This document shows positions 1-47,933 of a DNA stretch of 47,933 bases, piece after piece (the first letter of the stretch is position 1; every line of letters starts with the position of its first letter). Origin of the DNA: Candidatus Omnitrophota bacterium (GTDB lineage Bacteria > Omnitrophota > Gorgyraeia > 2-02-FULL-51-18). The position numbers were made by a program, and so were the translations under genes. Where the stretch lies: contig JACPWF010000012.1 in the NCBI GenBank assembly GCA_016197155.1, positions 1 through 47,933 on the forward strand. Reading direction: 5' to 3'. Below the pieces are notes generated by a model. The model was not told the DNA's origin. It made no database searches and was given only the letters and a program-made list of their open reading frames with translations.

Positions 1-345
1 CAGGACGCCGAGATCGAAAAGATCACGCAGTTTATCAAATCCCAGAGAAAGGCCGTTTACCACGAGGCGGTGACCCAGTCCCAGGACAAAAGGCAGGCGT
101 TCGGCGATTTCAAGCGCGATGAGATCTACGACGAGGCCAAGCGCGTGGTTCTCGAAGGCGGTCAGGCCTCGGTTTCGATGGTTCAAAGAAGGCTCGGCGT
201 GGGCTACACGCGCGCCGCGCGGCTCATCGACATGATGGAGGAAGACGGCATCGTCGGCCCGTATCGCGGCGCCAAACCCAGGGAAATTCTCGTGGAGCGC
301 CCCTCCGGGTCCGCGCCCGAGGGCGAGCCCAAAGAAAACGCATGA
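1..345 (+). CDS. ftsK: DNA translocase FtsK, C-terminal gamma (winged-helix) domain; 5' truncated by window
   Basis: Frame open from base 1; QRRLGVGYTRAARLIDMMEEDGIVGPYRGAKPREIL is the FtsK gamma-domain signature. Confidence 0.93.
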   Translation, partial: QDAEIEKITQFIKSQRKAVYHEAVTQSQDKRQAFGDFKRDEIYDEAKRVVLEGGQASVSMVQRRLGVGYTRAARLIDMMEEDGIVGPYRGAKPREILVERPSGSAPEGEPKENA

Positions 346-1133
346 CAGCCATCGGCCATCATTTAAAAGAAGCCAGAAACAAAAAAGGCGTTTCTTTGGA
401 GGAGGCCTACGCCCTCACCAAGATTCATCCCCACGTCCTCCAGTCTCTTGAGGAGGACAAATTTGAAAAACTTCCAAGCCCGCTTTTTGTTAAAAGTTTT
501 CTGAAGACCTACGCGGAGTTTCTGGAGCTCGATCCCCGCGAAATGATCGAGACCTACGAGAAAGAAAAAAAGAAGGACCCCGAGCAGATCCTTTTCATCA
601 AGCCCGCCGGCACGCGCGAAACCGCGCTGGACCGCGCGCGGGTTTCGCTGGCGCCGATCGCCACGTTCGCGGGATTCCTGGCGGTGATCGCGGCCGCACT
701 TTTTTTATTCAAATTCGCCGGAGGGTTTCTCGTTAAAAATATTCATCTTCCCACCCGCGCGCCGCGGAACGCGGCCTCGCTCAAGCCGAAGGCCGTCTCC
801 GCCAAAAAAGAATCCGCCGTCTCGGAGGAATGGCTGAGAAGCCCCGAGGCGCGCAATTTTCCCAAAGTGGACAGGAAGACCCCCCTGCGTCTCGAGGTGA
901 AGGCCACGGACAACGTGTGGCTGCGCGTGACCTGCGACGGCAAGGTGCTTTTCGAGTCGACGCTGAAACGCGGCGCCGTGGAATCGTGGGCGGCGGATGA
1001 ATCGATCGAGATCTGGACGGGGAACCCCTCGGGGATGCAGCTTGTCCTCAACAACCAACCGCTCGGCTCGCTCGGAAAAACCATCGTGAAAAAAATGATC
1101 GTGAGCCGCGAGGGGATTAAAAAAATTGCTTAA
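342..1133 (+). CDS. rodZ: RodZ-like protein: N-terminal HTH, TM segment, C-terminal DUF4115-like domain
   Basis: GHHLKEARNKKGVSLEEAYALTKI HTH, TM around LAPIATFAGFLAVIAAALFLF, C-term WLRVTCDGKVLFESTLKRG; ATGA overlap with ftsK. Confidence 0.8.
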   Translation: MTAIGHHLKEARNKKGVSLEEAYALTKIHPHVLQSLEEDKFEKLPSPLFVKSFLKTYAEFLELDPREMIETYEKEKKKDPEQILFIKPAGTRETALDRARVSLAPIATFAGFLAVIAAALFLFKFAGGFLVKNIHLPTRAPRNAASLKPKAVSAKKESAVSEEWLRSPEARNFPKVDRKTPLRLEVKATDNVWLRVTCDGKVLFESTLKRGAVESWAADESIEIWTGNPSGMQLVLNNQPLGSLGKTIVKKMIVSREGIKKIA

Positions 1134-2463
1134 AGTGTCTCTCGTCAGCCTCGGATGCGCGCGCACGCTCATGGACTCCGAAGTCGCCCTCGGGGGACTC
1201 GCGGCCCAAGGTTACGAGGTCGTCTCGGATGTAAAACAAGCGGACGTGGCGATCGTGAACACCTGCGGCTTCATCGAGGAGGCCAAGGTCGAATCGATCG
1301 AAACCATACTCGAACTTTGCCGCGAAAAGAAAAAAGGCCGGCTCGGCGCGGTCGTGGTTTTGGGGTGCCTGGCCCAGCGCTACGGGAAGGAATTGGGCGA
1401 GGAACTGAAGGAAGTCGACGGGATCATCGGGACGAACCATTACGGGGATCTGGCGCGGCTCCTCGAACCTTTAAAGAATAAAAAGAAGGCCCGCGTTTTT
1501 GAGGTCAGGGAAAAGCCGCGCTATCTTTTGGATGAACACTCGCCGCGCCACTCGCTGACGCCGCCGCATCTGGCCTACGTCAAAATTTCCGAAGGCTGTA
1601 TCAACGCCTGCTCCTACTGCGTGATTCCCCGCATGAAAGGCCCGCACCGCTCGCGGACGATCGATTCGGTTTTGAATGAAATTAAAAAAATAGCGGGCGA
1701 GCGCAAGCTTTCCGAGATCAATCTGATCGGCCAGGACACCGCCGCGTTCGGTTTTGACCGGAGCCGCGCGTTTGAACTGCCGCTCCTTCTCCAGAAAATC
1801 GCCGACCAGAACCTCGTGCCGTGGGTGCGGCTTTTGTACGCGCATCCGGGACACGTGACGGACGAACTCATCGACGCGATGGCTCGTAACGAAACCATTT
1901 GCAAGTACGTGGACTTTCCGATCGAGCACAGCCATGACGACATGCTCCGGCGCATGAACCGCGGCGTTTCGCGCGCCAAAATGGAATGGGGGATCGAAAC
2001 GTTCCGCAAAAAAATTCCGGGGGTGGCGATCCGCACGACCGTGATCGTCGGATTTCCCGGCGAGACCGAGGAAGAATTCCGCGACCTCATGGATTTTCTA
2101 AAAGACGCGCGTTTTGAGCGCGTCGGCGCTTTTGAATTTTCCGAAGAAGAAGGCGCGCGCGCCTACGGCATGGACGGCCAGATCCCGAAGGCGGTCAAGC
2201 GGGAGCGCTTCAACGCCGTCATGGCCCAGCAGATGGAGATCTCGCGCGGGATTCATGAAGCTCAAATCGGCCGCGAGGTCGAGGTCCTGATTGACGAGCG
2301 CCCGGCGGACGAGGCGGGCGTTTTTTACGGACGCACCCAGGCGGACGCGCCCGAGGTGGACGGCCAGGCCATTGTCCATTCCGAAAAAAATCTGGAACAG
2401 GGAGAATTTGTAAAAATGCGCGTCACCGACGCGCTGGAGTATGATTTGATCGGCGCATGCTGA
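1126..2463 (+). CDS. rimO: Ribosomal protein S12 methylthiotransferase RimO (TTG start)
   Basis: SLGCARTLMDSE, radical SAM CINACSYCVIP, C-terminal TRAM-like region. Confidence 0.93.
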   Translation: MLKVSLVSLGCARTLMDSEVALGGLAAQGYEVVSDVKQADVAIVNTCGFIEEAKVESIETILELCREKKKGRLGAVVVLGCLAQRYGKELGEELKEVDGIIGTNHYGDLARLLEPLKNKKKARVFEVREKPRYLLDEHSPRHSLTPPHLAYVKISEGCINACSYCVIPRMKGPHRSRTIDSVLNEIKKIAGERKLSEINLIGQDTAAFGFDRSRAFELPLLLQKIADQNLVPWVRLLYAHPGHVTDELIDAMARNETICKYVDFPIEHSHDDMLRRMNRGVSRAKMEWGIETFRKKIPGVAIRTTVIVGFPGETEEEFRDLMDFLKDARFERVGAFEFSEEEGARAYGMDGQIPKAVKRERFNAVMAQQMEISRGIHEAQIGREVEVLIDERPADEAGVFYGRTQADAPEVDGQAIVHSEKNLEQGEFVKMRVTDALEYDLIGAC

Positions 2464-3011
2464 ACCTGCCGAACGTCCTCACCTGCTCGCGCTTTTTTCT
2501 CGCCATTCTTTTCACGTTTTTCCTCTTTTTTCAAAAAGGGATCTGGAACACGACCGCCTTTCTTCTTTTTGTGCTGGCCTCGCTGACCGATTATTGGGAC
2601 GGGCGGATTGCCAGGGAAAAGAATGAGGTGACGAGCTTCGGCCGCTTCATGGACCCCCTGGCCGACAAGATGCTGACCCTTTCGGCCTTCGCGGCGTTTG
2701 CGGTGATGCGCCTCGTGCCCTGGTGGGCCGTCGGGGCGGTTGTCGCCAGGGACCTCGCCGTGACTGTTTTTCGTCTCGGCCTGCCGAGCCAGGCCGCGGC
2801 GCTCGGCGCGCGCTCGAGCGGAAAAAACAAAACCATTTTCCAAGTGTCTTTCATTTTAATCGTCCTTCTTTATCTCGTGCTCGCCAAAACGTCTTTCTGG
2901 CGGCCGGAGTGGACGGCGCTGGCGCGGCGCGGCATCGAGTGGGGGATGATGGCCGTTGTGTTTGTCACGCTCTGGAGCGGTGTCCGCTATCTCTGGATGA
3001 ACCGGAAATGA
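2457..3011 (+). CDS. pgsA: CDP-diacylglycerol--glycerol-3-phosphate 3-phosphatidyltransferase
   Basis: CDP-alcohol phosphatidyltransferase motif DYWDGRIAREKNEVTSFGRFMDPLADK. Confidence 0.88.
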   Translation: MLNLPNVLTCSRFFLAILFTFFLFFQKGIWNTTAFLLFVLASLTDYWDGRIAREKNEVTSFGRFMDPLADKMLTLSAFAAFAVMRLVPWWAVGAVVARDLAVTVFRLGLPSQAAALGARSSGKNKTIFQVSFILIVLLYLVLAKTSFWRPEWTALARRGIEWGMMAVVFVTLWSGVRYLWMNRK

Positions 3012-3463
3012 ATTTTTTGGTAAGGCTGGCGGCCACTTTTTTCTGGGTGGGGTACCTGCCCCTGGCGCCGGGGACTTTCGGGAGTCTGGCGGGGGCGCTC
3101 ATCGCCTGGTTTTTTTATCCGGAACTCGCGATTCTCGCGGGAGTTTTCACGGTCACGGGTTTTTTGGTTTGTCGCCCCGCCCAGCGTGTCTTGCGCGGCA
3201 TCGACCCGCCGGAGTTTGTGTTGGATGAGGTGTGTGGGATGATGCTGAGCGTGGCGGCCCTTCCGAAAACACCGATTCTATTCGCCGCGGCGTTTCTTCT
3301 TTTTCGGGCGCTCGATATTTACAAGCCCTGGCCGGTCTCGCGGATTCAGGCCTGGAAAAATCCGATCGGGATCCTAGCGGACGATCTGGCGGCGGGATTA
3401 TTCGTCAATTTGATTTTGCAGATTTTAGTAAATTCAAGGCTTCTGTCACCGCTTTTTCCCTGA
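3008..3463 (+). CDS. pgpA: Phosphatidylglycerophosphatase A
   Basis: APGTFGSLAG and DPPEFVLDEVCGM; ATG at 3008 overlaps pgsA stop (the track ORF begins upstream in the same frame). Confidence 0.88.
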   Translation: MNFLVRLAATFFWVGYLPLAPGTFGSLAGALIAWFFYPELAILAGVFTVTGFLVCRPAQRVLRGIDPPEFVLDEVCGMMLSVAALPKTPILFAAAFLLFRALDIYKPWPVSRIQAWKNPIGILADDLAAGLFVNLILQILVNSRLLSPLFP

Positions 3464-3851
3464 TTTCCATCCGGTTTCCGGACAATTGAAATTTTTTGCA
3501 AATCATCTTTTTCGCCGTGGCGAGGGAAATGTAAACCAGGCCCACGGGTTTTTTCCGAGTGCCCCCGGAAGGGCCCGCGATGCCGGTGATGCCAATGCCG
3601 CAGTCGGTTTCGAAAAGCGCCCGGACATGGGCGGCCATTTTTTTGGCGACGGCGCCACTCACCGCGCCGAATTTTTTTAAGAGTCGATTGTCAATTCCCA
3701 AAAGCCGTCGTTTGACCGAGTCATGGTAGGCGATGATGCCGCCCCGGAAATAGTCCGAACTCCCCGGGACGTCCGTGATCCGCGCGGCGAGGAGCCCGCC
3801 CGTGCAGGATTCGGCGACGCTGACTGTGAAGGTTTTGGCGCGCATCACCAT
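3405..3851 (-). CDS. cinA: CinA C-terminal domain / nicotinamide-nucleotide amidase (PncC)
   Basis: SVAESCTGGLLAARITDVPGSSDYFRGGIIAYHDSVKRRLLGI and GITGIAGPSGGTRKKPVGLVYI. Confidence 0.92.
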   Translation of the reverse strand: MVMRAKTFTVSVAESCTGGLLAARITDVPGSSDYFRGGIIAYHDSVKRRLLGIDNRLLKKFGAVSGAVAKKMAAHVRALFETDCGIGITGIAGPSGGTRKKPVGLVYISLATAKKMICKKFQLSGNRMEIREKAVTEALNLLKSAKSN

Positions 3852-3853
3852 TG

Positions 3854-3881
3854 ATTATAATTAGTTATAGAACGTTCGCAA
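3854..3881 (-). promoter_or_regulatory. Predicted sigma70-type promoter for cinA
   Basis: Minus strand reads TTGCGA-N16-TATAAT just upstream of the cinA ATG. Confidence 0.5.
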
Positions 3882-3897
3882 CTAAATTTATCAAATC

Positions 3898-3935
3898 GGG
3901 GACTGTCCCTTTTTGCCCAAAAAGGGACAGTCCCC
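3898..3935. repeat. Perfect 17-bp inverted repeat GGGGACTGTCCCTTTTT-GCCC-AAAAAGGGACAGTCCCC (copy 1)
   Basis: Read directly; same arms at 28150-28187 with a different loop. Confidence 0.95.
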
Positions 3936-4026
3936 TGTAAAACGAAAGAAATTTAGAAAAAGTTTGAACGAAAATGAGGGGGGTCGTCGTCTAGTATAGT
4001 GAGGAGAAGCCCGGAGGGTGAACCCC

Positions 4027-4055
4027 TTTACAGGGCCCAAGACAGAAGGTATAAT
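4027..4055 (+). promoter_or_regulatory. Predicted recA promoter
   Basis: TTTACA (4027-4032) - N17 - TATAAT (4050-4055); -10 lies inside AAGGTATAATACCTT. Confidence 0.6.
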
Positions 4056-4100
4056 ACCTTTTCTCCCAAACACCACCGCAAACGGAGGCCGTAGAAGAAT

Positions 4101-5138
4101 ATGTCCCGCGTCTTGACCAAGGAAAAAAAAGAAGCACCAAAGGAAGTTTCGGAAAAGAAAAAGGCTTTGGATTTGGCCGTTTCCCAGATCGAAAAACATT
4201 TTGGGAAGGGCTCGATCATGACGCTGGGGCAGGATTTTAAAATGGACGTCCCGGCGATCCCAACGGGGGCGATTTCGCTCGACGTGGCGCTGGGGGTGGG
4301 CGGGATCCCGCGCGGGCGGGTGGTCGAAATTTTTGGGCCGGAGTCGAGCGGCAAGACGACGCTCACGCTCAGCGTCATTGCCCAGGCGCAGAAGCGAAAG
4401 GGCACGGCGGCTTTCATCGACGCGGAACACGCGTTTGACTCGACCTACGCGAAGAAGCTCGGCGTGAATCTGGACGACCTGTTGATTTCCCAGCCGGACA
4501 CGGGCGAGCAGGCGCTGGAAATCACGGAGATGCTCGTGCGCTCCAACGCGGTGGACATCATCGTGGTGGATTCCGTGGCGGCCCTGGTCCCCAAAGCGGA
4601 GATCGAGGGCGAGATGGGCGCGTCACACATGGGGCTTCAGGCGAGGCTCATGAGCCAGGCGCTTCGGAAATTGACGGCCGCTATCTCAAAATCAAAGGCC
4701 TCTCTTATTTTCATTAATCAATTGAGAGAAAAAATCGGCGTCATGTTCGGCAATCCCGAAACGACGCCGGGCGGACGCGCGCTCAAATTTTATTCCTCGG
4801 TGCGTCTCGACATCCGCCGCATCGCGCAGATCAAGCGCGGCGAGGAGATCGTCGGCGGCCGCGTGCGCGTGAAGGTCGTGAAAAATAAAGTCGCGCCCCC
4901 TTTCAAGCAGGCCGAGTTTGACCTCATGTACGACGAGGGCGTGTCGGCGGTCGGCAGTATTCTGGACATCGCCGAATCGTTTGAATTCGTCAAGCAAAGC
5001 GGCAGTTGGCTCCTCTACGGCGATGAGAAATTGGGCCAGGGCCGCGAAAACGCGAAGGCCTTTTTGCGCGAGAACCCGAAAGTCCTGAATGAGCTCGAAA
5101 AAAGAATTTTGGAGAGAGCGGCGCTCGTAAAAGTTTAG
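4101..5138 (+). CDS. recA: Recombinase RecA
   Basis: [12 protein letters not shown] Walker [38 protein letters not shown]. Confidence 0.98.
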
Positions 5139-5170
5139 CGTTTTTTTGGACAGGATCGTTTGACCGGTTT

Positions 5171-5189
5171 GGCCCGCCAAAAGCGGGCC
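5171..5189 (+). other. GC-rich hairpin between recA and recX
   Basis: GGCCCGC-CAAAA-GCGGGCC; no following T-tract. Confidence 0.5.
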
Positions 5190-5212
5190 GAACTATTTAA
5201 AGGACAGGCGGA

Positions 5213-5695
5213 ATGGACGACCCAACCCGGCAATTGGCGGCCAAAAGCGACGCGCTCCGGCTTTTATCCTTCAAACCGCGCAGTGTGGAAGAACTCCGCG
5301 CGCGGCTGGCGCAAAAGAAAAAGTACACGGCCGAGACGATCGAGGAAGTGATCGCCCTTTTGACGAGGCAGGGTCTTTTGGATGACGTGAAATTCGCGAA
5401 ACTTTACGCCCACTCGCGCGTGCACACGCGCCCGGCCGGCCGGAGGCAGATTGAGCTGGACTTGAAAAAGAAGGGCCTGGGCCCCGAGCTCGTCGCCAAA
5501 ACGCTCGGGGAACTGGGTGATTACGATGAGAAACAGGCGGCGAAGGATCTGGTCTCGGGGCGTTTTCAAAAAATGACGGGTGTGTCCGCGGAAAAGAAAA
5601 AGGCGCGGCTCTTCGGATTTTTAGCGCGACGCGGATTTAAGACGGACGTGATCTTGAGCGCCCTCTCGGAGCTTTTTCATGATCTCGACGGATGA
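5213..5695 (+). CDS. recX: Regulatory protein RecX
   Basis: Directly downstream of recA; LSFKPRSVEELRARLAQK...IEEVIALLTRQGLLDDVKFAKLYAHSRV, GRRQIELDLKKKGL. Confidence 0.88.
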   Translation: MDDPTRQLAAKSDALRLLSFKPRSVEELRARLAQKKKYTAETIEEVIALLTRQGLLDDVKFAKLYAHSRVHTRPAGRRQIELDLKKKGLGPELVAKTLGELGDYDEKQAAKDLVSGRFQKMTGVSAEKKKARLFGFLARRGFKTDVILSALSELFHDLDG

Positions 5696-8201
5696 ACTGA
5701 GAAAACGGTACCTGGATTTCTTTAAGGAAAAAGGGCACCGCGTCTTTGAAAGCGATTCGCTCGTGCCCCGCGATGACCCGTCGCTTTTATTCACGGGCGC
5801 GGGGATGAACCCGTTTAAGCCTTATTTTCTGGGGCTGAAAAAAGACCTGCGCCGCGCGGCCAGCTGTCAGAAGTGCCTGCGCACCTCCGATCTCGATCGC
5901 GTGGGCAAGACCGCTTACCACCACAGTTTTTTTGAGATGCTCGGCAATTTTTCCTTCGGGGATTATTTTAAGGAAGAGGCCATCGCGTGGGGCTGGGAGT
6001 TTGTGACCGAGCGGCTCCGGCTCCCGAAAGAGCATTTGTGGGTTTCCGTTTACGAGAAGGACGACGAGGCCTACGGGATTTGGAAAAATAAGATCAAAAT
6101 TCCCGAGACGCGCATCGTGCGGATGGGCGCCGTGGATAATTTTTGGCCGTCGAACGCGCCGGCCGACGGGCCGAACGGGCCCTGCGGGCCCTGCTCTGAG
6201 ATTTACGTGGGGCGCGTGCCCGGAAAAGGGGTGGAGATCTGGAACCTCGTTTTCACGCAGTTTGACCGCCGGCCGGACGGTTCCTTACGCGACCTGCCGC
6301 AAAAAAATATCGACACGGGGATGGGCCTCGAGCGCACCGCGGCGGTTCTGCAGGGCGTCGCGAGCAATTTTGACACGGACCTTTTCCGGAAACTGCGCGG
6401 GGAATTGAAAGGTCTTTTGTCCGGCCCCGGCGGGAAGACCGACGAGGAAAACGCGGTGATGGACCACGTCCGCGCGATCGTTTTTTCGGTCGCGGACGGG
6501 GCGCTTCCCTCGAATGCCGGACGCGGGTATGTGGTCCGTAAAATGATCCGCCTGGCCAGCGACCACCTCCAGAAAGCGGGCGCGGCCGTTCCCGGTTCTC
6601 TGCACCGGCTTGTGCCGGCGGTGACGGGTCTCTACGGCGCCGTTTATCCGGAGATCGTCTCGCGCCAGAAATTGATCACGACGGTGATTGAAAATGAGGA
6701 ACGCGCTTTTTTGGAAATCGCCAGGATCCGCGTTCCTGAATTTAAGGAACTTTTGACAAAAACGGACAACCCCGCGAAGCTCGCGTTCACTTTTTACGAC
6801 ACGTACGGCCTGCCGTTCGAGCTCATCGAGGCCGCGGCCGCCTCGCAGAATATTTCAATCCCCCGGCAGGCCTTCGAGGCGTTTTTGAACGAACAAAAAA
6901 CCCGCTCGCGGCAGGGAAGTAAGATTTCGTCCGAAATCTTTTCGAAGAACGAGGCGCTTTCGCTCACCGAGGGCATTCCTCCGACGGCATTTTTGGGGTA
7001 TGAATGTCTCGAGACGCGGGCAAAATTATTAAAAATAATAAAAGGCGGTATTTTCATTTTTGATCAAACGCCGTTCTATGCCGAGGCGGGCGGACAGGTC
7101 GGCGACACCGGCGTGATCGAGGCCGAAGGTTTCGAGGCCAGGGTGACAAACACGCGGTGGCTCGACAAGGCGGTCCTGCACGAGGCGGCGGTGGAAAAAG
7201 GAACGCCGGAGATCGGCCGGGTGTATGCCCTGCGCGTGGAGGGCGCGCGCCGCGCGGCCATCATGAAAAACCACACGGCGACGCATCTTTTGCACAGCGC
7301 GCTCAGGAAGGTGCTCGGCGATCACGTGAAACAGAGCGGGTCGTTAGTGGCACCGGACTACCTGCGTTTTGATTTCACCCATTTCGGCGCCGTCGAGCCC
7401 GAAAAATTGGCCGCCGTGGAGGAGATGGTGAACGAAGAAGTTAAAAAAAATACCCGTCTCGATAAAAAAGTGGTCTCGAAAGCTGAGGCCCTGAAAGAAG
7501 GGGCCATCGCTTTCTTCGGGGAAAAGTACGGCGACGACGTGCGCGTGGTTTCGGTCGGGGATTTTTCGAAGGAGCTTTGCGGCGGGACGCACCTGAATTC
7601 CACGGGCGAAATCGGGCTCTTTAAAATCGTCTCCGAGGGCTCGATCCAGGCGGGTGTGCGCCGGATCGAGGCCGTGACGGGCGAGGCGGCGAGCCGGCGG
7701 GTCGAGGAGAGCCGCGTGGAACTGGAACGGTGGATGACCTTGAAGAAGTCCGAGGAGCGGGTCGGGATTTTGAAAAATAAATTGACCGGCCTTCTTTCGC
7801 AGAAAATGAAGGAGGCCGCGGACGGCCTTTTGGAGAAAGCGCCGAGCGTGGGCGGCGTGCGCCTCGTGTGCCTGGAAACGCCCCGCGCGGACGCGGAACT
7901 TCTAAAGGCCGCGGCTGAATATTTGAAAGGCAAAAAGGCCGAATTTGTGGCATTATTTCAAGCGGACTTCGAGGATAAATTCACCTACGCCGTGGCCGCG
8001 AGCGAAGGCATCGTGAAAAAAGGTTTTCATTCGGGGGCGGCGGTCAAAGAAATTTCACAGGGCCTCGGCGGTTCGGGCGGCGGCCGGGCGGATTTCGCTT
8101 TCGGCGGCGGCAAAGAACTGCCGGACCGGACGAAGGTCCTCACACTTGGCCGGCGGATCGTGGAGGCGCATTTGAAGGCCGCTTTGGGGAAAAATTTATG
8201 A
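5679..8201 (+). CDS. alaS: Alanyl-tRNA synthetase
   Basis: LFTGAGMNPFKPYFLG, HHSFFEMLGNFSFGDYFK, HTATHLLHSALRKVLGDHVKQSGS, CGGTH. Confidence 0.98.
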   Translation: MISTDELRKRYLDFFKEKGHRVFESDSLVPRDDPSLLFTGAGMNPFKPYFLGLKKDLRRAASCQKCLRTSDLDRVGKTAYHHSFFEMLGNFSFGDYFKEEAIAWGWEFVTERLRLPKEHLWVSVYEKDDEAYGIWKNKIKIPETRIVRMGAVDNFWPSNAPADGPNGPCGPCSEIYVGRVPGKGVEIWNLVFTQFDRRPDGSLRDLPQKNIDTGMGLERTAAVLQGVASNFDTDLFRKLRGELKGLLSGPGGKTDEENAVMDHVRAIVFSVADGALPSNAGRGYVVRKMIRLASDHLQKAGAAVPGSLHRLVPAVTGLYGAVYPEIVSRQKLITTVIENEERAFLEIARIRVPEFKELLTKTDNPAKLAFTFYDTYGLPFELIEAAAASQNISIPRQAFEAFLNEQKTRSRQGSKISSEIFSKNEALSLTEGIPPTAFLGYECLETRAKLLKIIKGGIFIFDQTPFYAEAGGQVGDTGVIEAEGFEARVTNTRWLDKAVLHEAAVEKGTPEIGRVYALRVEGARRAAIMKNHTATHLLHSALRKVLGDHVKQSGSLVAPDYLRFDFTHFGAVEPEKLAAVEEMVNEEVKKNTRLDKKVVSKAEALKEGAIAFFGEKYGDDVRVVSVGDFSKELCGGTHLNSTGEIGLFKIVSEGSIQAGVRRIEAVTGEAASRRVEESRVELERWMTLKKSEERVGILKNKLTGLLSQKMKEAADGLLEKAPSVGGVRLVCLETPRADAELLKAAAEYLKGKKAEFVALFQADFEDKFTYAVAASEGIVKKGFHSGAAVKEISQGLGGSGGGRADFAFGGGKELPDRTKVLTLGRRIVEAHLKAALGKNL

Positions 8202-9433
8202 AGGTGATTAAACCCGCGAGCAAAAAATTTCAAAAACTTTTTAACCGCTTCACCGTGCGCAACCGCCGCGTCGAGGAAAAGGTGCGCCGCATTCTGGAGG
8301 ACGTGAAAAACACGGGCGATGAGGCCCTGATCCGCTACACGCGGAAATTTGACCGCGTGAAATTGACACCCAGGGAACTGCGCGTCACCGAAGGCGAGAT
8401 CAACGGCGCCTATCAGAATATCAGCCCCGATTTTATCGCCGCGCTCAAGGTGGCGGTGGAGAACGTGAGCCAGTTTTACAAAAAACAGATCAAGCGCTCG
8501 TGGAAGACCCTGAGCGGGGACGGCGTCATTTTGGGAGAAAAGATCCGGCCTCTCGAGTCGGTGGGGATTTACATTCCCTCAGGCACCGCCCCCCTGCCGT
8601 CCACGGTGTACATGACGGTGCTGCCGGCGAAATTGGCGGGGGTGGAAAAGGTGTATCTCATCACCCCGCCCAACAAAGACAAAAACGTCGACCCGCATAT
8701 TTTGGCCGTGGCGAATCTTCTGAAAGTCGACGGCGTTTTCAAGGCCGGCGGCGCCCAGGCGATCGGGGCCTTCGCTTTCGGGACGCGGTCGATCCCGCGC
8801 GTGGACAAGATCATCGGTCCCGGAAACGCGTACGTGGCCGAGGCCAAGCGGCAGGTCTTCGGTTACTGCGACATCGACATGATCGCGGGGCCGACGGAGG
8901 TGGTGATCCTGGCGAACGATCACTCGGACCCCGATTTTGTCGCGGCGGACCTTCTGGCGCAGAGCGAGCATCACATGGGCACGGCGTTTCTGGTGACGAC
9001 TTCGAAACGTTTGGCCAAACTCGCCAAGAAAGTCCCGGCGCGCGGCTGGATCGTGGTCGTGAAAAATTTGAAAGAGGCGATCGACGTGATCAATCAGATC
9101 GCGCCCGAGCACCTTCAGATCATGGTGAAAAATCCGCAGAGGATCCTGAAAGACGTGAAGAGCGCGGGCGCCATCTTCATCGGACCCTACACGCCGACGG
9201 CGGTCGGGGACTACGTCGCGGGCCCGAGCCACGTCCTGCCGACGAACGGCACCGCGCGGTTTTTTTCCGGGATCTGCGTCACGGACTTTTTGAAACGCTC
9301 GCACGTCATTTCGTACAGCAAAAAGGCCCTCGAGAAAGTGAAGGAGCCGCTCGAGCGGCTGGCGTCGCTCGAGGGGCTGGTCAAACACATGGAGTCGGTG
9401 AAAATTCGATTTGAAAAAGCGGGGCACAAATGA
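8198..9433 (+). CDS. hisD: Histidinol dehydrogenase
   Basis: ESVGIYIPSGTAPLPSTVYMTVLPAKLAGV, DMIAGPTEVVILA, LLAQSEHHMGTAFLVT, GPSHVLPTNGTARFFSG. Confidence 0.97.
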   Translation: MKVIKPASKKFQKLFNRFTVRNRRVEEKVRRILEDVKNTGDEALIRYTRKFDRVKLTPRELRVTEGEINGAYQNISPDFIAALKVAVENVSQFYKKQIKRSWKTLSGDGVILGEKIRPLESVGIYIPSGTAPLPSTVYMTVLPAKLAGVEKVYLITPPNKDKNVDPHILAVANLLKVDGVFKAGGAQAIGAFAFGTRSIPRVDKIIGPGNAYVAEAKRQVFGYCDIDMIAGPTEVVILANDHSDPDFVAADLLAQSEHHMGTAFLVTTSKRLAKLAKKVPARGWIVVVKNLKEAIDVINQIAPEHLQIMVKNPQRILKDVKSAGAIFIGPYTPTAVGDYVAGPSHVLPTNGTARFFSGICVTDFLKRSHVISYSKKALEKVKEPLERLASLEGLVKHMESVKIRFEKAGHK

Positions 9434-10059
9434 AAAAGAGGACGGCGGTTTTTAAGCGAAAGACCAAAGAAACTGACATCACCGTGTCGGTGAACATCGA
9501 CGGCTCCGGGAAATCGCGTGTCCGCACGGGCATCCGCTTTCTCGACCACATGATCGAGACGCTGGCCAAGCACGGTTTTTTTGACATCGAAGTCAGCGCC
9601 AAGGGTGACCTCGACATCGACTCGCATCACACCAACGAAGACGTGGGCATTTCTCTCGGCGAGGCGTTTAAAAAAGCGCTCGGCGATAAAAAAGGGATCC
9701 GGCGCTTTGCCGATTTTCGGGCGCCGCTCGACGAGGCGCTGGCCGGGGTTCGCGTGAGCGTCGATCTTTCTGGCCGCGGCTCTTTTCACCTCCACACGCA
9801 TCCCCAGACGCGCTGGATCGCGCACCCCGCGCTTCGCGCGAAGCCCAACGACCGGCACTACACGCTGGCCGACGCGAAACATTTTTTGGAGTCTTTCGCC
9901 GGCCACATGGGGATCACCCTGCACGTCGACTGCATTTCCGGTGAACAGCCGCATCACGTGATCGAGTCGGCCTTCAAGTCTCTGGCCAAGGCGCTTGACT
10001 GGGCCACGGCCTTCGACAGCCGGTCAAAGGGCGTCCCCTCGACGAAGGGAAGGCTCTAA
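9430..10059 (+). CDS. hisB: Imidazoleglycerol-phosphate dehydratase
   Basis: TGIRFLDHMIETLAKHGFFDIEV, DIDSHHTNEDVGISLGEA, HHVIESAFKSLAKAL. Confidence 0.97.
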   Translation: MKKRTAVFKRKTKETDITVSVNIDGSGKSRVRTGIRFLDHMIETLAKHGFFDIEVSAKGDLDIDSHHTNEDVGISLGEAFKKALGDKKGIRRFADFRAPLDEALAGVRVSVDLSGRGSFHLHTHPQTRWIAHPALRAKPNDRHYTLADAKHFLESFAGHMGITLHVDCISGEQPHHVIESAFKSLAKALDWATAFDSRSKGVPSTKGRL

Positions 10060-10060
10060 T

Positions 10061-10128
10061 GTCATTGCGAGGAGCGTTAGCGACGAAGCAATCTTTGACA
10101 GAGATTGCTTCGCTTCGCTCGCAATGAC
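10061..10128. repeat. Palindromic interspersed repeat (GTCATTGCGAG...CGAAGCAATCT / AGATTGCTTCGCTTCGCTCGCAATGAC)
   Basis: 11-bp outer and 11-bp inner complementary arms around TTGACAG; same style as the GTCATTGCGAGCGAAGCGAAGCAATCT elements seen in many bacterial genomes. Confidence 0.9.
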
Positions 10129-10129
10129 C

Positions 10130-10738
10130 ATGATTGTTATTGTGGACTATGGGATGGGGAATCTCCGCAGTGTCCAAAAGGCCTTTGAGGCCGAGGGCGC
10201 GCGGGCGCTCGTGACGGGCTCCGCGCGTGAGGCCGAGAAAGCCGAAAAGATTGTCCTGCCCGGCGTCGGGGCGTTCACGCACGCGGTGAGGGAGCTCAAA
10301 GCCCGCGGGCTTTTTGATTTGATTAAGGAAAAAATTTCCTCTGGCACGCCGTATCTCGGGCTGTGCCTGGGGCTCCAGCTTTTATTTTCCCGCAGTGAAG
10401 AGGGGGAAAAGAGAAAGGGGTTCGGCATCATTCCCGGCGAGGTCCGGCGCTTCCGGACGAAACTGAAAATTCCCCACATGGGATGGAACACGCTGGAAAT
10501 CGCTAAAAAAAATTGCCCGCTTTTTAAAGGCGTTGAAGAAAAGGATTATTTTTATTTCGTCCATTCGTTTTACGGCGTGCCGCGCGACCCCTCGTGGATC
10601 GCCGCACGGACACCCTACGGCGCGGATTTTTGTTCGGCGGTGTGGAAGGAAAATATTTTCGCCACGCAGTTTCATCCGGAGAAAAGTCAGGCCGCGGGCC
10701 TGCGGGTCATTAAAAATTTTATCGATTATCGAAATTAA
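10130..10738 (+). CDS. hisH: Imidazole glycerol phosphate synthase, glutaminase subunit HisH
   Basis: MIVIVDYGMGNLRSVQKA, GLCLGLQLLF, ATQFHPEKSQ; alternative in-frame ATG at 10124 inside the repeat. Confidence 0.95.
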   Translation: MIVIVDYGMGNLRSVQKAFEAEGARALVTGSAREAEKAEKIVLPGVGAFTHAVRELKARGLFDLIKEKISSGTPYLGLCLGLQLLFSRSEEGEKRKGFGIIPGEVRRFRTKLKIPHMGWNTLEIAKKNCPLFKGVEEKDYFYFVHSFYGVPRDPSWIAARTPYGADFCSAVWKENIFATQFHPEKSQAAGLRVIKNFIDYRN

Positions 10739-10739
10739 A

Positions 10740-11471
10740 ATGCTCCCCATTCCCGCGATCGATCTGAAAGACGGCAAGGTGGTGAGGCTTCTTCAGGGGG
10801 ATTTCAAAGAGGAAAAAATTTATCCCGCGATGCCCGAGGAAACCGCGCGTCGGTTTGAGGAAGCCGGCGCCTCGCGGATCCACGTGGTTGATCTCGACGG
10901 CGCGCTGGGCGGCGAGCCGAGGAACGCCGCTTCCATTGAAAAAATTTTAAAAAAAACGGCGGCGGCCGTGGAAGTGGGGGGAGGCATCCGCACCCTTGAG
11001 AACATCGGATTTTATCTCGGCATGGGCGCGCGGTGGGTGGTTTTGGGCACGCGCGCCTCGCTCGATTCGGGTTTTTTGCGAGAATCCCTGAAGGAATTCG
11101 GGGAAAAAATCATCGTGGGCATTGACGCCAGGGACGGTCTTGTGGCGACGGACGGCTGGACCAAGGTCACGTCGACGCGGGCGCTTGATTTGGCGAAGTC
11201 GGTCGAGACGCTCGGCGGCCGGACGATTATCTACACGGATATTTCCCGTGACGGAGCGCTGAAAGGCCCAAACTTAAAGGCCATCGGCGATTTGAGCGGC
11301 GAGGTCGCGCTTCAAGTGATTGCCTCGGGCGGCGTGGCTACGCTAGGCGACCTTGAGGCGCTCATGGCGCTCAAGCGGAAAAATTTGACGGGCGTCATTA
11401 TCGGCAAGGCCTTGTACGAGAATAAATTTAAATTGGAAGAGGCGATCAGGACATGCTTGCCAAACGGGTAA
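10740..11471 (+). CDS. hisA: ProFAR isomerase
   Basis: [56 protein letters not shown]. Confidence 0.95.
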
Positions 11472-12244
11472 TCCCTTGCCTGGATGTTAAAGAAGGGCGC
11501 GTCGTGAAAGGCACGCGCTTTCTGAAATTGAAAGACGCGGGCGATCCGGTGGAGTGCGCGGTGTTTTACGACCGCGCGGGCGCGGACGAGCTCGTTTTTC
11601 TCGACATCACGGCCTCGCACGAAAAAAGAAAGATCATGCTGGGCGTCGTGCGGAAAACTGCCGAGAAGGTTTTCATGCCGCTCACCGTGGGCGGCGGCGT
11701 GTCGAGCCTCGGGGACATCCGCGACCTTTTGAGCGCGGGCGCCGACAAGGTCTCCATCAACACGGCCGCCGTGAGGGATCCCGGTTTTATCCGCGAGGCC
11801 TCGGCTCGCTTCGGCGCCCAGTGCATCGTGGCCGCGATCGACGCCCGCCAAAAACCGCCCCGCGCGGGCGCGCCAACAAGCTGGGAGGTGTTCACGCACG
11901 GCGGGAGACGCGCGACGGGGCTCGACGCCGTGCGCTGGGCAAAGCGGGTGGAAACGCTTGGCGCGGGCGAGATTCTTTTGACCAGCATGGACCGCGACGG
12001 CACGCGCTAGGGCTATGACCTCGAGCTCACGCGCCGGATTTCCGGGGCCGTGCGGATTCCCGTCATCGCCTCGGGCGGCGTGGGAAATCTCGGGCACTTG
12101 GCCGACGGATTTTTGAAAGGAAAGGCCGACGCGGTGCTGGCGGCCGGCATTTTTCATTTCAGGGAACACACGGTGGAAGAGGCCAAACGTTATCTTGAAA
12201 AAAGGGGGGTAAGGGTCCGATGGACGACACGTTTGAAAAAATAA
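11453..12244 (+). pseudogene. hisF: Imidazole glycerol phosphate synthase cyclase subunit HisF, interrupted by in-frame TAG at 12008-12010
   Basis: [23 protein letters not shown]...[39 protein letters not shown]...; homology continues in the same frame after TAG to TAA at 12242-12244. Confidence 0.93.
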
Positions 12245-12612
12245 AAGCGCAGATAAAATTTGATTCTCAGGGGCTCATCCCCGCGATCATTCAGGACGCC
12301 AAAACCGGGAAGGTGCTGACACTCTGCTACTTAAACGACGCGGCGCTCAAAGCGACGGTCGAAAGCGGTTTTATTTACGTGTTTCGCCGCTCGCAGAACA
12401 AGCTCATGAAAAAAGGCGAGACCTCGGGCCACACGCAGGCCGTGCGCGAGCTCCGCGTGGACTGCGAGGGCAAGTCGCTTTTATTTTTGATCGATCAGAA
12501 AGTGGCGGGCTGTCACAAGGGTTATTTCAGCTGTTATTTCGAAAAAGTGGAGAAGGACGGATCGCGAAAGATCACGGAAGGGCGTGTGTTTGATCCGGAT
12601 AAAGTCTATTGA
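12220..12612 (+). CDS. hisI: Phosphoribosyl-AMP cyclohydrolase (no HisE fusion)
   Basis: [37 protein letters not shown]-like ([19 protein letters not shown]), [26 protein letters not shown]. Confidence 0.93.
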
Positions 12613-12643
12613 GCGAAAAACTATCGGCGGGTGACGCAGATAA

Positions 12644-14143
12644 ATGATGGATATTTTCCCGAATAAAAAAGAATTTTTAAAATTGGCCCGGAAATCCAAT
12701 CTGATTCCGGTGTGCCGCGAGGTGCTCGCCGATCTGGAGACGCCGGTGTCGCTGTTTCTCAAGATCGGCGGCGGGCCTTATTCGTATCTTCTCGAATCGG
12801 CGGAGGGCCCCGAGAAAATCGCGCGCTATTCTTTTTTGGCCGGCGCGCCGTCGCTGGTGTTTAAGGCAAAAGGCCGTCGGATCACGATCACCGGGCCGGA
12901 CGGGAAAGAGCGGGCCTTTGAGACGCGCCGCGATCCCTTGGCGGAGCTTGAGAAAATTTTGAGCCGTTTTAAACAGGCGCGGGTGCCGAATCTCGCGCCT
13001 TTCTCGGGCGGCGCGGTGGGGTATCTCGGCTACGACACGGTGCGTTTCATTGAAAAAATTCCGGACAAAAATAAGGACGCGCTCGGCATTCCCGACGCGC
13101 TTTTTATTTTCACCGACACGCTGTTCGCGTTTGACCATGCCCAAAAAAAGATCCAGATTGTTTGCAACGTGTTTTTGGACCGTTTCCAAAATGCCGAAGA
13201 GGCCTACGCGCACGCCGAGGAAAAAATAAACGCGGAAGTGAAGCGTCTGGGACTGCCCATCGCCGCTCGGAGCGAGGCCGGCGTTTCAAAAGGAAAGGGC
13301 CCTTTAAAATTTCGCTCCAATTTCACGCGGGCCGGTTTTGAAAAAATCGTGCGGCGCGCCAAGACTTTCATTAAAAAGGGCGACATCATTCAGGTGGTGC
13401 TGTCGCAGGCCTTCCGGACGGATGTGCGCTCGGAACCGTTTCGGATCTACCGCGCGCTTCGGTCGATCAACCCGTCGCCCTACCTGTTTTACCTGGATGG
13501 CGGGGATTTTCATGTGGTGGGATCGTCGCCGGAGGTGCACGTGCGCTGTGAGGGCTGGAAGGCGCTTTTGCGGCCGATCGCGGGCACGCGGCGCCGCGGG
13601 AAGGATCCGAGGGAGGACGCGGCGCTCGAAAAAGAACTTCTCGCCGACCCCAAGGAGCGCGCGGAACACCTGATGCTCGTCGATCTCGGACGCAATGACC
13701 TGGGCCGCGTGTGCGAGTACCGGTCGGTCAATGTTCCGGAGTTCATGACCATCGAACGGTATTCGCACGTGATGCACATGGTGAGCCGCGTCGAGGGAAA
13801 TTTAAGAAAGGACAAATCCCTTTTCGATTTGTTGCGCGCGACGTTTCCGGCCGGAACGATTTCCGGCGCGCCGAAGGTGCGCGCGATGGAGATCATCGAC
13901 GAGCTTGAGAATCAGAGGCGCGGGTTTTATTCGGGGGTCGTCGGTTATTTCAGTTATTCGGGAAATCTGGACTCGTGCATCGCCATCCGGACGATTTTGG
14001 TGAAGGACGGCGCGGCCGTGGTGCAGGCGGGCGCGGGGATCGTCGCGGATTCGATCCCCAAAAGGGAATACGACGAAACGGTGAACAAGGCCAAGGCGCT
14101 TTTGAAGGCGATTGAGCGGGCGGAAGGCGGGGCGGAGCCATGA
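12644..14143 (+). CDS. trpE: Anthranilate synthase component I
   Basis: [88 protein letters not shown]. Confidence 0.96.
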
Positions 14144-14712
14144 TTTTAATGATTGATAATTACGATTCCTTCACCTACAACCTCGTTCAATATCTCGGCG
14201 AGATGGGCGAGGAGCTGAAAGTTTTCCGGAATGACGCGCTCACGGTGGACGCGATCAAAAAATTAAAACCCAGCCGCATCGTGATCTCACCCGGGCCGGG
14301 CAGTCCCAAAGACGCGGGGATCTCAAAAAAAGTGATACAGATTTTGGGGCCGAAGATCCCGGTGCTCGGCGTGTGCCTGGGCCATCAATGCATCGGCGAA
14401 GTTTTCGGCGGCCGGGTGATCGGCGCCAAAACGCTCATGCACGGAAAGACGTCTCAAATCCACCACGACGGCAAGGGCATTTTTAAAAATATCGACAACC
14501 CGTTCGTGGCGACGCGCTACCACTCGCTGATCGTCGAGCGCAAAACCCTGCCGAAGACGCTCGCGATCACCGCCGAGACGAAAGAAAAGGAAATCATGGG
14601 CCTGGCGCATAAAAAATTTCCCATTTTCGGCGTGCAGTTTCACCCCGAGTCGATCCTGACGCAGTCGGGAAAAGAAATTTTACGCAATTTTCTGAAAATG
14701 ACCCGCGCATGA
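14140..14712 (+). CDS. trpG: Anthranilate synthase component II (glutaminase)
   Basis: [44 protein letters not shown]. Confidence 0.96.
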
Positions 14713-15716
14713 ACCCAAAACCCCTCGACCCTTCGCGGATGACCGAGGCGATGGAGACGATCGTCTCCGGCCGCGCGGAGGACGCCGCGATCGAGGCGTT
14801 TCTTCTGGGCCTCAGGGCAAAAGGGGAGACCGCCGAAGAGGTGACGGCCGCCGCGCGCGTGATGCGCGCGCACAGTCTCAAGCTCACGAAAAGCTATCCC
14901 GATCTCGTGGACACCTGCGGGACCGGCGGGGACGCCAGGCACACTTTTAACGTCTCCACGCTCGCGGCGATCACGGCCGCCGCGGCGGGTGTCCGCATCG
15001 GCAAACACGGGAACCGCGCGGTCTCAAGCGTCTGCGGGAGCGCGGATCTCCTCGAGGCCTTGGGGATGCCGATCGATCTGACCGTGCCGGCGATTGAGCG
15101 CCTGATCGACGAGACGGGTTTCGGTTTTTTCTTTGCGCCGAAGTTTCATCCGGCGACGCGTTTCGCGATGCCCGCGCGGAAGCGGATCCGGGGCAAGACG
15201 ATTTTCAATATTTTGGGGCCGCTCTCGAATCCCGCGGGGGCGGGCATTCAACTGCTCGGCGTTTATGAGGAAAGGCTCGTCGAACTTTTGGCGAGGGCAC
15301 TGCTTCAGCTTGGCACCCGCCGCGCGCTCGTCGTTCACGGAAAGGACGGGCTCGATGAAATCACTCTCTGTGATGAAACGCTGATCGCTGAGGTGAGAGA
15401 GGGAAAGATTGAGCGGCGCGCGCTTTCGCCGGAGGATTGCGGCTTAAAAAGGGCGGCCCTTTCGGATTTCACGGTCTCTTCAAAAGAGGAATGCGCCGAG
15501 ACGGCCCTTCAAATTTTGAAGGGAGGCAAAGGGCCAAAAAGCGATCTCGTGAACCTGAACGCGGGCGCGGCGCTTTATCTGGCGGGCAAGGCGCGCTCGA
15601 TAAAGGAAGGCGTGGAGGCGGCGGTGAAAATATCGGCAAGCGGCGCGCCCTTTCGGAAGTTGGAAGCCATCATCGGTTCCGCCAAAAAAGCGCTCGCGGA
15701 AAGTCTGTCAAAATGA
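14709..15716 (+). CDS. trpD: Anthranilate phosphoribosyltransferase
   Basis: [64 protein letters not shown]. Confidence 0.97.
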
Positions 15717-16495
15717 TCCTCGACGAAATCGTCCGGCATAAAAAACAGGAGATCGACTCGCTCAAAAAAAGACAGCCGCTCTCCGTCCTGCGAAAGGCCG
15801 CCGCGCGATTCCCTAAAAAAGCGCCGGTATTTCTCGAGGCCTTAAAAGCGCGCCGCGCGACGGCCGTGATCGCCGAGATGAAGAGACGCTCGCCGTCGAA
15901 GGGTCTCCTGCGGCGGGATTTTAATCCGGTCCTCATCGCGCAGTCCTACGCGCGCGCGGGGGCCTCGGCCCTGTCCGTTTTGACGGACGAGCGCTTTTTT
16001 GGCGGGTCGACGGGAGATCTCGAGGCCGTGCGCCGCGTTGTGAACCGGCCCATTTTAAGAAAAGATTTTATCTTGGATGAGATCCAGGTCTATGAGTCCA
16101 AACTCATCGGGGCGGACGCGATCCTGCTCATCGCGGCGATTTTGTCATTGTCACAATTAAAAAAATTGAGCCGTCTCGCGCAAGGCCTGGGACTCGACGC
16201 GCTTTTGGAAATTCATTCCGAGGCGGATCTGAAAAAAATTCTGCCGCTTAAGGCCCCGTGGGTGGGCATCAATAACCGCGATCTCGAAACGTTTCGGGTC
16301 GACATCCAAACGACGGCGCGCCTGGCCGGGAAACTTCCGCGCGGCACGTTTGTCGTGTCGGAGAGCGGGATTCAAAATCACGGCGATTTCGTTTATCTCA
16401 GCCGCCGCGGGGCGGATGCGGTGTTGGTGGGCGAGAGCCTGATGAGAGAGCGCGATTGCGGAGAGGCGCTTTTGCGTCTTTTGGGTAAGGTCTAG
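15713..16495 (+). CDS. trpC: Indole-3-glycerol phosphate synthase
   Basis: VIAEMKRRSPSKGLLRRDFNPV, SALSVLTDERFFGGS, VGINNRDLETF, VSESGI; true start ATG 15713. Confidence 0.96.
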   Translation: MILDEIVRHKKQEIDSLKKRQPLSVLRKAAARFPKKAPVFLEALKARRATAVIAEMKRRSPSKGLLRRDFNPVLIAQSYARAGASALSVLTDERFFGGSTGDLEAVRRVVNRPILRKDFILDEIQVYESKLIGADAILLIAAILSLSQLKKLSRLAQGLGLDALLEIHSEADLKKILPLKAPWVGINNRDLETFRVDIQTTARLAGKLPRGTFVVSESGIQNHGDFVYLSRRGADAVLVGESLMRERDCGEALLRLLGKV

Positions 16496-16497
16496 AA

Positions 16498-17109
16498 ATG
16501 GTGCGCGTCAAAATTTGTGGGATCACGAATTTGGAGGACGCGCAGACCGCGCTCGATGCCGGAGCCGACGCGATTGGTTTCGTGTTCGCGCCGAGCGCGC
16601 GCCGCGTCACCCCGCGCGAAGCCGGGAGGATCGCGCGGGCCGTCGGCCCCTGGATTTCCACCGTCGGCGTTTTTGTGGATGAAAAAATTGAAACCCTGCG
16701 GAAAATTGCCGAGGCCTGCCGGCTTTCCGCCGTACAGCTCCACGGAAATGAAAATAAGGACTATCTTAAAGCGCCCGCATCTTTTAAAATAATTAAGGCG
16801 TTTCGCGTGGCCGACCGGCGCGATTTTAAAGGCGTCGCGAATTTTCCGGCCGACGCGTTTTTATTCGACACTAAAATCAAAGACCGCCGCGGCGGCACGG
16901 GTGTGCGTTTTGATTGGAAACTTTTAAAAGGAAAAAAATGGGCGCGGCCCGCGGTCATCTCCGGCGGGTTGACGCCGGAAAACGTGGGGACGGTCGTCCG
17001 GCTTTTGGCGCCTTATGGAGTGGACGTCTCGAGCGGAGTGGAGGGTTCGCCGGGGAAAAAGGACGGGCGGCTCGTGAGGGCATTCATTAAAAATGCAAAA
17101 AATGCGTAG
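16498..17109 (+). CDS. trpF: Phosphoribosylanthranilate isomerase
   Basis: [60 protein letters not shown]. Confidence 0.96.
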
Positions 17110-18307
17110 ATTCAAATTAACCGGCTTACCGGACTCCGGCGGCCATTTCGGCCCGTACGGCGGGAAGTTTGTGCCGGAGACGCTCATGACCGCGCTCGAG
17201 GAGCTCGAGGAGGCCTACCGTTCGGCCAAAAAAGATCCGCGCTTCAAAAAAGAGCTTCGGTTTTATCTCGGGAATTTCGCGGGGCGGCCGACGCCGCTCA
17301 CCGAGGCCAAAAGGCTCGGGAAAATTTTGGGCGTGCGGCATTTATTTCTGAAAAGGGAGGACCTCCTTCACACGGGCGCCCACAAAATCAACAACACCCT
17401 CGGCCAGGTTTTGTTGACGGTCCGAATGGGCAAGAAGCGCGTGATCGCCGAGACGGGCGCGGGCCAGCACGGCGTCGCGACGGCCACGGTCTCGGCGCTC
17501 TTTGGCATCCCCTGCGAGGTGTACATGGGCGAGGAGGACATTCATCGCCAGGCGCTCAATGTGTTTCGCATGAAACTTTTGGGCGCGCGCGTCATTTCCG
17601 TGAAAACGGGTTCCCAAACTTTGAAAGACGCGGTGAACGAGGCCATCCGCGACTGGGTGACAAACGTGCGCGACACGCATTACATCATCGGCTCGGTGAT
17701 CGGCCCGCACCCGTATCCGGAGATGGTGCGTGATTTCCAGTGCGTGATCGGCAGGGAGACGCGCGCGGATTTAAAAAAAATCGGCCTCGGGGATCCGGAA
17801 TATCTCGTGGCCTGCGTGGGCGGCGGGTCCAACAGCATCGGTCTTTTTCATCCTTTTCTAAAAAGCCGCTCAAAGATGATCGGGGTCGAGGCGGCGGGCC
17901 TGGGGCTTCACACCGCCCAACACGCCGCGGCGCTGACGCTCGGGACCACGGGCGTTCTGCACGGATCGAAAAGTCGGGTGCTTCAAAATAAAGACGGCCA
18001 GATCGACCTTGCCCATTCGATCTCGGCGGGCCTGGATTATCCCGGGGTGGGTCCGGAACACGCGTATCTTAAGATGGCCGGCCGCGCGGAGTACGTGGCG
18101 GCGACGGACGCGGAGGCCCTTTTGGGCGTGAAGGCGCTGAGCCAAAATGAGGGGATCATCCCGGCGCTTGAGCCCGCGCACGCGATCGGTTACCTTTTAA
18201 AACACAGAGGCCGTTTCAAAAAATCCGACACGATTGTTTTGTGCCTGTCCGGCCGCGGGGACAAGGATGTCGAACAGATTTCAAAGGCATTGAATGAACC
18301 GGATTAG
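17093..18307 (+). CDS. trpB: Tryptophan synthase beta chain
   Basis: [61 protein letters not shown]. Confidence 0.98.
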
Positions 18308-19094
18308 AGAAAAGTTTTTGGACTTAAAGAAAAAACGCGGGAAGGCGCTCATTTTTTATATGACCGCCGGCGACCCGAGCCTGGCGGCCAATCAAGCCCT
18401 CATCCCGTTTTTGGAAAAAGAAGGCGCGGACCTGATCGAGCTCGGCGTCCCATTTTCCGACCCGCTCGCGGACGGTCCCGTGATCCAGGCCGCTTCCCAG
18501 CGCGCGCTAAAGCGCGGCACCACCCTTCCCAAAATTCTCACGCTCGTCCGAAACGTCAGAAAAAAATCCCAAATCCCCGTTCTCCTCATGAGCTACTTGA
18601 ATCCTCTCATGCAGTACGGTTACGAACGTTTCGCCAAAGACGCGAAGGCCGCCGGCGTGGACGGCGTCATCGTTCCCGACTTGCCGCCCGAAGAAGAAAG
18701 GGTTTTTGTGCGCGCGCTTAAAGGAAAAAAATTGGATCTGGTTTATCTCCTGGCGCCGACCACGGGCCCCGCGCGGCGGAGGGTCATCGCGAAGGCCTCC
18801 TCGGGATTTATTTATTACGTTTCGGTGACGGGCGTCACGGGCGCGCGGCGGCAAATTTCTCCGTCTCTTCGCCCGGACTTGTCGGCGGCCAAAAAGGCCT
18901 CGCGCCTACCCCTGTGCGTGGGATTCGGGATCGCCACACCCGGGCAGGCAAAGGCCGCCGCGGCCGGCGCGGACGGCGTCATTATCGGAAGCGCCCTTGT
19001 CCGCGCACTTGAAAAAAATTCTAAAATGAGTCACGGGCTTTTCGCCAAAAAATTCGCGGCGCCCTTCGCCCGCGCGCTCGGGAAGGCCGTTTAA
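18294..19094 (+). CDS. trpA: Tryptophan synthase alpha chain
   Basis: [58 protein letters not shown]. Confidence 0.97.
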
Positions 19095-20111
19095 ATGGTC
19101 GCGGTGATCCTGGCCGGCGGAAAGGGCGAGCGGTTTTGGCCGGTGACCCATGAAAAATTCCCGAAGTACCGCATCCGCATCGACAACAAGGAATCGCTTC
19201 TTCAGAAAACCTATAACCGCCTCTCCAAAATTTACGACCGGCGGGACATTTATGTCGTGACGACGCGGTCCCATCGGGCGATCATCCTGGAGGAACTAAA
19301 AAAACTCCGCCCGGACCGGGTTTTCATCGAGCCCTCGCGCAACAACACCGCCCCCGCGATTTTTTTGTCCCTGGCGCTCCTTGAAAAAAAATACGGCCCG
19401 AGCGAGGCGGTGTCGTTTTTTCCGGCGGATCAGCTCATTCAAAACGAGAGTTTTTTTAAAAAAACGATCCAAGGCGCGGCGGCTCTCGCAAAGGAGAAAA
19501 GATTTCTCGTGACCATCGGCGTGCGGCCGCTCTTTCCCGCGACGGGGTACGGGTACATTGAAAAGGGCGCGCCGATTTCGGGCGCGGCCTCGGGCTACCG
19601 GGTCCGCCGTTTTGTCGAGAAGCCAAGCCGTGAAAAAGCCGCCCGTTATTTGAAGAGCAAAAATTTTCTCTGGAACGCCGGGATTTTCACCTGGCGGATA
19701 GACGTTTTTCGGGAGGCGATGAAAAAATTCGCCCCCGCGTTTGGCGCGAACCTGGATTTGAAGCATTTGGAGGCGAGCTACCGCAAACTGCCAAAGATTT
19801 CCATTGATTACGCGCTGATGGAAAAAGCGGACAATGTCGCCGTCTGCCAGACCCAAATGGATTGGTGCGACATGGGAAACTGGGACGTGTTTTTCGAGAA
19901 GTCGCGCGCGGCCGCGCGCGGCGCGGGCGGGGGCCCCTTTTACCGCCACGGGACGCGGAATTCCTTTTTTATCAACCATCACCATAAGCCGATCGTCGCG
20001 CTGGGCGTGGAGGATTTGATCGTCGTCCAAACCCGGAGGGGCACTCTCATCTGCAAAAAAGGCCGCGCGGAAGAGGCGGCCCTTTTATTCAAAAAATTGA
20101 GCACTCCGTGA
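19095..20111 (+). CDS. Mannose-1-phosphate guanylyltransferase-like nucleotidyltransferase
   Basis: VILAGGKGERFWPVTHEKFPK, EPSRNNTAPAIFLSLALL, FPADQLI, GYGYIEKG, FVEKPSREKA, WNAGIFTWR. Confidence 0.82.
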   Translation: MVAVILAGGKGERFWPVTHEKFPKYRIRIDNKESLLQKTYNRLSKIYDRRDIYVVTTRSHRAIILEELKKLRPDRVFIEPSRNNTAPAIFLSLALLEKKYGPSEAVSFFPADQLIQNESFFKKTIQGAAALAKEKRFLVTIGVRPLFPATGYGYIEKGAPISGAASGYRVRRFVEKPSREKAARYLKSKNFLWNAGIFTWRIDVFREAMKKFAPAFGANLDLKHLEASYRKLPKISIDYALMEKADNVAVCQTQMDWCDMGNWDVFFEKSRAAARGAGGGPFYRHGTRNSFFINHHHKPIVALGVEDLIVVQTRRGTLICKKGRAEEAALLFKKLSTP

Positions 20112-20533
20112 GGATCCTCAGCATCGATTTTGGCACCAAGCGGATTGGTGTGGCCGTTTCCGACGCGCTCGGGATCACCGCGCAGGGGCTTCCGACGGTC
20201 CCGCACGAGAATAAAAATCAGGTCTTCCGGGCCCTGGCCGGAATCTGCGCCGAATACCGGGTCGGGGAGGTCCTCATCGGTTTACCGGTGAACATGGACG
20301 GCAGTTTCGGGCCGAAGGCCAATGAGATTTTGACGCTCGCGCCGGAACTTGAGAGGGAATTAAAAATTCCCGTCAAGACCTGGGACGAACGCCTGACGAG
20401 CCGTCAGGCCGGCCGGCTGATGATCGAACAGGGGTTGTCGAGGCAAAAACAAAAGGACACCAGCGACCGTTTGGCCGCGACTTTATTGCTACAGAGTTAT
20501 TTGGAATCGAAGCGTTCGACAAGCGGAGTTTAA
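20108..20533 (+). CDS. ruvX: YqgF/RuvX family Holliday junction resolvase-like protein (GTG start)
   Basis: ILSIDFGTKRIGVAVSDALGITAQGLPT, VGEVLIGLPVNMDGSFGP, WDERLTSRQA, DRLAATLLLQSYL. Confidence 0.9.
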   Translation: MRILSIDFGTKRIGVAVSDALGITAQGLPTVPHENKNQVFRALAGICAEYRVGEVLIGLPVNMDGSFGPKANEILTLAPELERELKIPVKTWDERLTSRQAGRLMIEQGLSRQKQKDTSDRLAATLLLQSYLESKRSTSGV

Positions 20534-20536
20534 AAA

Positions 20537-21823
20537 ATGAAAACCAGCATTGAAATTTCAAATTTGAAAAACGGCCTGCGGGTCGTGGCGGTCCCCATGC
20601 GCGAGAGAAAATCCGTTTCCGTGGGCATTTGGGTGGGCGTGGGCGGGCGCGACGAGGAACCGCGTTTGAGCGGCATCTCGCATTTTCTTGAGCACATGGT
20701 CTTTAAGGGGACCGCCGCGCGCACGGCCGATCAGATCAAGCAGGAAGTCGAGGGCGTCGGAGGGAGTCTCAACGCGTTCACCTCCGAGGAGTACACCTGC
20801 TTTCTGGCCAAGTCCGCCTCGCGCCATTTTGAAGGCGTTTTTGACGTGCTCGCGGACATGGTCCGGAACGCTTCTCTGAAGGATGAGGACATTAAAAAAG
20901 AACGCACGGTCATCATGGAAGAGATCAAGATGACCCAGGACCAGCCGTCTCAGCTGGTCGGAGAACTGCTCGCGGAAATCGTGTGGCCCGGTCATCCGCT
21001 CGGGCGGCCGCTGGCGGGCACGCTTGAAACGGTCGGCCGGCTGTCGCGGGAGGATTTGACGGGCTACAAAAACCGTTTTTACGAGCCGGGCCTCATCACG
21101 GTCGTGGCGGCGGGAGACGTGGACCGGAAAAAATTGATTCAAATGACCCAGAAACGGTTTGGCGGCGACGCGAAACGGAACGGCAAAAAATGGGACCTCT
21201 TTAAGAAGCGGCAGAAAGGCCCTGACATTAAACTTTTTCATAAATCAACCGAGCAGACGCACCTGGAGCTGGCGCTTCACGCGCTTCCGAAGGCGCATCC
21301 GGACGAATACGCCCTCGATATTTTGAGCGTGATTCTCGGAGGGAACATGTCTTCGCGGCTTTTCAATGAAGTCCGCGAGGAAAGGGGGCTGGCCTACGAC
21401 ATCGGCTCCTCGGTGAGAAAATTCCGCGAGACGGGCGCTTTCATCGTTTCGGCCGGCGTGGACAATCATAAATTGAACGAGGCGCTTCGGGTGATCATGA
21501 AAGAGCTCGAGAAGATCGCCTCGAAGCCCGTCGAGGCGGATGAGCTCAAGCGCGCGAAAGAATTTTATCTCGGGCAAATGGAGCTGGGGCTTGAGAGCGC
21601 GATGAATCAGATGCTGTGGGCGGGGGAGACGCTCGTTTGTCTGGGCCGCTGTCTCACGCCGGAGGAAGTCATCCGAAAAGCCGGCCGTGTCACCGCCGAA
21701 GACCTGCGCCGCGTTGCGCGCGGCCTGTTCCGCGATCAGGCGCTGAACCTTGCCGTCGTGGGACCGGTGAAGCCCGGATCCGAAAAAGATTTTAGCCGCA
21801 TCCTTTCGTTTTCCGGGCATTGA
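20537..21823 (+). CDS. M16 family zinc peptidase
   Basis: HFLEHMVFKGT (HxxEH motif), SLNAFTSEEYTCFLAK, GGNMSSRLFNEVREERGLAYDI. Confidence 0.93.
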   Translation: MKTSIEISNLKNGLRVVAVPMRERKSVSVGIWVGVGGRDEEPRLSGISHFLEHMVFKGTAARTADQIKQEVEGVGGSLNAFTSEEYTCFLAKSASRHFEGVFDVLADMVRNASLKDEDIKKERTVIMEEIKMTQDQPSQLVGELLAEIVWPGHPLGRPLAGTLETVGRLSREDLTGYKNRFYEPGLITVVAAGDVDRKKLIQMTQKRFGGDAKRNGKKWDLFKKRQKGPDIKLFHKSTEQTHLELALHALPKAHPDEYALDILSVILGGNMSSRLFNEVREERGLAYDIGSSVRKFRETGAFIVSAGVDNHKLNEALRVIMKELEKIASKPVEADELKRAKEFYLGQMELGLESAMNQMLWAGETLVCLGRCLTPEEVIRKAGRVTAEDLRRVARGLFRDQALNLAVVGPVKPGSEKDFSRILSFSGH

Positions 21824-21826
21824 CCC

Positions 21827-22555
21827 GTGTCGTCCATCCGGCTCTTCCGCCTGCTCGGCGTCGACGTCAAGGCGCATTGGACGTTTGTTTTCCTCCCGCT
21901 TTTTTTCGGATTTTTTTACGGCGCGAGCTATGGCGCGGCGGTGGGCTTTAGGGCTTTTGTGCTCGTGATCCTGGTTTTCGTGTGCGTCCTCGGGCATGAG
22001 CTGACGCACAGTTTGAGGGCGAAGGCCTTCGGGATCCGCGTCCCCCAGATCACGCTTTATCCCATCGGCGGCGTGGCGAGCATGCAGAGGATTCCTCGCG
22101 ACCCGCGCCAGGAATTTTTGATCGCGATCGTCGGGCCGCTTTTTAATTTTATGCTGGCGGCCCTTCTCTATTTTCCGCTTCTGTGGCTCTTGGGCCGGGA
22201 CAATTTTTTCTCGCCGTCCCTGGATTCCTGGCCGCGGACTTTCGCCAACGCGTTTTGGATCAACCCGATCCTCGGATTTTTCAATCTCATCCCCGCGTTT
22301 CCGATGGACGGGGGAAGGGTCCTGCGCGCGATTCTCGCCACGCGCATGACCTACCTCCGCGCGACGCGAATTTCCGCCAATTTGGGAACCCTTTTTGCTA
22401 TACTATTTTTTCTTTTGGGAATTTGGTGGCGGCATGGGATGCTGGCGCTCATCGCCATCTTTATCTACACGGCCGCCTCCAGCGAAAAAAACCAGGTTCA
22501 GTTCGAGGAATTTTTGGAACACCGGTGGGAAGACGATGGCCCCAAGAAAGGTTAA
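21827..22555 (+). CDS. M50 (site-2 protease family) membrane zinc metalloprotease
   Basis: LGHELTHSLRAKAFGI (HExxH), FNLIPAFPMDGGRVLRA, multiple TM segments. Confidence 0.9.
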   Translation: MSSIRLFRLLGVDVKAHWTFVFLPLFFGFFYGASYGAAVGFRAFVLVILVFVCVLGHELTHSLRAKAFGIRVPQITLYPIGGVASMQRIPRDPRQEFLIAIVGPLFNFMLAALLYFPLLWLLGRDNFFSPSLDSWPRTFANAFWINPILGFFNLIPAFPMDGGRVLRAILATRMTYLRATRISANLGTLFAILFFLLGIWWRHGMLALIAIFIYTAASSEKNQVQFEEFLEHRWEDDGPKKG

Positions 22556-23180
22556 AATAGCGCCTTCGCTTTTGGCCGCGGATTTTACGCGCCTGGCGGC
22601 CGAGATCGAAAAAGTCGAAAAGGCCGGGTGCGACAGCCTGCACCTGGACGTGATGGACGGGCATTTTGTGCCCAATATCACGATCGGCCCCTTCATCGTG
22701 AAGGCCATCCGCAAGATCACGCGCCTGCCGCTCGACGCGCATCTCATGATCGAAAATCCGGACCGCTACGTTTCGAGTTTTGCCGAGGCCGGCGCCGACC
22801 ACATCACGGTGCACGCCGAGGCCTGCCGCGGAAACCTGAGCGGCGTGCTTCGCGCGATCCGTTCATACAAAGTCGGATGCGGCGTCTCCCTCAAACCCGC
22901 GACGGGTTTGTCTGAGATTCTTCCCTTCCTGAGCGAAATCGACATGGTCCTTTTAATGACGGTCAATCCCGGTTTCGGCGGCCAGTCCTTCATGCCCGAG
23001 GTCCTGCCCAAGATCACGGAACTCCGTAAAGTCTTTCAGGGCGACATCGAAGTGGACGGCGGGATCAACCCAGAAACCTCCAGGCAAACCGTCGCGGCGG
23101 GCGCCAATGTCCTGGTGGCGGGCACCTACATTTTCGGAAAGCCGGACGCCCGGAAGGCGATAGAGGAATTGAGGGGCTAG
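22536..23180 (+). CDS. rpe: Ribulose-phosphate 3-epimerase
   Basis: KIAPSLLAADFTRL, HLDVMDGHFVPNITIGPF, LLMTVNPGFGGQSF, VDGGINPETSRQTVAAGANVLVAGTYIF; ATG 22536. Confidence 0.96.
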   Translation: MAPRKVKIAPSLLAADFTRLAAEIEKVEKAGCDSLHLDVMDGHFVPNITIGPFIVKAIRKITRLPLDAHLMIENPDRYVSSFAEAGADHITVHAEACRGNLSGVLRAIRSYKVGCGVSLKPATGLSEILPFLSEIDMVLLMTVNPGFGGQSFMPEVLPKITELRKVFQGDIEVDGGINPETSRQTVAAGANVLVAGTYIFGKPDARKAIEELRG

Positions 23181-23182
23181 GC

Positions 23183-24603
23183 GTGGCGGCTATCCGATTC
23201 GGCACCGACGGCTGGCGCGCGCTCATGGACAAGGAGTTCACGTTCGCGAACGTGGAGCTCGTGGCCCAAGCCTTCGCCGATCACCTGGCCGGAGAATTCA
23301 AGGCCCGTTCAAAACCGGGCGCGCCGAGAGTCGTGATCGGTTTCGATTACCGTAAAAATTCTGAAAATTTCGCGAAAACCTTCGCCGAGGTTTTGGTCGG
23401 AAACGGCGTCGAGGTCCTCTTGTCAACCGGCGCCTGCCCAACGCCGGCGGTCAGTTTCACGATCGTGAATGAAAAATGCGACGCCGGGATCGCCGTCACG
23501 GCCAGCCACAACCCTCCCGGCTACAATGGCATCAAGATCAAAACCGATTTTGGAAGCTCCGCCGATAAAGCCGTCACGGACGCGGTGGAGGCGTTCATCG
23601 GCAAGCGCGCGGTCGTGAAGAAACCTTTTGGCGCGGGCAACCCGATTTTGAGGAATTTTAATCAAAAATACCTCGAGCATCTGAAACATTACGTTCGTCT
23701 GGACGAGATCAAAAAAGCGCCTTACAAAATTCTGGTGGACTCGATGCACGGCGTGGGCGCCGCACACATTGAAGGCCTCCTTTCCGGCGGCCGCATCCAA
23801 ATCACCACCGTGCGCAGTGAGCGTGATGTCACTTTCGGCGGCATCGCGCCCGAACCGATTCCCCGATTCCTCGCTCTTTCGATGGAGAAGATGAAAAACG
23901 AAAAATTTGATTTGGGCGTGGTCACCGACGGCGACGCGGACCGGGTCGGCGCCATCCGGCCGGGAGGCGAATTCATTTCGCCCGGCATTATCCTGTCTCT
24001 TATTTTAATTCATTTCGTCGAGGATTTAAAAAAAACAGGCTCTGTCGTGACCACGATTTCCAACACCGCGCTCATTTACAAAGTCGCGCGCAAGCTCGGC
24101 CTCAAGGTGCACGAGACGCCCGTCGGTTTCAAATACGTCTGCGAGATCATGCGCCGCGAGAATGTTCTCATCGGCGGCGAGGAGTCGGGCGGGATCGGGT
24201 TTCAAAATTATCTGTACGAACGCGACGGGCTTTTGTCGGCGCTCCTTCTCATGGAAATGATGGCCATGCGCCGCCAGACCTTTGATGAAATTTTGCGCGG
24301 TGTCGAAAAAGAATTCGGGAAATTATTCTACGTGCGCAGTGATTTGGATTACCCGAATGAACTGAAACCCAAATTGTTCGCGACTCTCGCCGCGAACAGG
24401 CCTCTGACGCTTTGCGGACACCCCGTGAAAGACACGAAAACCCGGGACGGCACCAAGTTCATCCTCGACGATGAGAGCTGGCTTCTTTTCCGGCTGTCGG
24501 GCACCGAGCCTATTTTACGCATCTACTCGGAGGCCACCTCCCAGTCCCTAGCCGAGGAACTGGTTAGCCAAGGCAAGGCCATCGCGTTTCAAATTCCCAA
24601 GTA

Positions 24604-24604
<1 letters not shown>
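23183..24604 (+). CDS. Phosphoglucomutase/phosphomannomutase family protein
   Basis: [67 protein letters not shown]. Confidence 0.93.
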
Positions 24605-26400
<1,796 letters not shown>

Positions 26401-26401
26401 C

Positions 26402-26947
26402 ATGACCAAAGAAAAATGGATCCGCGAGGTGAAGGAATGGACAAACTCGATCCTGGTGGCGCTTTTATTGACGTTGGTCATCCGGACCTACGTGGTCCAG
26501 GCCTTCAAAATTCCCTCCGGGTCGATGCATCCCACTCTGATGGAAGGGGACAAACTCTTTGTCAATAAATTCATCTACCGGTTTCACCCGCCCGAGCGCG
26601 GGGACATCATCGTCTTCAAATACCCGGAGGACATGAAAAAGGATTTCATCAAGCGCCTGGCGGCCTTCGGCGGCGAGACGGTGGAGATCCGCGACGGAAA
26701 GATTTTTGTGAATGGGAAAGTCCTGAACGACCGGGCGACGTTCGGTCAATTTTATTATTACAATCACGAGCCCTACGGCGGGCCGAACGAAAAAATACAG
26801 ATCCCACCCGACGCGTATTATGTCCTCGGGGACAACAGCGCCAATTCCACCGACAGCCGGTTCTGGGGATTTGTCCCAAAGAAAAACATGATCGGAAAGG
26901 CCGTGTTCCGCTGGTGGCCGCCGCGCCGGATCGGGAAACTGAATTGA
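26402..26947 (+). CDS. lepB: Signal peptidase I
   Basis: IPSGSMHPTLMEGDKLFVNKFIYRF, KRLAAFGGETVEIRDGKIFVNG, YYVLGDNSANSTDSRFWGFVP. Confidence 0.96.
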   Translation: MTKEKWIREVKEWTNSILVALLLTLVIRTYVVQAFKIPSGSMHPTLMEGDKLFVNKFIYRFHPPERGDIIVFKYPEDMKKDFIKRLAAFGGETVEIRDGKIFVNGKVLNDRATFGQFYYYNHEPYGGPNEKIQIPPDAYYVLGDNSANSTDSRFWGFVPKKNMIGKAVFRWWPPRRIGKLN

Positions 26948-27498
26948 ATCTCGCCAACCGTCTGAGCCTGCTCAGGATCATTCTCGTCCCCGTTTTTGTG
27001 CTGTCGCTCGTTTATTATTCGCCGGAAAAAAATCATCTGCGTTTCCTGAGCGTCGGCATTTTTATTCTGGCCTGCGCCACCGACGCGCTCGACGGGTACC
27101 TCGCGCGGCGGCTCGGCGAGCAGACGGTCCTCGGAAGCTACATCGACCCGATCGCGGACAAGTTGCTCCTGGTGAGCGGATTTTTATCGCTGTCCTTTAT
27201 GGGGCATCTGCCGGCGGCGATCCGGATCCCGGCCTGGGTGACGGTGGCGGTCATTTCGCGGGACCTCCTCATCATCATCGGAGCCATTATCATCTTCATC
27301 ACAACCGGCCGTTTGAAGGCCGAGCCTCTGTTTGTGGGCAAGGCGACCACGGTGCTCCAGATGGCGACTTTGTTTTTGTCGCTTTTAGCGGCGCCGGGCG
27401 GGATTCTTTTTCTGTTTTTTATCGCGACGGTGACGCTCACAATTTTGTCCGGCGTCCTCTACGTCCAAATGGGCGGCCGGCTCCTGCAAACGGATTGA
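26944..27498 (+). CDS. CDP-alcohol phosphatidyltransferase (second PgsA-like protein; TTG start)
   Basis: MNLANRLSLLRIILVP, motif DALDGYLARRLGEQTVLGSYIDPIADK; TTG 26944 overlaps lepB stop. Confidence 0.88.
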   Translation: MNLANRLSLLRIILVPVFVLSLVYYSPEKNHLRFLSVGIFILACATDALDGYLARRLGEQTVLGSYIDPIADKLLLVSGFLSLSFMGHLPAAIRIPAWVTVAVISRDLLIIIGAIIIFITTGRLKAEPLFVGKATTVLQMATLFLSLLAAPGGILFLFFIATVTLTILSGVLYVQMGGRLLQTD

Positions 27499-27501
27499 CC
27501 C

Positions 27502-28095
27502 ATGGCCCCCTTTCTTTTTTTTAACCTCGCCGTTTTTTTCACGGGCGCTGTCCCGAGCGCGTATCTGGCGGGCCGGTTTTTTAAGAAAATAGACATCCGC
27601 GCGCATGGCAGTGGGAACGTCGGCGCGACGAATGCCTTTCGCGTCCTCGGTAAAAAAATCGGGGCGCTTGTTTTTGCGGCGGATTTTTTGAAGGGCCTTT
27701 TGCCCGTTTTTCTGGCCGGGCGGGTTCTTCATTTTCCCGTCGCGCCCGAAGTCTCCGTGGTCACGGCGGGATCCGCGGCGATCCTGGGGCATATTTTCAA
27801 CCCTTTTCTGGGTTTTAAAGGGGGGAAGGGGGTGGCTACGGGGGCAGGGGTGCTCTGCGCGATTTCGCCCCTTCTTTTTTTAATCACAGCGGGATCGTGG
27901 GCGGCGGTTTTTCTCTCGACGCGCATGGTTTCTGTAAGCTCTTTATTATCATTAGTTAGCCTTATCTTCTTCAGTGTATTTTTCAGATCCCGGCCCATTT
28001 TTATCGGATTTTTTTGTGTTATTTCGATCCTCGTCCTGTGGGCCCATCGATCCAACCTCAGCCGTATATTCGAAAGTAAAGAGAACAAATTGTAA
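27502..28095 (+). CDS. plsY: Acyl-phosphate:glycerol-3-phosphate acyltransferase
   Basis: [36 protein letters not shown]-term [16 protein letters not shown]. Confidence 0.94.
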
Positions 28096-28099
28096 GATT

Positions 28100-28123
28100 G
28101 GTACCGGGTTCGAACCCGGCACC
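28100..28123. repeat. 24-bp near-perfect palindrome resembling a tRNA T-arm (GGTACCGGGTTCGAACCCGGCACC)
   Basis: Self-complementary apart from one position pair (A/C); core CCGGGTTCGAACCCGG. Confidence 0.85.
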
Positions 28124-28149
28124 ACCCTTGTAACTTGAGTGATCCAAAA

Positions 28150-28187
28150 GGGGACTGTCCCTTTTTCGACAAAAAGGGACAGTCCCC
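28150..28187. repeat. Perfect 17-bp inverted repeat GGGGACTGTCCCTTTTT-CGAC-AAAAAGGGACAGTCCCC (copy 2)
   Basis: Arms identical to 3898-3935. Confidence 0.95.
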
Positions 28188-28221
28188 ATTGATATTAATC
28201 GATATAATATTTAGATTAATC

Positions 28222-28249
28222 TTGTAACTTCAATAGTTTCAGGTATACT
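28222..28249 (+). promoter_or_regulatory. Predicted promoter for the orphan ORF
   Basis: TTGTAA-N16-TATACT. Confidence 0.5.
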
Positions 28250-28328
28250 TTAATCAGGAAGTTGTAGTTGGCTATTTTTTTAGCCAGCTTATTTAAATTG
28301 TTTAATATGTTGGTTAAAAAGGTGATCC

Positions 28329-28703
28329 ATGCGGGATATATGCATCAAAACTCAGGTATCAGGGAACCATAAACGGAAAAACCTGCTCATCGTCGAAACC
28401 GTCGATCAAAACGGGATGCAGGCACGCGCCGAGAAAAAATTTTCCTATTATGTCTCCGAGCAAAGCCCCGCCCAGGACCCCGGCAACGCCCAGGCCTGGC
28501 TTGAGATGCAGTCCCTTTTTCACCACAAAAAAGAGCGCCACGTCTCCATCCGGAAAGTGTTCGATCCGAAAACCGGCATCGGGCAAATGGTCTACCGCGT
28601 CATCGGAAGTTTTTATGTGGTGCAGAACCTGCATCTTTTCGCCGTCGTTTTCATGCACCGCATCAAATTCGACATGCTCACTCCCACGCCTTACACGAAG
28701 TAA
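28329..28703 (+). CDS. Hypothetical protein, 124 aa, no recognised family
   Basis: ATG ORF with its own predicted promoter; no overlapping alternative gene; sequence MRDICIKTQVSGNHKRKNLLIVETVDQNG... Confidence 0.6.
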   Translation: MRDICIKTQVSGNHKRKNLLIVETVDQNGMQARAEKKFSYYVSEQSPAQDPGNAQAWLEMQSLFHHKKERHVSIRKVFDPKTGIGQMVYRVIGSFYVVQNLHLFAVVFMHRIKFDMLTPTPYTK

Positions 28704-28714
28704 CCAATTTCGTA

Positions 28715-28743
28715 TTGACCATTCAAAATCGCTTTGTTATACT
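28715..28743 (+). promoter_or_regulatory. Predicted gpsA promoter
   Basis: TTGACC-N17-TATACT. Confidence 0.6.
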
Positions 28744-28786
28744 TAATTTTTTCTTATATTTTCTCACTAGGGGAGAATGCTAACTC

Positions 28787-29797
28787 TTGATATTTCATAA
28801 AGATACAAAAATAACCGTCCTGGGCGACGGCGGCTGGGGGACGACCCTGGCGCTTCTTTTGGCCTGGCGGGGGTATCCGGTGAGCCTCTGGGGCGCTTTT
28901 CCCGAATACGTGGAAGAGGTCGCCAGGCACAGAGAAAATAGAAAGTTTTTGCCGGGTTTTAAAATTCCGCGAAACGTGACGTGCGAGGCGGATATTCACA
29001 GGGCCTGTTGCGATGCCGGGATCATCGTCGTGGCGGCGCCGTCGCAGTTTGTGCGCGGCGTTATTCAAAAAATTAAAAAGGACAAGATTCACAAAAAGGT
29101 TTTTGTCACCGTCGCCAAGGGGATCGAGGCCAAAAGTTTGAAGGTGATGTCGGAGGTGATCCACGAGGAGCTGGGGCACGTGAGCCTGTGCGTGCTTTCG
29201 GGCCCGACGATCGCGCGCGAGGTGGCGCAGAAAATCCCCGCGGCGGCCTCGATCGCCTCGACGAATAAGGCGCTTTTGTCGGGTGTCCGCAAGGTCTTCA
29301 TGACCGACGCGTTCAGCCTCTATGAGAGCGAGGACGTGATGGGGGTCGAGCTCGGGGGGTCGCTCAAAAACGTGATCGCGATCTCGGCCGGCATCGTCGA
29401 GGGTTTGGGGTTCGGTTCCAACACGCAGGCCGCGCTTTTTGCGCGCGGGGTCGCGGAGATGGCGAGGCTCGGGCACGCGATGGGCGCGCGGCGCGAGACG
29501 TTCATGGGGTTGAGCGGCTTGGGGGATCTGGCGACAACCTGTCTCAGCCGCCACAGCCGCAACCGCTCGCTCGGCGAGGAAGTCGGCAAGGGCAAAAAAT
29601 TGAAAACTATTTTGAAGGGAACGGAGATGGTGGTCGAGGGGGTCGAAACCTGCCGCTCGGCGCACAGCCTCGCGAAAAAGCACGGGGTTTCGATGCCCAT
29701 TGTGGAGGCGGTTCACGCGATTTTGTTCAATGGCCACGATCCCCGCGAGGCCGTGAAGGCGCTCATGAAGCGCGAGCCGCATCGGGAGTTGGATTAA
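28787..29797 (+). CDS. gpsA: Glycerol-3-phosphate dehydrogenase [NAD(P)+] (TTG start)
   Basis: ITVLGDGGWGTTLALLLAWRGYPVSLWG, VTVAKGIE, SGPTIAREVA, GVELGGSLKNVIAISAGIVEGLGFGSNTQAAL, GLSGLGDLATTCLS. Confidence 0.96.
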   Translation: MIFHKDTKITVLGDGGWGTTLALLLAWRGYPVSLWGAFPEYVEEVARHRENRKFLPGFKIPRNVTCEADIHRACCDAGIIVVAAPSQFVRGVIQKIKKDKIHKKVFVTVAKGIEAKSLKVMSEVIHEELGHVSLCVLSGPTIAREVAQKIPAAASIASTNKALLSGVRKVFMTDAFSLYESEDVMGVELGGSLKNVIAISAGIVEGLGFGSNTQAALFARGVAEMARLGHAMGARRETFMGLSGLGDLATTCLSRHSRNRSLGEEVGKGKKLKTILKGTEMVVEGVETCRSAHSLAKKHGVSMPIVEAVHAILFNGHDPREAVKALMKREPHRELD

Positions 29798-29809
29798 ATC
29801 AAATAGTTT

Positions 29810-29885
29810 CGGGGCGTGGCCCAGCTTGGTCTAAGGCGCTACCTTGGGGTGATAGAGATCGGCGGTTCAAATCCGCCCGCCCCGA
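29810..29885 (+). tRNA. tRNA-Pro(GGG), no encoded CCA
   Basis: Acceptor CGGGGCG/CGCCCCG, T-arm GGCGG-TTCAAAT-CCGCC, anticodon loop TTGGGGT (anticodon GGG). Confidence 0.93.
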
Positions 29886-29903
29886 TTATTCAACTGGACG
29901 GGC

Positions 29904-29928
29904 GTCCGCCGGCGTTTTAGTGGCGGAC
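29904..29928 (+). other. Hairpin downstream of tRNA-Pro (GTCCGCC/GGCGGAC)
   Basis: Perfect 7-bp stem; T7 tract ~21 nt downstream (29950-29956). Confidence 0.6.
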
Positions 29929-29984
29929 TCCTCGCCCCGACATTATTAGTTTTTTTGGAAAATTAGAGTGAGAGGATTTGAATA

Positions 29985-30059
29985 GGAGCGGCCGAGCCCT
30001 CGTGAAAGTCGACGCGACCTCCGGGAGCGTCGACGACATCCGAGGACGCGGTTGGCTCC
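29985..30059 (+). other. Nested hairpin in hom leader
   Basis: GGAGC...CCTCG...GTCGACGC-N11-GCGTCGAC...CGAGG...GCTCC nested complementary segments. Confidence 0.65.
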
Positions 30060-30083
30060 GACATTAATATTTTTTTGAAAAAA

Positions 30084-31391
30084 ATGAAACAGACCGAATC
30101 CTCCAAAACGATCGGCATCGGGCTTTTGGGCCTGGGAACAGTGGGGACGGGTGTGGTTAAAATTCTGAAATCGCAGGGCCGCGCGATTGAGAAAAAAACC
30201 GGCATCCGTCTGGCGCTGCGAAGGGTTTGCGTGAAATCGCTCTCAAAAAAAAGAGGCGTCGCGCTCGACCGGCGGCTTTTGACGACGGACCCCTCGGACC
30301 TGATCCGCGACCCCTCGATCGATATTTTGGTGGAGCTCATCGGCGGGATCCATCCGGCCAAAGAGATCATTCACCGGGCCTTCTTGAACGGAAAGCACGT
30401 GGTCACGGCAAATAAGGCGCTGTTGGCCGAAGAGGGCGGTTCTATTTTTCGCGAGGCCGCGCGGCTCGGGAGGAAGCTGGGCATTGAGGCCAGCGTCTGC
30501 GGCGGGATCCCCATCATCCAGTCGATCAGGGAGGGGCTGGCCTCCAATTCCATTTCCCAATTTCTCGGGATCGTGAACGGCACCTGCAATTTTATTCTGA
30601 GCGCGATGTCGCAGGGCAATCTGGAGTTTAGAGAAGCCCTGCGCGCGGCCGAGCGATCCGGCTACGCGGAAAAAAATCCGAGGCTCGACATCGAAGGCGT
30701 CGACTCGGCGCATAAGCTGGCGATCCTGGCGAGGCTGGCGTTTCGCACGGAGGTTCCACTCAAAGCCATTTTCGTCGAGGGCATTTCGAAACTTTCCAAA
30801 GTCGACATCCAGTACGCGTCGGAACTGGGCTACGTGATCAAACTGCTGGCGATCGCCAAGCGCCATGGCCGCGCCGTCGAACTGCGCGTTCATCCGACGA
30901 TGCTGCCGCTTGATCACGTGCTCGCCGGGGTGCGCGGCGTCTACAACGCGGTTTTTTTGCACGCCGATCAGGCGGGCGATCTTCTTTTTTACGGAAAGGG
31001 CGCGGGCGAGATGCCGACGGCCAGCGCCGTCGTGAGCGACATCATTGACATTGCCAAACGCGCCACGGGGCAAGCGGACTTAAAGGTCCGCAAATCCAGC
31101 CCGCCCGATGCGTTGCCGGTCCGGCCGATGGACGAGGTCGTGTCAAACTATTATCTGCGTTTTCAGGTGGAGGACAAGCCGGGCGTTTTGGGGCGGATCG
31201 CTCAGACGCTCGGAAAAAATCATATTTCCATTTTGAGCGTGCACCAAAAAGAATCGCACGATTCGCGCTCGGTGCCGGTGATCATCCTGACCTACGAGGC
31301 GTCGGAGAAAAATTTGAGGCGGGCCCTTCGGGCCATCGATTCGAAGGGCGGGGTCCGGCAAAAGACGGTGGTCTTGAGGGTGGAGAAATGA
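30084..31391 (+). CDS. hom: Homoserine dehydrogenase with C-terminal ACT domain
   Basis: [60 protein letters not shown] region [22 protein letters not shown]; alternative TTG start 30075. Confidence 0.95.
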
Positions 31392-32452
31392 ACCGACAGG
31401 GAATCATTGAAAAATACCGCGCGTTTTTGCCGGTCACGGCCAAGACTCCGGTCGTCACGCTGAACGAGGGGAATACCCCGTTAATTTTGTCCGGGTTTCT
31501 TTCGGAGGCGGTGGGCGGGACCGTTTATCTCAAGTGCGAGGGCTTGAATCCCACCGGCTCGTTCAAGGACCGCGGCATGACGCTGGCGGTCTCAAAGGCG
31601 AAGGAGAGCGGCGCCAAAATGGTGATCTGCGCGTCGACGGGAAACACGTCGGCCTCGGCGGCCGCGTACGCCGCGCGCGCGGGCATCCGGTGCGCGGTGC
31701 TCATTCCCGAGGGGGCCGTCGCGCTGGGAAAATTGAGCCAGGCCCTGATTCACGGCGCGAAGGTGATCGCCCTGAAGGGCAATTTTGACAAGGCCCTGCA
31801 AATGGTCCGCGAGATCGCTCAAAAATATCCGGTGACGCTCGTGAATTCCGTGAACCCCCTGCGCCTCGAGGGACAAAAAACGGCGGCGTTCGAGATCTGC
31901 GATGCGCTCGGCGGCCAAGCGCCCCACTTTCACGCGATCCCCGTGGGAAACGCGGGGAATATCAGCGCGTATTGGAAGGGCTACACCGAATATCACGCGC
32001 TCGGGAAAATCGCGGCCAGGCCCCGGATGCTGGGGTTTGAGGCCGAGGGCGCGGCGCCCATCGTGAAAAAGAAAGTGATCGAGAACCCGCGGACGATCGC
32101 CACGGCGATCCGCATCGGAAACCCGGCGAGCTGGAAATTGGCCGAGGCGGCGCGCGAGGAGTCGCGCGGCCTGATCGACACCGTGAAGGACGGCGAAATT
32201 TTAGAGGCGTATAAACTTTTGGCGCGGAAAGAAGGGATATTCGTCGAGCCGGCGAGCGCGGCGAGCGTGGCGGGGATCTTAAAATTGAATAAAAAAAGAT
32301 TTTTCAAAAAATCCGGCGTGAAAAAACCGGTGATCGTTTGCGTCCTGACCGGGCATGGCCTGAAGGATCCCGACCGGGCGATCGCGAGCGTCGAAAAACC
32401 AAAGGCGCTCCCGGCCCGCCTCGACGCCGTTCTCGAGGCGATCAACCGGTGA
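31388..32452 (+). CDS. thrC: Threonine synthase
   Basis: [68 protein letters not shown]. Confidence 0.96.
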
Positions 32453-33675
32453 GCCTGATTGTTCAAAAATACGGCGGTTCGAGCGTCGCCGGCCCCGCAC
32501 GCATCAAGCGCGTGGCCGAACGCGTGAAGCGTTACAAAAAAAAAGGCCACGCGCTTGTGATTGTCGTGAGCGCTTTGGGAGACACGACCGATGAGCTTTT
32601 GGAGCTGTCGCGGCAGGTTACGCGGAGCCCCTCGCGGCGGGAACTGGACATGCTCATGTCGACGGGCGAGCAGGCGTCCGTGGCGCTTCTGGCGATGGCC
32701 CTGCACGAGCTTTCGTGCGACGCGATCTCGTTCACCGGCGCGCAGGTCGGCATTTTGACCGACGCGGCGTACACCCGCGCGCGCATCGTGAGCGTCGAGA
32801 CGCGGCGGATCCGCGAAGAGCTCAAAAAAAATAAGGTCGTGATCGTCGCGGGTTTTCAGGGAACGAACCCCGACGGAGAGATCACCACCCTCGGCCGCGG
32901 CGGGAGCGATCTGACCGCGGTGGCGCTGGCCAAGGCGCTTTCGGCCGACGCGTGCGAAATTTACACGGACGTGGAGGGGATTTTTACCGCCGACCCGCGC
33001 CTGGTGAAGACCGCGCGGAAAATCGACAGGATCAGTTACGAGGAGATGCTGGAGCTCGCCTCGTCGGGCGCTCAGGTGATGCAGTCGCGTTCGATCGAGG
33101 TGGCGGGAAAGTTTGACATTCCCGTTCACGTCCGCAGTAGTTTTTCAAACAAAGAAGGCACATGGATCGTCAAGGAGGACCGTTCGATGGAAGGCGTTTT
33201 GATTCGCGGGGTGTCCGTCAATAGGGATGAGGCCAAGCTCACGGTGACGGCGGTGCCGAACCGGCCGGGGGTCGCGGGAAAAATTTTTAGAACGCTCGCC
33301 GACGGCGGCGTCAACGTCGACATGATCATTCAAAATATCGGAAAACACGCCTCGACGGACATCTCGTTCACGGTGCCCAAAAGCGACGCCGAGCCCGCCG
33401 TGAAATTGTTGAGAAAAATAGCCGGGAAAATGGGATTCAGGGACGTTTCGTTCGACGCCAACATCGCGAAGGTCTCGGTGGTGGGTGTCGGGATGCGCAG
33501 TCACGCGGGCGTGGCCGCCGGGATGTTCGAGGCGCTCGGGAAAAACGGCATCAATATCGAAATGATCTCGACGAGCGAGATCAAAATTTCATGCGTCGTA
33601 AAAAAATCGGACGCCGAGAAGGCCGTCAGGCTTTTGCACGACGAATTCATTTCCGGGAAAAAACCGAAAAAATGA
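32449..33675 (+). CDS. lysC: Aspartate kinase with C-terminal ACT domains (GTG start)
   Basis: [72 protein letters not shown]. Confidence 0.96.
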
Positions 33676-35237
33676 GCGGAAACAAAATCCAAATCTACGA
33701 CACGACGCTTCGCGACGGCTCGCAGGGCGAGGGGATCTCTTTTTCCGTCCAGGACAAGATCCTGATCGCGAAAAAAATCGACGAGATCGGTTTCGATTTC
33801 ATCGAGGGCGGCTGGCCGGGCGCCAATCCAAAGGACGTCGCTTTTTTTGAGGAGGCGAAGAAACTCAAATTCCGCCGCGCGGAGCTTGTGGCGTTTGGGT
33901 CCACCTGCAAGGCGCGCGCGAAGGCGTCCGAGGACGAGAATCTGCGCGGGCTTCTCGGGGCCGGGACCGCGGTGATCACCCTTTTCGGCAAAAGCTGGGA
34001 CCTGCACGTGCGCGAGGTGTTTCGCGTCGAGCTTGAGGAAAATCTGCGCATGATCTCGGACTCGGTGCGGTTTTTGCGATCCGAGGGCCGGCGCGTGATT
34101 TACGACGCCGAACATTTTTTTGACGGCTACGCGCGGAATAGGGAGTACGCCTTAAAAACGCTCGGCGCCGCGGCTGACGCGGGGGCCGAGACGCTCGTTT
34201 TGTGCGACACCAACGGCGGCACACTGCCGTCGGCCGTCGCGAAGGCCGTCTCGGACGTGCGCGCGAAATTAAAAACGCCGCTTGGCATTCACACGCACAA
34301 CGACTGCGGCATGGGCATCGCCAACGCGATCGCCGCGCTTGAGGCGGGCGCCGTTCACGTGCAGGGCACGGTGAACGGCTACGGCGAGCGCTGTGGCAAT
34401 CCGGACCTTTTGGCGATCGTGGCGAATATTGAACTCAAACTTGGCTCGCGCTGTCTTGAGGCGGGGAAATTGAAAGAGCTCACCGAAGTCTCGCGCTACG
34501 TGTCCGAAGTGAGCAACATGCTCCCCGCCAAAAACCAGCCTTACGTGGGCGCCAGCGCCTTCGCGCACAAGGGCGGCGTTCACATTGACGCCGTGAAAAA
34601 AAATCCGGAGACCTACGAGCACATTGACCCCGCGCTTGTGGGAAATCAAAGGCGGTCGCTCGTTTCCGAAGTCGGCGGCCGCGCGAACGTGCTCCTGAAG
34701 GCCGAGGAGCTCGGCGTGGATTTGAAAAAGGAGTCGCCCCAGGCGCGCGAAATCGCCGAGGAAGTCAAAAGGCGCGAATACGAAGGCTATCAGTACGAGG
34801 CCGCGGAGGCGAGCCTTGAGCTTCTCATGCGAAAAGTGATGGGAAAAAGAAAAGTTTTCTTTACGGCAGGCGCGTCGGTTTCCCAGGAAAAATTGGGCGG
34901 CGAGGATCCGAACGTCAAGGCGCGCGTCGAAGTCAAGGTCGACGGCAAGGTTCAGAGCAAAGACGCCGCCGGCGACGGGCCCGTGAACGCCCTCGACAAG
35001 GCATTCCGCGAGGCGCTTTCGGTATTTTACCCGGCGGTGAAAACGGTCAGGCTCGACGATTACAAAGTCCGCATCGTGGATTCCAAATCCGGCACGGCCG
35101 CCAAAGTGCGCGTCTTCATCGAATCGACCGACGGAAAACGCGCCTGGACCACGGTGGGCGTTTCCACCAATATTTTGGAGGCCAGCTGGGAGGCGCTTGT
35201 CGAGGCCTACGAATTCAAATTGCTCCGTTCGTCATGA
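33672..35237 (+). CDS. cimA: (R)-citramalate synthase
   Basis: IYDTTLRDGSQGEGISFSVQDKI, GGWPGANPKD, LGIHTHNDCGMGIANAIAALEAGAVHVQGTVNGYGERCGNPDL, LeuA dimer-type regulatory C-terminus. Confidence 0.93.
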   Translation: MSGNKIQIYDTTLRDGSQGEGISFSVQDKILIAKKIDEIGFDFIEGGWPGANPKDVAFFEEAKKLKFRRAELVAFGSTCKARAKASEDENLRGLLGAGTAVITLFGKSWDLHVREVFRVELEENLRMISDSVRFLRSEGRRVIYDAEHFFDGYARNREYALKTLGAAADAGAETLVLCDTNGGTLPSAVAKAVSDVRAKLKTPLGIHTHNDCGMGIANAIAALEAGAVHVQGTVNGYGERCGNPDLLAIVANIELKLGSRCLEAGKLKELTEVSRYVSEVSNMLPAKNQPYVGASAFAHKGGVHIDAVKKNPETYEHIDPALVGNQRRSLVSEVGGRANVLLKAEELGVDLKKESPQAREIAEEVKRREYEGYQYEAAEASLELLMRKVMGKRKVFFTAGASVSQEKLGGEDPNVKARVEVKVDGKVQSKDAAGDGPVNALDKAFREALSVFYPAVKTVRLDDYKVRIVDSKSGTAAKVRVFIESTDGKRAWTTVGVSTNILEASWEALVEAYEFKLLRSS

Positions 35238-37951
35238 ACACGCCGCCGTCCCCGCACGCCCCCGATCAGGAATTGCCCAAGGCCTACAATCCCAAGGCCG
35301 TTGAAAAGGAATGGTACCAGACCTGGATGAAGCGGGGCTATTTTTCGGCCTCTTCGCATTCCAAGAAAAAACCCTACACGATTGTCATTCCCCCGCCGAA
35401 TATCACCGGCATCCTGCACATGGGCCACGCGCTCAACAACACCCTGCAGGACATCCTCATCCGCTACAAACGCATGAGCGGGTACGAGGCGCTTTGGATG
35501 CCGGGCACCGACCACGCGGGCATCGCGACGCAGAACGTCGTGGAAAAATCGTTGAAGGAAGAGGGCCTGACGCGCCACGCGCTCGGCCGCGAGAAATTTC
35601 TGGAACGCGTCTGGAAGTGGCGCGAAAAATACGGGAACACCATCATTCGCCAGCTCCAGCGCCTGGGCGCTTCCTGCGATTGGGAGCGCACGCGCTTCAC
35701 GATGGACGAGGGATTGTCGCGCGCGGTGCGCGAGGTCTTCGTGCGCTTGCACGAAAAAGGCCTCATCTACCGCGGCCGGTACATCATCAACTGGTGCCCG
35801 CGCTGTCAGACCGCGCTCTCCGACGAGGAGGTCCAGCACAAGGACGTCACGGGGCATCTGTATTATTTGAAATACACGATCGAAGGCACCGACCAGCACC
35901 TGACCATCGCCACGACGCGTCCCGAGACGATGCTCGGCGACACGGCCGTCGGTTTTCATCCGGAGGATGAGCGCTACCGCCACCTGATCGGCAAGACCGT
36001 TCTTTTGCCTCTTCTCAATCGAAAGTTAAAAGTCATCGAGGACGCCGACATCGATCCCCAGTTCGGCACCGGCGCGCTCAAAATTACCCCCGCGCATGAC
36101 CCCGTGGATTTTCGTCTGGCCCAAAAGCATCATTTGGAAATGATCAACATTCTCAATCCCGACGGGACGCTGAACGACGCGGCGGGGCCCTACAAAGGCC
36201 TTGACCGCTTTGAGGCGCGTCGAAAAATTATCGCCGAGCTCGAAGACCGGCGGATTCTCCTCGAAACCAAAGAGCACGTGCACGCGGTGGGGCACTGTTA
36301 CCGCTGTCAGACGGTGGTGGAACCCACGCTTTCTCTCCAATGGTTCGTGCACATGAAGCCGCTGGCCCGCCCCGCGATCGCGGCCGTGAAAGAGGGCAAA
36401 ACGGTTTTCACCCCCGCGCGCTGGACGAAAGTTTATCTGGATTGGATGACGAACATCAAGGACTGGTGCATCTCGCGCCAGATCTGGTGGGGCCACCGCA
36501 TCCCGGTGTGGTATTGCCCGAAGTGCCGGGCCGATGAGGCGAAAATTATTTCCTCAAAAAATTTCACGCCGGGAAATAAAATTTACACGGAGACGGGCAT
36601 GATGGTTTCACGCGACGCGCCGAAAAAATGCGCCGCTTGCGGCCACCCCGATCTGATCCAGGACGCCGACGTGCTCGACACCTGGTTTTCCTCGTGGCTG
36701 TGGCCTTTTTCCACGTTCGGATGGCCGGAGAAAAATAAGGACCTCTCGTTTTTTTATCCCACCTCGACCCTCGTGACGGGGTACGAGATCATTTTTTTCT
36801 GGGTCGCGCGCATGATGATGGCGGGGTTTGAATTCATGGGCAAAGAGCCTTTTAAACAAGTTTACATTCACGGCATCGTGCGCGACGAGACCGGCGCGAA
36901 GATGTCCAAATCCCTCGGGAATGCGGTCGACCCCATTCACATCATCGATGAATTTGGCGCCGACGCCCTGCGGTTCGCGATCATTTCCATCACGGCCGAA
37001 GGCCAGGACGTTTACGCCTCGAAGGAAAAATTTGAGGTCGGGCGGAATTTTGCCAATAAGATCTGGAACGCGGGGCGTTTTGTGCTGATGAACCTTTCTT
37101 CCAAGCCGCCGGCCAAGCCCGCGAAGCGCGCGGCGCCGAGCCCCATCGACCGCTGGATCCTGAGCCGGCTCGAGCAGACCGTGTACAGTGTCACGGACAG
37201 CCTGGACCGCAGTCGCTTCAGCGAAGCGGCCGCCGTGCTCTATGATTTTTTCTGGCACCAGTTCTGCGACTGGTATCTGGAGCTGGCCAAGCCCAACATT
37301 CAGTCCAAAGAAACCCAGGCCGTTTTGCAAAAGGTTTTTGACACGGCCCTGCGCCTCCTGCACCCTTTCATGCCGTTCATCACGGAGACCCTTTGGCAGA
37401 AACTTCCGCACGAGGGCCAGTCTATCATGCAAAGCGCCTGGCCCGTGGCCGACGCCCGCCGCGTGGACAAAAAAATCGAGTCCGAGATGGACCTGGTGAT
37501 CGGCGAGATCCAGGCGATCCGGAATGTCCGCTCGGCCTGGCAGATCAACCCCAAGGAGCAGGTGACCGTGGCGATCAAGGTCTCCCGCGAGAAAGAACTG
37601 CAGATCCTGCGGGACTATTCGGGCACGATCGCGCAGATGGCGAAAATTTCCTCGCTCCAGATCGGGAAGAATATCAAACGCCCCAAAGAATCCGCGGTCG
37701 CGAACATCGGCCGCGTGGAGACCTACGTGATCCTGTCGGGCCTCGTGGACATCCGGGTCGAGCGCGAGCGGATCGAAGGCGCGCTCGAGGACGTCGAAAA
37801 GATGATCCGCGCCCTCGAGATCCGGCTGAGAAACGAGGATTTTTTAAAGAAGGCGCCCAAAGAAATCGTGGACAAGGAAAAAGAAAAGGCCGCGGAACTC
37901 GAAAACCGGAAACACCGCCTGGAGGAAAATCTCCGCGCCCTCACCGAATGA
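35234..37951 (+). CDS. valS: Valyl-tRNA synthetase
   Basis: PPPNITGILHMGHALNNTLQDILIRY, WMPGTDHAGIATQNVVE, KMSKSLGNAVDP, C-terminal coiled coil. Confidence 0.98.
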   Translation: MNTPPSPHAPDQELPKAYNPKAVEKEWYQTWMKRGYFSASSHSKKKPYTIVIPPPNITGILHMGHALNNTLQDILIRYKRMSGYEALWMPGTDHAGIATQNVVEKSLKEEGLTRHALGREKFLERVWKWREKYGNTIIRQLQRLGASCDWERTRFTMDEGLSRAVREVFVRLHEKGLIYRGRYIINWCPRCQTALSDEEVQHKDVTGHLYYLKYTIEGTDQHLTIATTRPETMLGDTAVGFHPEDERYRHLIGKTVLLPLLNRKLKVIEDADIDPQFGTGALKITPAHDPVDFRLAQKHHLEMINILNPDGTLNDAAGPYKGLDRFEARRKIIAELEDRRILLETKEHVHAVGHCYRCQTVVEPTLSLQWFVHMKPLARPAIAAVKEGKTVFTPARWTKVYLDWMTNIKDWCISRQIWWGHRIPVWYCPKCRADEAKIISSKNFTPGNKIYTETGMMVSRDAPKKCAACGHPDLIQDADVLDTWFSSWLWPFSTFGWPEKNKDLSFFYPTSTLVTGYEIIFFWVARMMMAGFEFMGKEPFKQVYIHGIVRDETGAKMSKSLGNAVDPIHIIDEFGADALRFAIISITAEGQDVYASKEKFEVGRNFANKIWNAGRFVLMNLSSKPPAKPAKRAAPSPIDRWILSRLEQTVYSVTDSLDRSRFSEAAAVLYDFFWHQFCDWYLELAKPNIQSKETQAVLQKVFDTALRLLHPFMPFITETLWQKLPHEGQSIMQSAWPVADARRVDKKIESEMDLVIGEIQAIRNVRSAWQINPKEQVTVAIKVSREKELQILRDYSGTIAQMAKISSLQIGKNIKRPKESAVANIGRVETYVILSGLVDIRVERERIEGALEDVEKMIRALEIRLRNEDFLKKAPKEIVDKEKEKAAELENRKHRLEENLRALTE

Positions 37952-38793
37952 AACCATCCCAAATCGACCCCCTCCTCAAAGCCGCCTTGCGCGAGGATGT
38001 GGGCTCCAAAGACCTGACCTCTTCCGCGCTCATTCCGAAATCCGCTTTTGTGAAGGCCGATATCGCGTTCAAGGAAAACGGCGTCCTCTGCGGGATCGGC
38101 CTCGCGGAACGCGTGTTTCGCCTGGTCGACGAGGACCTGCGTTTTCTGCCGGTGGCCGAAGACGGCGAATCCATTGAAAAAGACCGCGAGATCGCCTACA
38201 TCGAAGGCCGCGGGCCCTCGATCCTGATCGCCGAGCGCACGGCGCTCAATTTTTTGAGCCGCCTTTCCGGGATCGCCACGCTGACGCGCGCGTTCGTTGA
38301 AAAAGTGAAGGGCACCTCCGCCAAAATCATGGACACCCGAAAGACGACGCCGACCCTGCGCTTTTTGGAAAGATACGCCGTCAAAACCGGCGGCGGCGTC
38401 AACCACCGCCTGGGCCTCTTTGACGAGATTCTCATCAAAGACAATCACCTGCGGATTCTTTTGAATCAACCTCTCACGGAGATCGTCGCGCGCGCGAAGG
38501 CCTCCGCGCAGAAAAAAACGGCGGTGGGCGTGGAGGTGAAAAATTTGAAGGAATGCGCCGAGGCCCTGAAGAGCAAGGCCGATTACATCCTCCTCGACAA
38601 CCTGAGCGTCTCCGAGGTAAAAGAGGCGGTGGCCCTCCGCGCGAAGGCGGGCGCCGGGATCGATCTCGAAGTTTCGGGGGGGATCTGGCTCGGAAACGTG
38701 CGCGAGTACGCCGAGACCGGCGTCGAGCGCATTTCCGTCGGATCGCTCACGCACAGTTCGCCCGCCGTGGATATTTCGCTCAACATGGTATGA
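37948..38793 (+). CDS. nadC: Nicotinate-nucleotide pyrophosphorylase (carboxylating)
   Basis: [81 protein letters not shown]. Confidence 0.96.
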
Positions 38794-40574
38794 AATTTAA
38801 AATCAAATCACGCATGAAACCCAAGGGCGACCAGCCCGCGGCGATCGCCGGACTCGTCGAGGGACTCGAAAAAGGGGAAAAATACGGAACGCTTTTGGGG
38901 GTCACGGGCAGTGGCAAGACCTTTACGATCGCCAACGTGATCGAGGCCGTTCAAAGGCCCACGCTCGTTCTCTCGCACAATAAAACATTGGCCGCCCAGC
39001 TCTACGGCGAGTTTAAGGATCTCTTTCCCGACAACGCGGTCGAGTATTTCGTGAGTTACTACGATTATTACCAGCCGGAGGCCTACATTCCCCGGACCGA
39101 CACGTACATTGAAAAGGATTCTTCGATCAATGAGGACATCGACCGCCTGCGCCTGCGGGCGACCAGCTCCCTTTTGTCGCGCCGGGATTGCGTCATCGTC
39201 GCGTCGGTCTCGGCGATTTACGGCCTGGGCTCGCCGACGGAATACGCGGAACTTCTCGTGTTCCTGAAAAAAGGCGACACGCTCCCGCGCGAGACGCTCC
39301 TCAAAAAACTCGTCGACATCCAATACCGGCGTAGTGACGTCGCGTTTGAGCGTGGCACTTTTCGCGTGCGCGGGGATGTGGTGGAGATTTTTCTCGCCTA
39401 CGAGGAAACGGCCATCCGCGTGGAAAGTGAGTGGGACACCGTGAAAAAAATCTCGCGCATCCGGCCGGTGACGGGGGAGGTGATCCACGCGCTTGAGAGT
39501 GTGGCGGTGTATCCGGCCAAGCACTTTGTGACCACCCAGCCGCGCCTGGAGCGGGCGCTTGTCGAAATTGAAAAGGAATTGAAAGAGCGCCTCGAGGAAC
39601 TTCATTCGCAGAATAAGCTCGTCCGCGCGCGCAAAGAAACGCTCGTCGAATACGGCTTCCGCCTGCCGTCGGCGCTCGACAACCGTCCGCTCCGTTTTGA
39701 GGAATTTGAGAGCGTCACCCGGCAGACGATTTTTGTTTCCGCGACGCCTTCGGAATATGAGATCAAAAGATCCTCCCGGGTCGTGGAGCAGGTGATCCGC
39801 CCGACCGGGCTTCTCGACCCGCCGATCGACATCCGTCCCACGCGCGGGCAGATCGAAAACTTGATGGCCGAAATTTCCGAAAGGGCGAAGAAAAAAGAAC
39901 GGGTTCTCGTGACGACGCTCACGAAAAAAATGGCCGAGGACCTGGCCGCCTTTTTGAAGGAAAAGGGGGTTCTCGTCCAATACATCCATTCCGAGATCGG
40001 CGCCATCGAGCGCGTCGAAATTTTACGCGATCTCAGGCTCAATAAATTCGACTGCCTGGTCGGGATCAATCTCCTCCGGGAGGGGATCGACCTGCCGGAG
40101 GTGTCGCTGGTGGCGGTGCTTGACGCGGACAAGGAAGGGTTTCTGCGCAGTCAAACCTCGCTCATCCAGGTCGCCGGGCGCGCGGCGCGCCACGCCAACG
40201 GCGCGGTCATTTTGTACGCCGACAGGATCACCGACTCCATGCGTTACATGATCCGCGAAACCGACCGCCGTCGCAGGCTTCAGACGGAATTTAACCGGAA
40301 GAACGGCATCACGCCGACCTCGATCCAAAAAGAAATTCGCGAGGGCATCGAGGCCATCAAAAAAGCCCGCGAGGTCGTGCGGGAGGCGACGGGACTGGAC
40401 GACGAGGAGAGGGATGTCTATGAAACGATCAGCGACCTCGAGCGGGAGATGGAGGAAGCGGCGAAAAATTTGCAATTTGAGCGCGCGATTGAGTTGAGAG
40501 ACCAGATTAAGAAATTCTCCAGCGGCAGCCTGCCTGCCGGCAGGCAGGGCCCCGTCGAACGATGGAGCCACTAG
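38790..40574 (+). CDS. uvrB: Excinuclease ABC subunit B
   Basis: [71 protein letters not shown]-term UVR motif; ATG 38790. Confidence 0.98.
40529..40548. repeat. 20-bp perfect palindrome CCTGCCTGCCGGCAGGCAGG within uvrB 3' end
   Basis: Encodes LPAGRQG; same peptide-class readable on the opposite strand. Confidence 0.95.
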
Positions 40575-41365
40575 TGATGACACGAGAAGATAAATTAACC
40601 AGCCGCGACATCACCCGCGATCTGGATACGGATTTTTTCGCGCAGACGGTTTTGTGTTATGATTCCATTGATTCAACGAACGACAAAGCCTTCCGCTTGG
40701 CCGAGCAAGGCGCCAAGGAGGGCACCTGCGTTTTGGCCGAACACCAGAAAAAGGGAAAAGGCCGCCTCGGCCGCTCGTGGATTTCGCCCAGAGGCCGCGG
40801 GATCCTTCTTTCCATGATCCTCAGGCCCGAGATCGCGCCGGCCGAAGTGGCGCGGGTGACTTTGGTCACGGCCGTGTCGCTGGTGAAGACCGCGCGCGGT
40901 TTTTTGAGGAAGCGTCTCGGGATCAAATGGCCGAACGACATTGTCTTTCAGGATCAAAAAGTCGGTGGGATCCTTACCGAAATGAGCGCCGAGCCGGACC
41001 GCGTGCATTTTGTCGTCGTCGGCGTGGGCATCAACGTGAACGCGGACCCGGCCGCTCTGCCGCCGGGCGCCCTGTCACTCGGCCAAGTCGCCGGAAAAGA
41101 AGTTTCACGCTTGGATTTTACCCGGGCCTTTCTTGAGACCTGGGAAAAAGATTACCGGCGTTTCAAAAAAGGGCGTTTCGCGGAATTGGCCGCCGAGTGG
41201 GAGGAATTTTCCGCGACTTCGGGACGGCGCGTGTCGGCGATTCTTTCCCATCGGAAAATTCAGGGCCAGGCCACGGGGATTGACGAGGACGGGGCCCTCT
41301 GGATCCGGAAGGACAACGGCCTGCAGGAACGGGTCCTGGCGGGGGATATCGAGCACTTGCGATGA
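40562..41365 (+). CDS. birA: Biotin--[acetyl-CoA-carboxylase] ligase (start could be ATG 40577)
   Basis: [83 protein letters not shown]. Confidence 0.94.
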
Positions 41366-42126
41366 AACTTTTAGCGATTGATATCGGCAACACCAGCGCG
41401 CATTTTATTCAATTTACGAACGGGCGTTTTCAAAGGCCTCTCCGGATCGCGACCTCGCGCCTGGTTTCCGCGGGTCTGTGGAAAATTTTAAAAAAAAGGT
41501 ACGCGTTTTCTGAAATCAGGGCCGTCGCGATCGCGAGCGTGGTTCCCGTGGCAGGCCGTTTTTTGAAACGGGAGCTTTCGCGGCGTTTCGGGCGCCCGGT
41601 TTATTTGATCGGCAAAGATTTTCCGGTTCCCATTTCCAATCGATACAAAAACCCCCGGCAGGTCGGCGTCGACCGGCTTTTGAACGCGCTGGCCGCGCAC
41701 CGGCGCTTCAAAAAAGAATGCATCGTCGTGGATTTTGGGACGGCGATCACGTTTGATGTCGTCTCGAAAAAAGGGGAGTACCTGGGCGGAGTCATCGCGC
41801 CCGGTATCGAGATCAGCCTCGAGGCCCTTTTCCAGAAAACCGCGCTTTTGCCACGGACGCGTCTCAAACACCCGCGGAACGCGATCGGAAAAGACACCGC
41901 CGAGAGCATCCGCGTGGGGTGTTCGGTCGGGATCGGCGGGCTTTGCGATCGGGTCATCGAAACCATTTCCAGGCGTCACCGCCTCCGGCCCGCCATCATT
42001 GCCACGGGGGGATACGCCGCTTTCATGTCGCGTTATTGCGAAAAGATAGGGGCCATTGACCCGCTTCTCATCATGCGCGGGATTGTTTTGAGTTTCGCCG
42101 AAAAAAATTCCTTGACAAAAAAGTGA
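41362..42126 (+). CDS. coaX: Type III pantothenate kinase
   Basis: LLAIDIGNTSAHFIQF, QVGVDRLLNALAAH, VVDFGTAITFDVVSKKGEYLGGVIAPGIEISLEAL. Confidence 0.95.
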   Translation: MKLLAIDIGNTSAHFIQFTNGRFQRPLRIATSRLVSAGLWKILKKRYAFSEIRAVAIASVVPVAGRFLKRELSRRFGRPVYLIGKDFPVPISNRYKNPRQVGVDRLLNALAAHRRFKKECIVVDFGTAITFDVVSKKGEYLGGVIAPGIEISLEALFQKTALLPRTRLKHPRNAIGKDTAESIRVGCSVGIGGLCDRVIETISRRHRLRPAIIATGGYAAFMSRYCEKIGAIDPLLIMRGIVLSFAEKNSLTKK

Positions 42127-42139
42127 CCGCGTGTAGAAT
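42112..42139 (+). promoter_or_regulatory. Predicted sigma70-type promoter of groESL
   Basis: TTGACA-N16-TAGAAT, overlapping coaX 3' end. Confidence 0.75.
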
Positions 42140-42145
42140 CTGCTG

Positions 42146-42172
42146 TTAGCACTCATATTGATTGAGTGCCAA
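42146..42172. promoter_or_regulatory. CIRCE element (HrcA operator)
   Basis: TTAGCACTC-N9-GAGTGCCAA: one mismatch to TTAGCACTC-N9-GAGTGCTAA. Confidence 0.95.
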
Positions 42173-42216
42173 AAGTTCAAGTTCGCGTTACAGAATCAAT
42201 CAAAAGGAGATAGAGA

Positions 42217-44188
<1,972 letters not shown>

Positions 44189-44195
44189 GGGATAA

Positions 44196-44230
44196 GTTAG
44201 TAGTTAGAAGCTAGAAGTAAATAGCTACAA
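44196..44230. repeat. Degenerate heptamer tandem repeat (GTTAGTA GTTAGAA GCTAGAA GTAAATA GCTACAA)
   Basis: Period-7 pattern read directly between groEL and its terminator. Confidence 0.55.
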
Positions 44231-44232
44231 AT

Positions 44233-44267
44233 AAAACCGCCGGCGTCAAAAGCGCCGGCGGTTTTTT
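44233..44267 (+). terminator. Rho-independent terminator of groESL
   Basis: CCGCCGGCG-TCAAAAG-CGCCGGCGG followed by TTTTTT. Confidence 0.92.
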
Positions 44268-44282
44268 GTTTTTCCCGAGCCC

Positions 44283-44311
44283 TTGCTTTTTACCGGCCGG
44301 GCGTGTATAAT
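44283..44311 (+). promoter_or_regulatory. Predicted promoter of toxin-antitoxin pair
   Basis: TTGCTT-N17-TATAAT. Confidence 0.65.
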
Positions 44312-44349
44312 CTGACTAGAATACAGGTTGACTAATATTAGGAGCTTCT

Positions 44350-44613
44350 ATGACCCGGACCCTGTCTTTGTCGGAAGTGAAGATGAAGTTTAGCGCGCTT
44401 GTGGAGGATGTGACGGGCAAGGATGATGAAATTGTGATCACCCGCAACGGCAGGCCCGTGGCCGTCCTTTTGAGCGCCGAAGAGTTTGACAGCTGGAAAG
44501 AAACAGAGGAGATTAAAAACAGCCCCGCTTTGATGCGCGAGATACAGGCGGGCATTAAGCGCCTTTCCAAGGGCCCGGGTAAAAAATATAGCTCCACAAA
44601 GGCTCTTTTTTAA
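44350..44613 (+). CDS. Phd/YefM-family antitoxin
   Basis: LSLSEVKMKFSALVEDVTGKDDEIVITRNGRPVAVLLSAEEFDSW. Confidence 0.88.
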   Translation: MTRTLSLSEVKMKFSALVEDVTGKDDEIVITRNGRPVAVLLSAEEFDSWKETEEIKNSPALMREIQAGIKRLSKGPGKKYSSTKALF

Positions 44614-44625
44614 GACAATTTATCC

Positions 44626-44907
44626 ATGAAATATTTTCTTGTCCTTCAGGAGAACGAAAGACAAACCCTCCGGATTCTCCCGCCGGGGCTCAAAAAGAAA
44701 ATCAGAAATGGCCTGGACGAAATCCTTTCCGACCCTTTGTGCGGCAAAGCCCTGATTGAGGAGCTGGCGGGTTTTCGCAGTTATAAGGTTGGGACCATCC
44801 GGATGGTTTACAAAATTGAAAAAAACGCCATACACCTCATCGCCATAGGTCCCCGCAAAAATATTTATCAGAGGGCCATTTCGGAACTTCGGCGGAAAGA
44901 GGAATAG
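44626..44907 (+). CDS. RelE/ParE-superfamily toxin
   Basis: Immediately downstream of antitoxin; LPPGLKKKIRNGLDEILSDPLCGKALIEELAGFRSYKVGTIRMVYKIEKNAIHLIAIGPRKNIYQ. Confidence 0.88.
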   Translation: MKYFLVLQENERQTLRILPPGLKKKIRNGLDEILSDPLCGKALIEELAGFRSYKVGTIRMVYKIEKNAIHLIAIGPRKNIYQRAISELRRKEE

Positions 44908-44970
44908 CGGTTTTTTGTTTGTCAGGCTCCGCCCAATTTGCTAAAATCAAGGCTTTTCCAGGAGCCCCTC

Positions 44971-45471
44971 ATGAGAAAAATCGTCAGTTTGTTTGTTTTT
45001 GCTTTCCTCTTGTCTTCCGCATTGAACGCATTTGCCGAAACCAAGGCCCGTCATTTTGAATCCGAAGGAGAGGTCGTGACCGTTGACCCGATGTACGGCC
45101 AGGTGACGATCCGGCACGATGTCATCCGGGATTTCATGGCCGGAGGCAGTACGTCGTTTTATGTCACAAGTCCCGATCTTTTGAAGCCGATCCGCACCGG
45201 CGACCTCGTTGAATTTTCCGTCACGGACACCCGCGGCGACGCGCGGATCGACAAGATCAAAAAAGTCGGCCAGGCGCCGCCCAAGGAGGACAAGGCGAAA
45301 CTGGGCGAGGCCGTTCAGACGGTGATCGTCGCCACGGGAGAGCTGGCCAAGGGCGTGACCTCCCCAATCGAGCCCGCGAATCAGGTGGTGAGTGGAGCGG
45401 CCGACGCGACGAGCGGCGCCACGGGGTCGGTTTTGAAGGACGTTTCGCCGCAGACCAAGAAGAAATTTTAA
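44971..45471 (+). CDS. Secreted/periplasmic protein with CusF-like fold, function unknown
   Basis: Signal peptide MRKIVSLFVFAFLLSSALNAFA; GEVVTVDPMYGQVTIRHDVI...LLKPIRTGDLVEFSVTDTRGDARIDKIKKV matches the CusF pattern; promoter TTGTCA-N17-TAAAAT at 44919-44947. Confidence 0.6.
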   Translation: MRKIVSLFVFAFLLSSALNAFAETKARHFESEGEVVTVDPMYGQVTIRHDVIRDFMAGGSTSFYVTSPDLLKPIRTGDLVEFSVTDTRGDARIDKIKKVGQAPPKEDKAKLGEAVQTVIVATGELAKGVTSPIEPANQVVSGAADATSGATGSVLKDVSPQTKKKF

Positions 45472-45483
45472 AGGAGCGTTCCG

Positions 45484-46644
45484 ATGGGCATGTGGCTCGG
45501 GCGCGGACGCAAGGCGCGCCGTTGTTACGGATTTGACGAAATCGCGTTGGTGCCGGGGGAAGTGACGATCAATCCCCACGAAGTCGACACCTCCTGGGAA
45601 ATCGGCAAGCGGCGTTTTCGCGTGCCCATCCTCGCGTCCGCGATGGACGGCGTGGTGGACGTGAATTTTGCCGTCAAGATGTCCAGGCTCGGCGGGATCG
45701 CCGCGCTCAACCTCGAAGGCGTGCAAACCCGCTACGAAAAACCCGAAGAAATCCTGAAAAAAATCTCGCGCGCCACGCCCGAAGAGGCCACGCATCTCAC
45801 GCAGGCCGTTTACAAAGAGCCGATCAAAGAAAAATTAATTTCCAAGCGCATCAAAGAAATCAAAAAACACGGCGGGACGGCCTGCGTGTCCAGCATTCCC
45901 CAGCGCGCGGAGCGTTTCGGAAAAATCGCGCAAGGGGCCGGCTGTGATATTTTTATTGTCCAGTCGACCGTGACGACGGTGCGGCACCTTTCCACGGAAT
46001 ACAAGACGCTCGATTTTTTTAAATTTTGTAAGGCCATGAAAATCCCCGTCATCATCGGAAACTGCGTCACGTACCAGACCACGCTCGAGCTCATGGGGAC
46101 GGGGGCGGCGGCCCTTCTCATCGGCATCGGGCCGGGGGCGGCGTGCACGACGCGGGGGGTTTTGGGTCTCGGGGTCCCTCAGGTCACGGCCACCTGCGAC
46201 GCGGCCGCGGCGCGCGATTTCTTTCACAAGAAAACCGGAAAATACATTCCGATCATCACCGATGGCGGCATGTCGACCGGCGGGGATATCTGCAAGGCCT
46301 TTGCCTGCGGTTCGGACGCGGTGATGGTGGGTTCAGCCTTCGCGCGCACCAAAGAAGCGCCGGGCGGCGGGTATCATTGGGGCATGGCGACGCCGCACGC
46401 GAACCTGCCGCGCGGCACGCGCATCCACGTCGGCACCACCGGCACGCTTGAAGAAATTTTATTTGGACCAGCGCGTCTGGATGATGGTTCTCAAAATTTG
46501 ATGGGCGCCCTTCAGACCTGCATGGGCAACGTCGGCGCGCGCAACATTAAAGAACTCCAGCTCACCGAGCTCATCATTGCCCCCTCCATTAAAACCGAAG
46601 GAAAAATTTTCCAGCAAGCCCAGCGCGTGGGAATGGGAAAATAA
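45484..46644 (+). CDS. guaB3: GuaB3-family IMP dehydrogenase-related protein (no CBS domain)
   Basis: YGFDEIALVPGEVTINPHEVDTSWEIGKRRFRVPILASAMDGVVD, GIGPGAACTTRGVLGLGVPQ, ITDGGMSTGGDICKAFACGSDAVMVGSAFA. Confidence 0.85.
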   Translation: MGMWLGRGRKARRCYGFDEIALVPGEVTINPHEVDTSWEIGKRRFRVPILASAMDGVVDVNFAVKMSRLGGIAALNLEGVQTRYEKPEEILKKISRATPEEATHLTQAVYKEPIKEKLISKRIKEIKKHGGTACVSSIPQRAERFGKIAQGAGCDIFIVQSTVTTVRHLSTEYKTLDFFKFCKAMKIPVIIGNCVTYQTTLELMGTGAAALLIGIGPGAACTTRGVLGLGVPQVTATCDAAAARDFFHKKTGKYIPIITDGGMSTGGDICKAFACGSDAVMVGSAFARTKEAPGGGYHWGMATPHANLPRGTRIHVGTTGTLEEILFGPARLDDGSQNLMGALQTCMGNVGARNIKELQLTELIIAPSIKTEGKIFQQAQRVGMGK

Positions 46645-46645
46645 G

Positions 46646-47933
46646 TTGTCTCTTTCCACGCTCGAAATCGCCGAAAAGGCGAAGCCCCGCCAAATTTTTG
46701 ACGTCGCCGCGAAGGCCGGCATCCGCCTTGAGGAGATCGAGGCCTACGGCCATTGGAAAGCCAAAGTCTCTCTCGAGCTTTTAGAACGCCTGGCCTCGCG
46801 TCCGAGCGGAAAACTGATCTGCGTCACCGGCATGACCCCGACGAAAGAAGGGGACGGGAAGACCTGCACGAGCATCGGGCTCACCCAGGCCCTCGGCCTT
46901 TTGAAAAAAAAGGTGATGCTCACCCTGCGCGAGCCGTCGCTGGCGCCCATTTTTGGTTTCAAGGGCGGCGCCACGGGCGGCGGCTATTCCCAGGTCCTGC
47001 CAATGGAGGACATCAATCTCCATTTCACCGGCGACATTCACGCGATCGAGATCGCGCACAACCTCTTGGCCGCGGTCCTGGAAAATCATCTCCATCACGG
47101 GAACGCGCTGGACATTGACAAAGACCATATTTTCTGGCGGCGCACGCTCGACATCAGCGACCGGCAGTTGCGCGACATCATCGTGGGGATGGCCAAGGCC
47201 AGCCACTTCGCCAAATACCGCACCGGTTTTGACATCACGGCGGCCAGCGAAGTCATGGCCGTTTTGTCGCTGTCGACTTCGATCCATTCGTTTAAATCGA
47301 AATTGGCCAAAATTTCCGTGGCGCTCACGCGCGAAGGGAAGCTCGTCACGGCCAAGGATCTGAAAGCGGCGGGGGCGATGGCCCTCCTCATGAAGGACGC
47401 GCTGAAGCCCAATCTCGTCCAGACGCTCGAGGGCCAGCCGGTTTTCATTCACACCGGGCCGTTCGCGAATGTCTCGCACGGGAACAGCAGTCTTTTGGCG
47501 ACCCAGATGGCGCTGAAACTGGCCAATTACGTCGTCACCGAGTCCGGTTTCGCGGCGGATCTGGGGCTTGAAAAATTATTCGACATCGTCTGCCGCGAAG
47601 GCGGGATCCGGCCGAGCGTGGTCGTGATGGTGGTGTCGCTGAAGGCCCTGCGCTCGCATGCCGCGAAGGCCGGCGCCAAACGCGGCCCCGACATGTTCAA
47701 GGCCTGGGATCTTTTCAAGGAAGGTTTTTCAAATGTGCGGCGCCACGTCGACAACATCCGCAAATTCGGAGTCGAGCCGGTGATCGCGATCAACCGTTTT
47801 CCCGACGACACCGAGGACGATCTGCGGCTCGTGAGGGAATATTTCCAGTCCATCCCGGTGGAATGCGCCGTTTCCGAGGTCGTGCGGCACGGCGGCCGGG
47901 GCGGCGTGACGCTCGCGGAAAAAGTGTTGAAGG
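46646..47933 (+). CDS. fhs: Formate--tetrahydrofolate ligase, 3' truncated by window end (TTG start likely)
   Basis: CVTGMTPTKEGDGKTCTSIGLTQALG, REPSLAPIFGFKGGATGGGYSQVLPMEDINLHFTGDIHAI; frame open to the end. Confidence 0.95.
   Translation, partial: MSLSTLEIAEKAKPRQIFDVAAKAGIRLEEIEAYGHWKAKVSLELLERLASRPSGKLICVTGMTPTKEGDGKTCTSIGLTQALGLLKKKVMLTLREPSLAPIFGFKGGATGGGYSQVLPMEDINLHFTGDIHAIEIAHNLLAAVLENHLHHGNALDIDKDHIFWRRTLDISDRQLRDIIVGMAKASHFAKYRTGFDITAASEVMAVLSLSTSIHSFKSKLAKISVALTREGKLVTAKDLKAAGAMALLMKDALKPNLVQTLEGQPVFIHTGPFANVSHGNSSLLATQMALKLANYVVTESGFAADLGLEKLFDIVCREGGIRPSVVVMVVSLKALRSHAAKAGAKRGPDMFKAWDLFKEGFSNVRRHVDNIRKFGVEPVIAINRFPDDTEDDLRLVREYFQSIPVECAVSEVVRHGGRGGVTLAEKVLK

Follow-up and report, generated by a model that had tools for sequence, protein, structure and literature searches.

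Five in-frame TAG codons, one of them in hisF, interrupt core genes of an Omnitrophota draft genome: consensus errors or weak amber suppression?

Why does an otherwise intact hisF gene, lying within a his operon, contain an amber codon, and is its cause to be sought in hisF itself or in the genome as a whole? The window, i.e. the entire 47,933-nucleotide stretch analysed here, corresponds to contig C39 in a 40-contig draft assembly of 1.43 Mb (93% complete, 1.7% contaminated) of a Candidatus Omnitrophota bacterium. The amber codon and the same-frame homology on both of its sides, as reported in the preliminary description, were readily reproduced: the TAG is located at exactly 12008-12010 of the forward strand, in the loop after the SMDRDGTR motif, and is codon 186 of the frame opened by the ATG at 11453 (the sequence at 11980-12019 is gaccagcatggaccgcgacggcacgcgcTAGggctatgac), which means that hisF is not one uninterrupted frame under the standard code. 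Similarity to HisF spans residues 1-256, covering the 185 codons upstream and reaching into the 77 open codons downstream, and the read-through product matches the HisF equivalog model TIGR00735 over the whole length (379.6 bits; cut-off 294.55). The gene resembles HisF, the cyclase subunit of imidazole glycerol phosphate synthase, in this full-length similarity, in the catalytic Asp motifs and in the his operon context, and differs from it by the single in-frame TAG.

TAG in relatives combined with accelerated decay of the 3' part had been named as the mark of a plain pseudogene; neither was found. The 3' piece is 70% identical to the homologue from a genome of the same family (G006), the 5' piece 79%, and judging from the alignment the 3' piece is without visible decay. 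The site is variable, as originally described, with N (27), S (20), D (20), A (10), I (8), E (6) and Q (6) in the aligned relatives, and more rarely K, V, R, L, M or G; none of them has a stop there, and the approximately 57 orthologues compared, from the same family to the class, are all unbroken. By its sequence this is an ordinary HisF gene in which a single base turns one codon, plausibly GAG, into the TAG seen in the assembly.

The adjoining genes hisD, hisB, hisH, hisA and hisI, thought at first sight to be intact, are all indeed intact (Table 1). A search for a second hisF, which had been proposed as a check, did return a homologue: the only other HisF-like gene of the genome, located on contig C4 beside a HisH-like gene, encodes a protein 46% identical to HisF. 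It scores under the HisF, HisF2 and WbuZ cut-offs, and Val replaces the second catalytic Asp of HisF (IDA of the AIDA motif is changed to IVA), hence it is unlikely to replace HisF and was rejected as a backup. The HisF-like/HisH-like pair, positioned outside the his operon, is perhaps a sugar amidation pair.

Table 1. Location of the features discussed in the text. Positions without a prefix refer to the window; C numbers denote contigs of the draft assembly and G126 another draft genome of the class.
Feature	Position	Strand	Remarks
hisD	8198..9433	+	intact
hisB	9430..10059	+	intact
hisH frame	10043..10738	+	intact; model match starts near 10133
hisA	10731..11471	+	intact
hisF frame read through TAG	11453..12244	+	ends with TAA at 12242-12244; overlaps hisI start; TIGR00735 379.6 bits
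hisF 5' piece	11453..12010	+	185 codons, ended by TAG
In-frame TAG of hisF	12008..12010	+	codon 186; variable site in relatives
hisF 3' piece	12011..12241	+	77 open codons
hisI	12220..12612	+	intact; overlaps hisF 3' end
hisF	C39:12008	+	in-frame TAG
murC (fused to murB)	C34:22954	minus	single in-frame TAG
infB (IF-2)	C32:40457		single in-frame TAG
Dihydroorotase	C10:21402		single in-frame TAG
NitT/TauT-type ABC ATPase	C28:63566		single in-frame TAG
HisF-like gene	C4:9367-10050		beside HisH-like gene
tRNA-Gln(UUG)	C16:69969-70041	minus	4-bp anticodon stem
tRNA-Thr(CGU)-like gene	C21:118-187		abnormal 5' half
infB of another class draft	G126:C75:3446-5173		in-frame TGA

The observation made on hisF is right, and it is one of a set of five. 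A tblastn comparison of 863 ORFs of G006 with the genome (1.36 of 1.43 Mb compared; 630 queries matched, 193,713 aligned residues), in which antisense shadow ORFs and gene ends, the source of most stop symbols, were set aside, revealed exactly five genes with an interruption, each on a different contig and each cut by TAG: hisF, murC, infB, and the genes for a dihydroorotase and an ABC ATPase. No TAA or TGA interruption was detected among the 630 genes and no true frameshift in the genome-wide comparison, the apparent frameshifts being actually gene fissions or fusions (ThiS-CysK, CtaA-CtaB and others). The reverse comparison, with 687 proteins of this genome against G006, revealed no internal stop in any real gene. 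Five may be an underestimate, since a scan for further cases based on codon usage returned many gene boundaries, from which it could not distinguish infB and dihydroorotase. The parts following the TAG retain 70% (hisF), 58% (murC), 66% (ABC ATPase), 84% (infB) and 80% (dihydroorotase) identity to G006. Orthologues of all five genes are unbroken in the relatives searched, which include no other genome of the same genus; the contig scan likewise found no close sister genome (best identity 71%). Among about 150 other infB genes of the class one in-frame stop was found, a TGA in a 59% complete draft, and among about 150 murC genes none. A literature search found no such case.

The same event in four further core genes removes the causes specific to hisF, namely a two-piece protein, programmed readthrough and histidine auxotrophy, and leaves the genome-wide ones. 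Of the options listed in the preliminary description, an error, or a mutation to TAG in a minor allele, keeps its place, while programmed readthrough and a two-piece HisF were rejected. For a two-piece form, of 185 and about 64-70 aa, the conserved 3' piece does have a start codon 13 codons past the TAG; however, no obvious ribosome-binding site precedes it, the TAG is not at the boundary of the HisF half-barrels, no relative has a split hisF, and the four other affected genes are unrelated. We regard a device peculiar to hisF as very unlikely.

True nonsense mutations, unsuppressed and carried by a decaying or mixed population, with hisF marking a histidine auxotroph or a pseudogene, would require only one substitution per gene, and a cell supplied with nutrients can do without hisF and dihydroorotase. 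On the other hand, murC and infB are essential in known bacteria, and both are single-copy here (the other matches are weak and correspond to related ligases or GTPases), which excludes a plain pseudogene for these two and makes it not credible that a living cell would have fixed unsuppressed nonsense alleles. The remaining his genes, like the 3' part of hisF, are intact, and decay by TAA, TGA or frameshift is not seen in the genes compared. This explanation is therefore improbable.

Could the TAG codons be translated? Genome-wide amber recoding had been judged unlikely, and in its full form we can rule it out: RF1 is intact (on C33, with the PAT motif), a second class-I release factor encoded on C34 was taken as RF2, and TAG terminates 188 of 1146 ORFs (16%), about as frequently as in G006 (159 of 863), with a second stop coming no sooner after TAG-ended genes than after others. 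Of the other window genes, at least eight, described as ending in TAG, recA, trpC, trpF, trpB, uvrB and groES were verified as genes, and the TAG ends were verified for recA, trpF, trpB, uvrB and groES. Reassignment of TAG to one sense amino acid is further argued against by the replaced residues, which differ from gene to gene. Pyrrolysine coding was rejected too, as no match to PylS above the cut-off was found in the genome.

Amber suppression, in which a CUA tRNA from an unassembled region or a near-cognate tRNA competes with RF1 at UAG and inserts one amino acid, would allow ambers to be tolerated in core genes while TAG still ends other genes. In-frame TAG codons in essential genes, with no other stops in the 630 genes compared, are what is expected of an amber-suppressing organism: all five interruptions, on as many contigs, are of this one kind, the single-copy murC and infB need a full-length product, and the parts 3' of the TAG are conserved (58-84% identity to G006). 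The search for an amber-suppressor tRNA, suggested earlier as a check, was negative: none of the 39 tRNAs found with Rfam and ARAGORN in the 93% complete draft has a CUA anticodon, and relaxed scans gave no credible candidate. This absence is weak evidence, because tRNA-His, the Ser GGA and CGA tRNAs and every Arg tRNA except CCU are likewise absent from the draft, so that a suppressor gene may be missing in the same way. We also observed a tRNA-Thr(CGU)-like gene, which matches the Rfam model only at positions 9-63 and is possibly a degraded tRNA. A possible near-cognate amber reader, to be taken as a lead only, is tRNA-Gln(UUG), whose C27-A43 mismatch leaves a 4-bp anticodon stem, a feature that has been linked to the misreading of stop codons (PMC13092985). 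However, its U34 would be expected to favour UAA and UAG equally, which counts against it, as no TAA interruption was seen. Normal TAG terminators and the dissimilarity of the replaced residues also speak against suppression, and the presence of only about five in-frame TAGs genome-wide means that suppression, if it occurs, would be weak or of recent origin. On balance we consider amber suppression a serious contender that falls short of an even chance. In its more specific form, i.e. a lineage with weak natural suppression in infB, murC, hisF and dihydroorotase, where RF1 still terminates at TAG and which would represent an early ambiguous stage before stop-codon reassignment, we entertain it a little more tentatively still.

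The residues replaced by TAG provide further clues. All relatives checked have a conserved Glu at the infB position (AEVR in IF-2 of E. coli, Pseudomonas and Thermus). In murC, Leu predominates over Met, Cys, Ile or Thr, and the dihydroorotase and ABC ATPase sites are both Glu as read from a single relative, G006. Together with the variable hisF site, this means that TAG does not stand for one shared conserved residue, which fits random substitutions rather than a codon of fixed meaning. A G to T change is required at the three Glu sites and a T to A change at the usual murC Leu site, all of them transversions, and none of these four sites, for which an alternative is clear, points to CAG or TGG as the source codon. 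Given the codon usage of this genome, the probability that random substitutions would yield TAG in all five cases is 0.023-0.031 (0.049-0.062 without hisF). Compared with the background of the class, nonsense codons are ~8 times as frequent (p 0.046, a soft value, as the background rests on one event).

The reading that we rank first, and to which we give an even chance, is that the five TAGs reflect wrongly substituted bases in the consensus, or else minor or defective alleles. According to this, a single-base substitution in each of five core genes would have produced TAG in the draft consensus, while the living majority of cells would carry sense codons at the five sites. Apart from the transversions, it is favoured by the lack of a detected suppressor tRNA or PylS in the presence of both RF1 and RF2, by TAG terminators that are of normal frequency and not backed by a second stop, and by the occurrence of sporadic in-frame stops in drafts of the class, such as the one TGA among ~150 infB genes. 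Against it stand the exclusive use of TAG and the excess of nonsense codons noted above, as well as the implied rate of ~2.4e-4 substitutions per base, which is high for a short-read consensus and yet is accompanied by no real frameshift. A pure G to T artefact is also argued against, since it would turn GAA into TAA as well; GAA and GAG are used about equally often, and no TAA was seen.

If the TAGs are present in the living genome, an uncultured bacterium from the wild would depend on UAG readthrough for its IF-2 and MurC, and it would show how stop codons turn ambiguous ahead of reassignment. If they are consensus errors, they call for caution: single in-frame stops in drafts should be checked genome-wide before genes are called broken or recoded.

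Among known systems, pyrrolysine coding in archaea and some bacteria (PMC7609411) is similar in that an in-frame UAG is read as an amino acid while UAG otherwise serves as a terminator, reading through being one candidate explanation here. However, in the present genome PylS is absent, the interrupted genes do not encode methyltransferases, and the replaced residues vary. The published case of near-cognate stop reading (PMC13092985) concerns tRNA-Trp(CCA) reading UGA, whereas the tRNA that shares the 4-bp anticodon stem here is Gln(UUG), with only a putative link to UAG. Finally, codon 33 of rpoS in Escherichia coli K-12 is GAG in natural isolates and TAG in some K-12 lines (PMC2700278). That amber affects one non-essential gene in characterised strains, whereas here five core genes, two of them essential, are affected in one draft with no suppressor found; nonetheless, it offers a parallel in which one substitution turned a GAG codon of a conserved gene into TAG, and real genomes harbour the resulting allele.
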